Shown: positions 1-64,000 of the stretch, piece after piece | Layout: every line of letters starts with the position of its first letter | Numbering within the stretch: position 1 is the first letter of the stretch | Source: Rubrivirga sp. SAORIC476 | GTDB lineage: Bacteria > Bacteroidota > Rhodothermia > Rhodothermales > Rubricoccaceae | Direction: 5' to 3' | Length of the DNA stretch: 64,000 nucleotides | Assembly (NCBI RefSeq): GCF_002283555.1 | Contig: NZ_MVOI01000003.1 | Span: 270,536-334,535 of the forward strand | Translations under genes and position numbers: made by a program | Notes under the pieces: generated by a model | Seen by the model: only the letters and a program-made list of their open reading frames with translations | What the model was told of the DNA's origin: nothing | Database searches by the model: none

Positions 1-1542
1 GCCCGCTTCGGCATGCGCGGCGTCGTCAGCGACGCCTGGGCCGCCTGGCTCGGCAGCCACCTCCAGGACCCCGACGCCGCCGTCCGCCGCGCCGCCGCCT
101 ACGGCTTCACGCGCTCCCCGATGCCCGCCTGGGCCGGCCAAACCGACGCCATCCGCGCCGCCTTCGACGCCCTCCCCGGCGACCCCGCCCGCGCCGACCT
201 CGCCCGCGCCCTCCAGACCCTCGACGAGCCCGCCGACATCCCCCGCCTCGCCGACGCCCTCGCCACCGACCCCGACTGGCGGACCCGCGTCAGCGCCGCC
301 CGCGCCCTCGCCGAGGCCGACGGCGTAGAAGCCCGCGGCGCCCTCGCCCGCGCCGTCGACGACCCCAACCCCCACGTCGCCCAGACTGCCGCCGCCCTCT
401 TCGCCGACGCCGGCCCCACCCCCGACGCCCTCGACATCGCCCGCGCCGTCCTCGCCGACGACGACCGCCCCTGGCCCGTCCAGGCCGCCCTCCTGCCCGT
501 CCTCGCGCCCGCCCAGCCCGCCCTCGTCCTCGCCTGGGCCGACCGCCAGACCGACCCCTTCGCCCAGGCCGCCGCCCTCCGCGCCCTCGGCAGCACCGAC
601 GACGGCGCCGCCCTGACGCGCCTCTTCACCGACGCCCGCTCCGACGACACCCGCCTCGCCACCGCCGCCCTCGGCGCCCTCCGCGAGCGCTGGGAGAGCG
701 GCGGCTACGGCGCCCGCCGCTTCTACGAGGCCTACGCCCACGCCCTCCGCCGCGCCGACCTCGCCACCACCTCCGCCGCCGCCCCCGCCCTCGCCGACTC
801 CGCCTTCTGGCCCCTCGGCGCCGGCCCCCTCCTCCGCGAGGTCTACGCCACCCTGGAGGCCCCCACCGACGTCGAGCCGATGGCCGCCATCGTGCAGGCC
901 GTCGGCAAGGTGCGCGACGGCGGCGAGATCGACTTCCTCGTCGGGGTCGCCCTCGCCGGGCACCCCGTCCTCCGCCTCGCCGCCCGCGACGCCCTCAACG
1001 ACCGCCTGTCCGAAGGCGTCGACGTGGAGCTGTCCGGCGGCGGCACCCCCGGCACCACCAGCGTCGACTGGGTCCACCTCGCGCAGGTCGGCCGCCACCC
1101 GCGCCTCATCCTCGACACCGACCGCGGCACCGTGGTCCTCGAACTCGACACCGAGGCCGCCCCGCAGACCGTCCAGCGCATCACCACCACCGCCTCGCAG
1201 GGCCTCTACGACGGCGTCCCCTTCCACCGCGTCGTCGCCAACTTCGTCGTCCAGGGCGGCGACTACGCCCGCCGCGACGGCTACGGCGGCCCCGACACCG
1301 CCATCCGGAGCGAGTTCACGCGCCTCCGCTACGGCACCGGCACGCTCGGCATGGCCAGCTCCGGCAAGGACACCGAGGGCTCCCAGTTCTTCGTCACCCA
1401 CAGCCCCCAGCCCCACCTCGACGGCAGGTACACCGCCTTCGGGCAGGTCGTCGACGGCCAGGACGTGGTCGACCAGATTCTCCAGGGCGACGTCGTCCGG
1501 CGCGCACGCATCGTCCGCGATCCCACCGTCCCGAGGAGGTAA
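1..1542 (+). CDS. HEAT-repeat protein with C-terminal cyclophilin-type peptidyl-prolyl isomerase domain (5' truncated by window)
   Basis: The frame is open from base 1; the first ATG (13) lies inside a helical repeat with no signal peptide, so the true start is upstream. Counting from that ATG, residues about 15-345 are Ala/Asp/Leu-rich HEAT-like repeats. Residues about 360-505 form a cyclophilin domain, with the FHRVVANFVVQGGD block (about 404-417, holding the catalytic Arg) and GSQFFVTHSPQPHLDG (about 456-471). Cyclophilins catalyse cis-trans isomerisation of X-Pro bonds; the HEAT array presumably supplies a protein-binding scaffold. Codons up to about base 840 end almost only in C, then become mixed. 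It converges on the J-protein gene. Confidence 0.9.
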   Translation, partial: ARFGMRGVVSDAWAAWLGSHLQDPDAAVRRAAAYGFTRSPMPAWAGQTDAIRAAFDALPGDPARADLARALQTLDEPADIPRLADALATDPDWRTRVSAARALAEADGVEARGALARAVDDPNPHVAQTAAALFADAGPTPDALDIARAVLADDDRPWPVQAALLPVLAPAQPALVLAWADRQTDPFAQAAALRALGSTDDGAALTRLFTDARSDDTRLATAALGALRERWESGGYGARRFYEAYAHALRRADLATTSAAAPALADSAFWPLGAGPLLREVYATLEAPTDVEPMAAIVQAVGKVRDGGEIDFLVGVALAGHPVLRLAARDALNDRLSEGVDVELSGGGTPGTTSVDWVHLAQVGRHPRLILDTDRGTVVLELDTEAAPQTVQRITTTASQGLYDGVPFHRVVANFVVQGGDYARRDGYGGPDTAIRSEFTRLRYGTGTLGMASSGKDTEGSQFFVTHSPQPHLDGRYTAFGQVVDGQDVVDQILQGDVVRRARIVRDPTVPRR

Positions 1543-1556
1543 GTCAGAACCGGACG

Positions 1557-1571
1557 GTTTCGCATCGAAAC
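1557..1571. terminator. Short stem-loop between convergent genes
   Basis: GTTTCG-CAT-CGAAAC is a perfect 6-bp stem with a 3-nt loop in the 54-bp gap between two converging genes. There is no T-tract on either strand, so termination is inferred from position only. Confidence 0.35.
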
Positions 1572-1596
1572 GCCCGCCTTCCCTGCAGGAACGGCT

Positions 1597-2364
1597 CTAG
1601 GCCGTCAGTTGAGGCCGGATCAGGGAGGCGGCCCGCCCGGGCTCGCGGATCGGCAGGCGGTACAGGGTCGGCCCCGCGAACGCCTCCGCCGGGAGATGCG
1701 CCGACAGGCGACCGGCCGCGCGCGGCGACAGCACGAGGTCCAGCACCTGATCGCCCGGCGTCAGGTCGGTGATCTCCTCCCACTTCAGGACCACGTTCCA
1801 ACGCAGGTCGCGCAGCCCCTGCCAGTGGGTCTCCACCGCCCAGGCCTCATTCACGACCACGCGGAACGCGCGCCGGATCGCGTATGCTCCGAGCACCACG
1901 GCGACCAGCGGCGGCGCCCACATCGGCGCCACCCACTCCGTCACCACCCCGCTCAGCCCCACCGCGATGCCCGCCGTGAGGGCCGCCACGACCCCCACGA
2001 CCGCGTCCATCGACGTCAGCACCTCGCGGATCCGCTCCTCGCGCGGCTGGAGCAGCGGGATGCGGATGAGCTGCCAGCCCCGCCCGCCCTCACCACGGCG
2101 GCTGCGACGGCGCTCCGCCTCCTCGGCCGCCTTCTGCATCTGCGCGACCACCCGCTCGGTGTCGTAGCCCGCATCCGGGTCCTTCGTATCGAGTTGCTCG
2201 AACGCCTGCTTGACGGCCAGGAATCGCTCGCGCGCGACGGGGTCGCTGCCGTTGCGATCCGGGTGGTACTTCAAGGCGAGCCGCCGGTAGGCGCGGCGAA
2301 CGTCGTCGGGCGTCGCGTCCTCGGTCAGGCCGAGCACGTGAAACGGATTCGAGAGGATCGTCAT
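1597..2364 (-). CDS. Membrane-anchored J-domain (DnaJ-like) protein
   Basis: This is a 255-residue protein. Residues 6-70 are a J domain with the diagnostic HPD tripeptide at 34-36, which stimulates Hsp70 (DnaK) ATPase. There is no Gly/Phe region or zinc centre, so it is not DnaJ itself. A charged linker (about 70-110) is followed by two hydrophobic segments (about 122-168), suggesting it recruits DnaK at the inner membrane. The C-terminal 85 residues are unassigned. It is followed on the same strand, 78 bp upstream, by the PorD gene, so the two could be co-transcribed. Confidence 0.9.
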   Translation of the reverse strand: MTILSNPFHVLGLTEDATPDDVRRAYRRLALKYHPDRNGSDPVARERFLAVKQAFEQLDTKDPDAGYDTERVVAQMQKAAEEAERRRSRRGEGGRGWQLIRIPLLQPREERIREVLTSMDAVVGVVAALTAGIAVGLSGVVTEWVAPMWAPPLVAVVLGAYAIRRAFRVVVNEAWAVETHWQGLRDLRWNVVLKWEEITDLTPGDQVLDLVLSPRAAGRLSAHLPAEAFAGPTLYRLPIREPGRAASLIRPQLTA

Positions 2365-2442
2365 GAAGGCGAGGGCGAGTCCCTCGTCCCCTAGACAGAA
2401 CCATGCCAGCCCGCCCGCAGGGAGCCATGCAGCCCCACTCGG

Positions 2443-3354
2443 CTACCGGGAGTTGACCAACCCGTCGTATGTCCCGATGTGCGCCGGGTCCATCTCGGTC
2501 AGCATCGCGTACGCCTCGTTGCGCTGCGGCGCGTCGAGCATCAGCGACACGATCTCCTGGTACTTGGCCCCGAAGAAGACGTCGGTGACGTAGCGGCGGC
2601 GGTTGTTCTGGAGGTAGAGCTCGTGGAGCGCGGAGAGCGTCTCCAGGGCGTCCACCCAGGCCTGCTCGGGCTCCACCACGAAGTGGTCCAGCACCGTGAA
2701 GTGGTAGTCGTACTGCGCCTGGCGGACGGGCGCGAACACCGGGTCCAGCAGCTCCTGCGCGAGCGTGAACCGGGAGCGGTCCTCGATGCCCTGCCCGAAC
2801 CAGCCGCGGCCGGGCGTGCCCGCCTCGGTGGCGCGCGACAGCTCCGCGATGCGGAAGGCCCGCTCGTAGAACCGCGTGCCGCCAAACGCCTCGAACGTGT
2901 CGTAGTCGTACCCGAGGATCATGTTGGCGTAGAAGTCCAGCACCGACGTGAGCGCGTCGAACCGGTTCGGGTCGTAGATCAGGTTCTGGCCACGCGCGTA
3001 GCTGAAGAGCCAGTCCGTGTCGGACGCGCGGAAGGTGGTCGTCCGCTGGGCGGTACCGTAGATCGGGCGGCTGGCCTGCACCACGATCTGCGCCCGGAAC
3101 GCCGTCTGCGAGAGCGCCTCGGTGAACGTCACCTGGAACTGGCAGTCGATCCGCTCCTCGGGCCGGAACACGTCGTCGGTCCACGCGCGGCCGTTGAGGT
3201 AGCGGAAGAGCTCCTCCCGGAACTCGTCCAGGAAGCCGAACTCGGTGCCCGTGATGGCCTCGCGGTTGAGGGTGACCTGGCAGTTGAGCTCCTGCGCGTG
3301 GACCGCCGGCAGCGCGGTGAGGGCGAGGACAATCAGGAGGGCAAATCGGCGCAC
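2443..3354 (-). CDS. porD: DUF4835 / type IX secretion PorD-like protein
   Basis: This 303-residue protein has a clear signal peptide (MRRFALLIVLALTALPAVHA, then QELNCQV). The body matches the DUF4835 (PorD) pattern as I know it: an early conserved Cys, a region starting 'RPIYG', FYANMILGYDYDTFEAFGG in the middle and a C-terminal stretch on resolving a cell/time step ('LTEMDPAHIGTYDGL'). In Bacteroidota PorD is a periplasmic/outer-membrane accessory protein associated with type IX secretion; its exact role is not established. It is transcribed divergently from the PorV-like barrel gene across 92 bp. Confidence 0.85.
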   Translation of the reverse strand: MRRFALLIVLALTALPAVHAQELNCQVTLNREAITGTEFGFLDEFREELFRYLNGRAWTDDVFRPEERIDCQFQVTFTEALSQTAFRAQIVVQASRPIYGTAQRTTTFRASDTDWLFSYARGQNLIYDPNRFDALTSVLDFYANMILGYDYDTFEAFGGTRFYERAFRIAELSRATEAGTPGRGWFGQGIEDRSRFTLAQELLDPVFAPVRQAQYDYHFTVLDHFVVEPEQAWVDALETLSALHELYLQNNRRRYVTDVFFGAKYQEIVSLMLDAPQRNEAYAMLTEMDPAHIGTYDGLVNSR

Positions 3355-3446
3355 GTCGGGGATTGCAGGCGGTCGCGTATGTTTCAGCTATCGCGCCCTA
3401 AGGTACGGGGCTCGGACGTCCGCTCGAACGTCGACCGACGGCAATT

Positions 3447-4277
3447 ATGCGCGCCCTCCGCCTCCTCGCCGCCCTCCTCACGCTCGCCGCGCCGGCGGCC
3501 CAGGCCCAACTCGCCGAAGGCGGGGCCCGCGTGCTCGGCCTCGGCCGCGCCGGGGTCGCCCTCGGCGGCGACGCCTGGGGCCACACCAACCCGGCCGCGT
3601 GGGCCGGGCTCGCCGAGGGCCGCGCCGCCCTCCAGGCCAGCCAGGCGTTCGGCCTCAGCGAGCTTCGCCTCGGCGCCCTCACCGCCGCCCTCCCGACGCC
3701 CGTCGGCACCGCGGCCCTCCACGCGCGGACGTACGGGTTCTCGGAGCGCCGCGAGACGCGCGTCGTCGTCGGGCTGGGCCGCGCGCTGCCGCTCAGCGTG
3801 ACGCGGCGCCTGGACGTGGGGCTGGCGGTGGGCCTGGAGAGCGCGGCCACGGAGGGCTACGCCAGCCAGACGGCGGTGCTGGTGCACGCGGGCGTCCAGG
3901 GCGAGGTGCTGCCGGGCCTCCGCGGCGGGCTGGCCGCCCGCAACCTGCTCGGCCTCGGCCTGGGCGACACCGCCGACCTCGCCCGCTCTGCGTCGACGGT
4001 CCCCGGCCTGACCGTCGGGCTGGCCTACACGCCCTCGGAGCGCGCCACGCTCGTGCTCGACGCCGACCAGGACCTCGACTTCGGCCTCTCCGTTCGCGGC
4101 GGCGCCGAGGTGCAGGTGGTCGACGCGCTCGCCCTCCGCGTCGGCGTCTCGTCGGCGCCGGTGCGCTACGCGTTCGGGGCAGGCGTCCGGGCCGGGCCGC
4201 TCCGCGCCGACCTCGCCGTCGAGTCCCACGAGACCCTCGGGCTGACGCCCGCCGTCGGGGTCGAGATCGGGTTTTAG
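3447..4277 (+). CDS. PorV/PorQ-like outer-membrane beta-barrel protein
   Basis: This 276-residue protein has a signal peptide (about 1-21, ending AAQAQ). The N-terminus 'ARVLGLGRAGVALGGDAWGHTNPA' is the typical opening of FadL-like PorV/PorQ/UPF0164 barrels, in which the Asn-Pro-Ala loop follows the first strand. The rest is alternating short strands ending in 'PAVGVEIGF', a C-terminal beta strand with terminal Phe as in outer-membrane barrels. The family includes type IX secretion shuttle (PorV) and C-terminal-domain binding (PorQ) proteins. Which one this is cannot be told. The start ATG lies in 'ggcaattATG'. The next gene begins 1 bp after its stop. Confidence 0.8.
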   Translation: MRALRLLAALLTLAAPAAQAQLAEGGARVLGLGRAGVALGGDAWGHTNPAAWAGLAEGRAALQASQAFGLSELRLGALTAALPTPVGTAALHARTYGFSERRETRVVVGLGRALPLSVTRRLDVGLAVGLESAATEGYASQTAVLVHAGVQGEVLPGLRGGLAARNLLGLGLGDTADLARSASTVPGLTVGLAYTPSERATLVLDADQDLDFGLSVRGGAEVQVVDALALRVGVSSAPVRYAFGAGVRAGPLRADLAVESHETLGLTPAVGVEIGF

Positions 4278-4278
4278 G

Positions 4279-6561
4279 ATGGCCCGCGCACAGTACAGAG
4301 GATGGGAGTGGGCCGTGCGTGTTGCGGATCGTGTGGTGTGCCGTGGGGGATGCGGGTCGGGCGGCGAGACACGGAGCACGAACCACGCGACGCGACTGCT
4401 CTCCCTCGCCGCGCTCCTCACGCTCCCCGCGGCGGCCCAGGTCCCCGCCGACACCCTCGGCACATCCACCGAGGCGGAGGCCCAGTTCGAGGCGCTCGTC
4501 GAGGACGACCTCGCCGGCGACCCCACCGAGCTGCTCGAACTCCTCGAATCACTCCGTGCCGACCCGCTCGACGTCAACACGGCGACGGCGGAGGAGCTGG
4601 CGCAGGTGCCCGCACTCGGCGCCGTGCTGGGGGCCGCCATCGTCCGCTACCGCGCCGCGACGGGCCCGTTCACGTCCCTCCCCGGCCTCCGCCAGGTCGA
4701 CGGCGTCACGGCGGACGCCTACCTCGACGCACGCCCCTACCTCACCATCGGCCCGACGCTCGACACGGTCGCCCGGCCCGCCTCGGGCTTCCCAGCGGCC
4801 CCCTCGCTGCGGACCGTCCTCGGCAACCTCCGCGTCACGGGTACGCAGCGGCTCCAGCGGCGGCTGGACCTGGGCGTCGGGTACGAGGGGCCGGACTCGA
4901 CGCGCGCCTACCTGGGCTCCCCGGAGCGCATCTACACGCGCGTCCAGGCCACGTACCGGCGGCAGGTGTCGGTCAACGTAACCCTCGAAAAGGACCCCGG
5001 CGAGCCGTTCCGCTTCGACGGCGCCACCAACACCTACGGCTACGATTACCAGAGCGCCCACGTCGCCCTGCTCGACGCCGGCCGCATCGACGCGCTCGTC
5101 CTCGGCGACTTCTCGGCCCAGTTCGGGCAAGGGCTCGCGCTGTGGCGAGCGTCGGGCTTCGGCAAGGGGCCGGACGCGACCGGCGGGCCACTCCGCAGCG
5201 GGCGCGGCATCCGCCCCTACGGCTCCGTCGACGAGAACAACTTCTTCCGCGGCGCGGCGCTGTCGGTGGGCGTGGTGCCGGGCGTCTACGTGTCGGCCTT
5301 CGCCAGCCGCCGCGCGCTCGACGCGAGCGTGTTCACGCCCGACACCACCGACCTCGGCGACCCCGACCTCCCGCCCGGTGCCTTCGACAGCGTCGTCACC
5401 AGCCTCGGCGCCGACGGCCTCCACCGGACCGACCGCGAGCTGGCCCGCAAGGACGCGCTCGACGAGACGCTCGTCGGCGGCGGGGCCGAGTATCGGATCA
5501 CCAACGGGAGCGTCGAGGGCCGCGCGGGCGTCGTCGCGACGCGGTCGTCGTTCGGGACGCCCCTCGCAGCGGGCAGCCGGCCGGACGAGCTGTTCGACTT
5601 CGCGGGCACCGAGGCGACCGTCGTGAGCGCCTACGCGGACGCCAAGACGCGCGCCGGGCTGGCCTTCGGCGAGGTCGCCCGCGGGCCGACCGGCGGCATC
5701 GGGGCCGTCGGCGGCGTCGGCATCGACCTCGGCCAGGGCGCAGACCTGCTCGTCATCGGGCGGAGCTACTCGCCGGAGACCGTCAGCCTTCACGGCTACC
5801 CGTTCGGCGAGCGCAACGGCGTCGGGCGCAACGAGCGCGGGCTGTACGTCGGCGCCACCGTCACGCCGTCGCGGTCGTGGACCGTCAACGCCTACGTCGA
5901 CCAGTACCGCTTCCCGTTCCTCCGCTTCAACGTGCCGCGGCCGAGCCGGGGGCAGGAGGCGCTGCTGCACGTCGAGCACCGCCCGAGCCGCTTCGCCCGC
6001 CTCACCCTCCAGGCGCGGACCGAGACGCGGGAGACGGCCATCGACGTGCCCAACACGGTGCCGGGCTCGGTCGTCGGCGGGCTGGCCGAGCAGACCCGCC
6101 AGACGCTCCGACTCCAGGGCGAGTGGGACGCCAGCCGCCGCCTCCGCCTGCGGACCCGCGTGGAGGGCTCCCGCTACCTCCCCCCGGATCCCGAGGTCGC
6201 AGATCCCGCTCGCGGGGCGGCCGACCAGTTCGGCTCGCTGATCTACCAGGACGCCCGCTGGCGCCCCCTCCCCTGGCTCCGCGCCGACGCCCGCCTGACG
6301 CTCTTCGACACCGACGGGTACGACGCGCGCCTCTACGCCTTCGAGAACGACCTCACGGGCGTCTTCGCCATCCCGGCGCTCTCGGGCCGCGGCGCCCGCG
6401 TCTACGTCCTGCTCGCCGCCACGCCCGCCGAGGGCGTGACCGTCCAGGCCAAGCTGGCCACGACGTGGTTGCGCCGCGTCAACCGCATCGGATCGGGGCC
6501 GAACGCCGTCGACGGCCAGCGGGTGTCCGACCTCGGCCTGCAGGTGCGCGTCCGCATGTGA
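4279..6561 (+). CDS. Helix-hairpin-helix (ComEA-like) protein fused to an outer-membrane beta-barrel
   Basis: From the ATG at 4279 the protein has 760 residues, but residues 1-38 do not resemble an export signal, whereas residues 39-53 (LLSLAALLTLPAAAQ) do. An internal GTG near 4336 may be the real start. After an acidic linker, residues about 95-155 carry two helix-hairpin-helix motifs of ComEA type ('DVNTATAEELAQVPALG', 'FTSLPGLRQVDGV'). The remaining 600 residues look like a large beta-barrel, with repeated aromatic/Gly strands and a final LGLQVRVRM. ComEA domains bind DNA in competence systems; here the motif sits at or outside the outer membrane. It probably shares a transcript with the PorV-like gene. 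Confidence 0.85.
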   Translation: MARAQYRGWEWAVRVADRVVCRGGCGSGGETRSTNHATRLLSLAALLTLPAAAQVPADTLGTSTEAEAQFEALVEDDLAGDPTELLELLESLRADPLDVNTATAEELAQVPALGAVLGAAIVRYRAATGPFTSLPGLRQVDGVTADAYLDARPYLTIGPTLDTVARPASGFPAAPSLRTVLGNLRVTGTQRLQRRLDLGVGYEGPDSTRAYLGSPERIYTRVQATYRRQVSVNVTLEKDPGEPFRFDGATNTYGYDYQSAHVALLDAGRIDALVLGDFSAQFGQGLALWRASGFGKGPDATGGPLRSGRGIRPYGSVDENNFFRGAALSVGVVPGVYVSAFASRRALDASVFTPDTTDLGDPDLPPGAFDSVVTSLGADGLHRTDRELARKDALDETLVGGGAEYRITNGSVEGRAGVVATRSSFGTPLAAGSRPDELFDFAGTEATVVSAYADAKTRAGLAFGEVARGPTGGIGAVGGVGIDLGQGADLLVIGRSYSPETVSLHGYPFGERNGVGRNERGLYVGATVTPSRSWTVNAYVDQYRFPFLRFNVPRPSRGQEALLHVEHRPSRFARLTLQARTETRETAIDVPNTVPGSVVGGLAEQTRQTLRLQGEWDASRRLRLRTRVEGSRYLPPDPEVADPARGAADQFGSLIYQDARWRPLPWLRADARLTLFDTDGYDARLYAFENDLTGVFAIPALSGRGARVYVLLAATPAEGVTVQAKLATTWLRRVNRIGSGPNAVDGQRVSDLGLQVRVRM

Positions 6562-6589
6562 CCGCCCCTCCTCGGCGCCGAGGCGGACG
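6562..6589. terminator. Palindromic 3'-end element (CCTCGGCGCCGAGG)
   Basis: A perfect 14-bp palindrome at 6570-6583 starts 9 bp after a stop codon and lies between converging genes. It belongs to the window-wide CCTCGG/CCGAGG family. No T-tract. Confidence 0.5.
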
Positions 6590-6592
6590 GGG

Positions 6593-8677
6593 TCAGCGGA
6601 CGACCACGACGCGCACGGACCGGCTCGCCGCCGCCGTCCAGACGCGGAGCACGTAGACGCCCGGCGCCACGTCCGACGTAGTCCACTCGACCTCGTGGTG
6701 CCCGGCCGCGAGCGTCCGGCCGGACACGAGCCGGGCGACCTCGCGACCCGTCACGCTGTAGACCGCCGCCGTCACCGACGCCGAACGCGCGAGGTCGATT
6801 CCGAACCCGGCCCGGCCTCGAACCGGATGCGGCACGGGGGGCGACACGCGCAGCGCCGTCGCTTCGGGCGTCCCTTCCACCGCGACCGGCAGCACGTAGG
6901 CGGGGGCGTAGGTCTGCGTGACGTGGGGACTGCTTCGGAGGGCGCCCAGCGGCGTCATGCCGGTGCCGTCGTTGGCCGCCTCGCTCCCGACGGACACGAT
7001 GTGGTAGTAGTACGGTACACTGAGGACCACATCCGTGTCGTCGAAGGAGGTGTCGGTGGCCCCGGCGCTGTGGACCCGCGTGTAGGCGGAATTGTAGCCG
7101 CCTTCCGTCCGGAAAATGTCGTACCCCGCGGCCCCCTCGGAGGGCGTCCACTCGAGGTGGAGGCGTCCTGCCCCGCTGGACACCGAGAACGCGGCCGGAG
7201 GCGCGGGGGCCATCGGAATCGCGTAGCCCGCGTCGTAGGTGGCGAGGGCCCGGCGGAAAGTCTGGAACAGCGAGTCGCGACTCGTGAACACCCACTCGTT
7301 CTTGGTCTTCGTGTCCCCGGCGTACACCAGCCCCGCCCCGGCGTCGTTGCCCGACGCCTTGAACGCTGCCCCGATGGCCTCGTTCGCCTCGCGGCTCAGC
7401 CCCCCCGCCGCCTCCGCCACGACGATCCGCACACTCTCGCCCGGCGCCAGCGTGTACGGGCCGTAGCCGTTGGTGAACGAAAACCCGCCGGAACTCCCCT
7501 GCGAGGGGTCCCGCGTCGGGCTCAGGAACCTCGGCATGCCAGTCGGCTCGACGGTCGTCGCATGGCGCGGCTGATGACCGCTCGTCATGAGCGCATACTC
7601 GGCCGCCATCTTGGCCGCGTCGGTCGCGTCGTTGGTCGAGAAGAGCGGGTCGTCGGACTGGACCGCCCGCGTCGTCGACGGCTGCGACGGGTCGTCGGTG
7701 GCATCGGTGGCGGACGCGTCGGCGTGAAGCGTGACGACGCCCGCGAACGGACTGGCCGTCAACCGGCCGAGCGTGTCCGAGGACGCGATGTTGATCGCCG
7801 GGAATTGTGCCGAGGCTCCGAGGTTGTCGTACGGCAGGGAGGTTCCGGGGAAGTAGCCGTGCCAGGCGAACTGCGCCCGGAACTGCTCGTCGGCGGGGTC
7901 GGGCTGCGGCTGGCTCGCGCCCAGGCCGTCGCCCCGGGCGTCGTTCATCGTGTTCTTGCCCCAGCCCGTCGGGTTGCCCACCAGGTACCGGGCCTCCGCA
8001 GCGATCGCGAGCCGGGCGAGCGTGAACAGCGTGACCCCCTGGAGGGTCTGGCCCGGCAACTCAATGTCGGCGTCGCCGTCGGCGTTGCCCGTGTTGGTCA
8101 GGACGTACTCGATGACGTGGAAGTCGTCGTGGGACGGCTGGCTGAACTGGTAGACCCGCCGCTCCATCGTGAGGCCCAGCAGCGTGTGGACGCGCGTGAC
8201 GAGCATCACGTCCGACGGGATCGAGGGGTCCACGCGGTCGGGGCGCATCCGGGCCGGGGCCAACGTCGCCTCCCCGTTCACCGTGACCACGGGCAGGCTC
8301 CATCTCGTCACCAGTTCGAACAGGTCGGGGAAGACCTCGCCCACCCCGGTCACGCGAGGCCCCACGTGGACGACGCGGACCGGAAAGGCGTCCCCGCCGT
8401 CCGGGTCGGCGACGTTCAGCGCGCCGATCCACAGGCCTTTCGACACCTGCATGTCCGTGTGCGGGTACCGGCCCGGCCAGCGCCACCCGAACTGCTGGGC
8501 GTTCTCGAAGCACTCCTCACACTCGGCGCCCGCCGCGGAGTACCAGTTGTGGAGGTCGCCTGCCGAGACCCACCGCGTCTCGAACTGGGCATGCGCGCCC
8601 GTGGCGAGCCCCGCAGACAGAGCGATCGCCAGCACGAGGCGCGGGGCGTGCCGCCACACGGAGGAAGGACGAAACAT
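6593..8677 (-). CDS. Secreted surface protein with fibronectin-III-like and C-terminal sorting domain
   Basis: Starting at the ATG 8675-8677 this encodes 694 residues with a signal peptide (MFRPSSVWRHAPRLVLAIAL... ending AHAQ). A longer frame upstream is rejected because it precedes the signal peptide. The body has many Asp/Thr-rich segments with no catalytic motif I recognise. Residues about 490-570 form a fibronectin-III-like fold ('LHLEWTPSEGAAGYDIFR'). The last 85 residues carry the Rhodothermota/Bacteroidota FlgD-like sorting pattern ('AAVYSVTGREVARLV', 'WTTSDVAPGVYVLRV'), which directs type IX export and surface attachment. Function beyond surface display is unknown. Confidence 0.85.
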   Translation of the reverse strand: MFRPSSVWRHAPRLVLAIALSAGLATGAHAQFETRWVSAGDLHNWYSAAGAECEECFENAQQFGWRWPGRYPHTDMQVSKGLWIGALNVADPDGGDAFPVRVVHVGPRVTGVGEVFPDLFELVTRWSLPVVTVNGEATLAPARMRPDRVDPSIPSDVMLVTRVHTLLGLTMERRVYQFSQPSHDDFHVIEYVLTNTGNADGDADIELPGQTLQGVTLFTLARLAIAAEARYLVGNPTGWGKNTMNDARGDGLGASQPQPDPADEQFRAQFAWHGYFPGTSLPYDNLGASAQFPAINIASSDTLGRLTASPFAGVVTLHADASATDATDDPSQPSTTRAVQSDDPLFSTNDATDAAKMAAEYALMTSGHQPRHATTVEPTGMPRFLSPTRDPSQGSSGGFSFTNGYGPYTLAPGESVRIVVAEAAGGLSREANEAIGAAFKASGNDAGAGLVYAGDTKTKNEWVFTSRDSLFQTFRRALATYDAGYAIPMAPAPPAAFSVSSGAGRLHLEWTPSEGAAGYDIFRTEGGYNSAYTRVHSAGATDTSFDDTDVVLSVPYYYHIVSVGSEAANDGTGMTPLGALRSSPHVTQTYAPAYVLPVAVEGTPEATALRVSPPVPHPVRGRAGFGIDLARSASVTAAVYSVTGREVARLVSGRTLAAGHHEVEWTTSDVAPGVYVLRVWTAAASRSVRVVVVR

Positions 8678-8681
8678 GAGT

Positions 8682-8693
8682 CGACATATGTCG
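8682..8693. promoter_or_regulatory. Perfect 12-bp palindrome CGACATATGTCG before the surface-protein start
   Basis: The palindrome lies 5-16 bp upstream of the start codon of the leftward surface-protein gene, where a repressor or ribosome-access element would act. It may be chance; no second copy was noticed. Confidence 0.3.
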
Positions 8694-8760
8694 GAAATGG
8701 AGCCAGAGTGTACCCCACCTCGACACCGTCCCACCTCCACTTCTGCTCCCCCCTCCCGCC

Positions 8761-8772
8761 CTCGGCGCCGAG
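8761..8772. repeat. Palindrome CTCGGCGCCGAG in divergent intergenic region
   Basis: This is a 12-bp perfect palindrome with the same core as the 3'-end elements, but located in the 164-bp gap between divergently transcribed genes. Confidence 0.4.
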
Positions 8773-8841
8773 AGGAACGAGGCGGCTGTGAGGAAGCGCG
8801 AGAGGGTGAACCCGGGTACGAGGTGGGCGCGTTCAGGCGCC

Positions 8842-10650
<1,809 letters not shown>

Positions 10651-10722
10651 CGTGCGGCAACGCCGGGCGCAGTGCCTGGGACAATCCGGCGTCCCCGGCG
10701 TCGTTCGCGTCCTGTCCCCGGC

Positions 10723-10729
10723 TAGCTTG
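10723..10729 (+). promoter_or_regulatory. TAnnTT promoter -7-like element (TAGCTTG)
   Basis: TAGCTTG ends 20 bp before the GTG start of the DUF4175 gene; TTCG about 19 bp further upstream could be a poor -33 element. It fits the Bacteroidota consensus TAnnTTTG with one base missing. Confidence 0.35.
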
Positions 10730-10749
10730 CCGCCCCCACTGGTCCCGTC

Positions 10750-13700
10750 GTGAGCGCCTCTCCCCTCGCCGTCCCGATCCGCCGCCGCCTGCGCGCCGCC
10801 CGGCGTCGGCTGACCGGAGCGGCCGTGGCGCGCGGGCTCCTGGTGACGCTGGGCGTCGTCGGCGCCGCGGCGGGCGTGGCGCTGGCCGCCGAGGCGACCG
10901 TCTGGCTGGGCGTCGAGTTGCGGACGGCGCTGTTCTGGACGCTCGTCGCCACGCTCGTGGCCCTGGTCGGGGCGACCGTCGTGGTCCCCCTGCTGCGCGG
11001 CTGGGGCGTGCTGCCCGGGCTCGACGAGCGGGCGGTCGTCCGCCGCACCGGCCAGGACTTCGCGGGCGTCGACGACCGCCTCGCGACGTTCCTCGACCTC
11101 GCCGACGGCCACGACGCCGGCGACGACGACCGCCTCCACGCATTCGCGCTGGCCTCGCTGGAGCAGCAGGTGGCCGACATTCCCTTCGAGCGGGTCCGCG
11201 CCTTCGGGCCGGTCCGCGCGACGGCGAAGTGGGCGCTCGTGCCGCTGGCGCTCCTGTTCGTCGCCTTCGCGGGCTGGCCCCGCACCATGACCGCCGCCGC
11301 CGAGCGGCTGATGGCGCCGGGCGAGTACTTCGCCCCGCCCGCCCCCTTCGAGATCCTCGTCACGCCCGGCGACGCCGAGGTGACGCGCGGCGCGGCCTTC
11401 GAGGTCGGCGCCCGCGCCGTCGGGCGCGAGTTGCCCCTCGTGGCCGAGCTGGAGTTCGGCCGGGCCGACGAGCGCGCCACAGAGACGGTTCGCCTCCAGG
11501 CCGACGGCGACCGCTTCCTCCACACCATCGCCGCCGTCGACGCCGACCTCCGCTACCGCTTCGAGGCCGACGGCGTGCGGACGCCCTGGTACACCGTCCG
11601 TGCGGGCGACCGGCCGCTCGTGCGCGGCGTCAAGGTGACCGTCATCCCGCCGGGCTACAGCGGTCGGAGCGCCCGCGCGCTGCCCGAGGGCGTCGGCGAC
11701 GCGACCGGGCTGGTCGGCTCGGGCGTGCGCGTGCAGGTCCAGCACGGCGGCCCGGCGCCCGTCGAGGCGTGGCTGCAGGTGGCGTGGGAGGACGGCCGGA
11801 GCCAGCGCGTCCCCCTCCGCCTCGGCAGCGAGGCGGGCCTGGGCACCTTCCGCCTGCGCGGCGCCGGGACGTACACCGTCCACCTGCGCGCGAAGGGCGG
11901 CCTGGAGAACACCGACCCGGCGCGCTACCGGCTGGGGGTGCTGTCGGACGGCGAGCCCCAGATCGCGCTCGTCGAGGGCGCCGACGGGACGCTCGGCGAG
12001 GGCGCCCGCCGCCTCGTCTTCCGCGTCACCGACGACTTCGGCTTCCGAGGCGGACGGCTGGTGTACCGCGTCACGCGCGGCGGCACCGCGCAGCCCGCCC
12101 GCGCGCTCGGCCTGGGCGTCCGCACGCGCCCCCTGGACCAGGACGTGTCCGTCGACTGGCGCGTGCCGGGCGCCCGCCCCGGCGACACCGTCGAGTTCTA
12201 CGGGCAGGTCACCGACAACGACGGCCGCGGCGGCAAGACGGCGCGTACGCCGCTCTTCACCCTCCGCTTCCCCTCCCTCACCGAGCGCCTGGACGACTTC
12301 GCCGCCCAGCGCGACTCGACCGTCGAGGCGCTGGAAGACCTCTCGGAGGACGCCGACGCGTCCCGCGAGCGCTTCGAGCGGCTGCGCGAGGACCTCCGCG
12401 AGAACGTCGAGCCGGACTGGGAGGACCGCCGCCAGATCGAAGAACTCCTCCGCCAGCAGGACGCCATGCGCGAGCAGGCCCGGCAGCTCCAGGAGCAGAT
12501 GCGCCAGCTCGGGCAGCAGATGGAGGACAACCAGATGGGCGACGACGACCTCCGCCGCCAGTTCGACCAGATGCAGGACGTGCTCGAAGAGCTCGACACG
12601 CCCCAGGTCCGCGACGCGCTCGAACGGCTCCGCGAGGCCATGGAGCAGCTCGACCTCCGCGAGATGCTGGAGCAGGCCGACGAGGCCGCGCAGTCCGAGG
12701 AGGAGCTCCGCCGTCGCCTCGACCGGGCCATAGAGCTGATGCGCCGCCTCGAAGCGGCCGTCGAGATGGAGGACATCGCGCGCCGCGCCGAGGACCTCGC
12801 CGAGACCGAGGAGCGGCTGGCCCGCGAGACCGAGGCCGTCCGCGAGGGTCGCGACCCGGAGGCCGCCCGCGACGGCACCGAGGCGGGGGAGGAGGCCCGC
12901 GAGCCGCAGCCCGAGCGGACGCCGTCGGCGCAGGAGACCGCGGCCGAGCGCCAGCGGTTGGCCGAGGAACAGCGCGAGGCCGCCGAGGCCGCCGAGGCGC
13001 TGCAGGAGCAACTGGACGCCCTCCGCGAGCAGATGGAGGACATCCGCAACGCACCGACCGACGCCATCGAGCAGATGCAGGAGGAGATGGGCGAGGAAGG
13101 TGGGCTCCCTCAGCAGATGGAGGAGAACGCCGAGCAGCTCGAACAGAACCAGATGCAGGACGCCCAGCAGGGCCAGCAGGAGATGTCCGAGCAACTCCGC
13201 CAGATGTCGAGCCGGATGCGCGAGCAGAGCCAGCAGATGCAGGGCCAGCAGCAGCAGGTGGACCAGGCGGCCCTCCGCCGCGCCCTCGAAGACGTGCTCA
13301 CGATCTCGCGCGAGCAGGAGACGCTCGCCACCCAGACCGGTGGGCTCCCGGCCGAGAGCCCCGCGCTCGTCCCCGCCGCCCGCCGCCAGAGCCAGCTCCG
13401 CGACGCCCTCCGCACCGTCGTCGACACCCTCCGCCGCGTCGGGCAGACGGTGCCGTCGCTCGGGCCGCAGGTGGACGAACGGGCCCAGGATGGACAGCGC
13501 GAGATGTCCCTCGCCGTCGAACAGCTCGCCGAACGCCGCTCCGCCCGGGCGACGGGCCACCAGCGGTCAGCCATGTCGCACCTCAACGAGCTGGCCCTCC
13601 TCCTCGCCGACCTCCTCGAACAGCTCCAGAACCAGCAGCAGCAGAGCGGCTCGGGGAGCGGCAGTGGGCAGGGCTCCAGCTCGGGCATGTCGCCGGGCCA

Positions 13701-14232
13701 GATGCAGCAGCTCGGCCGTGCCCAGCAGCAACTCAACCAGCGCATCCAGCAGATGCTGAACGAGTCCGCCGGGGAGCGCCTCTCACCGGGCGACGGGCAG
13801 CGGCTCCGCCAGATGGCCGAGCAGCAGGAGGCGATCCGCCGCCAGCTCCAGCGCGCCGTCGAGGGCGGCGGAGACGGGCTCAACCCGAACGACCGAAGCG
13901 CGCTCCAGCGCGTCGGCGAGGACATGCGCGAGTCCGCGGCCCAGATGCGGCGGGGCGGGCTCGATCCGCGGGCGGCGCAGCGACAGCAGCAAATCCTGGA
14001 GCGGCTGCTCGAAGCCGAGCGGTCGGTCAACCAGCGCGGCCGGGAGCCCCGCCGTGAGGCCCAGCAGGGCCAGGCGCGCCCCGCCCCGCCCGCCTCGGCG
14101 CCGCGGACGACCCGCCCGGCGGACCGCATCCGCGGGGACCTGATCCGTGCGCTGGAGAGCGGCTACGCGCCCGACTACCAGGACCTCATCAAGCGCTACT
14201 TCGAGCGCCTCCAGGCGCGGACGGGCGGCTGA
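10750..14232 (+). CDS. DUF4175-type membrane protein with long Gln/Glu-rich coiled coil
   Basis: A GTG start gives 1160 residues. Transmembrane segments lie near 24-46, 55-80 and 158-178. Residues about 190-500 look like beta-rich extracytoplasmic domains ('GVKVTVIPPGYSGRSA' resembles DUF4175 proteins). From about 515 to 1010 the chain is an extended Gln/Glu/Arg/Met-rich coiled coil, with a Ser/Gly linker near 965-980, then a helical C-terminus ending in 'APDYQDLIKRYFERLQAR'. The layout matches DUF4175 proteins, whose function is unknown; a structural or envelope-spanning role is plausible. The coiled coil makes the opposite strand falsely open over more than 3 kb. Confidence 0.85.
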   Translation: MSASPLAVPIRRRLRAARRRLTGAAVARGLLVTLGVVGAAAGVALAAEATVWLGVELRTALFWTLVATLVALVGATVVVPLLRGWGVLPGLDERAVVRRTGQDFAGVDDRLATFLDLADGHDAGDDDRLHAFALASLEQQVADIPFERVRAFGPVRATAKWALVPLALLFVAFAGWPRTMTAAAERLMAPGEYFAPPAPFEILVTPGDAEVTRGAAFEVGARAVGRELPLVAELEFGRADERATETVRLQADGDRFLHTIAAVDADLRYRFEADGVRTPWYTVRAGDRPLVRGVKVTVIPPGYSGRSARALPEGVGDATGLVGSGVRVQVQHGGPAPVEAWLQVAWEDGRSQRVPLRLGSEAGLGTFRLRGAGTYTVHLRAKGGLENTDPARYRLGVLSDGEPQIALVEGADGTLGEGARRLVFRVTDDFGFRGGRLVYRVTRGGTAQPARALGLGVRTRPLDQDVSVDWRVPGARPGDTVEFYGQVTDNDGRGGKTARTPLFTLRFPSLTERLDDFAAQRDSTVEALEDLSEDADASRERFERLREDLRENVEPDWEDRRQIEELLRQQDAMREQARQLQEQMRQLGQQMEDNQMGDDDLRRQFDQMQDVLEELDTPQVRDALERLREAMEQLDLREMLEQADEAAQSEEELRRRLDRAIELMRRLEAAVEMEDIARRAEDLAETEERLARETEAVREGRDPEAARDGTEAGEEAREPQPERTPSAQETAAERQRLAEEQREAAEAAEALQEQLDALREQMEDIRNAPTDAIEQMQEEMGEEGGLPQQMEENAEQLEQNQMQDAQQGQQEMSEQLRQMSSRMREQSQQMQGQQQQVDQAALRRALEDVLTISREQETLATQTGGLPAESPALVPAARRQSQLRDALRTVVDTLRRVGQTVPSLGPQVDERAQDGQREMSLAVEQLAERRSARATGHQRSAMSHLNELALLLADLLEQLQNQQQQSGSGSGSGQGSSSGMSPGQMQQLGRAQQQLNQRIQQMLNESAGERLSPGDGQRLRQMAEQQEAIRRQLQRAVEGGGDGLNPNDRSALQRVGEDMRESAAQMRRGGLDPRAAQRQQQILERLLEAERSVNQRGREPRREAQQGQARPAPPASAPRTTRPADRIRGDLIRALESGYAPDYQDLIKRYFERLQARTGG

Positions 14233-14323
14233 GCCGTTCGAAGTGCGAGCCACGCGAAGACAGGCTCGGGCCCGCCAGCGACGTGCTCGGGCCGGCCGAG
14301 GACGCACCGACGCCGCATACTCG

Positions 14324-14830
14324 TCAGTTCCGGATGTCGAGGTCCCCGTACGTGACCACGTTCTGCGAGCCGTCCAGCAGGACCACGCGGTACAGCCCGG
14401 CGCCGCCGAGCGCGATCTGGCGGGCGCTGACCGAGAACGGATAGAACCCCGACTGCGCCGCGCCGGGCTCGAAGGCGTTCGGATCGTTGACGGGTACGAG
14501 GTCCACGACTCCGTTGCGGAGCTCCAGCACGTACAGCCGCAGCCCGCCCGGCACGCCCTGCGAGTAGACGAGGAAGTTCACCGCCTGCCCGAGGCGGACC
14601 GGGTTCGGGTAGGGCAGCTGGGAGACCTCGACCCGGTTCAAAAACGCCGGGCCGATCCGCCAGTCGGACGCATCGGTGCGAAGGACGGTCGCCATCGCGT
14701 CGGTCTCGGTGATGCCCGCGACGGGCGTCAGCAGCGCCGCGTCCTCGAAGAGCCGCTGCTCGGTGGCCGAGGTGGAGTCGCAGGCGGCGAGCAGCAGGAG
14801 CGTGGGGAGCAGCAGGAGCGGGCGTAGCAT
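14324..14830 (-). CDS. Small lipoprotein, function unknown
   Basis: The ATG at 14828-14830 gives 168 residues with a lipobox (LLLLAAC, Cys17). The mature part contains 'EVSQLPYPNPVRLGQAVNFLV' (positions 70-90) and a C-terminal 'AGLYRVVLLDGSQNVVTYGDLDI', reminiscent of FlgD-like sorting domains, where 'PYPNPV' is a common entry motif. It may therefore be a minimal surface protein with a sorting-like domain on a lipid anchor. It is divergent from the ABC ATPase gene, whose first possible start is 9 bp away. Confidence 0.8.
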   Translation of the reverse strand: MLRPLLLLPTLLLLAACDSTSATEQRLFEDAALLTPVAGITETDAMATVLRTDASDWRIGPAFLNRVEVSQLPYPNPVRLGQAVNFLVYSQGVPGGLRLYVLELRNGVVDLVPVNDPNAFEPGAAQSGFYPFSVSARQIALGGAGLYRVVLLDGSQNVVTYGDLDIRN

Positions 14831-14875
14831 GAGGGGACCGTGGTGCTCTCCTCCAACGCCTCTCCCCTGCCCTCC

Positions 14876-15721
14876 GTGCCCGACGTGCTCTCCGCCGACG
14901 CCCTCGGCGTCTCGCTGGGCGGACGCCCGGTGCTGGCCGGGCTCTCGCTCGCCGTCCGCGAGGGCGAGCGGATCGCCCTCGTCGGCCCGAACGGGGCGGG
15001 CAAGACGACGCTGCTGCGCGCCGTCGCCGGGCTGATCCCCTACACCGGGCGGCTGGCCCTGCGCGGCCGGTCGGTCCGCGACTGGCCCGCTCGGGAGCGC
15101 GCCCGCGAGGTCGCCCTGGTGCGCCAGCAGGCCGAGTTGGCGGTCGACTTCTCCGCCGAGGAGATCGTCGCCCTGGGCCGCTCGCCCCACCTCGGCTGGA
15201 CCGAACGCCTGGGGCCGGACGACCGCGCCCGCGTCGATGCCGCGCTGGCGGCCGTCGACATGGCCGACCTCGCCCGGCGCCCGGTCACGCAGCTGTCGGG
15301 CGGCGAGCAGCAACGGGTCGCGCTGGCGCAGGCCCTCGCACAGGACGCCCCGCTCCTGCTCCTCGACGAGCCGACGGCCCACCTCGACGTGCGCCACCAG
15401 CTCGACCTGCTCGCCCGCCTCGGGGCGCTCGCCGAGGCGGGCAAGACCGTCGTCGCAGCGCTCCACGATCTCGGCCGGGCCGCCCGCTTCGCCGACCGCC
15501 TGTGGGTGCTCTCCCGCGGCGCCCTCGTCGCCGACGGTCCGCCCGAGACCGTGCTCACGCCCGCGCTCCTGCACGACGTATTCGGAGTCGACGCCGAGGT
15601 CCAGGGGCACGGCTCCGAGTTCGTCGTCCGCTACCTCGGGGTCGCCCCGAGGGAGGCAGCGGCCGCGAACCCTGCCGTCCGCCCGGCGTCACCACCGCCC
15701 ACGCCCCACGCACACGAATGA
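14876..15721 (+). CDS. ABC transporter ATP-binding protein, BtuD/HmuV/FecE type
   Basis: The GTG at 14876 follows a pyrimidine-rich leader like those of neighbouring genes and begins right before the ATPase fold; an earlier GTG (14840) is in frame. The protein has Walker A GPNGAGKTT, signature LSGGEQQR, Walker B LLLLDEPTAHLD and a switch His (AALHDLGRAAR). It is closest in style to ATPases of the siderophore/heme/B12 importers. Its stop overlaps the start of the cobalamin adenosyltransferase (ATGA at 15718-15721), so B12 or cobinamide import is the best guess. No permease or binding protein is in this window. The C-terminal 35 residues are Pro/His-rich. Confidence 0.9.
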   Translation: MPDVLSADALGVSLGGRPVLAGLSLAVREGERIALVGPNGAGKTTLLRAVAGLIPYTGRLALRGRSVRDWPARERAREVALVRQQAELAVDFSAEEIVALGRSPHLGWTERLGPDDRARVDAALAAVDMADLARRPVTQLSGGEQQRVALAQALAQDAPLLLLDEPTAHLDVRHQLDLLARLGALAEAGKTVVAALHDLGRAARFADRLWVLSRGALVADGPPETVLTPALLHDVFGVDAEVQGHGSEFVVRYLGVAPREAAAANPAVRPASPPPTPHAHE

Positions 15722-16314
15722 AGGTCTATACCCGCACCGGCGACGACGGCACCACGGCCCTGTTCGGAGGCGGACGCGTCGCCAAGAGCCACCCTCGCAT
15801 CGCGGCCTACGGCACGGTCGACGAGGCCAACGCGGCCATCGGCATGGCCCGCTCGGCCCTCACGCAGGCCTGCTGCGGCGAGCCCTCCGCCGCCGACCTC
15901 CGGGCCGACATCGTGCTGTCGCGCCTCCAGAATGAGCTGTTCGTGCTCGGCGGCGACCTCGCCTCGCCCGGCGAGGTGTCGTACCCGGTGCCGCGCATCG
16001 AGGCGCACCACGTCACCGCGCTGGAACGCGAGATCGACGCCTTCACGGCCGACCTCCCGCCGCTGAAGCACTTCGTGCTGCCGGGCGGGACGACGGCAGC
16101 GTCGGCCCTCCACCTCGCGCGCACCATCTCGCGCCGCGCCGAGCGGCTGGTGGTCGAGACGGCGGCCCTGGAAGAGGTCTCGCTGGAGGCGATCCACTAC
16201 CTCAACCGGCTCTCCGACCTCCTGTTTACCATGTCGCGCTGGATGAACCACCAGGCGGGCGTTCTGGAACCCGTCTGGGCGCCCGTGGCGGACCGGACGC
16301 CGGACGATTCCTGA
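15718..16314 (+). CDS. Cob(I)yrinic acid a,c-diamide adenosyltransferase, PduO type
   Basis: This 198-residue protein transfers the adenosyl group of ATP to Co(I)-corrinoids, making coenzyme B12. The PduO/MMAB hallmarks are visible: MKVYTRTGDDGTTALFGG at the N-terminus (ATP site), YGTVDEANAAIG at about 32-43, the Arg/Glu-rich helix after FVLPGGT (about 122-146, including ISRRAERLV) and the C-terminal 'NRLSDLLFTMSRW'. The start overlaps the ABC ATPase stop, so the two are translationally coupled. The corrinoid ABC importer plus adenosyltransferase pairing indicates salvage of external B12. Confidence 0.95.
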   Translation: MKVYTRTGDDGTTALFGGGRVAKSHPRIAAYGTVDEANAAIGMARSALTQACCGEPSAADLRADIVLSRLQNELFVLGGDLASPGEVSYPVPRIEAHHVTALEREIDAFTADLPPLKHFVLPGGTTAASALHLARTISRRAERLVVETAALEEVSLEAIHYLNRLSDLLFTMSRWMNHQAGVLEPVWAPVADRTPDDS

Positions 16315-16379
16315 GCGCCGGACCGCATGGGCACCTCGGGGGCTCCGGCTGCGTTCCCCACCCTGACCGCCTCGACACC

Positions 16380-17027
16380 ATGCCTGACACGCCCGCCTAC
16401 TCTGCCGCCGACGAACTCGCCAGCGCCATCACGCACGGCCTCGGCGTGGTGCTGAGCGTGGCCGCGGGCGCGGTCCTGATCACCCTGGCCGTCCTCACCG
16501 GCGACCCGTGGACCATCACCGGTGCCTCTGTTTTCGTCGGCACGCTGGTGCTCGTCTACACCTCCTCGACGCTCTACCACGCCATCCCCTACGAGTCGGC
16601 CAAGGCGAAGCTGAAGACCCTCGACCACTGCGCCATCTTCGGGCTGATCGCGGGAACGTACACGCCCTTCCTGATCGGCGGCCTCCGCGGGCCCTGGGGC
16701 TGGTGGCTGTTCGGGATCATCTGGGCCCTCGCAGCGGCGGGCATCGTGTTCAAGCTGTTCTTCACCGGTCGCTTCAAGCTGGTCTCGACGCTCATCTACG
16801 TCGCGATGGGGTGGCTGGTGGTCGTGGCGACGGGGCCGCTCCGGGCCGAGTTGCCTGGGTCGACGCTCGCGTGGCTGGTCGCGGGCGGGCTGGCCTACAC
16901 CGCCGGGACCCTCTTCTACCTGGCGCGCTTCCGGTTCGCGCACGCCGTCTGGCACGGCTTCGTGCTGGCGGGCAGCGTGTGTCACTTCGCGGCGGTGCTG
17001 GTGGAAGTGCTCCGCGTCGGCATCTGA
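16380..17027 (+). CDS. Hemolysin III / PAQR-family membrane protein
   Basis: This 215-residue protein has seven predicted membrane helices. The conserved family motifs are present: ELASAITHGLG near the N-terminus, SSTLYHAIP, LDHCAIFGLIAGTYTPF, and HAVWHGFVLAGSVCHFAA near the C-terminus. These carry the Ser/His/Asp residues that form a metal-dependent hydrolase-like site in PAQR/alkaline ceramidase (CREST) proteins. The name hemolysin III is historical; the cellular role in most bacteria is unclear, with effects on membrane lipid homeostasis proposed. It stands alone, in the same direction as its neighbours. Confidence 0.92.
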   Translation: MPDTPAYSAADELASAITHGLGVVLSVAAGAVLITLAVLTGDPWTITGASVFVGTLVLVYTSSTLYHAIPYESAKAKLKTLDHCAIFGLIAGTYTPFLIGGLRGPWGWWLFGIIWALAAAGIVFKLFFTGRFKLVSTLIYVAMGWLVVVATGPLRAELPGSTLAWLVAGGLAYTAGTLFYLARFRFAHAVWHGFVLAGSVCHFAAVLVEVLRVGI

Positions 17028-17055
17028 GGACTCGCGACCGGTCCGCTTTCACGCG

Positions 17056-17076
17056 TCCCCCACAACGCCTGGGGGG
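17056..17076 (+). terminator. Weak stem-loop CCCCC ... GGGGG
   Basis: A run of five C and a run of G are separated by about 10 nt, within 50 bp after the hemolysin III stop. It could be a weak terminator; there is no T-tract. Confidence 0.25.
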
Positions 17077-17112
17077 GCGGCGGGTAAGCCCCGTTCGATT
17101 CCCACGAGGCCC

Positions 17113-17694
17113 ATGCACTGGTACGAAAAGCTCAAGCGCTACTTCCCGATCGAAGAGATGAAGTCGCGCGAACACATGGAGGCGCTCCTGGACGACCGTG
17201 GCGACGTCTACCACGTCGAACACGGCGATCACCACGTGCTGCTCTATGTCGAGGGCGAGCGCCTCGTGTTCGTCGACTACCTGCTCGTGGCGAAGGAGGC
17301 CCGCGGCCAGGGGCTGGGCAAGAAGCTCCTCGACATGCTCAAGGAGAAAGGCAAGCCGATCCTCCTGGAGGTCGAGCCGACCGACTACGACGACACCGAC
17401 ACGGTCAAGCGCCAGCGGTTCTACGAGCGAGAGGGGTTCCGCCATGTCGAGCGCCTCCGCTACCGCCGCCGCTCGCTCGCGACACAGGAGGTCAACGAAC
17501 TCGAGATCCTGCTGTGGTCGCCCGATGACACGACCGACGAGGAGGCGTTCGACCTCGTCCGCGCGGTCTACGAGGAGATCCACACGTGGCGCGACCGCGA
17601 CTTCTACGGCGAGAGCTACCAGCCCTCCGAGGAGGTCCTGACGCTGGACCCCATCGGCGCGCCGGACGAGGACGGGACGGCAGGGTCCGCCTGA
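17113..17694 (+). CDS. GNAT-family N-acetyltransferase
   Basis: This protein has 193 residues. The acetyl-CoA-binding motif A is clear: LLVAKEARGQGLGKKLLDML at about 56-75, with the R-G-Q-G-L-G pyrophosphate loop. It is followed by motif B near 'RQRFYEREGFRHVERLRY'. The remaining N- and C-termini are acidic and charged. The acceptor substrate is unknown. It lies between hemolysin III and photolyase in the same direction with moderate spacing, so it is probably an independent gene. Confidence 0.88.
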   Translation: MHWYEKLKRYFPIEEMKSREHMEALLDDRGDVYHVEHGDHHVLLYVEGERLVFVDYLLVAKEARGQGLGKKLLDMLKEKGKPILLEVEPTDYDDTDTVKRQRFYEREGFRHVERLRYRRRSLATQEVNELEILLWSPDDTTDEEAFDLVRAVYEEIHTWRDRDFYGESYQPSEEVLTLDPIGAPDEDGTAGSA

Positions 17695-17760
17695 GCCCCG
17701 AGGCGGGCGGAACGGCGGCAGGGCGTCGCGGGGTACCTCCTGCCCCGCTTCCCCACGCCC

Positions 17761-19206
17761 ATGCCCACGACCGTCGTCTGGTTTCGCAATGACCTCCGCC
17801 TCGCCGACCATGCCGCGCTGACCCACGCCGCCGAGCGCGGCGCCGTCGTGCCCGCGTTCGTGTGGGCGCCCGACGAGGAGGGCGACTGGGCGCCCGGCGG
17901 CGCGCACCGCTGGTGGCTGCACCACTCGCTCCAGGCCCTCGACGCGGACCTGCGCGAGCACGGCAGCCGACTCGTGCTGCGACAGGGGGATAGCCTCGAT
18001 CAACTCAAAGCGGTCTGCGAAGCCACCGGGGCCGACCGCGTCGTCTGGCAGACTCGGGTGACGCCGCACCTCCGCGCCCGCGACGCCGATGTGCGCGCCG
18101 GGCTGGAGGACGCAGGCATCGAGGTCCGCCAGTTCGCCGGGCGCATCCTCCACGATCCCGAGCAGATCCAGACCGGCGCGGGCGGCCCGTACAAGGTGTT
18201 CACACCGTTCTGGAAGAAGGCACGCGCCGAGATGTCGGTCGACGCCCCCCTCGACCGCCCCCGCCTCGGCGAGACGTCGGCCCCGGAGGCGTGGCCGGAC
18301 TCGGACGACCTCGACGCGTTCGAGCTGACACCGGAGGCGCAGGACGGCGTGGACTGGGGGACCGGCATGGCGAAGGAGTGGACGCCCGGCGAAGGGGGCG
18401 CCCTCGACCGGCTGGACGCCTTCCTGGACGACGCCCTGCTCGGCTATCCCGACGGACGCAACGTGCCCGCCATCCGCGGCTCGTCGATGCTGTCGCCGCA
18501 CCTCCACTGGGGCGAGATCAGCCCGCGGACCGTCTGGGACCGCGTCCAGTCCTGGGTCTCGAACGGCGCCACCCGCGAGGATGCCGACGTGTTTCTGTCC
18601 GAGATCGGCTGGCGCGAGTTCTCGTACCACGTCCTCCACCACTTCCCCGACACGCCGACGGAGCCGCTCAAGGACAAGTACGCCGCGATGCCATGGCGCG
18701 CGACGCCCAGCTACCTGGAGGCGTGGCAGCGCGGCCAGACGGGATACCCACTCGTCGACGCCGGGATGCGGCAGCTCTGGTCCATCGGCTGGATGCACAA
18801 CCGCGTCCGCATGGTGACCGCGTCGTTCCTGACCAAGGACCTGCTGGTGCCGTGGCAGGAGGGCGCGCGATGGTTCTGGGACACGCTCTGCGGCGGCGAC
18901 CTCGCCAACAACACGATGGGCTGGCAGTGGGCCGCCGGCTCCGGCGCCGACGCTCAGCCCTTCTTCCGCATCTTCAACCCGGTCTCCCAGAGCCAGAAGC
19001 ACGACCCCGACGGGACCTACATCCGCCGCTGGGTGCCGGAACTGGCAGACCTCCCCACGAAGCACCTCCACGCACCCTGGGAGGCCCCTGACAAGGTGCT
19101 CGCTGAGGCGGGCGTGGTCCTGGGCGAGACGTACCCGGCGCCGATGGTCGACCACTCGGAGCGGCGCGACATCGCGCTGGAAGCGCTCAAGGAGGTGAAC
19201 GGCTGA
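17761..19206 (+). CDS. Deoxyribodipyrimidine photolyase (cryptochrome/photolyase family)
   Basis: This 481-residue flavoprotein uses light to split cyclobutane pyrimidine dimers. The N-terminal alpha/beta antenna domain opens with TTVVWFRNDLRLADHAAL. The FAD domain contains the family blocks 'GSSMLSPHLHWGEISPR', 'EIGWREFSYHVLHHFPD', 'GYPLVDAGMRQLWSIGWMHN', 'GGDLANNTMGWQWAAGSGAD' and 'FFRIFNPVSQSQKHDPDGTY'. The Trp residues of the electron-transfer chain appear present. Class I-like CPD photolyase is most likely, but a (6-4) or cryptochrome role cannot be excluded. A TACCTCC element lies 20 bp upstream of the ATG. Confidence 0.95.
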   Translation: MPTTVVWFRNDLRLADHAALTHAAERGAVVPAFVWAPDEEGDWAPGGAHRWWLHHSLQALDADLREHGSRLVLRQGDSLDQLKAVCEATGADRVVWQTRVTPHLRARDADVRAGLEDAGIEVRQFAGRILHDPEQIQTGAGGPYKVFTPFWKKARAEMSVDAPLDRPRLGETSAPEAWPDSDDLDAFELTPEAQDGVDWGTGMAKEWTPGEGGALDRLDAFLDDALLGYPDGRNVPAIRGSSMLSPHLHWGEISPRTVWDRVQSWVSNGATREDADVFLSEIGWREFSYHVLHHFPDTPTEPLKDKYAAMPWRATPSYLEAWQRGQTGYPLVDAGMRQLWSIGWMHNRVRMVTASFLTKDLLVPWQEGARWFWDTLCGGDLANNTMGWQWAAGSGADAQPFFRIFNPVSQSQKHDPDGTYIRRWVPELADLPTKHLHAPWEAPDKVLAEAGVVLGETYPAPMVDHSERRDIALEALKEVNG

Positions 19207-19221
19207 GCGAAGCCGGCCCGC

Positions 19222-19243
19222 GCCGACGTACTCTCGCGTCGGC
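19222..19243 (+). repeat. Hairpin GCCGACG ... CGTCGGC in photolyase-SUKH spacer
   Basis: Seven-bp perfect arms flank an 8-nt loop just after the photolyase stop. The loop contains TACTCTC (19229-19235), which resembles the promoter-like elements near other starts, so the site may end one transcript and begin the next. Confidence 0.4.
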
Positions 19244-19259
19244 CCTTCCCCTCCCCTCT

Positions 19260-19904
19260 GTGCTGCCTCCCTCTCCTGCCGACGCCTGGGCCCACCTCGA
19301 CGCCTTCCTCGCCCAGCACGTCCCGGCCCTCGCCGCCGACCTCGCCGCCCCGGTGTCCGAGGCAGCCCTCCAGGTACTCGCGGACACCGTCGGGTCGACG
19401 ACCACCGAGCCGTTCGCCGCGCTGTACCGTTTCCACGACGGCCAGCAGTCCCCGACGCCGGGCCTCTTCTTTGGCCTCCAGTTTCTCTCCTCGGCGGAGG
19501 CGGCCCAGGAGTTGGAGCGGTGGGCCGAGCAGCTCCGCGACGACCCGGCGCTCGTGACCGACATCGAGGCGTCCGCCGTCCCCGAGGGCACCGTCCGCGC
19601 GGTCTACGCGTCGGACCGCTGGGTCCCGTTCGCCAGCGACGGCGCGGGCAACCACCTCGCCATTGACCTGGACCCGGGCCCGGACGGGACGCCGGGCCAG
19701 GTCATCAGCTTCGGCGTCGACGAAGCCACGCGGTTCCTCCTCGCCCCGTCCGCGGCCGCGTTCGTCGGCTGGTGCGCCCACCAGTGTGCCGACGGTCACG
19801 CCGAGGTCGCCCCCGACCCCGACGCGCCCGGCGGGCTGGGAATCCGCCTCCGTGGCGGACGCACGCTCCTCGACGCGCTACCGAGCCTGTTCGGGACCAA
19901 GTGA
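19260..19904 (+). CDS. SMI1/KNR4 (SUKH superfamily) protein
   Basis: A GTG start gives 214 residues, preceded by a pyrimidine-rich leader. The family pattern is visible: an N-terminal helix with Trp (DAWAHLDAFL), 'PFAALYRFHDGQ' (the ly-hnG core), 'GLFFGLQFLSSAEAAQELERW', then 'DRWVPFASDGAGNHLAIDLD' followed by 'GQVISFGVD'. In bacteria SUKH proteins are best known as immunity proteins against nuclease toxins, though many are orphans. The next gene, convergent and 70 bp away, encodes a secreted lipoprotein nuclease, so an immunity role is worth considering. No signal peptide: cytoplasmic. Confidence 0.85.
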   Translation: MLPPSPADAWAHLDAFLAQHVPALAADLAAPVSEAALQVLADTVGSTTTEPFAALYRFHDGQQSPTPGLFFGLQFLSSAEAAQELERWAEQLRDDPALVTDIEASAVPEGTVRAVYASDRWVPFASDGAGNHLAIDLDPGPDGTPGQVISFGVDEATRFLLAPSAAAFVGWCAHQCADGHAEVAPDPDAPGGLGIRLRGGRTLLDALPSLFGTK

Positions 19905-19974
19905 GCGCGGCGTGGGACGTGTCACGTGATGCGCGACCGGCACGCGACACGCCACTTGCAACACCCACCGTGGC

Positions 19975-20823
19975 CTAATAGCAGCCCTTGCCCTGGAGCC
20001 ACGACACCATGCTGGTCGCCTGCGCGGTGCCGTTGGAGCCGCCGCCCGCCACGTTGGTGAAGTCGGCGCTCTTCCAGACCCCGCCGATCTTGACGTCGGC
20101 GTGAAACTGGCTGGGCGTGAGGGTGGTCGCGTCCGAGTAGTCCACGTCGACGTGGTACTCGACGGCGCCACTGCCGAGGCGCGAGCACTTGGCGACCGCG
20201 TCCTCGATCCGCTTCCAGTTGCCGCGGTTGAAGTTGTACTGCTGAGGGACGAGGTTCGCCCGTCCGCCCCAGCCGCCGAGCTGCGAGCCGATCAGGTGGC
20301 CGCCGTCGTACGAGCTCGCCGGGCTGGCCCAGTTGCCGACGTTCGTCTGGCACGTGGTCTGCCGCGCCGCCGTCGTCACCGGGCCGAGGCTCTTGAACGC
20401 CGTCGCCGGCCGACCCCGTGAGTCGATGTAGTGATCCTCCGCGCCCCCTGCCCCGACGAGTCGGAACCACTTGACCCGGTCGCTGGTGGGGAATGTCTGC
20501 GGGCAGGCGGTGATGTCCTGGTAGCGGGCGGTCTCGGCGCTGGCCGCCACATCCACGATCTCGAACGCGATGCCGTAGCGGCCGAGCGTGGCCGCGAGTT
20601 CCTCGTCTGAGGCCCGGGCGCGGAAGTCGGCCAGCCCGTCGATGCCGCCGTGGTCGGCGAGGAGGCGCGCGTAGGCGGAGTCGGAGGGCGCCACGGCGCG
20701 CTCAGGACCGGTCGGGGCGACAGTGTGGGTGTCGCAGGCCGAGAGACCGACGAGAACGAAGAGACCGACGGCGATCCAACGGCCCGCGAGGGCCGCGTGG
20801 CGCGGGGAGGAGGAAGACCGCAT
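19975..20823 (-). CDS. Secreted lipoprotein DNA/RNA non-specific endonuclease (Endonuclea_NS_2-like)
   Basis: Starting at the ATG 20821-20823 it has 282 residues, with a signal peptide and lipobox (LVGLSAC, Cys30). The C-terminal half carries the nuclease core: DGGHLIGSQLGG at about 171-182 (catalytic His after Asp-x-Gly), then 'NLVPQQYNFNRGNWKRIED', where the Asn residues should hold the metal. Two conserved Cys flank it ('ITACPQTF', 'TTCQTNVGNW') with a terminal 'GKGCY'. It may act outside the cell on extracellular DNA, or as a contact toxin; the convergent neighbour is a SUKH protein of the kind that neutralises such nucleases. Confidence 0.85.
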   Translation of the reverse strand: MRSSSSPRHAALAGRWIAVGLFVLVGLSACDTHTVAPTGPERAVAPSDSAYARLLADHGGIDGLADFRARASDEELAATLGRYGIAFEIVDVAASAETARYQDITACPQTFPTSDRVKWFRLVGAGGAEDHYIDSRGRPATAFKSLGPVTTAARQTTCQTNVGNWASPASSYDGGHLIGSQLGGWGGRANLVPQQYNFNRGNWKRIEDAVAKCSRLGSGAVEYHVDVDYSDATTLTPSQFHADVKIGGVWKSADFTNVAGGGSNGTAQATSMVSWLQGKGCY

Positions 20824-20926
20824 TCGATGGAGAGGGGGTGAAGGAGCGCGAGGGTACCACCGCGCGGCGGCGTCGGACTGTGACCGATGGATCACCATCG
20901 ATAGGCGCTCGCTCCCGGGCGCCTCT

Positions 20927-20947
20927 CCGCCTCGGTGCCGAGGCGGG
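20927..20947. repeat. Palindrome CCGCCTCGG-TG-CCGAGGCGG
   Basis: Nine-bp perfect arms with almost no loop lie in the 255-bp gap between the nuclease and ligase genes, which are divergent. It belongs to the same family as the 3'-end elements, although here no stop codon is near. Confidence 0.5.
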
Positions 20948-21078
20948 CGATAGCGGCGGGAGGACTGGCCAGGCGCACCGGGGCCAATTCGCGCTGCGCC
21001 GCGCCGACGGGATGCTCCAGACCGTTTGCCATTCCTTCACACGGGCGGTTTCTTCCCGTTCGCCCTCACCCCCGCTCG

Positions 21079-22224
21079 ATGGACCTCTCCGCGGCCGACG
21101 CCCTGGCCCCGATCCCTTTCACCTCATCCCCGAAGCCGACCCTCGGCGTCGAGATCGAACTCCAGATCGTCGACCCCGTCACGTTCAACCTCAAGCAGGG
21201 CTCGGTGGCGCTCCTGGACCGCCTCGGGCACGACCACCCCAAGGTCAAGCAGGAGCTGACGCAGTCCACCATCGAGGTCATCACCGGCATCTGCGACAAC
21301 GTGGAAGGGGCCGTGGACGACCTCCGTGGCTCCCTCCGGGAGGTCTTCACCGCGGGCGACGATCTCGGACTGACCTTCTCCGGCGCCGGCACCCACCCGT
21401 TCGGGCAGTGGCGCGACCAGAAGATCTTCCCCAACGACCGCTACCAGGCCCTCGTCGACAAGATCCAGTGGCCTGCGCGGCGGCTGCTGATCTACGGCCT
21501 CCACGTCCACGTGGGGCTGTCGTCGGGCGAGAAGGCCATCGCCGTGTCGAACGCGCTGGCGAGCTACCTGCCCCACCTGCTGGCGCTCTCGGCGTCGTCT
21601 CCGTTCGTCGACTTCGAGGACACCGGGCTGGCGAGCACACGGTCGAAGATCTTCGAGGGCATGCCGACGGCCGGGCTCCCGTACCGGCTCGCTAACTACG
21701 GCGAGTTCCAGCAGTTCATGAACACGCTGGTCCGCGCGAAGGCCATCGAGTCGATCCGCGAGATCTGGTGGGACATCCGCCCGCACCCGGGTTTCGGGAC
21801 GCTGGAGATCCGCATCTGCGACACGCCCTCCACGCTGACCGAGCTGGCGTCGCTGGTGGCACTGGTGCAGTGCCTCGTCGTGGCCCTGGGCGACCGCTAC
21901 GAGAACGGCGCGCCGCTGAACATTCTGAACCCCTGGATCCTGCGCGAGAACAAGTGGCGGGCGGTCCGCCACGGGCTGGACGCGGACGTGATCTGCGACA
22001 ACGATGGCGACCACGCCGCGCTCCGCGCCCAGATTCCCGACCTGATCGCTCGCCTGGAGCCGGTCGCCGAACGCCTCGGCTGCCTCGACGAGCTGCGCGG
22101 CCTCCACACGACGCTCGACGGTGGCGCCTCCTACGAGCGCCAGCGCCGCACCTTCGAACAGACGAAGCGCCTCCCGGACGTGGTCGCCAGCATCGCGGCC
22201 GAGCTGCGCGAGAGCGTCGGCTGA
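21079..22224 (+). CDS. Glutamate-cysteine ligase family 2 / YbdK-type carboxylate-amine ligase
   Basis: The ATG at 21079 follows a pyrimidine-rich leader and gives 381 residues, the normal length for this family. Landmarks are TLGVEIELQIVD (about 21-32, Glu ligands of Mg-ATP), 'SGAGTHPFGQW', 'GLHVHVGL' (about 142-149), and 'EIRICDTPSTL' with the metal/ATP-binding Glu. YbdK makes gamma-glutamyl-cysteine only weakly, and the family includes ligases making other glutamyl amides, so the substrate is open. The M20 amidohydrolase that follows may hydrolyse a related amide. Confidence 0.9.
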   Translation: MDLSAADALAPIPFTSSPKPTLGVEIELQIVDPVTFNLKQGSVALLDRLGHDHPKVKQELTQSTIEVITGICDNVEGAVDDLRGSLREVFTAGDDLGLTFSGAGTHPFGQWRDQKIFPNDRYQALVDKIQWPARRLLIYGLHVHVGLSSGEKAIAVSNALASYLPHLLALSASSPFVDFEDTGLASTRSKIFEGMPTAGLPYRLANYGEFQQFMNTLVRAKAIESIREIWWDIRPHPGFGTLEIRICDTPSTLTELASLVALVQCLVVALGDRYENGAPLNILNPWILRENKWRAVRHGLDADVICDNDGDHAALRAQIPDLIARLEPVAERLGCLDELRGLHTTLDGGASYERQRRTFEQTKRLPDVVASIAAELRESVG

Positions 22225-22320
22225 CGGCGTCGGTCGGCACGCCGTTGGCTCGTGCGATGAACGAAGCCCCGCCGACCGACGTTGGCAGGATCCGATCTCT
22301 TCCCGTCTCCCTCGATACCG

Positions 22321-23541
22321 TTGATCGCCGACGCGCCCCTCGCCTCTCCCGCCGACCTGCCCGCCCCCGACCCCGCCTTTCGAGCCGACCTCGTCGCCCT
22401 CCGGCGCGAGCTGCACCAGCACCCGGAACTCGGCTTTCAGGAACACCGGACCGCGCAGCGTCTCCGCGACTGGCTGACCGAGCGCGGCTTCGAGCCGTCC
22501 GCCCCGATGGCGGGCACGGGCTTCGTGGTCGACATCCACGGTGACCGGCCAGGGCCGATGGTAGCCTACCGCGCCGACATGGACGCGCTGCCGATCCACG
22601 AGGCGACCGACGCGCCCTACCGCTCGTTGACGCCGGGCGCGATGCACGCCTGCGGCCACGACGCCCACATGACGGTGGCCTGCGGCGTGGCCGTGCTGGC
22701 GCGAGAGCGCCGCGCCGAGTTCGCCGGGACAGTCCGCGTGCTGTTCCAGCCCGCCGAGGAGGTCTCGCCCTCGGGCGCCCCGGCGATGATCCAGGCGGGC
22801 GCGCTCAGCGGCGTCGAGGCGATTTATGCGATCCACATGGACCCGTCGCAGGCCGTCGGCCGGTTCGGATTCCGCGTGGGGTCGTTGACGGCGGCGTGCG
22901 CGCCGTTTCGAGTCACGGTCCGCAGCGAGCGGTCCGGGCATTCTGCGCGCCCCCACGAGGCCGTCGACACGGTGTGGGTGGCGTCGCAGATCGCCAACGA
23001 ACTCTACCAGTTGCCCGGCCGCGTGACCGACGCCCGGAAGGCGGCCGTGCTCACGATCTGCCGCTTCCGCGGCGGCGACGCGCTCAACGTGATCCCGTCG
23101 GAGGTCGAGTTCGGGGGCACGCTCCGCTGCGTCGATGGCGAGACGCTGGGCTTCCTCCGCGAGAAGATCCGCCGCGTCGCAGGCGCCCTCGGCGCCGCGT
23201 ACAAGGCCGACGTAGACGTGGACTTCGACATCACGCTCCCGGCGGTCGTCAACACGACCGAGGAGGTGCGTCGCGCCACCGAGGCGGCCACCGACCTGTT
23301 CGGCCCCGAGGCGGCCATGCCGATCCAGCTGCCCAGCATGGGCGGCGAGGACTTCGCGTACTACCTCCAGGAGATCCCTGGCTGCATGGTGCGCGTCGGC
23401 TCGGCGAGCGGGCCCGACACGCGCTACCCGCTCCACCACGCCCGCTTCGACCTGGACGAGGGCGCCCTCCCGATGGCCGCTCGACTCATGGCGGAGGTGT
23501 GCCACAGACACCTGAACGATTCGTCGAGCCGGAGGTCGTGA
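22321..23541 (+). CDS. M20-family metal-dependent amidohydrolase (N-acyl amino acid/hippurate hydrolase type)
   Basis: The TTG at 22321 follows a pyrimidine-rich stretch and gives 406 residues; a TTG at 22282 would add 13 residues, so the start is uncertain. The di-zinc site is clear: YRADMDALPIHE, HACGHDAHMT, 'FQPAEEVSPSGA', 'AIHMDP', and near the end 'MGGEDFAYYL' and 'PLHHARFDLDEGALPMA'. M20D enzymes cleave N-acyl or indole-acetyl amino acids and related amides. It follows the GCS2-type ligase by 96 bp on the same strand, so the two may act on related gamma-glutamyl or acyl-amide compounds. Confidence 0.92.
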   Translation: MIADAPLASPADLPAPDPAFRADLVALRRELHQHPELGFQEHRTAQRLRDWLTERGFEPSAPMAGTGFVVDIHGDRPGPMVAYRADMDALPIHEATDAPYRSLTPGAMHACGHDAHMTVACGVAVLARERRAEFAGTVRVLFQPAEEVSPSGAPAMIQAGALSGVEAIYAIHMDPSQAVGRFGFRVGSLTAACAPFRVTVRSERSGHSARPHEAVDTVWVASQIANELYQLPGRVTDARKAAVLTICRFRGGDALNVIPSEVEFGGTLRCVDGETLGFLREKIRRVAGALGAAYKADVDVDFDITLPAVVNTTEEVRRATEAATDLFGPEAAMPIQLPSMGGEDFAYYLQEIPGCMVRVGSASGPDTRYPLHHARFDLDEGALPMAARLMAEVCHRHLNDSSSRRS

Positions 23542-23629
23542 CACATATGATGCACCGGTACTATAGCTCGGGATCGAGGGTGGGTAATTAGGGGGCGGCT
23601 CACGCCACCATCCCACCTCCCCCCGTCTC

Positions 23630-24154
23630 ATGATCTCTCGCATTCCTGCGCTGCTCGCATCGGCCGCGCTCATCGTCTCGCTCGCTGCCTGCGACTCGTT
23701 CACCCCCGACTCGGGCGGGGTAGCGTCATCAGACATCGGCATGAACGATTGCCTCCCCTACCTCACCGCCTCGGGCGCCTCCATCGACACCGGCTGTGGC
23801 GGTGGCGGCGGCGGCGGCACTGGCGGCGGCGGCACGACCACCACGCAGTACCGGATGACCCACGGCGCCAGCCGTAGCTACATCGGCATGTTCGGCAGCC
23901 TCCCTGCCTACAAGTACCAGCTCTGGACCAAGCACGAGGTGTTCCGCAACGGCAAGTGGGAGCGCACGGACGGCCGCAACAATGGGGTTGTCTGCCGCTA
24001 CGTGGCCAACGGCCAGATCCGGGACCAGGACATCGAGAACAACGCAAGCATGACCACCTTGACGTTCTCGGAGCCCGGCGGCATCCCATTCCTCTGCGAG
24101 CACTCCACGACCTCACCGAACGGACAGGTCCACACGGCGACGTCCTACCTCTAG
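23630..24154 (+). CDS. Cys-rich lipoprotein, function unknown
   Basis: This is 174 residues with a lipobox (VSLAAC, Cys21). A glycine run and Thr-rich linker (about 55-72) separates a short Cys-containing head from a globular C-terminus. The mature part has four further Cys (in 'NDCLPY', 'DTGCGG', 'VVCRYV' and 'FLCEHST'), enough for two disulfides. I recognise no family. A strong terminator follows its stop. Confidence 0.75.
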   Translation: MISRIPALLASAALIVSLAACDSFTPDSGGVASSDIGMNDCLPYLTASGASIDTGCGGGGGGGTGGGGTTTTQYRMTHGASRSYIGMFGSLPAYKYQLWTKHEVFRNGKWERTDGRNNGVVCRYVANGQIRDQDIENNASMTTLTFSEPGGIPFLCEHSTTSPNGQVHTATSYL

Positions 24155-24172
24155 GTCGCATCGGATTCCTGC

Positions 24173-24220
24173 GCGCGGGCGCGGCGGACCTACCGGGTCT
24201 GCCGTGCCCGCGCCGTTTTT
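24173..24220 (+). terminator. Strong intrinsic terminator
   Basis: Arms 24173-24189 and 24197-24213 pair over 17 bp with two G-U wobbles and a 7-nt loop (24190-24196), followed by T5 at 24216-24220. It ends the Cys-rich lipoprotein transcript and is one of few sites in the window with a T-tract. Confidence 0.85.
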
Positions 24221-24307
24221 GGAAGCCCTGCAGTTCAGTTGCCGATGCCCAGCGCCTCAGATGCCGAGGCCGGCACGCTCGGTAGGGCCTCATCGCTCGG
24301 TTCACCC

Positions 24308-24314
24308 TAGATTC
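24308..24314 (+). promoter_or_regulatory. TAnnTT element (TAGATTC) before lamin-tail protein
   Basis: It lies 21 bp before the ATG at 24336, followed by a pyrimidine-rich leader. It lies after a strong terminator, so it must be near a promoter. The -33 is not obvious. Confidence 0.4.
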
Positions 24315-24335
24315 CAGTGGCTTTTCCTCCGTCCG

Positions 24336-27300
24336 ATGCGCTGGACCGCCCTCCTCCTCTGCCTCGCGGCGGCAACGGCCGCCGCTCAGACGCCTGCGCC
24401 GGGCGACCTCGTGATCAACGAGGTGATGTACGACCCGCCGTCGCCCCAGCCGTCGAGCACCGAGTGGGTCGAGATCCTCAACACGACCACCGGCCCCCTC
24501 GACCTCGGCGGTCTCGCAGTCGCGGACGCGAGCGCGACCTCGGACCCGGTCCCCGACGGCACCACGCTCGGAGCGGGCGCCTACGCCGTGCTGGTCCGCG
24601 ACGGAGCCGGCTTCGCGGCCGCCTACCCTGGTGTCGCCTTCATCGAACTCGGCGGCTTCCCGGCGCTCAACAACTCCGGCGACCGGGCCGCCCTCGTCCT
24701 CGGCTCCGCCGAGGTGGACGCGGTGCCGTACACGCCCTCGTGGGGCGGCGCCGATGCGTCGCTCGAACGCCGCGACCCGAATGGCCCCAGCACATCGGCC
24801 GCCAACTTCGGGACCACGACCGATCCCGCGGGCGGCACGCCGGGCGCGCAGAACACGCTCTTCGCACCCGACGTGACGGGCCCGGTGCTGGTCGACGCTA
24901 CGGCCTCCGAGGATGGCCGGGCGGTCACGGTGACCACCGACGAGCCCGTCGATGCGGCCTCGGTGACCGCGTCGGCGTTCTCGGTGAGCGATGGACCGAC
25001 GGTCACGGCCGCCAGCTACGACGACGCAGCGCTGGCCGTCACGCTGACGCTCTCGGCCCCGCTCGCGCCGGGAACGTCCACCGTCACGGCGACGAACCTG
25101 CGAGACGCGATCGGCAACACGACCGCCTCCTCGTCGACCACAGTCCTCTACGACCCTGATCTGACCCCTCCGACGCTGCTGGCGGCCGAGGCGCAAGACG
25201 CCCAGTCGGTGCTCGTCACGTTCGACGAGGCCCTCGACCCGATCAGCGCCGAGACCGAGGCGAACTACGTCCTCGATCCGGGCGTGGGCTCGCCGGCAGA
25301 GGCGACGCTCCAGGGCGACGGGGCGAGCGTGCTCCTCACGCTGGCGGCTCCGCTCACCGGTCCGGCGGCGTACACGCTCACGGCTTCGGGCGTGGCGGAT
25401 GCGGCCGGAAACACGAGCGGCAGCCAGAGCGCGGACTTCTTCTTCGGTGAGGGGGCGACGCCCGCCCCGTTCGACCTCGTCGTCAACGAGTTCCTGTACG
25501 ACGAGCCCGCGACGGGCAACCCGGGCGAGTTCGTGGAACTCTTCAACCGGTCGGACCAGACGTTCGACCTGCGCGAGTTCAGCCTGAACGACAACACGGG
25601 GCCGGATGAGCCGATCACGACGGACCCGGTATTCGTCGGCCCCGGTGAGTACGCGGTGATCGTGGAGGACGCGGCGCTGTTCGCAGCCGTCTTCCCCGAC
25701 GTGCCGTTCGTGGAGCAGTCCGCATGGAGCGCGCTCAACAACACCGGCGACGCCATCGTGCTCCGGTACCAGGGCGGCCTGATCGACTCGCTGACGTACT
25801 CGCCCAGTTGGGGCGGCGCGGACGCGAGCCTGGAGCGCAAGGACCCCGACGGGCCGTCGTCGGCGGCGTCCAACCACGCGACCACGACCGACCCGCGGGG
25901 CGGCACGCCGGGCGCCATCAACAGCCAGTTCGCCCCCGACGTGACCGGCCCGACGCTGGTCGCCGCCGTCGTCTCCGAGGACGGCCAGAGGGTCACGGTC
26001 GCCGTTGACGAGCCGCTCGACCCGACCTCGGTCATCCCCTCGGCGTTCGCGATCACCGGCGGCCCAGCCGTCACCGACGCCCTCTACGACGACGCAGAGC
26101 TTTCGGTCACGCTCTCCCTCTCCGCCCCCCTCGCGCCCGGCACCTCCACCGTCACCGCGAGCGGCCTGCGAGACCTCCTCGGCAACACGACCGCGTCCAC
26201 CTCGACGACAGTCGACTACGACCCTGACCTGACGCCCCCGGCGCTCCTCACGGCCGAGGCCGTCGACGCGCAGACGGTCCGCGTGACGTTCGACGAGGCG
26301 CTCGACCCGGCGTCGGCCCAGACGCCGTCCAACTACGCCATCGACGGGGGCATCGGGGCGCCGATGCTGGCCGACCTGCAGGACGGCGGCACGACGGTGA
26401 TCCTGGCGCTCTCCGCCCCGCTCACCGCACAGTCTGGGTATGCCCTGACGGTACAGGACGTGGCCGACGCCGCGGGCAACGCCATCGCCACCCAGACCGC
26501 GACCTTCTTCTTCGGCGAGGGCGACGCCGCCGAGCCGCGCGACCTCGTCATCAACGAATTCCTCTACGACGAGCCCTCGGCCGACAACCCCGGCGAGTTC
26601 GTGGAGGTGTTCAACCGAAGCGACAAGACGTTCGACCTGCGCGAGTTCACGCTGAACGACGGGACGGGTGAAGGTGAGCCGGTGACCGACCAGGCGGTGT
26701 TCGTCGGCCCTGGCGAGTTCGCGGTGATCGTGGAGGACGCGGCGCTGTTCGCGGCCGTCTTCCCCGGCGTGCCGTTCGTGGAGCAACCCGCGTGGAGCGC
26801 GCTCAACAACTCCGGCGACGCCGTCGTGCTGACGTACGAGGACACTGTGGTCGACTCGCTCTTCTACACGCCCGACTGGGGCGGCGGGGACGCGAGCCTG
26901 GAGCGCAAAGACCCCGAGGCCCCATCCGTCGCCGCCAACTTCGCGACCACGGCCGACCTGCGCGGCGGCACGCCGGGCACTCGCAACAGCCGGTTCGAGC
27001 CCGACGTGACCGGCCCGACGCTGGTCGCCGCCCTCGCCAGCGCAGACGGACGGCGCCTCCTGGTCACGCTCGACGAACCGGCCCAACCCGCCTCGGTGAC
27101 GGCGTCAGCATTCTCGGTCGGCGGCGGCCCGGCGATTGCGACGGCGGTCTACACACCCGGGGCGGCGACCGTCCTGCTCGGCGTTGCCGATGGGCAGGCG
27201 CTGGCGGTCGGCACCTCCACCGTGACCGCGACGGGCCTGACCGACCTCGTCGGCAACACGACGGCCTCGACCTCGGTGGAGGTGACACGGGCGGAGGACA

Positions 27301-28460
27301 CGACGGCGCCGTCGATCACGCGCGCCGCGCCGCAGGCGGCGACGGTCGTCCGCGTCCAGTTCAGCGAGCCGGTGACCGCCGAGACCGGTGCCGCGCCCAG
27401 CACCTACGCGCTCACGGCGGAGGGGGCCGCGCCCGGCGTCGCCTCGATCGCCATCGTCGACACCGACGACATCTCGGGACAGACGGGCAGCCCCGGCGTG
27501 CTCTCGGTCGACCTCACGCTCGACGCGCCCCTCACGGATCGCGTGCTCACCACCCTCACGGCCACCGGACTCCGAGATCTCGCGGGCAACGTCGCCGGTC
27601 CGCTCACCGCGCGCCTGTTCTTCGGCACCGCCGACACGCCCGAGGCGGGCCAGATCGTGATCACCGAGGTCATGTACGACCCGGCGTCCGGCAGCGCCGG
27701 CGAGTACCTGGAACTGCTCAACACGACCGCCGACCGGCTGTTCGACCTGCGGGCGATCACCCTGGGCGACGCCGCCGACCCTGGCGACGCTCTCGCCGAC
27801 GACGCGGCCGTGATCCTGCCCGGCGAGTATCTCGCCGTCGTCCGCGACGCGGAGGGCTTCCGCCTGGCGTTCCCCGAGGCGGCGTTCGTCGAGGGCGGCA
27901 GTGGAATCAGCCTGTCGAATGCGGGCGAGACGCTGGCGCTGTGGACGGACGGGACCGTGATCGAGTCGGTGACCTACGACCCGGACTGGCACCGCGTCGA
28001 GTTGGACGACGCGACGGGCCTCAGCCTGGAGCGCCGCGACCCCGCGAGGGCGCCGAACGAGGCTTCCAACTGGTCGTCCTCGCTCGCCGAGGCGGGCGGC
28101 ACGCCGTCGGCCCCCAACTCGGTCGCGATCTCCGGGACGCCCGTCGAGCGCGAGGCCGGGCTCATCATCACGAGCCCTTTCGCGCCGACGCGCGGCGAGG
28201 CGTCACAGATCACGTACACCCTCTCGACCGAGGCCGCGCTCGTCCGCGCTCGGATCTACGATGGCGGCGGGCGGGCCGTCCGCGAGATCGAGGCGGGGCG
28301 CCTCAGCGGCACCACGGCGACTGTCACCTGGGACGGCACCGACGACGACCGGCGGCCCGTGCGCGCGGGCATCTACGTGGTGCTGGTCGAGGCGGTCGAC
28401 GCCCAGGGCGGGACCTCGGAGGGACTGCGAGGGGTGGTCGTGCTGGCGCGACCCGAGTAG
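24336..28460 (+). CDS. Large secreted lamin-tail-domain protein with SbsA-like Ig repeats and FlgD-like sorting domain
   Basis: The ATG at 24336 gives 1374 residues with a signal peptide ending TAAAQ. Four lamin-tail domains occur, each opening with a 'DLVINEVMYDPP'/'DLVVNEFLYDEP' box near residues 25, 380, 730 and 1105. Between them are SbsA-like Ig domains, with repeats such as 'DVTGPTLVAA' and 'DLTPPTLLAAEA'. The last 100 residues hold a FlgD-like Ig/sorting region ('GIYVVLVEAVDAQGG'). It should be exported by type IX secretion and attached to the surface, probably as an adhesin or matrix protein. The three large repeats are about 350 residues each. Confidence 0.88.
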   Translation: MRWTALLLCLAAATAAAQTPAPGDLVINEVMYDPPSPQPSSTEWVEILNTTTGPLDLGGLAVADASATSDPVPDGTTLGAGAYAVLVRDGAGFAAAYPGVAFIELGGFPALNNSGDRAALVLGSAEVDAVPYTPSWGGADASLERRDPNGPSTSAANFGTTTDPAGGTPGAQNTLFAPDVTGPVLVDATASEDGRAVTVTTDEPVDAASVTASAFSVSDGPTVTAASYDDAALAVTLTLSAPLAPGTSTVTATNLRDAIGNTTASSSTTVLYDPDLTPPTLLAAEAQDAQSVLVTFDEALDPISAETEANYVLDPGVGSPAEATLQGDGASVLLTLAAPLTGPAAYTLTASGVADAAGNTSGSQSADFFFGEGATPAPFDLVVNEFLYDEPATGNPGEFVELFNRSDQTFDLREFSLNDNTGPDEPITTDPVFVGPGEYAVIVEDAALFAAVFPDVPFVEQSAWSALNNTGDAIVLRYQGGLIDSLTYSPSWGGADASLERKDPDGPSSAASNHATTTDPRGGTPGAINSQFAPDVTGPTLVAAVVSEDGQRVTVAVDEPLDPTSVIPSAFAITGGPAVTDALYDDAELSVTLSLSAPLAPGTSTVTASGLRDLLGNTTASTSTTVDYDPDLTPPALLTAEAVDAQTVRVTFDEALDPASAQTPSNYAIDGGIGAPMLADLQDGGTTVILALSAPLTAQSGYALTVQDVADAAGNAIATQTATFFFGEGDAAEPRDLVINEFLYDEPSADNPGEFVEVFNRSDKTFDLREFTLNDGTGEGEPVTDQAVFVGPGEFAVIVEDAALFAAVFPGVPFVEQPAWSALNNSGDAVVLTYEDTVVDSLFYTPDWGGGDASLERKDPEAPSVAANFATTADLRGGTPGTRNSRFEPDVTGPTLVAALASADGRRLLVTLDEPAQPASVTASAFSVGGGPAIATAVYTPGAATVLLGVADGQALAVGTSTVTATGLTDLVGNTTASTSVEVTRAEDTTAPSITRAAPQAATVVRVQFSEPVTAETGAAPSTYALTAEGAAPGVASIAIVDTDDISGQTGSPGVLSVDLTLDAPLTDRVLTTLTATGLRDLAGNVAGPLTARLFFGTADTPEAGQIVITEVMYDPASGSAGEYLELLNTTADRLFDLRAITLGDAADPGDALADDAAVILPGEYLAVVRDAEGFRLAFPEAAFVEGGSGISLSNAGETLALWTDGTVIESVTYDPDWHRVELDDATGLSLERRDPARAPNEASNWSSSLAEAGGTPSAPNSVAISGTPVEREAGLIITSPFAPTRGEASQITYTLSTEAALVRARIYDGGGRAVREIEAGRLSGTTATVTWDGTDDDRRPVRAGIYVVLVEAVDAQGGTSEGLRGVVVLARPE

Positions 28461-28535
28461 GAAGAGGACGCGACAGGCCGGGCGTTCTAGCTCCCAGATT
28501 GCGACGGCGCCCCCCTCTGCCCGCCCACCCGACCG

Positions 28536-28543
28536 TACCTTTC
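28536..28543 (+). promoter_or_regulatory. TACCTTTC element upstream of Fe-S carrier
   Basis: TACCTTTC matches seven of eight positions of the Bacteroidota -7 consensus TAnnTTTG. It lies 119 bp before the ATG. No good -33 at the expected spacing was seen. Confidence 0.35.
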
Positions 28544-28662
28544 GACCGTTCAGGGCGGACGGGGACGGCTCGGCAGACGCACGCAGAATCCACCCCGCGG
28601 CCCGGCACGGACGGAACAGCACCGCCCGTTCCCGATTGGACGCCTCCCCCGCCCCCGGACCC

Positions 28663-29067
28663 ATGAGCACGACCGCCACGTCCCCCACGCCGGCCCCCAC
28701 CAGCGCGCCGCCGGCCCTGCCTCCCCCCGTTCGCCTGAGCGACCGCGCCACCACCGAGGTCCGCCGCATCGTCGCCAACAAGCAGATCCCGGCTCAGTTC
28801 GGGTTGCGCGTCGGCGTGAAAGGCGGCGGCTGTTCAGGCATGAGCTACGTGCTCGGCTTCGACAAGCAGCGCGAGCACGACCTCACGTTCGAACTCGACG
28901 CGGACCACGAGGCAGGCCCCATCACGGTGTTCATGGACAAGCGCCACGGACTCTACCTGATGGGCACCACCGTCGACTACCACGACGGCCTCGACGCGCG
29001 GGGCTTCGTGTTCGACAACCCCCAAGCGACTCAGACCTGCGGCTGCGGCTCTTCCTTCGCCGCCTAG
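28663..29067 (+). CDS. A-type iron-sulfur carrier protein (IscA/SufA/ErpA family)
   Basis: This is 134 residues. The Pro/Ala-rich head (1-25) is followed by the HesB fold, with the three invariant cysteines Cys57 (GGGCSGMSY) and Cys126/Cys128 (TCGCGSSF). These bind a [2Fe-2S]/[4Fe-4S] cluster for delivery to apoproteins. It is separated from clpC by 64 bp and an element of the palindrome family, so it may have its own transcript. A longer frame upstream is rejected because it lacks any conserved sequence. Confidence 0.93.
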   Translation: MSTTATSPTPAPTSAPPALPPPVRLSDRATTEVRRIVANKQIPAQFGLRVGVKGGGCSGMSYVLGFDKQREHDLTFELDADHEAGPITVFMDKRHGLYLMGTTVDYHDGLDARGFVFDNPQATQTCGCGSSFAA

Positions 29068-29072
29068 CCATG

Positions 29073-29100
29073 CCGCCCGCCTCGGGACCGAGGCAGGCGG
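29073..29100. terminator. Palindromic 3'-end element after Fe-S carrier
   Basis: CCGCC-CGCCTCGG / CCGAGGC-AGGCGG stem-loop, 6 bp after the stop codon; same family as the copy after clpC. No T-tract. Confidence 0.6.
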
Positions 29101-29131
29101 CCCCACGCGCTCCGGCGCCACCACCTTCATC

Positions 29132-31690
<2,559 letters not shown>

Positions 31691-31712
31691 CGCTCGCTCC
31701 GCGTTTCTGATT

Positions 31713-31746
31713 CCGCCCGCCTCGGCATTGCGTCCGAGGCGGGCGG
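31713..31746 (+). terminator. Perfect 13-bp palindrome after clpC
   Basis: CCGCCCGCCTCGG (31713-31725) and CCGAGGCGGGCGG (31734-31746) are exact complements with an 8-nt loop, 22 bp after the stop, followed by TCTCGTTTCGG rather than a clean T-tract. It is the best-formed copy of the family. Confidence 0.75.
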
Positions 31747-31811
31747 TCTCGTTTCGGCGGGCGAGGGTCTACGGCGCCTCGCCGACCGTGCGACCTGGCC
31801 GTTCGTCTCGG

Positions 31812-31994
31812 TCAGGCGTCCTCGTCGTCGGCCTCGTAGGCCTCGGCGCCCACGCTGCCTTCGGTGTAGCCGGGGGCGTCGCTGGCGGGGAAGGTCTCGT
31901 AGAGCGCCTCGTCTACCTCGCTGGTCGGATCGATGGTGTCGTCGACGTCGTCGGGATCAGGGCGGTCGGCGGGGGTGTCGTTGGGAGGGGTCAT
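31812..31994 (-). CDS. Small acidic protein with ETFPASD motif
   Basis: The ATG at 31992-31994 gives 60 residues: strongly acidic, Asp/Glu/Pro-rich, with the core 'DEALYETFPASDAPG' (about 28-42). The 'ETFPASDPP' motif recurs in many small uncharacterised bacterial proteins. It is soluble and likely disordered. An upstream in-frame ATG would add 22 residues with no support. It is convergent with clpC. Confidence 0.7.
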   Translation of the reverse strand: MTPPNDTPADRPDPDDVDDTIDPTSEVDEALYETFPASDAPGYTEGSVGAEAYEADDEDA

Positions 31995-32285
31995 GGGAGC
32001 GGTAGAAGGAGCAGAAGGGGACAGGAACGTACGCTGAGCCTGCATCCAACATTTCCCCATCTGCCGCTCAGGGGGCGACGGAGTCGCCCCCTCCCTTCTC
32101 GCTCTCGATACTGTCCGTCGTCACGGCACAGCCCTCCGGCACACCGGGGAGGCGGGGCCTGTCCCGGGCGTCAGCGGCCGGGGCGAAGGCCGTGAACCTG
32201 GACGCCCCGAGCAGGCGACTGACCTCGGTGACGACGGAGTTTGCTGGAGGCTCCTGCCGAGGCCGCGACCGGTTTACCTTGCCTG
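31995..32285. other. Gene-poor stretch upstream of the TPP riboswitch
   Basis: No convincing coding region was found on either strand. The leftward frame open across this area and the riboswitch lacks any conserved sequence or start context. A promoter for the thiamin operon should lie in its right end (see 32275-32281). Confidence 0.5.
32275..32281 (+). promoter_or_regulatory. TAnnTT promoter element (TACCTTG) of thiamin operon
   Basis: TACCTTG sits 5 bp before the first base of riboswitch helix P1 (32286), exactly where a -7 element would place the transcription start. This fits the Bacteroidota -7 consensus with one base missing. Confidence 0.45.
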
Positions 32286-32380
32286 CGGAAGCCAGGGGTG
32301 CCGCCCTCCTCTCGGAGATCGCGGCTGAGACAGACCCTCCGCACCTGATCCGGCTCGCACCGGCGTAGGGAGAGCTTCCG
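32286..32380 (+). promoter_or_regulatory. TPP (thi-box) riboswitch
   Basis: All thi-box landmarks are in order: P1 arms CGGAAGC (32286-32292) and GCTTCCG (32374-32380); GGGGTGCC (32295-32302); CTGAGA (32325-32330), the pyrimidine sensor loop; ACCCT (32334-32338); ACCTGAT (32343-32349); and CGTAGGGA (32364-32371). It binds thiamin diphosphate. It controls the THI5-like gene 80 bp downstream and, through it, thiC. A hairpin at 32389-32417 immediately follows and may be the expression platform. Confidence 0.95.
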
Positions 32381-32388
32381 GCACGTCG

Positions 32389-32417
32389 GCCTCGGTCCCC
32401 CACGGACGCACCGAGGC
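32389..32417 (+). terminator. Palindrome GCCTCGGT ... ACCGAGGC after riboswitch (candidate expression platform)
   Basis: Eight-bp perfect arms with a 13-nt loop, starting 9 nt after P1 of the TPP riboswitch. Its arms are the same as those of the elements found after stop codons in this window. No T-tract. It may stop transcription when TPP is bound. Confidence 0.5.
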
Positions 32418-32459
32418 GGGCGCTCCCGGCTTCCAGACCCTTCACTTCTGGACAGCACG

Positions 32460-33353
32460 ATGACGCGCCTTCGACTCGGCCTCGAGTGGTTCCTCAACCC
32501 GGACCACGCCCCCCTCCTCCTCGCCCGCGACCGCGGCTGGTTCGCCGACGAAGGCCTGGAGGTCGCACTGATCGAGCCCGAGGAGCACCTCGACGCCGTC
32601 GAGGCCATCGAACGCGGGGAGATGGACTGCGCGGTGACCGAGCCGCTACACCTCGTCGAGGACCGCGCCAAGGGCGAGATGTGCGTCGGCTTCGCGCGCT
32701 TCCTCCACACGAACGGCGGCGTGATGGCGAAGGCGTCCATCGAGCGCCCGCGGGACATGGCCGGAACGCGGATCCAGTATCCGGGCGCGCCGGGCAAGGG
32801 CGGACCCGCGATCGTCGCCACGATGGTCGAGGCGGACGGCGGGCCGACGGGGACGGAGGACGGCTACGGCCGCGTCAACAACTCGTTCTACCACACCGAC
32901 GCGCTCGCCGAGGACAAGGCGGACGTGGCGACGCTGGTGTTCCACAACTTCGAGATCGTCGAGGCCACGCATCGCGGCCTCGACGTACGGATGTTCGCGC
33001 TCAAGGACTGGGGCGTGCCCGACTTCTGCCAGCTCGTGCTCATCACACACCCCGACAAGCTGGCCGCCGAGCGCGAGACGTTCCAGAAGCTGGTGCGGGT
33101 GCTCCGCCGCGGCGTCGACGCGGTCAAGCAGGAGCCCGACGCCGCCCGCGAGGCCTACTTCCGCCTCACCGGGTCCGACCCCGAGGACGCCCTCACGCGC
33201 GCCATCTACGACGCCACCGTCCCCTGCTTCACGCACGACTTCTCGATGTCGGCCGACTACTACCGCCAGCTCGAAGGCTGGATGGCCGAGCGCGGCCTGA
33301 TTGACGCCACGCCCGGCGCCGACGTGTACTGGACCAACGACCTCGCCCTGTAA
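32460..33353 (+). CDS. NMT1/THI5-like protein (thiamin pyrimidine-related)
   Basis: 297 residues beginning MTRLRLGLEWFLNPDHAPLL, the classic THI5/ThiY entry. There is no signal peptide or lipobox, so it is cytoplasmic, unlike a periplasmic ThiY binding protein. In fungi THI5 makes HMP-P from its own active-site His and PLP; the Cys-rich CCCFC motif needed there is absent here (the only Cys are in MDCAV, EMCVG, PDFCQ and VPCFT). Riboswitch control and the neighbour thiC tie it to thiamin pyrimidine supply. It may bind a pyrimidine precursor. No ABC permease is adjacent. Confidence 0.85.
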   Translation: MTRLRLGLEWFLNPDHAPLLLARDRGWFADEGLEVALIEPEEHLDAVEAIERGEMDCAVTEPLHLVEDRAKGEMCVGFARFLHTNGGVMAKASIERPRDMAGTRIQYPGAPGKGGPAIVATMVEADGGPTGTEDGYGRVNNSFYHTDALAEDKADVATLVFHNFEIVEATHRGLDVRMFALKDWGVPDFCQLVLITHPDKLAAERETFQKLVRVLRRGVDAVKQEPDAAREAYFRLTGSDPEDALTRAIYDATVPCFTHDFSMSADYYRQLEGWMAERGLIDATPGADVYWTNDLAL

Positions 33354-35357
<2,004 letters not shown>

Positions 35358-35363
35358 GCCGAC

Positions 35364-35399
35364 CCCGCCTCGGTGGCTCCACGGGGAGACCGAGGCGGG
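35364..35399 (+). terminator. Palindromic 3'-end element after thiC (two-level hairpin)
   Basis: Arms CCCGCCTCGGT (35364-35374) and ACCGAGGCGGG (35389-35399) are exact complements; the loop holds a second small stem CTCC/GGAG. It lies 6 bp after the thiC stop. Confidence 0.65.
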
Positions 35400-35472
35400 C
35401 CGGGCGCAACAGGAAGCGCGCAACCTCCCCCAGCGATCCTCGTCAGGGGGGCGGCCCACTTCCTCATGCTCC

Positions 35473-36645
35473 ATGTCCCGCCGCCTCGGCCTGCTCCTCG
35501 CCGTCGCCACGTTCGTCGCCGCCTCTTCCTCAGGCGCTGCGCAGGCCCCCGGGAGCGGCGCGATCCCCGGGAGTGACGGCACGCTGCTCCCCGGCGGCGT
35601 CGAGTTCGCGCCGCTCGACGCGACGCTGGAGGTCGTCGCCTCCGGGTTCGGCATCCCCTGGGCGGTCGAGGTGCTGGGTGAGGACGAGTACCTCGTCTCC
35701 GAGCGGTTCGGCTCGCTCGTCCACGTTCGCGACGGAGAGATGATCGAGCTCGGGGGCCTGCCGGCGTCCCAGATCTTCCCCGCGCCCCCGCTCTACCTCG
35801 GCGGGTACAACGACGTCAGCCTGCACCCCCAGTTCGAGACCAACGGGCTCGTCTACCTCGCCTACGTGGGTGTGGACTACCGGATGGCCGTCGGCCGGTT
35901 CGACTTCTCCGACCGGACCGTGCGGGACTTCGAGGTCGTCTTCCAGTCCAACGCGTTCTCGATCGGCTCCCGCATCGCGTGGCAGGACGACTACTTCTTC
36001 GTGACCCAGGGGATGGCTGGGTACCCGCACCCCGATCCGGGGGCGCAGGACCTGGGCAACCACAGCGGCAAGATCCACCGGCTCCACGCGGACGGCTCGG
36101 TGCCCTCCGACAACCCCGTGTTCGACGGCACCGCAGGCCCCACGAGCATTTGGAGCTACGGGCACCGCGACACCCAGGGCCTGCTGATCGAGGGTGGCGT
36201 CCTGTATTCCAACGAGCACGGTCCCCTCGGCGGGGACGAACTCAACGTGATCGAGCGGGGCGGGAACTACGGCTGGCCCCTGTTCTCGTTCGGCCTCAAC
36301 TACGACGAGACGCCCGTCGGCGGGATGACCGAGGCGGAGGCGGCGCAAACCACCGTGCTCCCTCTCAAAGCGTGGGACCGGACGTTCAACATGGCGCCGT
36401 CCGGCCTCGTCCGCCTGGAGGCCAGCGCGTTCCCCACGTGGGACGGTGCGTTCCTGTGGGGCTCGCTCGCCCAGCAGCGGCTCATCGCGTACGACCCGAC
36501 CACCGACCGAACCGCGATCCTGCTGGACGATGTCGGTCGGATCCGGGACGTGACGCAGCTCCCGAGCGGAGCGCTGCTGATCCTGCTCGACGCCACCGAT
36601 CTGGAGACCCCGAACGGGCAGATCGTCAAGGTCCTTTCGCGGTGA
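35473..36645 (+). CDS. PQQ-dependent sugar (aldose) dehydrogenase
   Basis: 390 residues with an N-terminal signal peptide ending AAQAP. It is a six-bladed beta-propeller of soluble glucose/aldose dehydrogenase type: 'IPWAVEVLGEDEYLVSER', 'NDVSLHPQFETNGLVYLAY' (conserved His in LHP), 'WSYGHRDTQGLLIEGG' (the GHR-PQG block), 'NEHGPLGGDELNVIERGGNYGWP' (residues about 244-266), then 'TFNMAPSGL' near the C-terminus. It oxidises aldoses in the periplasm using pyrroloquinoline quinone; no PQQ genes are in this window. A palindromic element separates it from thiC, so it probably starts its own transcript. Confidence 0.92.
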   Translation: MSRRLGLLLAVATFVAASSSGAAQAPGSGAIPGSDGTLLPGGVEFAPLDATLEVVASGFGIPWAVEVLGEDEYLVSERFGSLVHVRDGEMIELGGLPASQIFPAPPLYLGGYNDVSLHPQFETNGLVYLAYVGVDYRMAVGRFDFSDRTVRDFEVVFQSNAFSIGSRIAWQDDYFFVTQGMAGYPHPDPGAQDLGNHSGKIHRLHADGSVPSDNPVFDGTAGPTSIWSYGHRDTQGLLIEGGVLYSNEHGPLGGDELNVIERGGNYGWPLFSFGLNYDETPVGGMTEAEAAQTTVLPLKAWDRTFNMAPSGLVRLEASAFPTWDGAFLWGSLAQQRLIAYDPTTDRTAILLDDVGRIRDVTQLPSGALLILLDATDLETPNGQIVKVLSR

Positions 36646-36650
36646 GACGG

Positions 36651-36685
36651 CCCGCCTCGGTGGGTCCGCGGGGACGCCCGAGACG
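36651..36685. repeat. Degenerate CCCGCCTCGG element after sugar dehydrogenase
   Basis: It starts 5 bp after the stop; the right arm is reduced to CCGAG, but the conserved loop (GGGTCCGCGGGGAC) is kept. Confidence 0.45.
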
Positions 36686-36755
36686 TCGCGCCAGGACAGG
36701 CCGCTAGGCGGCGACACCTCTCACCAGTCGCTGTCGGCCGCGACCTGGCCCTCCT

Positions 36756-36785
36756 GCCTCGGGCGCTCCGCGGGGAGGCCGAGGC
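36756..36785. repeat. Second CCTCGG element in the 252-bp gap
   Basis: Arms GCCTCGG/CCGAGGC with the inner stem CTCC/GGAG, the same architecture as the thiC copy. No gene is seen between this copy and the previous one (36646-36897). Confidence 0.5.
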
Positions 36786-36897
36786 GGGCGGACCGGCCGT
36801 CGGGACAGTGTGGGCACGTGCCAGGAAAGGCGTGTTTCTGTCGGGGGTATCGTTCCAGGGCGGCGCGGTATGCTCAGCACGTCCCTTTACCCCTCCG

Positions 36898-37410
36898 ATG
36901 TGCCTGCCCCCCGCCCTTCTCCTCACGACCCTGCTGGCGCTCCCGCTGGCCGGCTGCGCGGGCTCCCGCACCTCGGACTCCTCGACGACGGTCGCCGAGA
37001 CGCTTGCGCCCGGCCTGACGCTCCACCTCACGACGGCGCGGTTCGACGCGTCCCGGTACGAAGTCGTTACCGACGAGACTGGCTTCGTCCTCGGCACCGC
37101 GGACTGCGACACGTGGCACGGCTCCGACGGGGGCGTGCCCGCGATCGTCGTCACGGCCGGATGGGTCGTCCGCCAAGGGGAGCGGCTCGACCTCGACACG
37201 TCATGCATGGGCTCGTACGACCCCGGCCCGGAGTCCCGCGACGAGCCCATCGGCACGTTCCAGGCGCAGCCGCTCGACGAGCCCGGCACGTGGCGGATCA
37301 CCGGCCGCTTCAGCGACGGCGCCGGCACCGCCGAGGTCACGTGGACGGTCGGCCCGACCGCGACCACGCGCGACCGACTGGTCTCCGGTCCGGACCTGAG
37401 CGGCCGCTAG
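36898..37410 (+). CDS. Lipoprotein, function unknown
   Basis: The ATG at 36898 gives 170 residues with a lipobox (PLAGC, Cys19). After the Ser/Thr linker the mature chain reads as an all-beta, Ig-like domain ('ETLAPGLTLHLTTARFDAS', 'GTFQAQPLDEPGTWRITGRFS', 'EVTWTV'), with cysteines at ADCDTW and TSCMGS that could form a disulfide. It could belong to the intein-like or IseA-type stress lipoproteins but no family is recognised. A longer frame upstream is rejected because it would precede the signal peptide. It is followed by another palindromic element. Confidence 0.75.
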   Translation: MCLPPALLLTTLLALPLAGCAGSRTSDSSTTVAETLAPGLTLHLTTARFDASRYEVVTDETGFVLGTADCDTWHGSDGGVPAIVVTAGWVVRQGERLDLDTSCMGSYDPGPESRDEPIGTFQAQPLDEPGTWRITGRFSDGAGTAEVTWTVGPTATTRDRLVSGPDLSGR

Positions 37411-37420
37411 CCCAGGGCTC

Positions 37421-37451
37421 CCGCCTCGGCGACGCGGTCGTGGGACCGAGG
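37421..37451 (+). terminator. Palindromic 3'-end element after lipoprotein
   Basis: Arms CCTCGG (37424-37429) and CCGAGG (37446-37451), with an inner CGAC/GTCG stem, 11 bp after a stop codon. Confidence 0.5.
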
Positions 37452-37501
37452 GCAACGATTGCGCGCGCCACGGGTCTCCCGGACCCGGGCAAGGAGCACA
37501 G

Positions 37502-37508
37502 TACGTTC
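37502..37508 (+). promoter_or_regulatory. TAnnTT element (TACGTTC) before serine hydrolase
   Basis: It lies 34 bp before the ATG at 37543, with a pyrimidine-rich leader and no Shine-Dalgarno. Confidence 0.4.
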
Positions 37509-37542
37509 CCGACCGCGCCTCCCTCTCCCCGTCCTCCGACTC

Positions 37543-39270
37543 ATGCTCCTCGCTTCCCCCGTCCGGACGCTCACCCTCGCACTCGCGCTCGCCGTCAGCA
37601 TCGCCCCGTCGGCCCAGGACCTCCCCCTTCCCGCTCAGCTCGACGCCTTTCTGATGGCGACCCACGAGGCCGGGCGCTTCGACGGTGCGGTCGTGGTGAC
37701 CGACGGGGGCGAGGTGGTCTACGAGCGAGGCGTCGGCGAGGCGAACCGGTCGTGGGGCATCCCGAACACGCCGGACACGCGCTTCCGCATCGCGTCGCTC
37801 ACGAAGCAGTTCACGGCCGCCCTGGTGCTCCAGCTCGCCGAGGCGGGCGCGATGGACCTCGACGCGCCCATCTACCAGACGCTCCCCGACTACCCGGCCG
37901 CGCAGGGCCGCGTGACGGTCCACCAGTTGCTGTCGCAGACCTCCGGCATCCCCGAGCACCTCGGCCTCCCGGGCTTCGACGTGATGAAGCGGAATCCGGT
38001 CGCGCCCGACTCCTTCCTGGCCGTCTTCTCCGGGCTTCCCCTCGACTTCGAGCCCGGCAGCCGGTTCGCCTACAGCAACTCCAACTACATCCTGCTCGGC
38101 GTCCTGATCGAGCACGTCACCGGGCAGCCCTACGCCGACGTCTTGCGCGAGCGGCTCCTCGTTCCCCTCGGCCTGACCGACACCGGCTACGACGACGGCG
38201 CGACGGTGATCGACCGGATGGCGAGCGGCTACACCCGCGTCGGCCTCGACGTCGAGCACGCGACGTACGTCGACCCGAGCGTGCCGTACGCGGCCGGGAT
38301 GATGTACTCGACCGCACGAGACCTCGTCCGCTGGACCCAGGCCCTGCACCGGGGCGAGCCCTTCGAGCGCCCCGAGACGCTGGAGCGGATGACGACGCCG
38401 GTCCACGACGACTACGCCTACGGCCTGGGCGTCTCCATGCTGCCCGTCGGCCCGACGCCGGTGCGCGCCATCGGGCACAGCGGCGGCATCTTCGGCTTCT
38501 CGACGTTCCTGCTCCACTTCCCCGACACGGACCGGACGGTCGCGGTGCTCGCCAACACCGAGGACAGCACCCAGCCGGTCGCGTTCGCCCTCGCGCGGAT
38601 CCTCTACGGCCAGGCGGTCGAGGCGCCGAGGCGACCCATCGGCCCCGCGCTGGCGGCGGTCCTGGACGCCGAGGGCGTCGACGTCGCGGTCGCTCGCTAC
38701 CGGGAGATCCGCGAGACCGAAGCCGAGGCCTACGACCTCGGCGAGGACCAGCTCAACACGCTCGGCTACCTCGCGCTCGGCCGGGGCGACGTGGCGGCCG
38801 CCATTCGGCTCTTCGAACTCAACGTCGAGATGTACCCGGAGGCGTCCAACCCGTACGACAGCCTGGGAGAGGCCTATGCCGTCGCCGGAGAGCGCGAACG
38901 CGCCATCGCGAACTACCAGCGGGCGCTCGACCTCGACCCCGGCAGCGACAGCGCGCGCGACGCCCTCGCCCGCCTCGGCGTCGACGCCCAAGCGGCGGTG
39001 TTCGAGGTGTCGGACGCCGTGCTGTGGGGCTACGTCGGGCAGTACGCGCTGCAGCCCGGCATGACGGTGGACGTGCGGATGGAGGACGGTGCGCTCGTCG
39101 CGGAGGCGACCGGCCAGCCCGCCTTCGAGATGGTCCCGGTGACGGCGATGCGCTTCTCGATCCCCGCCGTCGGCGCCCAGGTCACGTTCACCGTCGGCGA
39201 GGACGGACGCGCGCACGCACTCACGCTCCACGGCGGCGCGCAGGACTTGGTCGGCCCGCGCATCGAGTAG
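37543..39270 (+). CDS. Secreted class C beta-lactamase-fold serine hydrolase with TPR region
   Basis: The ATG at 37543 gives 575 residues with a signal peptide ending PSAQ. The penicillin-binding fold has Ser85-x-x-Lys88 in IASLTKQF, the YSNSN motif and HSGG. A helical TPR-like segment (about 385-470, e.g. 'NPYDSLGEAYAVAGERERAIANYQRALDLDPG', 31 residues spanning 447-477 roughly) precedes a beta-rich C-terminal domain (about 480-575). Such proteins include peptidases, esterases and D-aminopeptidases; none is more likely here. It may trim peptidoglycan or peptides at the cell surface. Confidence 0.88.
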   Translation: MLLASPVRTLTLALALAVSIAPSAQDLPLPAQLDAFLMATHEAGRFDGAVVVTDGGEVVYERGVGEANRSWGIPNTPDTRFRIASLTKQFTAALVLQLAEAGAMDLDAPIYQTLPDYPAAQGRVTVHQLLSQTSGIPEHLGLPGFDVMKRNPVAPDSFLAVFSGLPLDFEPGSRFAYSNSNYILLGVLIEHVTGQPYADVLRERLLVPLGLTDTGYDDGATVIDRMASGYTRVGLDVEHATYVDPSVPYAAGMMYSTARDLVRWTQALHRGEPFERPETLERMTTPVHDDYAYGLGVSMLPVGPTPVRAIGHSGGIFGFSTFLLHFPDTDRTVAVLANTEDSTQPVAFALARILYGQAVEAPRRPIGPALAAVLDAEGVDVAVARYREIRETEAEAYDLGEDQLNTLGYLALGRGDVAAAIRLFELNVEMYPEASNPYDSLGEAYAVAGERERAIANYQRALDLDPGSDSARDALARLGVDAQAAVFEVSDAVLWGYVGQYALQPGMTVDVRMEDGALVAEATGQPAFEMVPVTAMRFSIPAVGAQVTFTVGEDGRAHALTLHGGAQDLVGPRIE

Positions 39271-39295
39271 CGCCGCCCGGGGAGGTCGCCGGGAT

Positions 39296-39922
39296 CTAGC
39301 CCCGGGCGCGGGCCGGGCCGTCGACGGCGTCGGGGAGGGCGCCGACGGCGCCGAGCACCAGCGACCGCAGCCGATCCAGGACCGTGCCCTCGGGTACGCG
39401 TTCCGCCCGGCGGCTCCAGTCCGTCGAGACGCGGGCGACCATCGCGGCCACCGCGCTGGCCGTCATCTCCGCGGCCCCGTCGTCTTCACCGACGCCCAGC
39501 CACTGCCCAACGAGCGTCTCGATGCGAGCCCGGAGTTCCGCCTCCGGCAGGGCGGCGTCCAGGCCCTGCTGCCGCGCGCTGCGACACCCGCCGGCCGCCC
39601 ACTCGGAGAACTCCAGCGCGGCCGGCAAGAGCGCGTCCAGGTAGGCCTCGAAGGAGGCCGGTCCGTCGCCGCTGTCGTCGCCCTCCAGGCGGACCGAGAG
39701 AGCCTGGTCGAGCCGGCTGCGCAGGAGGCCCCGCAGCAGATCGTCCTTGTCGGCGAAGTGGGCGTAGAACGTGGCGCGGTTGACCGTCGCCCGCGCCGCG
39801 ATGTCCTTGACCGTCACCGTGGCGTACGGCCGCTCGCTGGCGAACGACAGGAGGGCGTCTTCGAGGAGACGGCGGGTCCGCAGGACGCGCGGGTCGGAGG
39901 TCTCCACAGGCGACGAAGGCAT
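39296..39922 (-). CDS. TetR/AcrR-family transcriptional regulator
   Basis: The ATG at 39920-39922 gives 208 residues. The helix-turn-helix lies at about 28-55 ('TVKDIAARATVNRATFYAHF'), with the TetR consensus Y-A-H-F. The C-terminal ligand domain is Ala/Leu-rich. It is divergent from DoxX, with three CCGACAC repeats in the 114-bp gap, so it most likely represses doxX and itself. It converges with the hydrolase gene. Confidence 0.92.
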   Translation of the reverse strand: MPSSPVETSDPRVLRTRRLLEDALLSFASERPYATVTVKDIAARATVNRATFYAHFADKDDLLRGLLRSRLDQALSVRLEGDDSGDGPASFEAYLDALLPAALEFSEWAAGGCRSARQQGLDAALPEAELRARIETLVGQWLGVGEDDGAAEMTASAVAAMVARVSTDWSRRAERVPEGTVLDRLRSLVLGAVGALPDAVDGPARARG

Positions 39923-39954
39923 GGCGGTGTAGGGATAAGCGACAGATGGGCGGA

Positions 39955-40015
39955 TGTGTCGGGCGCGAAGCAGGAGCCCCCGCCGACCCGACACGTGCAA
40001 TCTATCCGACACGTG
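39955..40015. promoter_or_regulatory. Operator repeats CCGACACGTG in the TetR-DoxX gap
   Basis: Exact direct copies of CCGACACGTG at 39988-39997 and 40006-40015 (18-bp period, nearly two helix turns). An inverted TGTGTCGGG lies at 39955-39963. CACGTG is itself a palindrome. The placement between divergent starts indicates regulator binding sites. Confidence 0.55.
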
Positions 40016-40036
40016 TTGTCTCACCCACCCTCTCTC

Positions 40037-40420
40037 ATGAACAAGATCCTCTGGGTCGTCCAGATCCTCCTCGCCCTCGCCTTCGCCATGGCCGGGGCCT
40101 TGAAGCTGTTTACGCCCATCGCTGACCTCGCCGCCCAGATGGGTTGGCCGGGCGAGTCGCCGGCCCTGCTCGTCCGCTTCATCGGGCTGGCCGAGGTGTG
40201 CGGCGCGCTCGGCCTCATCCTGCCGTCCGCGCTCCGGATCCGTCCGTCGCTGACCCCGCTGGCCGCCGCCTGCCTGGTGGTGGTGATGGGGCTCGCCGCC
40301 GGCTTCCACCTCGTCCGCGGTGAGATGGCGGCGCTCGGGGCGCCCCTCGTACTCGGCGCGCTGGCCGCATTCGTGGCCTGGGGCCGGTCGAAGAAGGCGC
40401 CGATCGCCGCTCGCGCGTAG
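40037..40420 (+). CDS. DoxX-family membrane protein
   Basis: 127 residues with four hydrophobic helices. The family entry is NKILWVVQILLALAFAMAGALKL, with 'GLAEVCGALGLILP' in the third helix. DoxX-like proteins occur in redox- and quinone-related stress operons; function is not defined. The start ATG is in 'tctctcATGAAC', with no Shine-Dalgarno. It probably forms a regulator-target pair with the divergent TetR gene. Confidence 0.9.
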   Translation: MNKILWVVQILLALAFAMAGALKLFTPIADLAAQMGWPGESPALLVRFIGLAEVCGALGLILPSALRIRPSLTPLAAACLVVVMGLAAGFHLVRGEMAALGAPLVLGALAAFVAWGRSKKAPIAARA

Positions 40421-40440
40421 CCAGCACGAGCCCGCCCTCG

Positions 40441-40498
40441 GGAGAGGTGTGCCCCAGGTCGACCTCACGGTCGTGCTCTGATACCTGCGCACCTCTCC
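40441..40498. terminator. Nested inverted repeat between DoxX and 2OG oxygenase
   Basis: GGAGAGGTGTGC (40441-40452) and GCGCACCTCTCC (40487-40498) pair with one mismatch; the loop contains the palindrome AGGTCGACCT (40456-40465). It lies between converging genes, so it likely acts as a bidirectional terminator. Confidence 0.55.
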
Positions 40499-40574
40499 CC
40501 GCGGCCCCCTCTCGGGATTTCTTCCCGCCGCCCTCTCGTGACTGCACCGTGCCAGAGCGGCTTTCCCTCGTCGT

Positions 40575-41267
40575 TTACCGACGTACAGAGAACCATCCCG
40601 CCACGCTCACCCGCTCCCGCGTCGCCGGGCGCACCTCGTGCTCGATGTCCTCGCTGAAGAAGACCGCCAGCGTGCCCGCCTCGGGCATCACGTCGACGAA
40701 CGACTCGAACCCGTCGGCATCGAGGAAGAGGCGCAGGTGGCCGCCGTCGGCGTCTTCCCAGCCGGGGTTGAGGTAGAGGACGGTCGAGAGGACGCGGCTT
40801 CGCGCGCCGTGGAAGGCGTCGCGGTGGCGTGCGTAGCCCGCACCCGGCGGGTAGACCGCCACGTGCGCCTCGAACCCGTCCAGCCCCAGGTAGAGCGTCC
40901 GGTTGAGGTGGACGCGCAGCGTCTCCAGCGCGCCGAGGTACCCGCCCTCCCCCGGCGCGTCCGGCGTGTCGCCGAGCCACAGCACGTCGTCGCCGCGGAC
41001 GCCCGGCTGGAGGTGATGCCCCGCGCCTCGGCCCGTGCCTGCGCGGTGAAACTGGTCTCGCCGCGCCAGCGACTCCGCGCGGAGGGCGGCGGCCGTCGGG
41101 GCGGCGAGAAACTCAGGGACGACGGACCAGCCGCGGTCGGCGAGGTCGGCGGCCACCCGGTCGGCCGCATCGATAGAAAGAGTCAGGGCGTCGGGCCAGA
41201 GAGAAAGGGCGGCCTCCTGGTCAGAGTCGGCGTCCAGCGATTCCGTTCCGAGCCGCCGAACGTTCAC
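40575..41267 (-). CDS. 2-oxoglutarate/Fe(II)-dependent oxygenase (prolyl 4-hydroxylase type)
   Basis: 230 residues. The double-stranded beta-helix core carries an iron triad His-Arg-Asp in GAGYARHRDAFH, a distal His in EDIEHEVRPA, and the 2OG-anchoring Arg in TRERVSVAGW. 'STVLYLNPGWEDADGGHLRL' is the usual entry of the prolyl-4-hydroxylase-like family. It hydroxylates an unknown protein or small-molecule substrate using O2. It is convergent with DoxX. Confidence 0.88.
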   Translation of the reverse strand: MNVRRLGTESLDADSDQEAALSLWPDALTLSIDAADRVAADLADRGWSVVPEFLAAPTAAALRAESLARRDQFHRAGTGRGAGHHLQPGVRGDDVLWLGDTPDAPGEGGYLGALETLRVHLNRTLYLGLDGFEAHVAVYPPGAGYARHRDAFHGARSRVLSTVLYLNPGWEDADGGHLRLFLDADGFESFVDVMPEAGTLAVFFSEDIEHEVRPATRERVSVAGWFSVRR

Positions 41268-41307
41268 GCACCCGCCCGCCCCCTGCGGCGACCGAGGCGG
41301 ACCGACG

Positions 41308-41314
41308 TACGTTG
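41308..41314 (+). promoter_or_regulatory. TAnnTT element (TACGTTG) before SnoaL-like gene
   Basis: A close match to the -7 consensus, 21 bp before the ATG at 41336, with a C-rich leader. Confidence 0.45.
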
Positions 41315-41335
41315 CCCTCCCCCGCCGCCCCGCCC

Positions 41336-41818
41336 ATGGCCCATCGCCACGCCGACCTCGTCGCCCGCTTCTACGACGCGCTCTCCCGCCGCGACGGCGA
41401 CGCCATGGCGGCCTGCTACCACCCCGCGGTGACCTTCCGCGACCCGGTGTTCGACCTCCAGGGTCCGAAGGCGGGTGCCATGTGGCGGATGCTCTGCGAC
41501 CGCGGCACGGGCCTGCGCGTCGCCGCCTCTGGCATCACGGCCGACGACTCGGCCGGCGAGGCTCACTGGGAGGCCGACTACACGTTCTCGCAGACGAAGC
41601 GCCCGGTCCACAACGTGATCGACGCCGTGTTCACCTTCGAGGACGGGCTGATCCGCACCCACGTCGACCGGTTCGACTTCTGGTCGTGGAGCCGTCAGGC
41701 GCTTGGCGTGCCGGGCCTGCTGCTCGGGTGGACGCCGTTCCTCCGTGCGAAGGTCGCCGCGGAGGCCCAGAGGGGGCTCGACGCCTACATCGCCCGCCAC
41801 CCCGAAGCGCTGGGCTGA
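41336..41818 (+). CDS. SnoaL-like / nuclear transport factor 2 family protein
   Basis: The ATG at 41336 gives 160 residues. The NTF2-like fold begins 'HADLVARFYDALSRRDGDAMAACYHP' and continues 'TFRDPVFDLQGPKAGAMW' and 'VFTFEDGLIRTHVDRFDFWSW', a pattern of SnoaL-type proteins with conserved Tyr/His/Asp. The family includes isomerases, hydratases and non-enzymatic ligand binders. No partner indicates which. No signal peptide. Confidence 0.88.
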   Translation: MAHRHADLVARFYDALSRRDGDAMAACYHPAVTFRDPVFDLQGPKAGAMWRMLCDRGTGLRVAASGITADDSAGEAHWEADYTFSQTKRPVHNVIDAVFTFEDGLIRTHVDRFDFWSWSRQALGVPGLLLGWTPFLRAKVAAEAQRGLDAYIARHPEALG

Positions 41819-41821
41819 CCG

Positions 41822-42220
41822 CTACACACGCGCCTGCACCGCATCGGCCTGGCTGCGGACCCGCTCGACGACGAGCAACATCACCCGCCGACGGACCTCA
41901 GCGTCGTTCTCCAACGCGAACGCGAGTTCGTCGGTGGTGAGCATTCCCAGCACGAGGCCGAGGAGGACGCGCTTGAGGCGAGCGTCCGCCTTGAGCGTCG
42001 AGACGAGGCGCTCGCGGGCGTCGTCGGGGGCGAACGCTGCGAAACCAGGCACCCGCTTGCGGAGGTCGGCCGCGACCAGGGCGAGGAGCGGGTCGTTCTG
42101 GAGCTTGAGGACCGGGCGGAGCGTCCGGTGGAGGAATGCCTCCACCTCTGACACAGCCGCCTCGGGGGCGGCATCGACCTGGGGGCGGAGGGCGAGGAGA
42201 GCAGCGTCACGGTCCGTCAT
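41822..42220 (-). CDS. Conserved helical protein, function unknown
   Basis: The ATG at 42218-42220 (M-T-D-R-D-A-A) gives 132 residues. The chain is mostly helical, without Cys or recognised motif: 'EVEAFLHRTLRPVLKLQND' and 'KRVLLGLVLGMLTTDELAFAL'. A longer frame to 42298 is basic and less convincing. It converges closely with the SnoaL-like gene (3 bp between stops). Confidence 0.65.
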   Translation of the reverse strand: MTDRDAALLALRPQVDAAPEAAVSEVEAFLHRTLRPVLKLQNDPLLALVAADLRKRVPGFAAFAPDDARERLVSTLKADARLKRVLLGLVLGMLTTDELAFALENDAEVRRRVMLLVVERVRSQADAVQARV

Positions 42221-42434
42221 ACTGGATGGACGCGCGACCTCCGGCACAGGCTCCTTCACGTTAGCGATCCCTCTCCGCAGCGGACGTCGGCGTGCCATCG
42301 CTACACTCCGGCGCCAACGACGGAGAGAGACGAGGCCTGGACATTCCCAAATCACCGTCCGATCTCAGAACGAGGCCGCGCCGCCGATTCCCCAGGTCCC
42401 GCCTCGGCGGGCCCTTCAACCCACCAGTCGCCCC

Positions 42435-43208
42435 ATGCGTCTCCTCGCCCTCGCCCTGTCCGTCGCCCTGGCGGGTCCCGCCCTCGCCCAGAACTCGTCG
42501 ATGGACGTCGGGCCTCAGGCCCTCGACCTCCGCTACCAGCCGGGCGACGCCGCCGCGCTGCTGGCCGCCTTCGACGGCACTGTCACCAGCGTCGGCTTCT
42601 ACGGCTCGACGGCCGCCTTCTCGGGCTTCTACGGCTCCCAGACGACGCTGACCAGCCCCACCGGGGTGTCAGTGGGCGGCTTCGACGTGTCGCTTGGTGG
42701 CAACGTGCACGTGGTCCCGCTGGGCGCGCGAGGCTCGCTGTACGTCCCGCTGCGCTTCCAGGTCGGCTCGCGGTACCTCAGCGGCGACGGAGCCCCCGGC
42801 GACCCCACCGACGACATGGCCGTGCTGCTGGGCGGTGCGGACCTCGGCACCGGCCTCGGCGCCGTCCTGGACGTGCCGCTGCGCGAGGGCGGCGCGGTCG
42901 AGCGGCTCCACTCGTACGGCACCGTGGTGCTCGGCGCGGGCTTCTCGGGCGACTACGCAATGAGCTTCCCCGGCGACACCCCCGACCCCGGCGCCTACGG
43001 CATGCGGACGGCCACCGTGATGCTCCAGTCGGAAGCGCGCGGTCTGTTCGGCTCCAGCGTCGGCGCGTCGCTGGGCTACACGTTCCGCGCGGCCCAGCTC
43101 GACACCGAGGCCATCGACAGCGGCGCGGGCGTGTTCAACGCGTTCACCGGGTCCAACTTCCGCAGCGCCGAAACCTCCCACCTCATTCGCGTCGGCCTGA
43201 TCTTCTAA
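42435..43208 (+). CDS. Outer-membrane beta-barrel protein, function unknown
   Basis: The ATG at 42435 gives 257 residues with a signal peptide ending ALAQN. The body is dense in alternating Gly/aromatic strands ('VPLGARGSLYVPLRFQVGS', 'GSSVGASLGYTFRAAQLD') and the C-terminus is HLIRVGLIF, a terminal beta strand ending in Phe. It is likely a small outer-membrane barrel. An upstream longer frame is rejected. The strong palindromic element after its stop ends the transcript. Confidence 0.78.
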   Translation: MRLLALALSVALAGPALAQNSSMDVGPQALDLRYQPGDAAALLAAFDGTVTSVGFYGSTAAFSGFYGSQTTLTSPTGVSVGGFDVSLGGNVHVVPLGARGSLYVPLRFQVGSRYLSGDGAPGDPTDDMAVLLGGADLGTGLGAVLDVPLREGGAVERLHSYGTVVLGAGFSGDYAMSFPGDTPDPGAYGMRTATVMLQSEARGLFGSSVGASLGYTFRAAQLDTEAIDSGAGVFNAFTGSNFRSAETSHLIRVGLIF

Positions 43209-43227
43209 GCCGCCGCACCCACGGACT

Positions 43228-43268
43228 CGCCGCCCCTCCTGCCGATCTTTGAGGCGGGAGGGGCGGCG
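43228..43268. terminator. Long palindrome between convergent barrel and DUF3592-like genes
   Basis: CGCCGCCCCTCCTGCC (43228-43243) pairs with GGCGGGAGGGGCGGCG (43253-43268) over 16 bp with one G-T wobble and a 9-nt loop. It ends 5 bp before the stop of the leftward gene. Confidence 0.65.
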
Positions 43269-43273
43269 CCGTT

Positions 43274-43786
43274 CTAGACGGTCGCGGTCCCGGTCCGCAG
43301 CGCCGGGTCCCCCTCGCGAGCGAGGAACCGGTTCCACCCGCCGACGAGGAGCGCCGAGCCGACGGCACCGATGAGTGCCATCCCGGCGAGGCTGAAGGTC
43401 AGCAGCCACGTGCCGCGCCGGTGAGAAGCGAGCACGATCTGGTCGGTGTCCGCCGAGACCACGATGGGCAGCCGCATCGTCTCCCCCTCCGGCGTCGCGA
43501 GGTAGTCCACCTCGATCTCCTTGAGCAGGATGATGGGAAGCTCCACGTCGCGCTCTACGGGCGCCGCGGCACCGGGCGGCGTGTAGCGGAGGCCGACCTG
43601 CCCGGTCGTGATCTCACTTCGCTCGCGGAGGTTCAGCCCGATCACCTCGGCGTCGACGGTCTGCCCGGATTCGGAGACCTCGCGTTGCTGGATGCCCGCC
43701 CAGGCCGTCGCCACGAAGATGACGACCAGGAGGAGCGGGATCGCCCAGAGGAGGCGCGCGGCGACGGGGTTGGAGAGGAAGGTCAT
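43274..43786 (-). CDS. Membrane protein with DUF3592-like domain
   Basis: 170 residues with a hydrophobic helix near 10-30 and another near 125-150. The extracytoplasmic middle ('AEVIGLNLRERSEITTGQVGLRY') has the pattern of DUF3592, which occurs in small membrane proteins of unknown function. It faces the barrel gene and shares an intergenic palindrome with it. Confidence 0.7.
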   Translation of the reverse strand: MTFLSNPVAARLLWAIPLLLVVIFVATAWAGIQQREVSESGQTVDAEVIGLNLRERSEITTGQVGLRYTPPGAAAPVERDVELPIILLKEIEVDYLATPEGETMRLPIVVSADTDQIVLASHRRGTWLLTFSLAGMALIGAVGSALLVGGWNRFLAREGDPALRTGTATV

Positions 43787-43871
43787 CGGGATCGGGGGCT
43801 CGGCCGATCAACGGGGGCCGGGCACGCCGGGTGCCCCTTCACGCCGAGTTGACCCGACCGAGACGCCGCGG

Positions 43872-44261
43872 CTACTCCGTGTCCTCAAGCGTCATCAGGT
43901 AGTCCTCGACGCTGCCAACGCTCACGCGCGTTTCGCCCTTCACCTTGCGCGCCTTGATCGAGCCCTGGCGGATCAGCTTCTGGACCTGGTTGCGGTCGAT
44001 CAGCTTGAGCAGCCGCCGCGCCTCGGTGCGGCTGACCGTGTCCTCGCGGTACTCGCCCGCGAAGCCCTCCAGGAAGTCGAGCGTCGACTGGTCGACCTCG
44101 ATGAGGCGCGTCTCCTGGTTCTCATCGGAGACGCCCCAGTCCAGGTCGGCGTTGATGAGGCCGCGGTCGGTCCAGCGGACCAGCGTCTGACGGGAGATGC
44201 GGAGCGCCTCGGAGAGTTCGTCGAGGCGGAGGGTCTTGCGGTCGTCGGTGAGGGTGGTCAT
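43872..44261 (-). CDS. DNA-binding protein with two helix-turn-helix domains (MerR/excisionase type)
   Basis: The ATG at 44259-44261 gives 129 residues. An N-terminal MerR-like helix-turn-helix ('LRLDELSEALRISRQTLVRW') is followed by a second excisionase-like motif ('TVSRTEARRLLKLIDRNQV', 'LIRQGSIKARKVKGETRVSV'). It is cytoplasmic. No phage or integrase neighbour suggests it is a mobile-element excisionase; a regulator role is more likely. Upstream in-frame starts would add 20 residues. Confidence 0.8.
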   Translation of the reverse strand: MTTLTDDRKTLRLDELSEALRISRQTLVRWTDRGLINADLDWGVSDENQETRLIEVDQSTLDFLEGFAGEYREDTVSRTEARRLLKLIDRNQVQKLIRQGSIKARKVKGETRVSVGSVEDYLMTLEDTE

Positions 44262-44418
44262 TGGGGCGCGTACCGAGGGCTCTGGGGGAAACACTTGTTG
44301 GGACGGCGTTCTACTCGCCACCCCCCGGTTTGCTCCCTGCCCGGCCCACCGAATCTCTTCAACCCCGAACGAATTCGGGCCGATCCGGACTTCCCTGATC
44401 CCCCGCGGATTCAGCCGG

Positions 44419-44859
44419 TTAGCGCAAGGCCCGGTCCGTCAACTCCGCGAGGGCGTCCGACGTGATGACGCGCCACGCGGGCGCCCCGAGCGCCCCACTG
44501 TTGGTGCGTCTGAATGTGGCGCGCAACAGGAGGGTCTTTCCGGTCTCCGACGCGTCGGGGTGGAAAGCGGCGGGCGTAAACCGGAACACGAACGTGGCCT
44601 CCGTCGGGTCGAAGCCCCTCTCGCGGCCGACGAGATCGGCGACGTACTGTGCCTCGTCGGTGAGCACGCCACGGTTGGAGGCGCGGTCGTCGATCACGAC
44701 GGTCCGGGGACGGGCCTCGTCGTCGCAGAGGTAAACCCGGACGCGAGCCTCCCGGGAGGCGGCGTAGGTCCGCCAGGAGATGGTGTCGTCGTAGGTAGGG
44801 TTGGTCTGAGCGGAAACCCCAGCGGCGAGCAGCAGGCCCGCGAGCGCGAATCGGCGCAT
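44419..44859 (-). CDS. Secreted protein, function unknown
   Basis: 146 residues with a signal peptide (MRRFALAGLLLAAGVSAQ). A single Cys ('VYLCDDEARP') and a mixed alpha/beta pattern follow. No family is recognised. It is leftward, upstream of which lies an A/T-rich stretch (T7 on the + strand at 44934-44940) and a candidate TAGGTCTG promoter element at 44909-44916 on the minus strand. Confidence 0.7.
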   Translation of the reverse strand: MRRFALAGLLLAAGVSAQTNPTYDDTISWRTYAASREARVRVYLCDDEARPRTVVIDDRASNRGVLTDEAQYVADLVGRERGFDPTEATFVFRFTPAAFHPDASETGKTLLLRATFRRTNSGALGAPAWRVITSDALAELTDRALR

Positions 44860-44946
44860 GGGTTCGATGGCAGGTCGTGGGGGACGACACGCTCATAGAC
44901 TCACGACATCCTCAGACCTAACCCTTCGCTTCGTTTTTTTGGCCCC

Positions 44947-45582
44947 TCACTCCTCCCCTCGCGCCTCGTGGAGCGCACGCCACCCGTACCACGCGGCCAC
45001 GCTTCGCCACGGCGCGTAGGGCGCTCCGATGGCGACCATCTCCCTGGCCGTCGGCCGAGCGTCCAACCCGGCGAGGATGCGGTACCCTTCCTGCACGCCC
45101 AGGTCGGCGACCGGCCAGATGTCCGGGCGGCCGAGGTTGAAGAGAAGCACCATCTGCGCCGTCCACGGTCCGACGCCGCGGACGGCCGTGAGTGCAGCCA
45201 CCACCTCGTCGTCGGCCATCTGGAGCAGCCGGTCGCGTGTCGGGAGCGTCCCATCGCGCTGTCGCCCGACGAGGTCACGCACAGCCGCGACCTTCGACCG
45301 CGAGAGGCCGCACGCCCGGAGCGCGTCGTCGTCCGCCTCGGCGATCGCGTCGACCTCCAACGCAGTCCCGTCGCCGAAGGCCGTCAGCACGCGCCCGTGG
45401 ATGGTGGCCGCGGCCTTGGTGGAGATCTGCTGGCCGACGATGGCACGAAGCAAGGCCGACAGCGTCTCGTCCGGTCGGAGTGTGATGCGCGGCGGGCCGA
45501 TGCGGGCGATCACCGCCCCGAGGCGGGGGTCCACGTCGGCGAGGACGTGGCTGGCGGCGACGGCATCGTACGGGAGAGACAT
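44947..45582 (-). CDS. DNA-3-methyladenine glycosylase II, AlkA-type
   Basis: 211 residues. It excises alkylated bases (3-methyladenine and others) by base excision repair. The helix-hairpin-helix and catalytic Asp are in 'LTAVRGVGPWTAQMVLLFNL' plus 'DIWPVADLGVQ', with 'IVGQQISTKAA' further up; these are the AlkA/endonuclease III landmarks. The protein lacks the AlkA N-terminal TBP-like domain, so it is the short bacterial/archaeal type. It follows a tandem repeat region. Confidence 0.92.
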   Translation of the reverse strand: MSLPYDAVAASHVLADVDPRLGAVIARIGPPRITLRPDETLSALLRAIVGQQISTKAAATIHGRVLTAFGDGTALEVDAIAEADDDALRACGLSRSKVAAVRDLVGRQRDGTLPTRDRLLQMADDEVVAALTAVRGVGPWTAQMVLLFNLGRPDIWPVADLGVQEGYRILAGLDARPTAREMVAIGAPYAPWRSVAAWYGWRALHEARGEE

Positions 45583-45649
45583 GGAGACGGGAGACAGGGA
45601 GACGGGAAGATGAGGCGGAGGGGTGTCACCCGAGCGACAGGGGCTGCGA

Positions 45650-45699
45650 GCGCAGGCGGTCCTGCGGTCAGCGCAGGCGGTCCTGCGGTCAGCGCAGGC
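45650..45699. repeat. Tandem 21-bp repeat, 2.4 units
   Basis: GCGCAGGCGGTCCTGCGGTCA occurs at 45650-45670 and 45671-45691, and a partial unit (GCGCAGGC) at 45692-45699. Each unit contains CGCAGG-CGGT-CCTGCG, able to fold as a small hairpin. It lies between two leftward genes. Confidence 0.85.
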
Positions 45700-45741
45700 C
45701 GCGCGCCGCGCCAGTGCCTCCGTCCTCCAGCACCGGCGCGC

Positions 45742-46776
45742 CTACTCCTCGTCCCCGTAGATCAGCGTCGTGACCACACCGCTTCGCGTGATGGCGCCGC
45801 GGTACATGCCCTCCGTGTTGAACGGCATTGAGGCGTTGCCCTGCGCGTCGAGCACGATGATGCCGCCGGTACCGCCCGCCTCGGTGAGCGTCGTGCCGAT
45901 GACGGTCGAGGCCGCCGTGTCCACGTCCTCGCCGAGGTAGGCCATGCGCGCCGCCACGTCGCGGGCGACGCCGAGGCGGATGAAGAACTCCCCGTGGCCG
46001 GTCGCCGAGATGCCCACGGTGCCGTCGGCGAAGGTGCCCGCGCCGATGATGGGCGCGTCGCCGATGCGGCCCCAGCGCTTGTTGGTCATGCCCCCCGTGG
46101 ACGTGCCTGCGGCCAGCGTCCCTTCGGCCGACAGCGCGACCGCGCCGACGGTCCCGTGCATCTGCCACGCGTCCGGCGACGGCACCGCCAGGCCCGTCGT
46201 CGACCGCTCGCGCTCCTGCACGCGCAGCAGCCCGTCCAGCCGACTCGGCGTGTGGAAGTAGGTGTTGGGCACCATCTCCAGCCCCTGCTGCATCGCGAAC
46301 TCCTCGGCGCCGTCGCCCGAGAGGAGCACGTGGGGCGAGGCGTCCATCACGCGCCGCGCCAGCCGGATCGGGTGGCGCACGTGCATCGTGCCCGACGACG
46401 CGCCCGCCAGCCCGGTCGCCCCGTCCATGATGGACGCGTCGTGGCGAACGGTCTGGTCGGCCGCGAAGACGCCGCCGCGGCCCGCGTTGAAGTTGGGATC
46501 GTCCTCCATGATCGTGATCGCCGCATCGACAGCGTCGAGCGCGTCTCCTCCTGCCATCACGACGGCGTGCCCGGCGCGGAGCGCCTCGGCGAGCGACGCC
46601 CGGATGGCGGCGTCGGTCTCGGGTGTCATCGCGGCTCGCGTGATGGTCCCGGCCCCGCCATGGACGACCAGCACGACCGGGTCCCCGTCGAGGTCCGGCA
46701 GCACATTCGCGGACTGGGCCGAGGCGCCGAGGGACAGAGCGACCGCAGCCGCGAGAAGAACGAGTGTGCGGAACAT
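45742..46776 (-). CDS. Isoaspartyl peptidase / plant-type L-asparaginase (Ntn hydrolase), secreted
   Basis: The ATG at 46774-46776 gives 344 residues with a signal peptide ending GASAQ. The autocatalytic Ntn site is present: 'HGTVGAVALSAEGTLAAGTS' (catalytic Thr in HGTVG) with 'TSTGGMTNKRWGRIGDAPIIG' (201-221) and the conserved 'NFNAGRGGVF' upstream. It cleaves isoaspartyl peptides or asparagine after self-processing at Gly-Thr. A periplasmic location is inferred from the signal peptide. It is divergent from the copper locus, 45 bp away. Confidence 0.93.
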   Translation of the reverse strand: MFRTLVLLAAAVALSLGASAQSANVLPDLDGDPVVLVVHGGAGTITRAAMTPETDAAIRASLAEALRAGHAVVMAGGDALDAVDAAITIMEDDPNFNAGRGGVFAADQTVRHDASIMDGATGLAGASSGTMHVRHPIRLARRVMDASPHVLLSGDGAEEFAMQQGLEMVPNTYFHTPSRLDGLLRVQERERSTTGLAVPSPDAWQMHGTVGAVALSAEGTLAAGTSTGGMTNKRWGRIGDAPIIGAGTFADGTVGISATGHGEFFIRLGVARDVAARMAYLGEDVDTAASTVIGTTLTEAGGTGGIIVLDAQGNASMPFNTEGMYRGAITRSGVVTTLIYGDEE

Positions 46777-46821
46777 GATGCGTGGAGGCGGGCGTTGAGG
46801 AAGCAAGATAGCCGGGTCCCC

Positions 46822-47265
46822 GTGCTCCCCCTCTTCCGCCGTCTCCGTCTGCCCGTCGCCCTGGTGGCCCTCGCGATCCTCGCCGGGCCCACTGCCGGGG
46901 CCGTGTGCCTGCATGCGATGGCGGGGACGATGGACCACGGCGAGACGGCTCCCGCGATGCCGATGGAGCACGCGGGCGACTCGGAGACGCCGCCGTGCCA
47001 CGAGACACCGGAGGCCCCGCCGCCGACGCACTCCAGCCACGACGCACCGCAGGGCGACTGCGCGTCTCCGTGCTGCACGGCCCAGGCGCCCGCTCCCGAG
47101 ACCACGCCCCCGGCGCTCGCGGGGTCGTCCGTGGCTGTCCCCGCCCCGACACCGGTGGACGCGGAGCCGGTCCGCCACCTGACGGCGGAGCGGGTCGAGA
47201 CCGTGTGGTCTCCCCCACCGCGCCCGACCCGTCTGCATGCGGAGTTGCAACGGTTTCTGATCTGA
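46822..47265 (+). CDS. Cys/His-rich secreted protein at head of the copper locus
   Basis: A GTG at 46822 gives 147 residues. An N-terminal hydrophobic signal is followed by metal-like clusters: 'CLHAMAGTMDHGETAPAMPM', 'CHETPEAPPPTHSSHDAP' and 'GDCASPCC'. Met, His and Cys dominate. It resembles the small periplasmic proteins that precede copper-export genes in other Rhodothermota/Bacteroidota, but no exact family is claimed. It is divergent from the isoaspartyl peptidase gene; the promoter lies in the 45-bp gap. Confidence 0.78.
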   Translation: MLPLFRRLRLPVALVALAILAGPTAGAVCLHAMAGTMDHGETAPAMPMEHAGDSETPPCHETPEAPPPTHSSHDAPQGDCASPCCTAQAPAPETTPPALAGSSVAVPAPTPVDAEPVRHLTAERVETVWSPPPRPTRLHAELQRFLI

Positions 47266-47396
47266 GAGGCTGCGGGCGCCTGAGTGCGTCCGCTCGCGCC
47301 GCGTGTGCGGTGTGACGATGGCCGTCCGGACCCGCCGGTCCGGCCCACCGACATGCAGAGCCCGAGGTCCGGGCCTGCGCCTCTCCGATCTCCCTG
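47266..47396. other. Spacer with hairpin, 47320-47345
   Basis: CCGGAC and GTCCGG arms of GGCCGTCCGGA/GGTCCGGCC (47320-47345) lie in the 131-bp gap. It could be a terminator or regulatory stem; no T-tract. Confidence 0.35.
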
Positions 47397-48155
47397 ATGC
47401 TCCGCTTTCTGCCCGCGCTCGGCCTGTTGGCCGGGTGCGTCGCCCCCGTCGCCACTGTGTCCGGCGGCCCCGCCTCGGCGTCCGCGCCGACCACCCCCCT
47501 GGCGGTCTCGGCCGCCCCCCTCGCGCCCGTCGAGGCGCCCGATCTTCCCGCCGCGCTCCGCCCGTCCGACCCGACCCACTCCGGCATGGAGATGGATCAC
47601 GCCGGCATGGAGATGAACCACTCCAGCATGGAGATGAACCACTCCGGCATGGAGAGGGACCACTCCGAAGTGGACGACGCGCCGATCCGGCCCGTCCTCG
47701 ACGCCTACCTCGTCCTGCACGACGCGCTCGTGGCGGACCGTCTCGCGCCGGATGCCGCCCAGGCTCTCGCTGCGGCGCTCGCCATCTGGACCGAGACGCC
47801 GCCTCCCGGCGACGCGCACTTCTGGCACCTGCGTGCCACCGACGTGAGTGCCCTCCGTCGGGCGGCCGATGCCCTCGCCGAGGCGGCCGGTCTCGACGCG
47901 GCCCGCGCGGCGTTCGGTGCCCTCAGCGTTCCGTTCGCATCGCTCGTCGAGGCCCACGGCGTCCCCGAGGGCTACGACCTCGCGCGGTTTACCTGCGGCA
48001 TGGCTGACGCGCCTGAAGGAGGGGTGTGGCTCCAGCCCGCAGGCGACACCGCCAACCCGTACTTCGGAGCCTCGATGGCTACCTGCGGACGCGAAGACGC
48101 GCCGACGGAGCCCGCCCTGCACCATCGATCGATGAACCACGGGGGGACACGATGA
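47397..48155 (+). CDS. Copper-type lipoprotein: Met/His-rich linker and DUF3347 (CusB-like) domain
   Basis: 252 residues with a lipobox (GLLAGC, Cys14). Residues about 60-90 hold four consecutive 'HSGMEM-DHAGMEM'-type units with alternating Met and His, typical copper-binding repeats. The C-terminal 150 residues have the DUF3347 pattern, ending with 'FTCGMADAPEGGVWLQPAGD' and 'NPYFGASMATCG', whose Cys pair and NPYFG motif occur in CusB/CzcB-like adaptors. It lacks the biotinyl-lipoyl adaptor domains, so it is not a full adaptor. Its stop overlaps the next start (ATGA at 48152). Confidence 0.85.
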   Translation: MLRFLPALGLLAGCVAPVATVSGGPASASAPTTPLAVSAAPLAPVEAPDLPAALRPSDPTHSGMEMDHAGMEMNHSSMEMNHSGMERDHSEVDDAPIRPVLDAYLVLHDALVADRLAPDAAQALAAALAIWTETPPPGDAHFWHLRATDVSALRRAADALAEAAGLDAARAAFGALSVPFASLVEAHGVPEGYDLARFTCGMADAPEGGVWLQPAGDTANPYFGASMATCGREDAPTEPALHHRSMNHGGTR

Positions 48156-49612
48156 CTGGACGTCTCCCTCTTCTCGCCCTCGTACTCGTCGGCCTGTCCG
48201 GCTGCACGGCCGTCCGTCCGCAAGCGGCGTTCGGGGACGTGCAGGCGACCGTCGCCGAGCGGGCCGACCTGCGAGCCGTCTGGGTGACAGGCACCGCCGA
48301 GGACGCCGCGGCCCGCGCCGCCGTCGACTCGCTGCTCACTGACAGCCTCACGGCCGACGTGGCCGTCCAGGTCGCGCTCCTCAACAACCGCCGCCTCCAG
48401 GCGACCTACGAGGATCTCGGCGTGGCGCAGGCGATGCTCGTCCAGGCCGGGCTGCTGTCGAATCCCGTCTTCGGGGCCCGCGGTCTGTGGCCTGCCGAGG
48501 GCGGCGCGCCCGACCTGGGGCTGTCGGTCGCGTTCGACTTCCTCGACGTGTTCGCACGCCCGCTCCGGCAGCGGGTCGCCCGGAGCGAGTACGCCGCCGC
48601 ACAGGCCCGCGTCGCCGGGGCTGTGCTGGACCTCGCAGCACAGACGCGCACAGCCGCGATCCGCGCCCAGGCAGACGCCGCGCGGCTGGCCATGCAGGTG
48701 CGGGTGGTCGCCAACGCTGAGGCCGGGTATACCGCCGCGAGGCTCCTCCGGGAGGCCGGCAACGTGCCCGCGGTGGACCTCCTCGCCGAGCAGGCGCTCT
48801 ACGAGCAGGCCCGCCTCGACCTTCTGGTGGCCGAAGGCGCGGCGGCCGAGAGCCGCGAGGCGCTGATCCGCAGGATGGGCCTGAGCGGCCCCCAGGCCGT
48901 GATCCCGCTCCGGGCGACCCTCCCGGCGGTCCCGGCCGAGAGTCCGCTGCCGTTCGTCCGTACCTCCACTGAGGCGGGTGTGCCCGGCGCCGCCGTCGAC
49001 GCCGAGGCGATCGAGCGTGCCGCCGTGGCTGCCAGCCTGGACCTGGACGCGCGCCGAGCCGACATCGAGGCCGCCGCCCGGCGCCTCGGCCTCACCGACG
49101 TGGAGGCCCTCGTCCCGACGCTCCACGCGGGCGCCGAACTCGAACGCACCGACGGCGAGTGGGAGGCCGGGCCCGACGTCGAGGTGGCGCTCCCGCTCTT
49201 CGATCAGGGGCAGGCTCGCCGCGCCGCCGGGTACGCCGAGTTGCGGCGCGCCCAGGCCCTCTACGAGGCCGACGCTGTCGACCTCCGCTCCACTGCGCGG
49301 ACCCTCGCGACCCGCCTCGCGACCGCGCGCCGCGCGGCGCTCCACTACCAGACGACGGTCCTCCCGCTCCGCGCCGAGGTCGCCGCCCAGACTCTCCGCC
49401 AGTACAACGCCATGCAGACGGGCGTCTTCGGCGTGCTCCAGGCCCAGCAGGCCGAGGCCGAAGCCGCGCGCCGCTACTTCGACGCGCTCGCCGCCTATTG
49501 GGTGGCCCGGACTGACCTCGACCTGCTCCTCCAGGGCCGGATGCCCTCGCTCGACGGTGGCGCGCTCGCCCGTGCCAACGCGCCCTCTTCCGTGCCCCCC
49601 GCCGCCCACTGA
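48152..49612 (+). CDS. TolC-family outer-membrane efflux lipoprotein (CusC-like)
   Basis: The ATG at 48152 overlaps the previous stop. 486 residues with a lipobox (GLSGC, Cys18). Two long coiled-coil halves of TolC type are visible ('NNRRLQATYEDLGVAQAMLV', 'TTVLPLRAEVAAQTLRQYNA'). It forms outer-membrane channels with an RND or other pump; no pump lies in this cluster. The DUF3347 lipoprotein before it suggests copper or silver efflux. Confidence 0.9.
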   Translation: MTGRLPLLALVLVGLSGCTAVRPQAAFGDVQATVAERADLRAVWVTGTAEDAAARAAVDSLLTDSLTADVAVQVALLNNRRLQATYEDLGVAQAMLVQAGLLSNPVFGARGLWPAEGGAPDLGLSVAFDFLDVFARPLRQRVARSEYAAAQARVAGAVLDLAAQTRTAAIRAQADAARLAMQVRVVANAEAGYTAARLLREAGNVPAVDLLAEQALYEQARLDLLVAEGAAAESREALIRRMGLSGPQAVIPLRATLPAVPAESPLPFVRTSTEAGVPGAAVDAEAIERAAVAASLDLDARRADIEAAARRLGLTDVEALVPTLHAGAELERTDGEWEAGPDVEVALPLFDQGQARRAAGYAELRRAQALYEADAVDLRSTARTLATRLATARRAALHYQTTVLPLRAEVAAQTLRQYNAMQTGVFGVLQAQQAEAEAARRYFDALAAYWVARTDLDLLLQGRMPSLDGGALARANAPSSVPPAAH

Positions 49613-49614
49613 CC

Positions 49615-51051
49615 ATGTCCACCTACACTCGCCGCGACTGGATGAAGGCCAGCGCCGTCGCCCTGGGCGGCGCCGCAGTCGGCCGCGCGTCCCGCGCCAC
49701 CCCGCTGCCCGTCACCTGGGACCCCGTCGCTGCCGCCGACTCGATCGCCGCCGACTCCGTCGCTGCCGCAAACGTGGCCGCGACGACCCCCGACTCGCTC
49801 CCCGCCCTGGCTCCCCCGACCTCGGCCCCGGGGCAGGCACGGCGCCGCTCGCTGGCGACGCCCGTCGACGGGGACCGGCCCAACCGCGTTGATACACCCA
49901 ACGGCTCCGCGCTGACCGGCCGCCAGGCGGACGACGGCGCCTGGGTCTACCACCTCACCGCCGAGGAGGTCGAGCACGCGTTCGCGCCGGGCCTCACCGC
50001 CACCTGCTGGGGCTACAACGGCCAGGTCCACGGCCCGACCTTGGAGGCCGTCGAGGGTGACCGCGTCCGCATCTACGTGACCAACCGCCTCGGCGTCGCC
50101 ACGACCGTCCACTGGCACGGCGTCTTCCTCCCGAGCGGCATGGACGGCGTCGGCGGGCTGAGCCAGGCGCCCATCGCACCCGGTGAGACGTTCCTCTACG
50201 AGTTCCCGATCACGCAGAGCGGAACGTTCATGTACCACTCGCACCACGACGAGATGACCCAGATCGCGCTGGGCCTGACGGGCATGTTCGTCGTCCACCC
50301 GAGGCGGGGGGCCGACGTGGATCGCGACGTCGCCTTCATGCTCCACGAGTGGCTCGTGGAACCCGGCACGAGCCGACCGGACCCGAACGCGATGTCGGAC
50401 TTCAACGTCCTCACCATGAACGCGCGCGCGTTCCCCGGCACCGACCCCATCGTCGTCGGCCACAACGACCGGGTCCGGTTTCGCTTCGGCAACCTCTCGC
50501 CGATGGATCACCACCCGATCCACCTCCACGGGCACTACTGGACGATCGTCGGCACCGACGGCGGCGCGATCCCGGCGGCCGGGCGGTGGCCCGAGACGAC
50601 GGTCCTCGTCCCCACCGGCAGCACGCGTACCGTCGAGTGGACCGCCGACGCGCTCGGCGACTGGGCCATGCACTGCCACATGACGCACCACGTCATGAAC
50701 CAGATGGGCCACGGCACCCCCAACATGGTCGGCGTCGACGCCCGCGCCCTCGACCGGTCGGTCCAGCCGCTCGCGCCCGGGTACATGGCGATGGGCGAGA
50801 ACGGCATGGACGAGCACGGCTCGCACGTCGAGCAGGGCCACATGCCGGTCCCCGAGAACTCGATCCCGATGGTCGGCGCCGCCGGACCGTTCGGCTACAT
50901 CACCATGGGCGGCATGTACACCAACGTCAAGGTTCGCCCGAAGCCCGTGGACGTGACCGCCGACCCTGGCTGGTACGACCACCCTGCGGGCACCGTCGCC
51001 CGCGCGGTTTCCGCCGAGCAGGCCGCTCGCGACGGCGTCCGCCTCACCTGA
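49615..51051 (+). CDS. Multicopper oxidase, Tat-exported
   Basis: 478 residues. A twin-arginine signal (TRRDWMKASAVALGG) directs folded export. The four copper motifs are visible: HWHG and HSHHDE in the first domain, HPIHLHGHYW and HCHMTHHVMNQM (T1 site) in the last. It oxidises Cu(I) to Cu(II) or other metals/phenols in the periplasm, protecting against toxic Cu(I). It begins 2 bp after the TolC stop. A long Ala/Asp/Ser linker precedes domain 1. Its length suits a two/three-domain periplasmic oxidase rather than CopA with Met-rich insert, although Met/His-rich stretches occur near 370-420. Confidence 0.93.
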   Translation: MSTYTRRDWMKASAVALGGAAVGRASRATPLPVTWDPVAAADSIAADSVAAANVAATTPDSLPALAPPTSAPGQARRRSLATPVDGDRPNRVDTPNGSALTGRQADDGAWVYHLTAEEVEHAFAPGLTATCWGYNGQVHGPTLEAVEGDRVRIYVTNRLGVATTVHWHGVFLPSGMDGVGGLSQAPIAPGETFLYEFPITQSGTFMYHSHHDEMTQIALGLTGMFVVHPRRGADVDRDVAFMLHEWLVEPGTSRPDPNAMSDFNVLTMNARAFPGTDPIVVGHNDRVRFRFGNLSPMDHHPIHLHGHYWTIVGTDGGAIPAAGRWPETTVLVPTGSTRTVEWTADALGDWAMHCHMTHHVMNQMGHGTPNMVGVDARALDRSVQPLAPGYMAMGENGMDEHGSHVEQGHMPVPENSIPMVGAAGPFGYITMGGMYTNVKVRPKPVDVTADPGWYDHPAGTVARAVSAEQAARDGVRLT

Positions 51052-51148
51052 TCTCGCCCTCCTGCGGCTGCTGGAGGCGCCGCGAGGACTCGAACGTGTC
51101 CCGCGGCGCCTCGTCTGGCGGCAGGCTCCCCCTCACCTCCCTGCTCCC

Positions 51149-51601
51149 ATGAAGCCCTCCTATCTCCGCTTCTTTGCGATGATCGCCACCTCGACCCTGG
51201 TGATGCTCGCGCTCATGTACTCGACCGTCTATAGCCTCGACCACATCTGGTGGAGCCAGACGAAGGCCTGGATGGCGCTCTACATGGGCGCCGCGATGGC
51301 CGTGGTCATGCTGGCCTTCATGCTCGGCATGTACACCGACCCGAAGAAGAACCTCGCCATCGTTGTCGGCAGCGTGGTTGTGTTCGCCGCCAGCTTCTAC
51401 CTCGTCCGCGCCCAGACGACCGTGGACGACGTGGCGTGGATGAAGGCGATGATCCCGCACCATTCGATCGCGATCCTGACGAGCGAGCGCGCCCAGATCT
51501 CCGACCCGCGTGTCCGCGCGCTGGCCGATGGCATCATTGAGGCCCAGCGGCGCGAAATCGCCGAGATGGAAGCCCTCATCGACAGTCTGGAGGCGCGGTA
51601 G
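51149..51601 (+). CDS. DUF305 membrane protein
   Basis: 150 residues with three N-terminal membrane helices (about 8-30, 42-62, 70-88). The short C-terminal part carries the DUF305 block 'WMKAMIPHHSIAILTSERA' with the HH metal-like pair. DUF305 proteins often sit in copper or metal resistance loci; the mechanism is unknown. It starts 97 bp after the oxidase. Confidence 0.88.
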   Translation: MKPSYLRFFAMIATSTLVMLALMYSTVYSLDHIWWSQTKAWMALYMGAAMAVVMLAFMLGMYTDPKKNLAIVVGSVVVFAASFYLVRAQTTVDDVAWMKAMIPHHSIAILTSERAQISDPRVRALADGIIEAQRREIAEMEALIDSLEAR

Positions 51602-51641
51602 GCCGCCGCGCGCGGCACGATGCGATCTTCCCGAAGAGCCC

Positions 51642-51676
51642 CGCCTCGCCGACGCCCTCTCGAACCCTGCGAGGCG
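51642..51676. terminator. Palindromic element CGCCTCGC ... GCGAGGCG
   Basis: Eight-bp perfect arms at 51642-51649 and 51669-51676, 40 bp after a stop codon. It is a variant of the CCTCGG family. Confidence 0.5.
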
Positions 51677-51690
51677 CCCCGCGTCCCACG

Positions 51691-51697
51691 TACGACA
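51691..51697 (+). promoter_or_regulatory. TAnnnT element (TACGACA) before small lipoprotein
   Basis: It lies 15 bp before the ATG at 51713, after the palindromic element, with a pyrimidine-rich leader. The fit to TAnnTT is partial. Confidence 0.25.
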
Positions 51698-51712
51698 CTT
51701 CCCCGCCCACCG

Positions 51713-51976
51713 ATGTCTCTCCGCTCGACCGCCCTGCTCGCCCTCGTCGCCCTCGCCGGCTGCCAGTGGTCGGGCCGCCCCGATGGCGCCTCCGCCAACC
51801 ACTCCAACCGCGACGGGTACTCCGACGATGCGCTCGGCTCGCCCCTCCAGGGCACCGAGGCCGAGGTCGTCGTCCCGCTGGGCGAGCCGCTCCCCGCGCC
51901 CGCCGTGACCGAGACGCCCGACGCCATGACGGCCCCCGCCGAGGACGCCGCCCCCGAGACCGCCACCGACCAGTAA
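51713..51976 (+). CDS. Small lipoprotein in copper locus, function unknown
   Basis: The ATG at 51713 gives 87 residues with a lipobox (VALAGC, Cys17). The mature part is Pro/Ala/Glu-rich and disordered-looking ('NHSNRDGYSDDALGSPLQG'). No family recognised. It ends 5 bp before the DUF411 gene. Confidence 0.7.
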   Translation: MSLRSTALLALVALAGCQWSGRPDGASANHSNRDGYSDDALGSPLQGTEAEVVVPLGEPLPAPAVTETPDAMTAPAEDAAPETATDQ

Positions 51977-51981
51977 TCCCC

Positions 51982-52512
51982 ATGCGCTTCCTCCTCCTGC
52001 TCCCACTGCTCGCCCTCACCGCCTGCCAGCTGACCGACTCGTCGGCCGCGCCGTCGGACCCTGCCGCCGCCCCCGCTGCGGAGCCCGTGGTCGTCCAGAC
52101 CGCCGCGCTCGTCGGCCCCGACGCGCCGACGCTGACGGTATACAAGAGCCCCACGTGCGGCTGCTGCTCGATGTGGGTCGAGCACATGGAGGCCGCGGGC
52201 TTCCAGGTCGAGGCCGTCGACCGCGACGACATGGCTGCAGTCAAGGACAGCCTCGGCCTCCCCTCCGACCTCTCGTCGTGCCACACGGGCGTGATCGACG
52301 GCTACGTGATCGAGGGCCACGTGCCCGCCGAGCAGGTCGCGCGCCTGATCGAAGAGAAGCCCGAGGCGCTGGGCCTGGCCGTCCCCGGCATGCCGATCGG
52401 CTCGCCGGGCATGGAACAGGGCGACCGCCGCGACGCGTACGACGTGCTCGTGGTCGGCTCGGGGGGCGAGGCGGCGGTCTACACACACATCGAAGGCAAC
52501 ACGCAGCCGTAG
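51982..52512 (+). CDS. DUF411 metal-binding lipoprotein
   Basis: 176 residues with a lipobox (LTAC, Cys15). The DUF411 core opens 'LTVYKSPTCGCCSMWVEHME' with the CGCC motif, and continues 'DLSSCHTGVIDGYVIEGHVP' with a second Cys-His and the final 'GLAVPGMPIGSPGME'. DUF411 proteins are associated with copper (or other metal) handling in resistance operons. This copy is a lipoprotein and thus periplasmic/outer-membrane anchored. Confidence 0.9.
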   Translation: MRFLLLLPLLALTACQLTDSSAAPSDPAAAPAAEPVVVQTAALVGPDAPTLTVYKSPTCGCCSMWVEHMEAAGFQVEAVDRDDMAAVKDSLGLPSDLSSCHTGVIDGYVIEGHVPAEQVARLIEEKPEALGLAVPGMPIGSPGMEQGDRRDAYDVLVVGSGGEAAVYTHIEGNTQP

Positions 52513-52543
52513 GCGTGCGTCGGGGCACGGCGTAGACTGCGCC

Positions 52544-53740
52544 ATGCCCCGACGCCTCCTCCTACTGGTCGCCACCGCGCTCGCGGCCTGCGGCGACGCT
52601 CCGCCCCCCGACGCTCCCGCCAAGGCGATCCCACTCGTCGACGGTGCGGTCGACGTCCCCGCCGACACCGGGGCCGTCGCCCCCCGCCTCGTCACGGACG
52701 CCGAGGGCCGCCCGGTGCTCACGTGGGTCGAGCCCACCGCGACCGGCCACGCGCTCCGCCTCTCCCGGTGGACCGGCGACGGGTGGTCCCCCGCCGACAC
52801 CCGCGCCGAGGGCGCCGACTGGTTCGTCAACTGGGCCGACACGCCGGGGGTGGTGCCCCGCAGCGACGGGCTGATGCTCGCCCACACGCTCGTCATGCAC
52901 CCGGACGGCGGCGTCTACGCCTATGACATCGGTGTCGAGATGCCGAACGGCACTGGGGCCTTGCTCAACACGGATGGGGTCGCGGCCGAGCACGGGTTCG
53001 TGTCCGGCGTCCCGCTCGCCGACGCGCGGACGGCCCTTGTCTGGCTCGACGGTCGCGAGCAGGGGGAAGGCCACGGCCACCACGCGGGCGCGATGACCCT
53101 CCGCACGGCCACCCTGTCCGCCGACGGCACGCGGAGCGGCGAGGCCGTCCTGGACGAGCGCACCTGCGACTGCTGCCCGACGACCGCCGTCGCCACGCCA
53201 TCTGGCCTCGTCGTCGCCTACCGCGACCGGAGTGAGGACGAGATCCGCGACATCGCCGTCGTCCGTCAGGTCAATGGCGCGTGGACTGCGCCCACCATCC
53301 CCCATGCCGACGGCTGGCGCATCGAAGGCTGCCCCGTCAACGGCCCCGCACTGGCCGCCTCGGGCGACCGCGTGGCGCTGGCGTGGTTCACCGGCGGCGA
53401 CGCGACGCGCGTCTGGCTGGCCGTCTCCGAAGACGCCGGAGCGACCTGGGGCGAGCGCGTCCGCATCGACGGCGGGGCACCCATCGGCCGCGTCGGCGTG
53501 TCGATGCTGGCGGACGGCAGCGCGACGGTGAGCTGGCTGGAGGGCGTCGGCGAGGCCGCCGAGCTTCGCGTTCGCCGCGTCGGCAGCGACGGGTCGCTGC
53601 GCCCCGCCGTGACCGTGGCGACGGTCGACAGCGGACGGGCGAGCGGGGTCCCGCAGATCGTGGCCCTCGGCGACCAGGCGCTCGTGGCGTGGACCGATCC
53701 TGCCGCCGGGACGGTGCGCTCGGCTGTGGTGACGCCGTAG
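52544..53740 (+). CDS. Beta-propeller (BNR/sialidase-like) lipoprotein with CDCC motif
   Basis: 398 residues with a lipobox (ALAAC, Cys16). The chain is a repeat of beta-propeller blades with Trp/Gly/Asp turns: 'APRLVTDAEGRPVLTWVEP', 'VSEDAGATWGERVRID' (Asp-box). The 'DERTCDCCPTTAV' segment holds three Cys that could bind a metal. No sialidase catalytic set is apparent. It is downstream of DUF411 on the same strand, in the copper locus. Confidence 0.82.
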   Translation: MPRRLLLLVATALAACGDAPPPDAPAKAIPLVDGAVDVPADTGAVAPRLVTDAEGRPVLTWVEPTATGHALRLSRWTGDGWSPADTRAEGADWFVNWADTPGVVPRSDGLMLAHTLVMHPDGGVYAYDIGVEMPNGTGALLNTDGVAAEHGFVSGVPLADARTALVWLDGREQGEGHGHHAGAMTLRTATLSADGTRSGEAVLDERTCDCCPTTAVATPSGLVVAYRDRSEDEIRDIAVVRQVNGAWTAPTIPHADGWRIEGCPVNGPALAASGDRVALAWFTGGDATRVWLAVSEDAGATWGERVRIDGGAPIGRVGVSMLADGSATVSWLEGVGEAAELRVRRVGSDGSLRPAVTVATVDSGRASGVPQIVALGDQALVAWTDPAAGTVRSAVVTP

Positions 53741-53796
53741 CAGAGGAATCCTCGACCGGGGGACCGGGCGTAGACCCGATCCCCGCCTTCCCCGTC

Positions 53797-54210
53797 ATGC
53801 TCGCCGTGGGTCTGCTCGTTCCCAACTGGCCCGTGCTGAGTTTCCTGCTCGGCGTCGTCCTCGCGCTCGTCTACGTCCGCCTCGGTCGGCGGCTGCGGGG
53901 GCGCAACGCCCGGGTGTGGTGGGCGGCCGGGCTCGTGGCCGCGGCGGCCCTGTACGTCGTGTTCGCGCTCGCTCGCGGCGACGTGGCCGGCGCCGCGCTG
54001 GAGATGATCGGCGTGACGCTGGTGGGCGTGGCGGTGCGGATGGGGCTCCGCGGCGACCTCCGCTGGCTCGCGGCCGGATGGCTGCTGCACCCGCTCTGGG
54101 ACCTCGGCGTCCACCCGCCGCTGGAGGCGCCGCCGCTCTACGTCTGGCTCTGCCTCTCGTTCGACGCCGTCGTCGGGATCGCGCTCTACCTCCAGGCCGT
54201 CCGCAACTGA
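53797..54210 (+). CDS. Membrane protein (DUF6010-like)
   Basis: The ATG at 53797 gives 137 residues with four hydrophobic helices. The C-terminal 'WLAAGWLLHPLWDLGVHPP' (His-rich) is characteristic of DUF6010-type proteins, whose function is unknown. It follows the propeller gene by 56 bp. Confidence 0.65.
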   Translation: MLAVGLLVPNWPVLSFLLGVVLALVYVRLGRRLRGRNARVWWAAGLVAAAALYVVFALARGDVAGAALEMIGVTLVGVAVRMGLRGDLRWLAAGWLLHPLWDLGVHPPLEAPPLYVWLCLSFDAVVGIALYLQAVRN

Positions 54211-54232
54211 CACCCCTCTCCTTCCCTCCCTC

Positions 54233-54622
54233 ATGGCCGACTACACCTTCTCCCGCACCCTCGACGCCGACCTCGCGACCGCCGAGGCGCGCACCCGCGC
54301 CGCGCTCTCCGACGAGGGCTTCGGCGTCCTCACCGAGATCGACATCCAGGCCACCATGAAGGCCAAGCTGGACGCCGACGTGACGGGCTACACCATCCTG
54401 GGCGCCTGCAACCCGCCGCTCGCGTTCCAGGCGATGCAGGCCGAGCCGCGCATCGGCGCGATGCTGCCGTGCAACGTCATCCTGCGCGACGTGGGCGACG
54501 GGCAGACGGAGGTCTCGGCCATCGACCCGGTCGCCAGCATGGCCGCCATCGACAACGCCGACCTGGGGACCGTCGCCACCGAGGTCCGCGAGCGGCTCCA
54601 GCGCGTCGTCGCGGCGCTCTAG
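54233..54622 (+). CDS. DUF302 family protein
   Basis: 129 residues, soluble. The DUF302 core is clear: 'EGFGVLTEIDIQATMKAKLD', 'YTILGACNPPLAFQAMQAEP', 'GAMLPCNVILRDVGDG' and 'EVSAIDPVASMAAIDN'. Function of the family is unknown. It ends 4 bp before the enoyl reductase-like gene, so those two are likely co-transcribed. Confidence 0.92.
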   Translation: MADYTFSRTLDADLATAEARTRAALSDEGFGVLTEIDIQATMKAKLDADVTGYTILGACNPPLAFQAMQAEPRIGAMLPCNVILRDVGDGQTEVSAIDPVASMAAIDNADLGTVATEVRERLQRVVAAL

Positions 54623-54626
54623 GCCG

Positions 54627-55607
54627 ATGCGCGCGCTCCGCTTTCACCGCCACGGCCCGCCCGCCGAGGTCCTCCGCCTCGACGACGTACCGACGCCCGA
54701 GCCCGGCCCCGGCGAGGTCCGCCTCCGGCTCACGCACCGCCCCCTCCACCCGGCCGACCTCTCGATGGTGCGCGGCACCTACGGCCGCTCGCGCGACCTG
54801 CCCGCCGTCGGCGGCAACGAGGGGTTCGGCGTCATCGACGCCGTCGGCGAGGGCGTGGCCGATCTCGCCGTCGGGCAGCGCGCGATCAAGCTCGGCGAGG
54901 CGCCGACGTGGCAGGAGGCCGTCGTGCTCCCCGAGGCCGACGTGTTCGCGGTCCCGGACGCGCTCTCGGACACCGACGCGGCCCAGCTCTTCGTCAACCC
55001 GCTGACGGCGTGGCTGCTGCACGGGGCCGCCCCGCCCCGCCTCGGCGACGTGCTGGTGCAGACCGCGGGCGCGAGCGCCGTCGCCCGGATCGCGGCCCAG
55101 ATGGCGGTCCGCGCCGGCGCCCGCGCGGTGTCCATCGTCCGCCGGGACGACCACCGAGACCGCCTCGAAGCCCTCGGCGTCCATGTCGTCGTGGCCGACG
55201 CGAACACGTCGGAGACACGGGCCGCACTCCGCGAGGCCGTCGGCGCGGACGGCGCGGCGGCGGTGTTCGACCCCGTCGCGGGCGAGGTCGGCGCGCTGGC
55301 CCTGTCGGCCCTGCGAGACGGCGGCACGCACATCGTCTACGGCGCGCTGAGCGGCGAGCCGCTGCCCGTCTCCCCGGCCGCGCTCATCTACCGGGACGTG
55401 ACGGTCCGCGGCGTCTGGCGCACCCAGTGGGCCTCTCGCGCTCCCTCCGACACGATCCACGACACCCTCCGGGTCCTCACCGCCTTCGCCGTCGCGGGCG
55501 CCTACACGCTCCCGGTGGACGCGACCTACGACCTCGGCGACGCCACCGAGGCGGTCGGCGCCGCCCTGGCGCACGGCCGCTGGGGCAAGGTGCTGCTGAC
55601 CGGGTGA
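54627..55607 (+). CDS. MDR-superfamily enoyl reductase / quinone oxidoreductase-like protein
   Basis: 326 residues. The N-terminal catalytic-like domain has 'THRPLHPADLSMVRGTYG' and 'AVGGNEGFGVIDAVGEGV', the entry of MECR/2-enoyl thioester reductases; the Rossmann domain has 'VLVQTAGASAVARIAAQMA'. It uses NADPH to reduce enoyl thioesters or quinones and lacks the zinc-binding residues of true alcohol dehydrogenases. It is 4 bp from DUF302 and convergent with the ATP-grasp gene. Confidence 0.9.
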   Translation: MRALRFHRHGPPAEVLRLDDVPTPEPGPGEVRLRLTHRPLHPADLSMVRGTYGRSRDLPAVGGNEGFGVIDAVGEGVADLAVGQRAIKLGEAPTWQEAVVLPEADVFAVPDALSDTDAAQLFVNPLTAWLLHGAAPPRLGDVLVQTAGASAVARIAAQMAVRAGARAVSIVRRDDHRDRLEALGVHVVVADANTSETRAALREAVGADGAAAVFDPVAGEVGALALSALRDGGTHIVYGALSGEPLPVSPAALIYRDVTVRGVWRTQWASRAPSDTIHDTLRVLTAFAVAGAYTLPVDATYDLGDATEAVGAALAHGRWGKVLLTG

Positions 55608-55638
55608 GGGCGTCGGGGTGAGAGACCACCCGTCTCCG

Positions 55639-56769
55639 TCACGCGGCCACCTCCACCCGGATCGCCGCCGTCGCCTCGGCGAGGCGGGCCTGCGCCTCCT
55701 CTGCCGTCGCGCCCGTCACGATCACGTGGCCGATCTCCTGGCCCGTCCCGACCCGCGGCCCCACGGCGTCCCCCGGGCGGACGCGGAGCGACACCGCTTC
55801 GACGCCAGGAAGCGACCGCGCCTCCTCCAGGCCGTCGGCGGCGAGGACCGTCCCTTCGCCGGGGTGGAGGATCTGGACGGCCGCGACTCGACCCGCCTGG
55901 GTGGGCACATCGACCGGCTCGCCGAGCGCGACGCGCAGCACCGCCTCCCACGGGTCGAACGCGTAGGCCTGCTCGATCAGCCGCATCAGGTGACCACCGG
56001 GCGGACGGATGGCCAGCTCGCCGAACACCGGGCCGTCGGGCGTGAGGAACAGTTCGAGGTGCGTCATGCCGGTCGTCACGCCGAGCGCGACGCGGGCCGC
56101 CTCGGCGTGAACGCGGACGGCGTCGAGGTCGGCCGCCGAGAGCGGCGCTGGGGCTAGGCTCGCCCAGGCCGGTTCGAGGTACGCCGTCGGGTTGACGAAC
56201 ACCGTGCGGCCGTCCACCACCAGCGTCTCGACGCTCATCTCGACGCCCTCCACGAACGATTCGGCCATCCAGCCGCCCGGCAGGCGGTCCGGTACGTCGG
56301 CGGCGTCGCGGACGACGCGCGTCCCCCGTCCGCCGGAGCCGACGGCGGCCTTGAGCACCATCGGCAGGCCGAGGCGGTCGGCCAGGTCGGCGCCTGAGAG
56401 TCCCTCCTCCGCCTCGACCACGTCGGCGCAGCGCAGGCCGGCGGCGCGAACGGCCCGCTTCATGGCCCGCTTGTCGCTGCACCGGACGGCCGTGTCCAGC
56501 GCGCACCCGGGATGCCCCAGCGCCTCCCGAAGATGGGCCGCGGGAACGACCGCGCGCTCTGCCAGCCCGACCACCGCGGCGGGGTCCAGCGCCGCGATGG
56601 CGTCGACGTGGTCGAGCACTTCTTCGAAGGGGGCCTCCACGACCGCCGCGAGCCGCGCCGCCGTCGTCCGCCCCGGCGGGGTGTCGACCACCGCGATCAC
56701 CGGGCGCCCCAGCCGCTCGGCCGCGTCGAGCGCGCCCGGGCGGAGCCCCACGGAGACCACGGGCCTCAC
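55639..56769 (-). CDS. ATP-grasp carboxylate-amine ligase
   Basis: A GTG at 56767-56769 overlaps the M24 peptidase stop (GTGA), so the two are translationally coupled. 376 residues. A Rossmann-like N-terminus ('VSVGLRPGALDAAERLGRPV') precedes the ATP-grasp domain: 'LGLPMVLKAAVGSGGRGTRV' (ATP loop), 'AESFVEGVEMSVETLV', 'GPVFGELAIRPPGGHLMRLI' (Mg/ATP Glu and Asn-like residues), and a C-terminal subdomain. Such enzymes form amide bonds between a carboxylate and an amine; peptide and amino-acid ligases are known. Confidence 0.9.
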   Translation of the reverse strand: MRPVVSVGLRPGALDAAERLGRPVIAVVDTPPGRTTAARLAAVVEAPFEEVLDHVDAIAALDPAAVVGLAERAVVPAAHLREALGHPGCALDTAVRCSDKRAMKRAVRAAGLRCADVVEAEEGLSGADLADRLGLPMVLKAAVGSGGRGTRVVRDAADVPDRLPGGWMAESFVEGVEMSVETLVVDGRTVFVNPTAYLEPAWASLAPAPLSAADLDAVRVHAEAARVALGVTTGMTHLELFLTPDGPVFGELAIRPPGGHLMRLIEQAYAFDPWEAVLRVALGEPVDVPTQAGRVAAVQILHPGEGTVLAADGLEEARSLPGVEAVSLRVRPGDAVGPRVGTGQEIGHVIVTGATAEEAQARLAEATAAIRVEVAA

Positions 56770-58160
56770 GCCGTGCCGCTCTGGACGACCGCCTCCACGT
56801 CCACAATCGACTTGGGGATGCCCGGCCCGAGCACCCGGTGCCCGTCGTCCGTGATCAGCACGTCGTCTTCGATGCGGACGCCGCCGAAGCCGACCCACGA
56901 GGCCGCCTCGTCGTAGTCGACGAACTCCGCGAAGCGGTTCTCGGAGCGCCAGAGCTCGATCAGGACACCGTTGAAATACAGGCCTGGCTCCACCGTCATC
57001 ACGTGGCCGGGCCGCAGCTCGCGCGCGAAGCGGAGGTACTGCGTCCCGAACTGAGTGCTGCGGGTGAACCCGTTCCCGTAGCCGACGCGGTCCTCGCCGA
57101 GCCCTTCGAGGTCGTGCACGTCCAGGCCCATCGGGTGGCCGAGTCCGTGATGGAAGAAGAGCGCGTGCGCGCCCTGCGCGACGATCTCGTCGACGTCGCC
57201 GCGGAGCAGACCGAGGCCGACGAGGCCGGTCGCGAGGGTCCGGCTGGCGAGGTCGTGGAGGTCGCGGAACGGGACGCCAGGGGCGCAGCCCGCGATGCAC
57301 GCCTCCTGTGCCTCGAGCACCAGCTCGTAGATGGCCCGCTGGCGGTCCGAGAAGGTCCCTCCCACCGGCGAGCACCGGGTGATGTCCGAGCAGTAGCCCG
57401 ACTCCGGCGCCACGCAGCCGACATCGTGGAGGAGCAGCTCGCCCGCCTCCAGGGTGTGCGGTCCGGCGTGGTGGTGCGGGACTTCGCCGCGCGTCGTAAT
57501 GATGGCCGGGAACGAGAGCACGGCGCCGCGCGAGGCCGCCGCGGCCTGCACCGCCGCGGCGACCTCGAACTCCGTCCGCCCCGGCTGTGCCATCCACATG
57601 GCCGTGCGGTGGACCTCGTCGGCGAGGGTGAGGGCGTACTCGATCTCGGATACCTCCTCGGCCGTCTTGACGAGCCGCTGCGCGATCACGGCGTCCATCA
57701 GCGCCTCCGACGGCGTGACCGCCTCGGGCGCGACGCCGAGCAGGCCCGCCAGCCGGACACGCTGGGCCGCCCGGTACGGAGGGAGCGTGTGGATCGTGCG
57801 GCCCGAACGCTGGGCCGTGGCGACGGCAGCAGCCAGCGCCTCCGGAGGCGCCGTGTGGGAGATGCCGGCGGCCTGCGCGCGCTCGACCACGCTCGGACGC
57901 TCGCCGTCCCACACCCGGTCCTCCATGGTCGCCTCGCGGCCGTACAGGGTCGTCTCGCCGGTCTCCGCGTCCAGGGTGAGCGCGAGGCCGGGCGCGTCGG
58001 CCCGGCCGTAGTACCGGAATGAGCCGTCCTGCCTGAAGTCGTACAGGTTGGCGGCGTAGTTCATCGGCATCGCCTCGTTGCCGAGGAGGACGATGAGGCC
58101 GGAGCCGACCGCCTGCGCGAGCGCAGCTCGGCGAGCGGAGAAGGTGTCGGGAGAGAACAT
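56766..58160 (-). CDS. M24B metallopeptidase (Xaa-Pro aminopeptidase/prolidase type)
   Basis: The ATG at 58158-58160 gives 464 residues; a longer upstream frame is rejected. The N-terminal domain opens 'FSARRAALAQAVGSGLIVLL'. The C-terminal pita-bread fold holds the di-metal site: 'LLLHDVGCVAPESGYCSDIT' (Asp pair), 'ALFFHHGLGHPMGLDVHD' (His), 'VMTVEPGLYF' (Glu) and 'GGVRIEDDVLITDDGH' (Glu). It cleaves N-terminal residues before Pro or X-Pro dipeptides. Its stop overlaps the ATP-grasp start. Confidence 0.93.
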   Translation of the reverse strand: MFSPDTFSARRAALAQAVGSGLIVLLGNEAMPMNYAANLYDFRQDGSFRYYGRADAPGLALTLDAETGETTLYGREATMEDRVWDGERPSVVERAQAAGISHTAPPEALAAAVATAQRSGRTIHTLPPYRAAQRVRLAGLLGVAPEAVTPSEALMDAVIAQRLVKTAEEVSEIEYALTLADEVHRTAMWMAQPGRTEFEVAAAVQAAAASRGAVLSFPAIITTRGEVPHHHAGPHTLEAGELLLHDVGCVAPESGYCSDITRCSPVGGTFSDRQRAIYELVLEAQEACIAGCAPGVPFRDLHDLASRTLATGLVGLGLLRGDVDEIVAQGAHALFFHHGLGHPMGLDVHDLEGLGEDRVGYGNGFTRSTQFGTQYLRFARELRPGHVMTVEPGLYFNGVLIELWRSENRFAEFVDYDEAASWVGFGGVRIEDDVLITDDGHRVLGPGIPKSIVDVEAVVQSGTA

Positions 58161-58740
58161 GAGGGGGGTGCCAGGGGGAAAGGCCAAGCTACCCGTTCCT
58201 CTCCGCAGGGGTGACCCCGAGCAGGCTGACGGCCAGGTCTCCGAATACGCCACCGGGCGACCAGAACCGTCATGGAGGGCAGAAATCGAGTCCTCGGCGC
58301 CATCACTTCCACCATCTATACAGATGCATTCCCAGCCACACCTTTCCATTTCTCCCAACCTCCACCCCCCTTTTGCCAGCCCTGCGCGGTTCGGCTCCCT
58401 TCGGGCGCGCTCGTCCTCGCCTTGTCCACCGCCCGTCACCGATGCCCTGCCCCCTTCGCTCTCGGGCTGGCTCCCATCCGAGTGCTCCTTGCCCACGGCG
58501 GCCCCCAGGCTGAGGACTAGCCCCTGCTCAACCTCGGGCGTCGTCGGGAGAGGACTGGCAGATGCGTACCCAGCGTTCGCCCGCGTCCGCCTCGACGCGT
58601 TCACCGGGCGCCGAAAGTGCGGTTGGTGAGCGGGGGCGTGCCATCCATGACACGATCCGTCAGGAAAGGCCCTGCGGAGGCGTCCGGGACGAACTTGGGA
58701 CCATCGCCCCGGTACCAGCCGCCCTCGTCCCCCCTCTCGC
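58161..58740. other. 580-bp gene-free region between the peptidase and RND operon
   Basis: No supported gene. It contains a slightly AT-richer stretch (about 58300-58370), one small hairpin GGGGTGACCCC near 58208-58218, and short open frames without conserved sequence. A TACCAGC element lies near 58713, about 25 bp before the adaptor start. The region must hold the promoters of two divergent operons. Confidence 0.5.
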
Positions 58741-59880
58741 GTGGCGCTCACTCGCCCTCAGAAAACCGCCCTCTGGACCGGCGTCGGCCTGCTGGCCGTC
58801 GCCCTGCTCCTTTTGCCCCGCTTCGTCGGCGGCGACGCCGAGGCGGAGCCGACCGCGGACGCGCCGCGCGGCGCCGACACGCTGACGGTGACCGTCGCCC
58901 CGGTGTCGATGGAGTTGCTGGAGGACCGCGTCACGACGACCGGCACGCTGCTGCCCTGGGAGGCCGTCGAGGTGCGTGCCGAGGTGGCGGGCCGCGTGAC
59001 CGCGATCAACTTCTCGGAAGGCTCGGCGGTGGGCCAGGGCCAGACGCTCGTCTCGCTCGACGCGGAGGTGCTGCGGGCGCAGATCGAGGGCGCTCGGGCG
59101 CGGCGTGACCTCGCGGGCGTGCAGGCCCGGCGCTACCGGGAGCTGTTCGAGATCGGCGGGCTGAGCCGACAGGAGCTGGACCAGGCCGAGAGCGAGGCGC
59201 GCGTGCTGGACGCCGAGCTGGCCCAACTGGCCGCCGAGGTGCGCCGTCGGCAGGTGGTGGCGCCCTTTGCGGGCCAGATCGGGCTCCGGCAGGTCAGCGT
59301 CGGCGCGTACGTCGCCCCCGGCGACCCCATCGCGACGCTCCGCGTGACCGGCCAGCTCCGGCTGGAGTTCACCGTCCCGGAGCGCTACCTCGGTCAGATC
59401 CGCACCGGCTCGCCGGTCCGCTTCCGCGTCCCCGGCCAGGAGGACGACTTCGTGGCCACGGTCTATGCCACCGAGCCCAACGTGGACGCCGCCACGCGGG
59501 CCTTCACCGTCCGAGCGCGGGTCCGCAACCCCGGCGGGGTCCTGGTGCCGGGCGCCTTCGCCGAGGTGGCCCTCGTGCTGGACGAGATCCTCGAGGCGCT
59601 GCTCGTCCCGACCGCCGCCCTCATCACGGGGGCGGACAGCACGACCGTCTTCGTCGTCCGCGACGGCACCGCCGTTCCGCGCGCCGTGACGACCGGCGTC
59701 CGCACGGCCGACCGGATCCAGGTCACGAGCGGCCTCACCCCGGACGACGTGGTGCTCACGTCGGGCCTCAACCAGGTCCGCCCCGGCCAGGCCATCCGCA
59801 CCGGCGGCGCCTTCGACCCGACGCAGGTGCGCCCCGCGAGCACGGCGCCCGAGGGCCGCGCCTACCAGACGGCCGACTAG
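58741..59880 (+). CDS. RND efflux periplasmic adaptor (membrane fusion protein, HlyD family)
   Basis: A GTG at 58741 gives 379 residues. An N-terminal membrane anchor (about 10-28) is followed by the adaptor domains: biotinyl-lipoyl 'RAEVAGRVTAINFSEGSAVG', the alpha-hairpin (about 105-165), 'VVAPFAGQIGLRQVSVGAYV' and the beta-barrel/MP region. It links the inner-membrane pump to TolC. The RND pump starts directly after its stop. Confidence 0.93.
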   Translation: MALTRPQKTALWTGVGLLAVALLLLPRFVGGDAEAEPTADAPRGADTLTVTVAPVSMELLEDRVTTTGTLLPWEAVEVRAEVAGRVTAINFSEGSAVGQGQTLVSLDAEVLRAQIEGARARRDLAGVQARRYRELFEIGGLSRQELDQAESEARVLDAELAQLAAEVRRRQVVAPFAGQIGLRQVSVGAYVAPGDPIATLRVTGQLRLEFTVPERYLGQIRTGSPVRFRVPGQEDDFVATVYATEPNVDAATRAFTVRARVRNPGGVLVPGAFAEVALVLDEILEALLVPTAALITGADSTTVFVVRDGTAVPRAVTTGVRTADRIQVTSGLTPDDVVLTSGLNQVRPGQAIRTGGAFDPTQVRPASTAPEGRAYQTAD

Positions 59881-62800
59881 ATGGCCTCGCTCTACGACGT
59901 CTCGGTCCGCCGCCCCGTCTTCGCGACGGTGATGTCGCTGACGATCCTGATCGGCGGGGTGATCGGGTACCAGCGGCTGGGCGTGCGCGAGTACCCGATC
60001 GTCGAGACGCCGGTGATCTCGGTGTCGACGAGCCTGCGCGGTGCCAACGCGGCCGTCATCGAGAGCCAGGTGACCGAGCCCATCGAGGAGTCGGTCAACG
60101 CCATCGACGGCATCCGGTCGATCACGAGCACGAGCAACGAGGGCCGGAGCACGGTGCGCGTCGAGTTCGACCTCGGCGCCGACCTGGACCGGGCCGCGGC
60201 CGACGTGCGCGACCGCGTGTCCCGCGCCCGCGGCCGGATCCCGGACGAGGCCGAGGAGCCCGTCATCTCGAAGTCCAACTCGGACGGCCAGCCGGTCGTC
60301 TTCCTCAACCTGTCGTCCGAGCAGTACGACCTGCTGGAGCTGTCGGAGATCGCGGACAACTTCTTCGCCGAGCGCCTCCAGACGATCGACGGCGTCGCCT
60401 CGGTCGACATCTGGGGCGACAAGCGCTACGCGATGCGGATGTGGATCGACCCGGCGGCGCTGGCGGCTTACGGACTCACGCCGGGCGACGTGCAGCGGGC
60501 CGTCCAGGAGCAGAACGTCGAGCTGCCCGGCGGGCGCATTGAGGGAGACCAGGTGGAGCTGACCATCCGCCCGCTCACGCGGCTCTCGACCGTCGAGGAG
60601 TTCGAAAACCTGATCTTGAAGAACGACGGCACGTCGCTCGTGCGGTTCTCCGACGTGGGGCGCGTCGAGTTGGCCGCGCAGAACCAGCGGACGGTCCTCA
60701 AGCGCGACGGCGTCGCGATGGTGGGCGTCGTCCTCCGTCCCCTCGCCGACGCCAACGCCATCGACATTGTCGACGAGTTCTACCGGCGCGTGGACGACAT
60801 CAAGGAGGACCTGCCGCCGGGCATCGAGATGGGCATCGGGTTCGACAACACCGAACCCATCCGAGCATCCATCGAGGAGGTCCGCGAGACGATCCTGATC
60901 GCGCTCGCCCTGGTCATCCTCGTCATCTTCGGCTTCCTGCGCGACTGGCGGACGACCCTCGTGCCGGTGGTCGTCATTCCGGTGTCGCTCGTGGGCGCCT
61001 TCGGCGTGATGGCGCTGGCCGGCTTCTCGATCAACGTGCTGACGCTGCTGGCGCTCGTGCTCGCCATCGGCCTCGTCGTGGACGACGCGATCGTGGTGCT
61101 GGAGAACATCTACGCCAAGATCGAGGACGGCATGGACCCGCTCCAGGCGGCCGTGGTGGGCACCAAGGAGATCTACATCGCCGTCATCGCGACGACGCTC
61201 GCGCTGGTGGCCGTCTTCCTGCCCATCATCTTCCAGAGCGGCGTGATCGGGGCGCTCTTCCGCGAGTTCGGGCTGACCATCGCGGCGGCGGTCGTGATCT
61301 CGTCGTTCGCCGCGCTCACGCTCACGCCGATGCTCTCGTCGAAGCTGCTCAAGCGGCGCGAGACGAAGCCGTGGCTCTACCGCAAGACGGAGCCCTTCTT
61401 CGAGCGGACCAACGACGCCTACCGCCGGACGCTGAGCGCCTTTCTGCGCGTCCGCTGGATGGCATTCGTGGTGATGGCGGTGGCGAGCGTCGGCGTGTGG
61501 TGGCTGTTCTCGAACCTGGAGAGCGAGCTGGCGCCCGCCGAGGACCGGTCGCAGATCCGCCTGTTCGCCAACGCGCCCCAGGGCCGCGGCTACGCCTACA
61601 TGGACGCCTACACCGACGAGCTGATCGCGCTGATCCAGCGCGAGGTGCCCGAGGTGGAGGCGCTCATCTCGGTCACGTCGCCGGGCTTCGGGTCGTCGGG
61701 CTCGGTCAACTCGGCGTTCGCCAACCTCATCCTGGTGCCGCCGGACGAGCGGGAGCGAAGCCAGGACGACATCGCCAACGGCCTCCAGCGCGCCCTCGGC
61801 TCGCTGCCCGGCGCGCGCGTCAATGCGAGCCAGCCGGCGACCATCTCGACCTCGTCCGGCCGGGGCTCGCCGGTGCAGCTCGTGATTCAGGCGCCCAACC
61901 TGGTCGCTCTGCAGGACGCGCTCCCGGCCTTCCTGGAGGCCGCGGGCCAGGACCCCGCCTTCCAGTTCGTCCGCGCCGACCTGGAGTTCACGCTGCCCGA
62001 GTTGCAGATCGAGGTCGACCGCGACCGGGCGCAGGCGCTCGGGATCGCGCCGCTCGACGTGGCGCAGGCCCTCTCCGTCGCCCTCAGCGAGGGCCGCTAT
62101 GGCTACTTCAACCGCAACGGCGAGCAGTACGAGATCATCGGCCAGCTGGAGCGCGAGGCGCGCGACACGCCGAACGCGCTGCAGGGGCTGTACGTCCGCA
62201 GCGCCGCCGGGCAGCCGATCCCTCTGTCCAACCTCGTCACGCTGACCGAGTCGGCCGCGCCGCCGCAGCTCTACCGCTTCAACCGGTTCACGGCCGCGAC
62301 GGTCTCGGCCGAGCCCGCCGAGGGCGTCTCGCTGGGCGACGCCATCGACGCGATGGAGGCCGTCGCACGCGAGACGCTGCCGGTCGGCTTCTCGACCGCG
62401 CTGGACGGGCAGAGCCGCGACTTCCGGGAGTCAGGGGGCTCCATCCTGGTCGTCTTCGGGCTGGCGCTCGTGCTGATCTACCTCGTGCTGGCGGCCCAGT
62501 TCGAGAGCTTCCGCGACCCGATCACGATCCTGCTGACGGTCCCGCTGGCACTGCTCGGTGCGCTCGGCGCGCTGTGGGTGTTCGGGAGCACGCTCAACGT
62601 GTTCAGCCAGATCGGGCTCGTGATGCTGATCGGGCTCGTGACTAAAAACGGCATCCTGATCGTCGAGTTCGCCAAGCAGAAGCGAGAGGAGGGCATGGGC
62701 CGCCAGCAGGCCGCCGAGGAGGCATCGGCGGCGCGCTTCCGCCCGATCCTGATGACGGCCTTCTCGACCGTCCTCGGCACGCTCCCTATCGCGCTGGCGC

Positions 62801-63072
62801 TGGGCGCGGGCGCCGAGAGCCGCGTCCCGATGGGGCTGGCGGTAATCGGCGGCCTCGTGGTGGGCACGTTCCTGACGCTCTACGTCATCCCGGCGCTGTA
62901 CACGTTCATCGCGAGCAAGGAGGTCGGGGTGGTCCCGCTGTCCGTCGCCGGCGACGGCGCGACGACGGCCATCCCCGAGCGGCCCGTCCGCCTCGGTCCC
63001 GAGACGGGCGGAGACGGGAGCGAGGCGGAGGCGCCCGCCGCGCTCATCGAACCCGACCGGGACGCCTCGTGA
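59881..63072 (+). CDS. RND multidrug efflux permease (HAE1/AcrB-type)
   Basis: 1063 residues with the twelve-helix, two large periplasmic loop architecture. The proton-relay pair is seen in 'AIGLVVDDAIVVLENIYAKI' (Asp-Asp of helix 4). Other RND landmarks: 'RRPVFATVMSLTILIGGVIGY' (10-30), 'GALGALWVFGSTLNVFSQIG' and 'GLVTKNGILIVEFAKQKREE'. It exports hydrophobic drugs or detergents with H+ antiport; the substrate is unknown. Its stop overlaps the start of the TolC gene. Confidence 0.96.
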   Translation: MASLYDVSVRRPVFATVMSLTILIGGVIGYQRLGVREYPIVETPVISVSTSLRGANAAVIESQVTEPIEESVNAIDGIRSITSTSNEGRSTVRVEFDLGADLDRAAADVRDRVSRARGRIPDEAEEPVISKSNSDGQPVVFLNLSSEQYDLLELSEIADNFFAERLQTIDGVASVDIWGDKRYAMRMWIDPAALAAYGLTPGDVQRAVQEQNVELPGGRIEGDQVELTIRPLTRLSTVEEFENLILKNDGTSLVRFSDVGRVELAAQNQRTVLKRDGVAMVGVVLRPLADANAIDIVDEFYRRVDDIKEDLPPGIEMGIGFDNTEPIRASIEEVRETILIALALVILVIFGFLRDWRTTLVPVVVIPVSLVGAFGVMALAGFSINVLTLLALVLAIGLVVDDAIVVLENIYAKIEDGMDPLQAAVVGTKEIYIAVIATTLALVAVFLPIIFQSGVIGALFREFGLTIAAAVVISSFAALTLTPMLSSKLLKRRETKPWLYRKTEPFFERTNDAYRRTLSAFLRVRWMAFVVMAVASVGVWWLFSNLESELAPAEDRSQIRLFANAPQGRGYAYMDAYTDELIALIQREVPEVEALISVTSPGFGSSGSVNSAFANLILVPPDERERSQDDIANGLQRALGSLPGARVNASQPATISTSSGRGSPVQLVIQAPNLVALQDALPAFLEAAGQDPAFQFVRADLEFTLPELQIEVDRDRAQALGIAPLDVAQALSVALSEGRYGYFNRNGEQYEIIGQLEREARDTPNALQGLYVRSAAGQPIPLSNLVTLTESAAPPQLYRFNRFTAATVSAEPAEGVSLGDAIDAMEAVARETLPVGFSTALDGQSRDFRESGGSILVVFGLALVLIYLVLAAQFESFRDPITILLTVPLALLGALGALWVFGSTLNVFSQIGLVMLIGLVTKNGILIVEFAKQKREEGMGRQQAAEEASAARFRPILMTAFSTVLGTLPIALALGAGAESRVPMGLAVIGGLVVGTFLTLYVIPALYTFIASKEVGVVPLSVAGDGATTAIPERPVRLGPETGGDGSEAEAPAALIEPDRDAS

Positions 63073-64000
63073 CCGACCGGACGACGTTCTCGGCTTCGAC
63101 CCGTCGCGGGGGGACGCGACGCGTTGCCTCCCTGCGGGCGGTGATGCGGGGCCTCCTGGCACTCGGGCTGGCCGTCGGCGCCCACGCCCAGCCGACCTCG
63201 CTGCGGCAGGACTCGATCCCGCCCCTCCCCGACTCGCTGCGCCTCTACGGCGGCACGCTCGCGACGCGCCCCCCGCTCCCCACGTTCTCGGTGCCCGACG
63301 GGGCGCTCCGGCTGACGCTCGACGAGGCCATCGCCGTCGCGGTCGCACGCAACCCCGGGCAGGCCATCTCGGCACTCGAAGCGGACCGCGCCCGCAACGA
63401 CGTCACGCGCGGCAACGCGGGCTTCCTGCCGACGCTCGACGCCAGCGCGGGGCTCGCGGGCTCGCGCAGCGGCGCCTTCTTCAGCCGTTCCGACAGCACG
63501 GGCGCCAGCACCGGCAGCGTCCGGTCGTCCACCGTGCTCGACGCGGCCCTCGGGCTGGGCGTGACGCTGTCCGACGGCGGCCTGCGCGAGGCCACCTACC
63601 GCCGCCTCCAGGCCGACGCCCGCCGCCTCGCGCTCCTCGCCGACGCCGACGCCGAGGCACTCGCCCTCGACGTGTCGACGGCCTACCTCGACGTCGCCCG
63701 TCAGGCCGACCTCGCCGACGCCTTCGCCGAGGCGGTCGTGGTGTCGGAGGATCGGCTGCGGATCGCCCAGGCGGAGGTCCGCATCGGGACGGCGGCCGAG
63801 ATCGAGGCGGCGCTCGCGCTGGCCGACTTCACCGCCGACCGGGCGGCGCTGCTCCGCCAGCAGGTCCAGCTCGCGGGCTCCCGCGCGGCCCTCGGCGGCC
63901 TGCTGGCGCTGCCCGACCCCGAGGCGATCGTCGTCACCGACTCGCTCTCCCTCGATGCTCCGCCCGACCTCGCGCGGTTGGTCACCGAGGCGGCCGAGGG
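63069..64000 (+). CDS. TolC-family outer-membrane channel (3' end beyond window)
   Basis: A GTG at 63069 overlaps the RND stop (GTGA); an ATG at 63144 begins a clean signal peptide (MRGLLALGLAVGAHAQ) and may be the real start. The frame is open to the last base (310 codons seen). The TolC pattern is clear: 'ALRLTLDEAIAVAVARNPG', 'GNAGFLPTLDASAGLAGS', 'DVSTAYLDVARQADLADAFA' and repeats of alpha-helix. It forms the outer channel of the RND tripartite pump. Confidence 0.92.
   Translation, partial: MTDRTTFSASTRRGGTRRVASLRAVMRGLLALGLAVGAHAQPTSLRQDSIPPLPDSLRLYGGTLATRPPLPTFSVPDGALRLTLDEAIAVAVARNPGQAISALEADRARNDVTRGNAGFLPTLDASAGLAGSRSGAFFSRSDSTGASTGSVRSSTVLDAALGLGVTLSDGGLREATYRRLQADARRLALLADADAEALALDVSTAYLDVARQADLADAFAEAVVVSEDRLRIAQAEVRIGTAAEIEAALALADFTADRAALLRQQVQLAGSRAALGGLLALPDPEAIVVTDSLSLDAPPDLARLVTEAAE

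Follow-up and report, generated by a model that had tools for sequence, protein, structure and literature searches.

A candidate copper-defence cluster in Rubrivirga with a multicopper oxidase and its own TolC-family channel as the putative core

In Rubrivirga sp. SAORIC476, we identified a putative copper-defence cluster whose core would be a multicopper oxidase and an outer-membrane channel of its own. The channel, a TolC-like protein, belongs to a lineage that is inherited together with the oxidase, and we infer that copper leaves through it across the outer membrane, the role that PcoB or CopB has in Pco/Cop. The cluster seems to be turned on by a leader peptide that senses copper, together with a folded RNA. 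It comprises ten genes, all on the + strand, at positions 46822-54622 of the window (the 64-kb stretch of DNA that we analyzed):

46822-47265, +: g1, a putative CutF/CopL-like exported leader of 147 amino acids, with a hydrophobic N-terminus, a CxxxCC motif, and a C-terminal SPPPRP...LQRFLI
47259-47390, +: RNA element, a closing helix around four hairpins (fold z -3.7)
47397-48155, +: g2, a DUF3347 lipoprotein (PF11827, 26.5 bits with a cutoff of 25.5; lipobox LAGC)
48152-49612, +: g3, a TolC/OEP lipoprotein (PF02321, 90 bits; lipobox LSGC)
49615-51051, +: g4, a two-domain multicopper oxidase of 478 amino acids with a Tat-like signal (PF07732 and PF07731)
51149-51601, +: g5, a DUF305 protein whose CopM-like C-terminal half lies behind hydrophobic segments (PF03713, 41 bits)
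51713-51976, +: g6, an 87-amino-acid lipoprotein, called by pattern only (lipobox LAGC)
51982-52512, +: g7, a DUF411 / CopG lipoprotein with a CGCC motif (PF04214, 93 bits)
52544-53740, +: g8, a CDCC propeller lipoprotein, without a Pfam match above the cutoff but with a propeller fold
53797-54210, +: g9, a DUF6010 membrane protein (PF19473, 34.3 bits with a cutoff of 27.3)
54233-54622, +: g10, a DUF302 protein without a signal peptide (PF03625, 88 bits)

An earlier note on this DNA had counted eight or nine genes on one strand; every family that it named is present, in the place and on the strand that it gave, but it missed g9. The start of g3 overlaps the end of g2 by 4 nt. g2 also has MDHxGMEM repeats and an NPYFG..M..CG motif. 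The score of g5 against the CopM model from NCBIfam (41.8 bits) is below the cutoff. g7 has the DUF411 domain, the CxCC motif, and the thioredoxin-like fold of CopG (E = 2.7e-38 to PDB 6wis). We know of no biochemistry for DUF302, DUF6010, g6, or the propeller.

The association of g3 with g4 is highly conserved. Of 95 related loci, which represent at least six phyla, 89 have TolC and the oxidase side by side, and most of the other six loci have a contig end just upstream of the oxidase. In a phylogenetic tree of TolC proteins, with paired and unpaired labels set from domain coordinates, the oxidase-paired proteins form one clade that is separate from the other TolCs (branch support 100/99). 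Among 99 related genomes, 12 encode this TolC and 11 of these 12 have a close oxidase; the twelfth has the leader-DUF3347-TolC part of the cluster, and its contig ends at TolC. Given this well-supported clade, and because this TolC is found only where the oxidase is (one broken contig apart), g3 seems to be a dedicated channel. The pair is also widespread on plasmids, many of which have a "TolC family protein" adjoining a "copper oxidase," and on proteobacterial plasmids the core is accompanied by copper proteins. In the open papers that we searched, we did not find a description of the pair as a unit. A literature search for the combination of DUF411, DUF305, and multicopper oxidase gave no matches, and searches for DUF3347 and for DUF302 gave nothing relevant by title or abstract. 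A Tn5 study of Bradyrhizobium reported tolC and copA as separate mutants (PMC5057107); their identity with the TolC-oxidase pair is not established.

The cluster resembles several known systems but differs from each of them. In the Pco/Cop systems (PcoAB, CopABCD), a periplasmic multicopper oxidase is encoded with an outer-membrane protein that is thought to release copper (PMC7558416), and here too an oxidase and an outer-membrane protein are encoded together. However, g4 has two domains and is far below the cutoff of the CopA/PcoA model (158.6 bits against TIGR01480, with a cutoff of 478.95); the genome's other oxidase, on contig C7, scores 732 bits and is above it. Also, PcoB/CopB is replaced by g3, which matches PF02321 and nothing else in Pfam, and Pfam and NCBIfam profiles identified no CopC or CopD among the ten proteins. 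The cutFOG cluster of Rhodobacter capsulatus encodes the CutF leader, the CutO oxidase, and CutG, which is CopG (PMC9973294, PMC8456105). It resembles our cluster in its exported cysteine-containing leader with C-terminal prolines and its stem-loop RNA (both putative in Rubrivirga), and in the clustering of an oxidase with DUF411. In contrast, the unit in Rubrivirga is longer and starts with the DUF3347 lipoprotein and TolC; its RNA measures ~130 nt and has a closing helix around four hairpins; its oxidase has two domains; and g2 lacks a clear Shine-Dalgarno sequence. The plasmid-borne pairs of TolC and copper oxidase from Proteobacteria and Chlamydiae have the same core, often behind a DUF2946/CopL-like leader, but where our cluster has DUF3347, DUF305, DUF6010, and DUF302, they have plastocyanin, CusF, cytochrome c, or CopC/CopD as partners. 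With CusCFBA, the cluster has in common an OEP-family outer-membrane channel, the copper context, and DUF3347, a domain that the earlier note associates with CusB tails. But the cluster contains neither CusA nor CusB, and g3 is in a different clade from the TolC that is linked to CusA in this genome.

g4 has two cupredoxin domains and complete T1, T2, and T3 ligands, as expected for a two-domain multicopper oxidase. Across 94 homologs, the copper ligands (HWH, HSH, HxxHLH, and HCH..M) are at or near 100% conservation, and about a dozen methionines are conserved in the family. The best structural match in the PDB is the two-domain laccase 2zwn, and g4 has the fold and domain order of such laccases; unlike them, the g4 family has a long linker and a methionine-rich C-terminal part. 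The AlphaFold2 model of g4 has a moderate pLDDT of 69 and does not resolve the methionine-rich tail.

The earlier note proposed searching the Rubricoccaceae for a conserved order of these families, and the order in relatives is indeed conserved, far beyond chance. The relative G003 has all ten families together, including the g6 homolog and DUF6010, and G004 has eight of them; of 99 related genomes, 11 contain the core. As for the suggestion that the full set is a single system, a copper locus organized around an oxidase in the periplasm and a channel in the outer membrane is maintained in relatives, but it is modular rather than a fixed unit. For instance, G007 has DUF411, the propeller, DUF302, and an ATPase on another contig, behind their own leader, so that a leader comes first in both modules. 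A g6 homolog is next to DUF411 in G002, and the DUF3347 gene is upstream of TolC and the oxidase in both Rubricoccaceae and Poribacteria. Because DUF411 is found in 92 of the 99 relatives, its presence at this locus is weak evidence.

The first gene of the cluster is more likely to encode a CutF/CopL-like copper-sensing leader than a copper sponge. The group of leaders with DUF2946 is recognizable by a length of less than ~150 amino acids, a cysteine metal motif, and a copper gene close downstream on the same strand; g1 has 147 amino acids and a CASPCC motif (C80-ASP-C84-C85), and g2 begins 131 nt downstream. Its N-terminus is hydrophobic, as judged by eye, and its PPPRP (residues 131-135) falls on the border of the C-terminal window of 15 residues given in the literature. 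We call it CutF/CopL-like, and not a member of CopL, because its hit to the NCBIfam model (NF033807; E = 7e-4, 20.3 bits) is below the curated cutoff of 40 bits. Similar leaders may lie upstream of TolC outside the Rubricoccaceae: similar open reading frames are found there in other phyla, although we judged these by eye, and matches to a pattern for CutF-like proteins are mildly enriched upstream of TolC (6.9% versus 2.8% of open reading frames).

In the RNA that follows, 47259-47262 and 47264-47270 pair with 47379-47385 and 47387-47390, which encloses the four hairpins. This closing helix spans the stop codon of g1, ends 6 nt before the start codon of g2, and has part of its 5' strand in coding sequence. 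Most relatives maintain the architecture with a changed sequence, and a test of the closing helix gave a combined p of ~1e-5 with shuffled controls, or 2e-4 with genomic segments, but this helix is absent from G007 and not significant in G002, and G001 was outside the test. Aligning the intergenic region with MAFFT and RNAalifold gave a poor consensus (covariation term of +0.69) because the hairpin sequences are too divergent, so our comparison relies on individual folds and on the helix test with its controls.

Alternatively, g1 might be a periplasmic copper-binding protein without a regulatory role, as in the earlier note, which saw it as a sequestering protein; the hairpins would then be GC-rich intergenic structure or a terminator. 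g1 does contain cysteine, histidine, and methionine residues, the region has a very high GC content, some random windows fold equally well, and the related CutF was originally thought to be a copper-supply protein (PMC8456105). But four relatives all have the same cysteines, PPP, and C-terminal RFL in a protein that otherwise varies. Together with the compensatory closing helix, the place of the leader at the head of both modules where these are split, and the experimental precedent of CutF (PMC9973294), this makes the non-regulatory explanation unlikely, and it concerns the leader step only. If g1 is a leader, then the locus is a testable case of a nascent exported peptide that senses copper outside the Proteobacteria, with a covarying RNA.

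Overall, we think that the cluster probably detoxifies the cell envelope by oxidizing copper, binding it, and letting it out through a channel of its own, much as proposed for Pco/Cop but with TolC replacing PcoB. g1 would sense periplasmic copper during its own export; slowing at its C-terminal proline motif would leave the ribosome at its stop codon, where the stalled ribosome would open the closing helix and allow translation of g2-g3-g4. Judging from its conserved ligands, g4 would use oxygen to oxidize Cu(I) to Cu(II). The DUF3347 lipoprotein, CopG, the DUF305 protein, and the CDCC propeller may bind copper and pass it on, with CopG and the propeller handling it through their cysteine clusters, until it leaves via g3. 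Cytoplasmic copper would be exported by CopA-type ATPases, which some relatives encode beside the cluster and this genome encodes at other sites. The oxidize-and-sequester system feeding an outer-membrane channel that the earlier note envisaged keeps its oxidase and channel, but g1 would move from sequestration to control. A stronger version, in which a TolC that coevolved with the oxidase needs no RND, ABC, or MFS pump to release copper across the outer membrane, is assisted by the CxCC propeller as a second CxCC copper protein, and is controlled by a copper-sensing nascent leader via a long closed RNA, is speculative and rather doubtful as a whole.

The earlier note described the locus as lacking a pump, and we found no RND, adaptor, or ATPase gene within 46822-54622, but this does not hold for the system in general: a Cu-ATPase homolog adjoins the DUF302 gene in four relatives (G001, G003, G007, and G008), and the one directly after DUF302 in G003 is CopA-type (TIGR01511, 588 bits). 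Channels of the TolC family are regarded as pump components and normally dock with adaptors, so g3 could serve as the outer-membrane component of a standard RND pump encoded elsewhere, which would make this a scattered Cus system. There are two candidates: an adaptor and RND permease 4 kb downstream, at 58741-63072 of the window (with the RND at 59881), and a CusA/CzcA permease at C7:37460-40789. The latter has a TolC gene of its own close by, which is outside the oxidase-paired clade, and the downstream pump scores as the multidrug (HAE) type, not the CusA type. Also, the paired TolC goes with the oxidase from phylum to phylum. Of 50 long loci in the wider family, only 11 encode an RND permease within ~10 kb; over the same distance, 19 encode a Cu ATPase, and 24 encode no RND permease, Cu ATPase, or adaptor. 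We therefore consider a scattered Cus system somewhat unlikely. It is very unlikely that the main role of the cluster is to provide cuproenzymes, such as oxidases or nitrous oxide reductase, with copper instead of removing it, with the oxidase and the chaperones in charge of delivery. CopG and proteins with a thioredoxin fold have been proposed to carry copper (PMC7558416), and the propeller adjoins a TlpA/redoxin-like protein in 5 of 20 Bacteroidota loci. But the Cu-ATPase neighbors in relatives, the methionine-rich oxidase, the TolC channel, and carriage on plasmids beside resistance genes lead us to read this cluster as resistance. Because this TolC clade accompanies a soluble oxidase in six or more phyla, in many cases with no pump gene close by, it is directly testable whether TolC alone can serve as a copper exit, as proposed for PcoB/CopB.

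Finally, the propeller g8 has an AlphaFold2 model (pLDDT 87) whose overall fold resembles those of sialidases and PLL lectins, and its homologs on plasmids are annotated as "sialidase family protein." Yet it has no Pfam sialidase/BNR match above the cutoff, it is just ~10-16% identical to these structures, and it has invariant motifs of its own (CxCC, GCPVNGP, and WLDGR), so we do not consider it a sialidase. C208, C210, C211, C263, and H150 do not vary among 22-25 homologs. The CDCC propeller is also found in TolC-oxidase clusters on Roseobacter plasmids, which gives a copper context to a widespread family that is now misannotated.

The ten genes at 46822-54622 of the window, all on the + strand, form a real, conserved copper-defence cluster:

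g1, +, CutF/CopL-like leader
g2, +, DUF3347 lipoprotein
g3, +, TolC/OEP lipoprotein
g4, +, Tat-type multicopper oxidase
g5, +, DUF305
g6, +, small lipoprotein
g7, +, DUF411 (CopG) lipoprotein
g8, +, CDCC propeller lipoprotein
g9, +, DUF6010
g10, +, DUF302

The earlier note had the coordinates and families right; g9, which it did not list, is also present. Given the 4-nt overlap of g2 and g3, the 2-nt spacing of g3 and g4, and the short gaps after g4 (5 to 111 nt), the layout fits a single transcription unit. The conserved gene set that the note proposed to look for in relatives does exist: all ten genes are together in the related genome G003, and 8/10 are together in G004. The relative G007 has a split set: one contig has leader-DUF3347-TolC-oxidase and DUF305, and a second leader heads DUF411-propeller-DUF302-ATPase elsewhere. 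G002 retains the g6-DUF411 pair apart from the oxidase. A quinone-oxidoreductase-like gene (recognized by eye; 54627-55607, +) begins 4 nt past DUF302, at the position that a Cu ATPase occupies in relatives, and is possibly co-transcribed with the cluster.

The core of the cluster is the TolC gene (g3) and the oxidase gene (g4). We examined 95 loci with a gene closely related to g4: TolC adjoins the oxidase in 89, and most of the others are on contigs that break off no more than about 300 nt upstream of the oxidase gene. Among these loci are ones from Myxococcota (some with the two genes in reversed order), Alpha-, Beta-, and Gammaproteobacteria, Planctomycetota, Poribacteria, Lentisphaerota, a Chlamydiota plasmid, and Rhodothermota. 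In a maximum-likelihood tree, every sampled oxidase-paired TolC lies on the same side of one branch (100/99 support, recovered in 100% of bootstrap trees), and the other side holds TolCs from elsewhere in the same loci and this genome's own TolC that adjoins CusA. Also, g3 has a match in 12/99 related genomes, of which 11 also contain the close oxidase; in the twelfth, the contig ends directly after TolC. Hence the two genes are inherited together as one unit. Its plasmid annotation reads "TolC family protein - copper oxidase." Two myxobacterial loci (L105 and L108; Pyxidicoccus, Myxococcus) each have two pairs, which are convergent and face each other.

The oxidase has two cupredoxin domains (Pfam), and its top structural match is the two-domain laccase 2zwn. 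Across 94 homologues, all of the T1, T2, and T3 ligands are kept and about a dozen methionines are conserved, several of them in the C-terminal part.

The cluster is of a known general kind, an oxidase with an outer-membrane exit, but the exit role falls to a dedicated TolC clade, and control is probably by a CutF-like leader and a covarying RNA. The gene content, the TolC-oxidase pairing, the TolC clade, the oxidase ligands, and the co-occurrence are established by the analysis; we infer that the cluster senses, oxidizes, binds, and exports copper. The oxidase-paired TolC might work without a pump or adaptor.

The earlier note listed g1 as a Cys/His-rich secreted protein in what looked like an oxidise-and-sequester system. 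In an alignment of four Rubricoccaceae versions, CxxxCC and the C-terminal PPP...RFL end are retained while the middle varies. CutF and CopL have this same architecture, so g1 is probably a sensor rather than a sponge. CutF and CopL both belong to the DUF2946 group of short, exported peptides. As CutF is exported, it senses copper in the periplasm and, via an RNA stem-loop, regulates translation of the following gene (PMC9973294; PMC8456105). Because g1 scores under the curated CopL cut-off, we call it CutF/CopL-like. Comparable short ORFs, some with weak DUF2946/CopL matches, lie upstream of TolC in Poribacteria, Planctomycetota, Kordiimonas, and proteobacterial plasmids. Automatic enrichment of such CutF-like ORFs was modest, so the suggestion of leaders beyond Rubricoccaceae is softer. 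Proteobacterial loci have a tiny exported protein between leader and TolC, in the place that DUF3347 occupies in the window, with a YRGPTGPRDW-like motif in two Roseobacter loci and a looser form in the others:

L142, 6149-6391, tiny exported protein
L179, 2568-2789, tiny exported protein
L143, 2994-3311, tiny exported protein
L141, 6088-6381, tiny exported protein

Immediately 3' of g1, the sequence has a more stable fold than shuffled versions of it (z -3.7). For the window and three relatives, fold z was -3.1, -3.6, -1.9, and -2.2, against a background mean of -0.3, although a few background windows were equally low. In the window, a closing helix joins the 3' end of g1 (47259-47270, its final coding bases and stop codon) to 47379-47390; the helix surrounds four hairpins and ends six bases ahead of the g2 start. 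G003, G004, G002, and G006 have the same helix, in several cases with bases altered on both sides; it does not form in G007. The combined p was about 1e-5 versus shuffled partners and about 2e-4 versus genomic segments, although the helix taken alone was not significant in G002 or G007. By the logic of CutF, the helix would open when a ribosome pauses at the g1 end.

The g8 family is found in 50/198 genomes sampled in the phylum and on Roseobacter plasmids. Two of these plasmids, from a lineage distant from Rhodothermota, have the propeller gene a few genes past the TolC-oxidase pair. C208, C210, C211, C263, and H150 are invariant, and the family has WLDGR and GCPVNGP motifs. The AlphaFold model is a confident propeller (pLDDT 87); it resembles sialidases and PLL lectins, with low sequence identity to them. 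In 5/20 loci sampled across the phylum (Bacteroidota L184, L185, L190, L194, and L201), several within copper islands, the gene immediately before the propeller gene encodes a redoxin/TlpA-like lipoprotein and overlaps it or nearly does; in the window the propeller gene follows that of CopG, itself thioredoxin-like. The natural guess for g8 is a copper-thiol role.

The note described a locus without a pump, and indeed 46822-54622 encodes none. As a description of the system, this does not hold. G003 has a CopA-type Cu(I) ATPase directly after DUF302 (588 bits against TIGR01511), a Cu-ATPase homologue takes this place in G001 and G007, and the order in G008 is ATPase-DUF302-propeller. Thus, in the family of the source organism, the downstream half of the cluster is tied to an ATPase. 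This genome also encodes CopA-type ATPases at 1.487 Mb of contig C3 and on contig C7, and the distant CusA that the note suggested seeking turned up as a CusA/CzcA permease on C7. Because ATPases adjoin in relatives and CopA and CusA are encoded elsewhere in this genome, copper is likely the metal, and the absence of a pump from the cluster, at least of one for the inner membrane, merely reflects how this genome happens to be arranged. An RND adaptor and permease lie 4 kb past DUF302 on the same strand (58741-63072, +) and score as multidrug (HAE) type. Within about 10 kb, 50 long loci from the wider family vary: a Cu ATPase is encoded in 19 and an RND permease in 11, whereas 24 lack both of these and also an adaptor.

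DUF411 and DUF302 are present in 92/99 and 37/99 relatives, so they are general partners and not markers of the TolC-oxidase system. DUF302 adjoins a different multicopper oxidase in about ten genomes (G010, G015, G024, G035, G044, G056, G061, and C7 of this genome among them), which supports a copper role for it. C7 carries a second copper region, at about 37-49 kb and 82-88 kb (L132, L134):

C7, CusA/CzcA permease, TolC, short CC...PPPGPRR peptide gene, Cu ATPase, DUF305
C7, further along, 3-domain CopA oxidase and DUF302

The short peptide gene is a candidate for another CutF-like leader.
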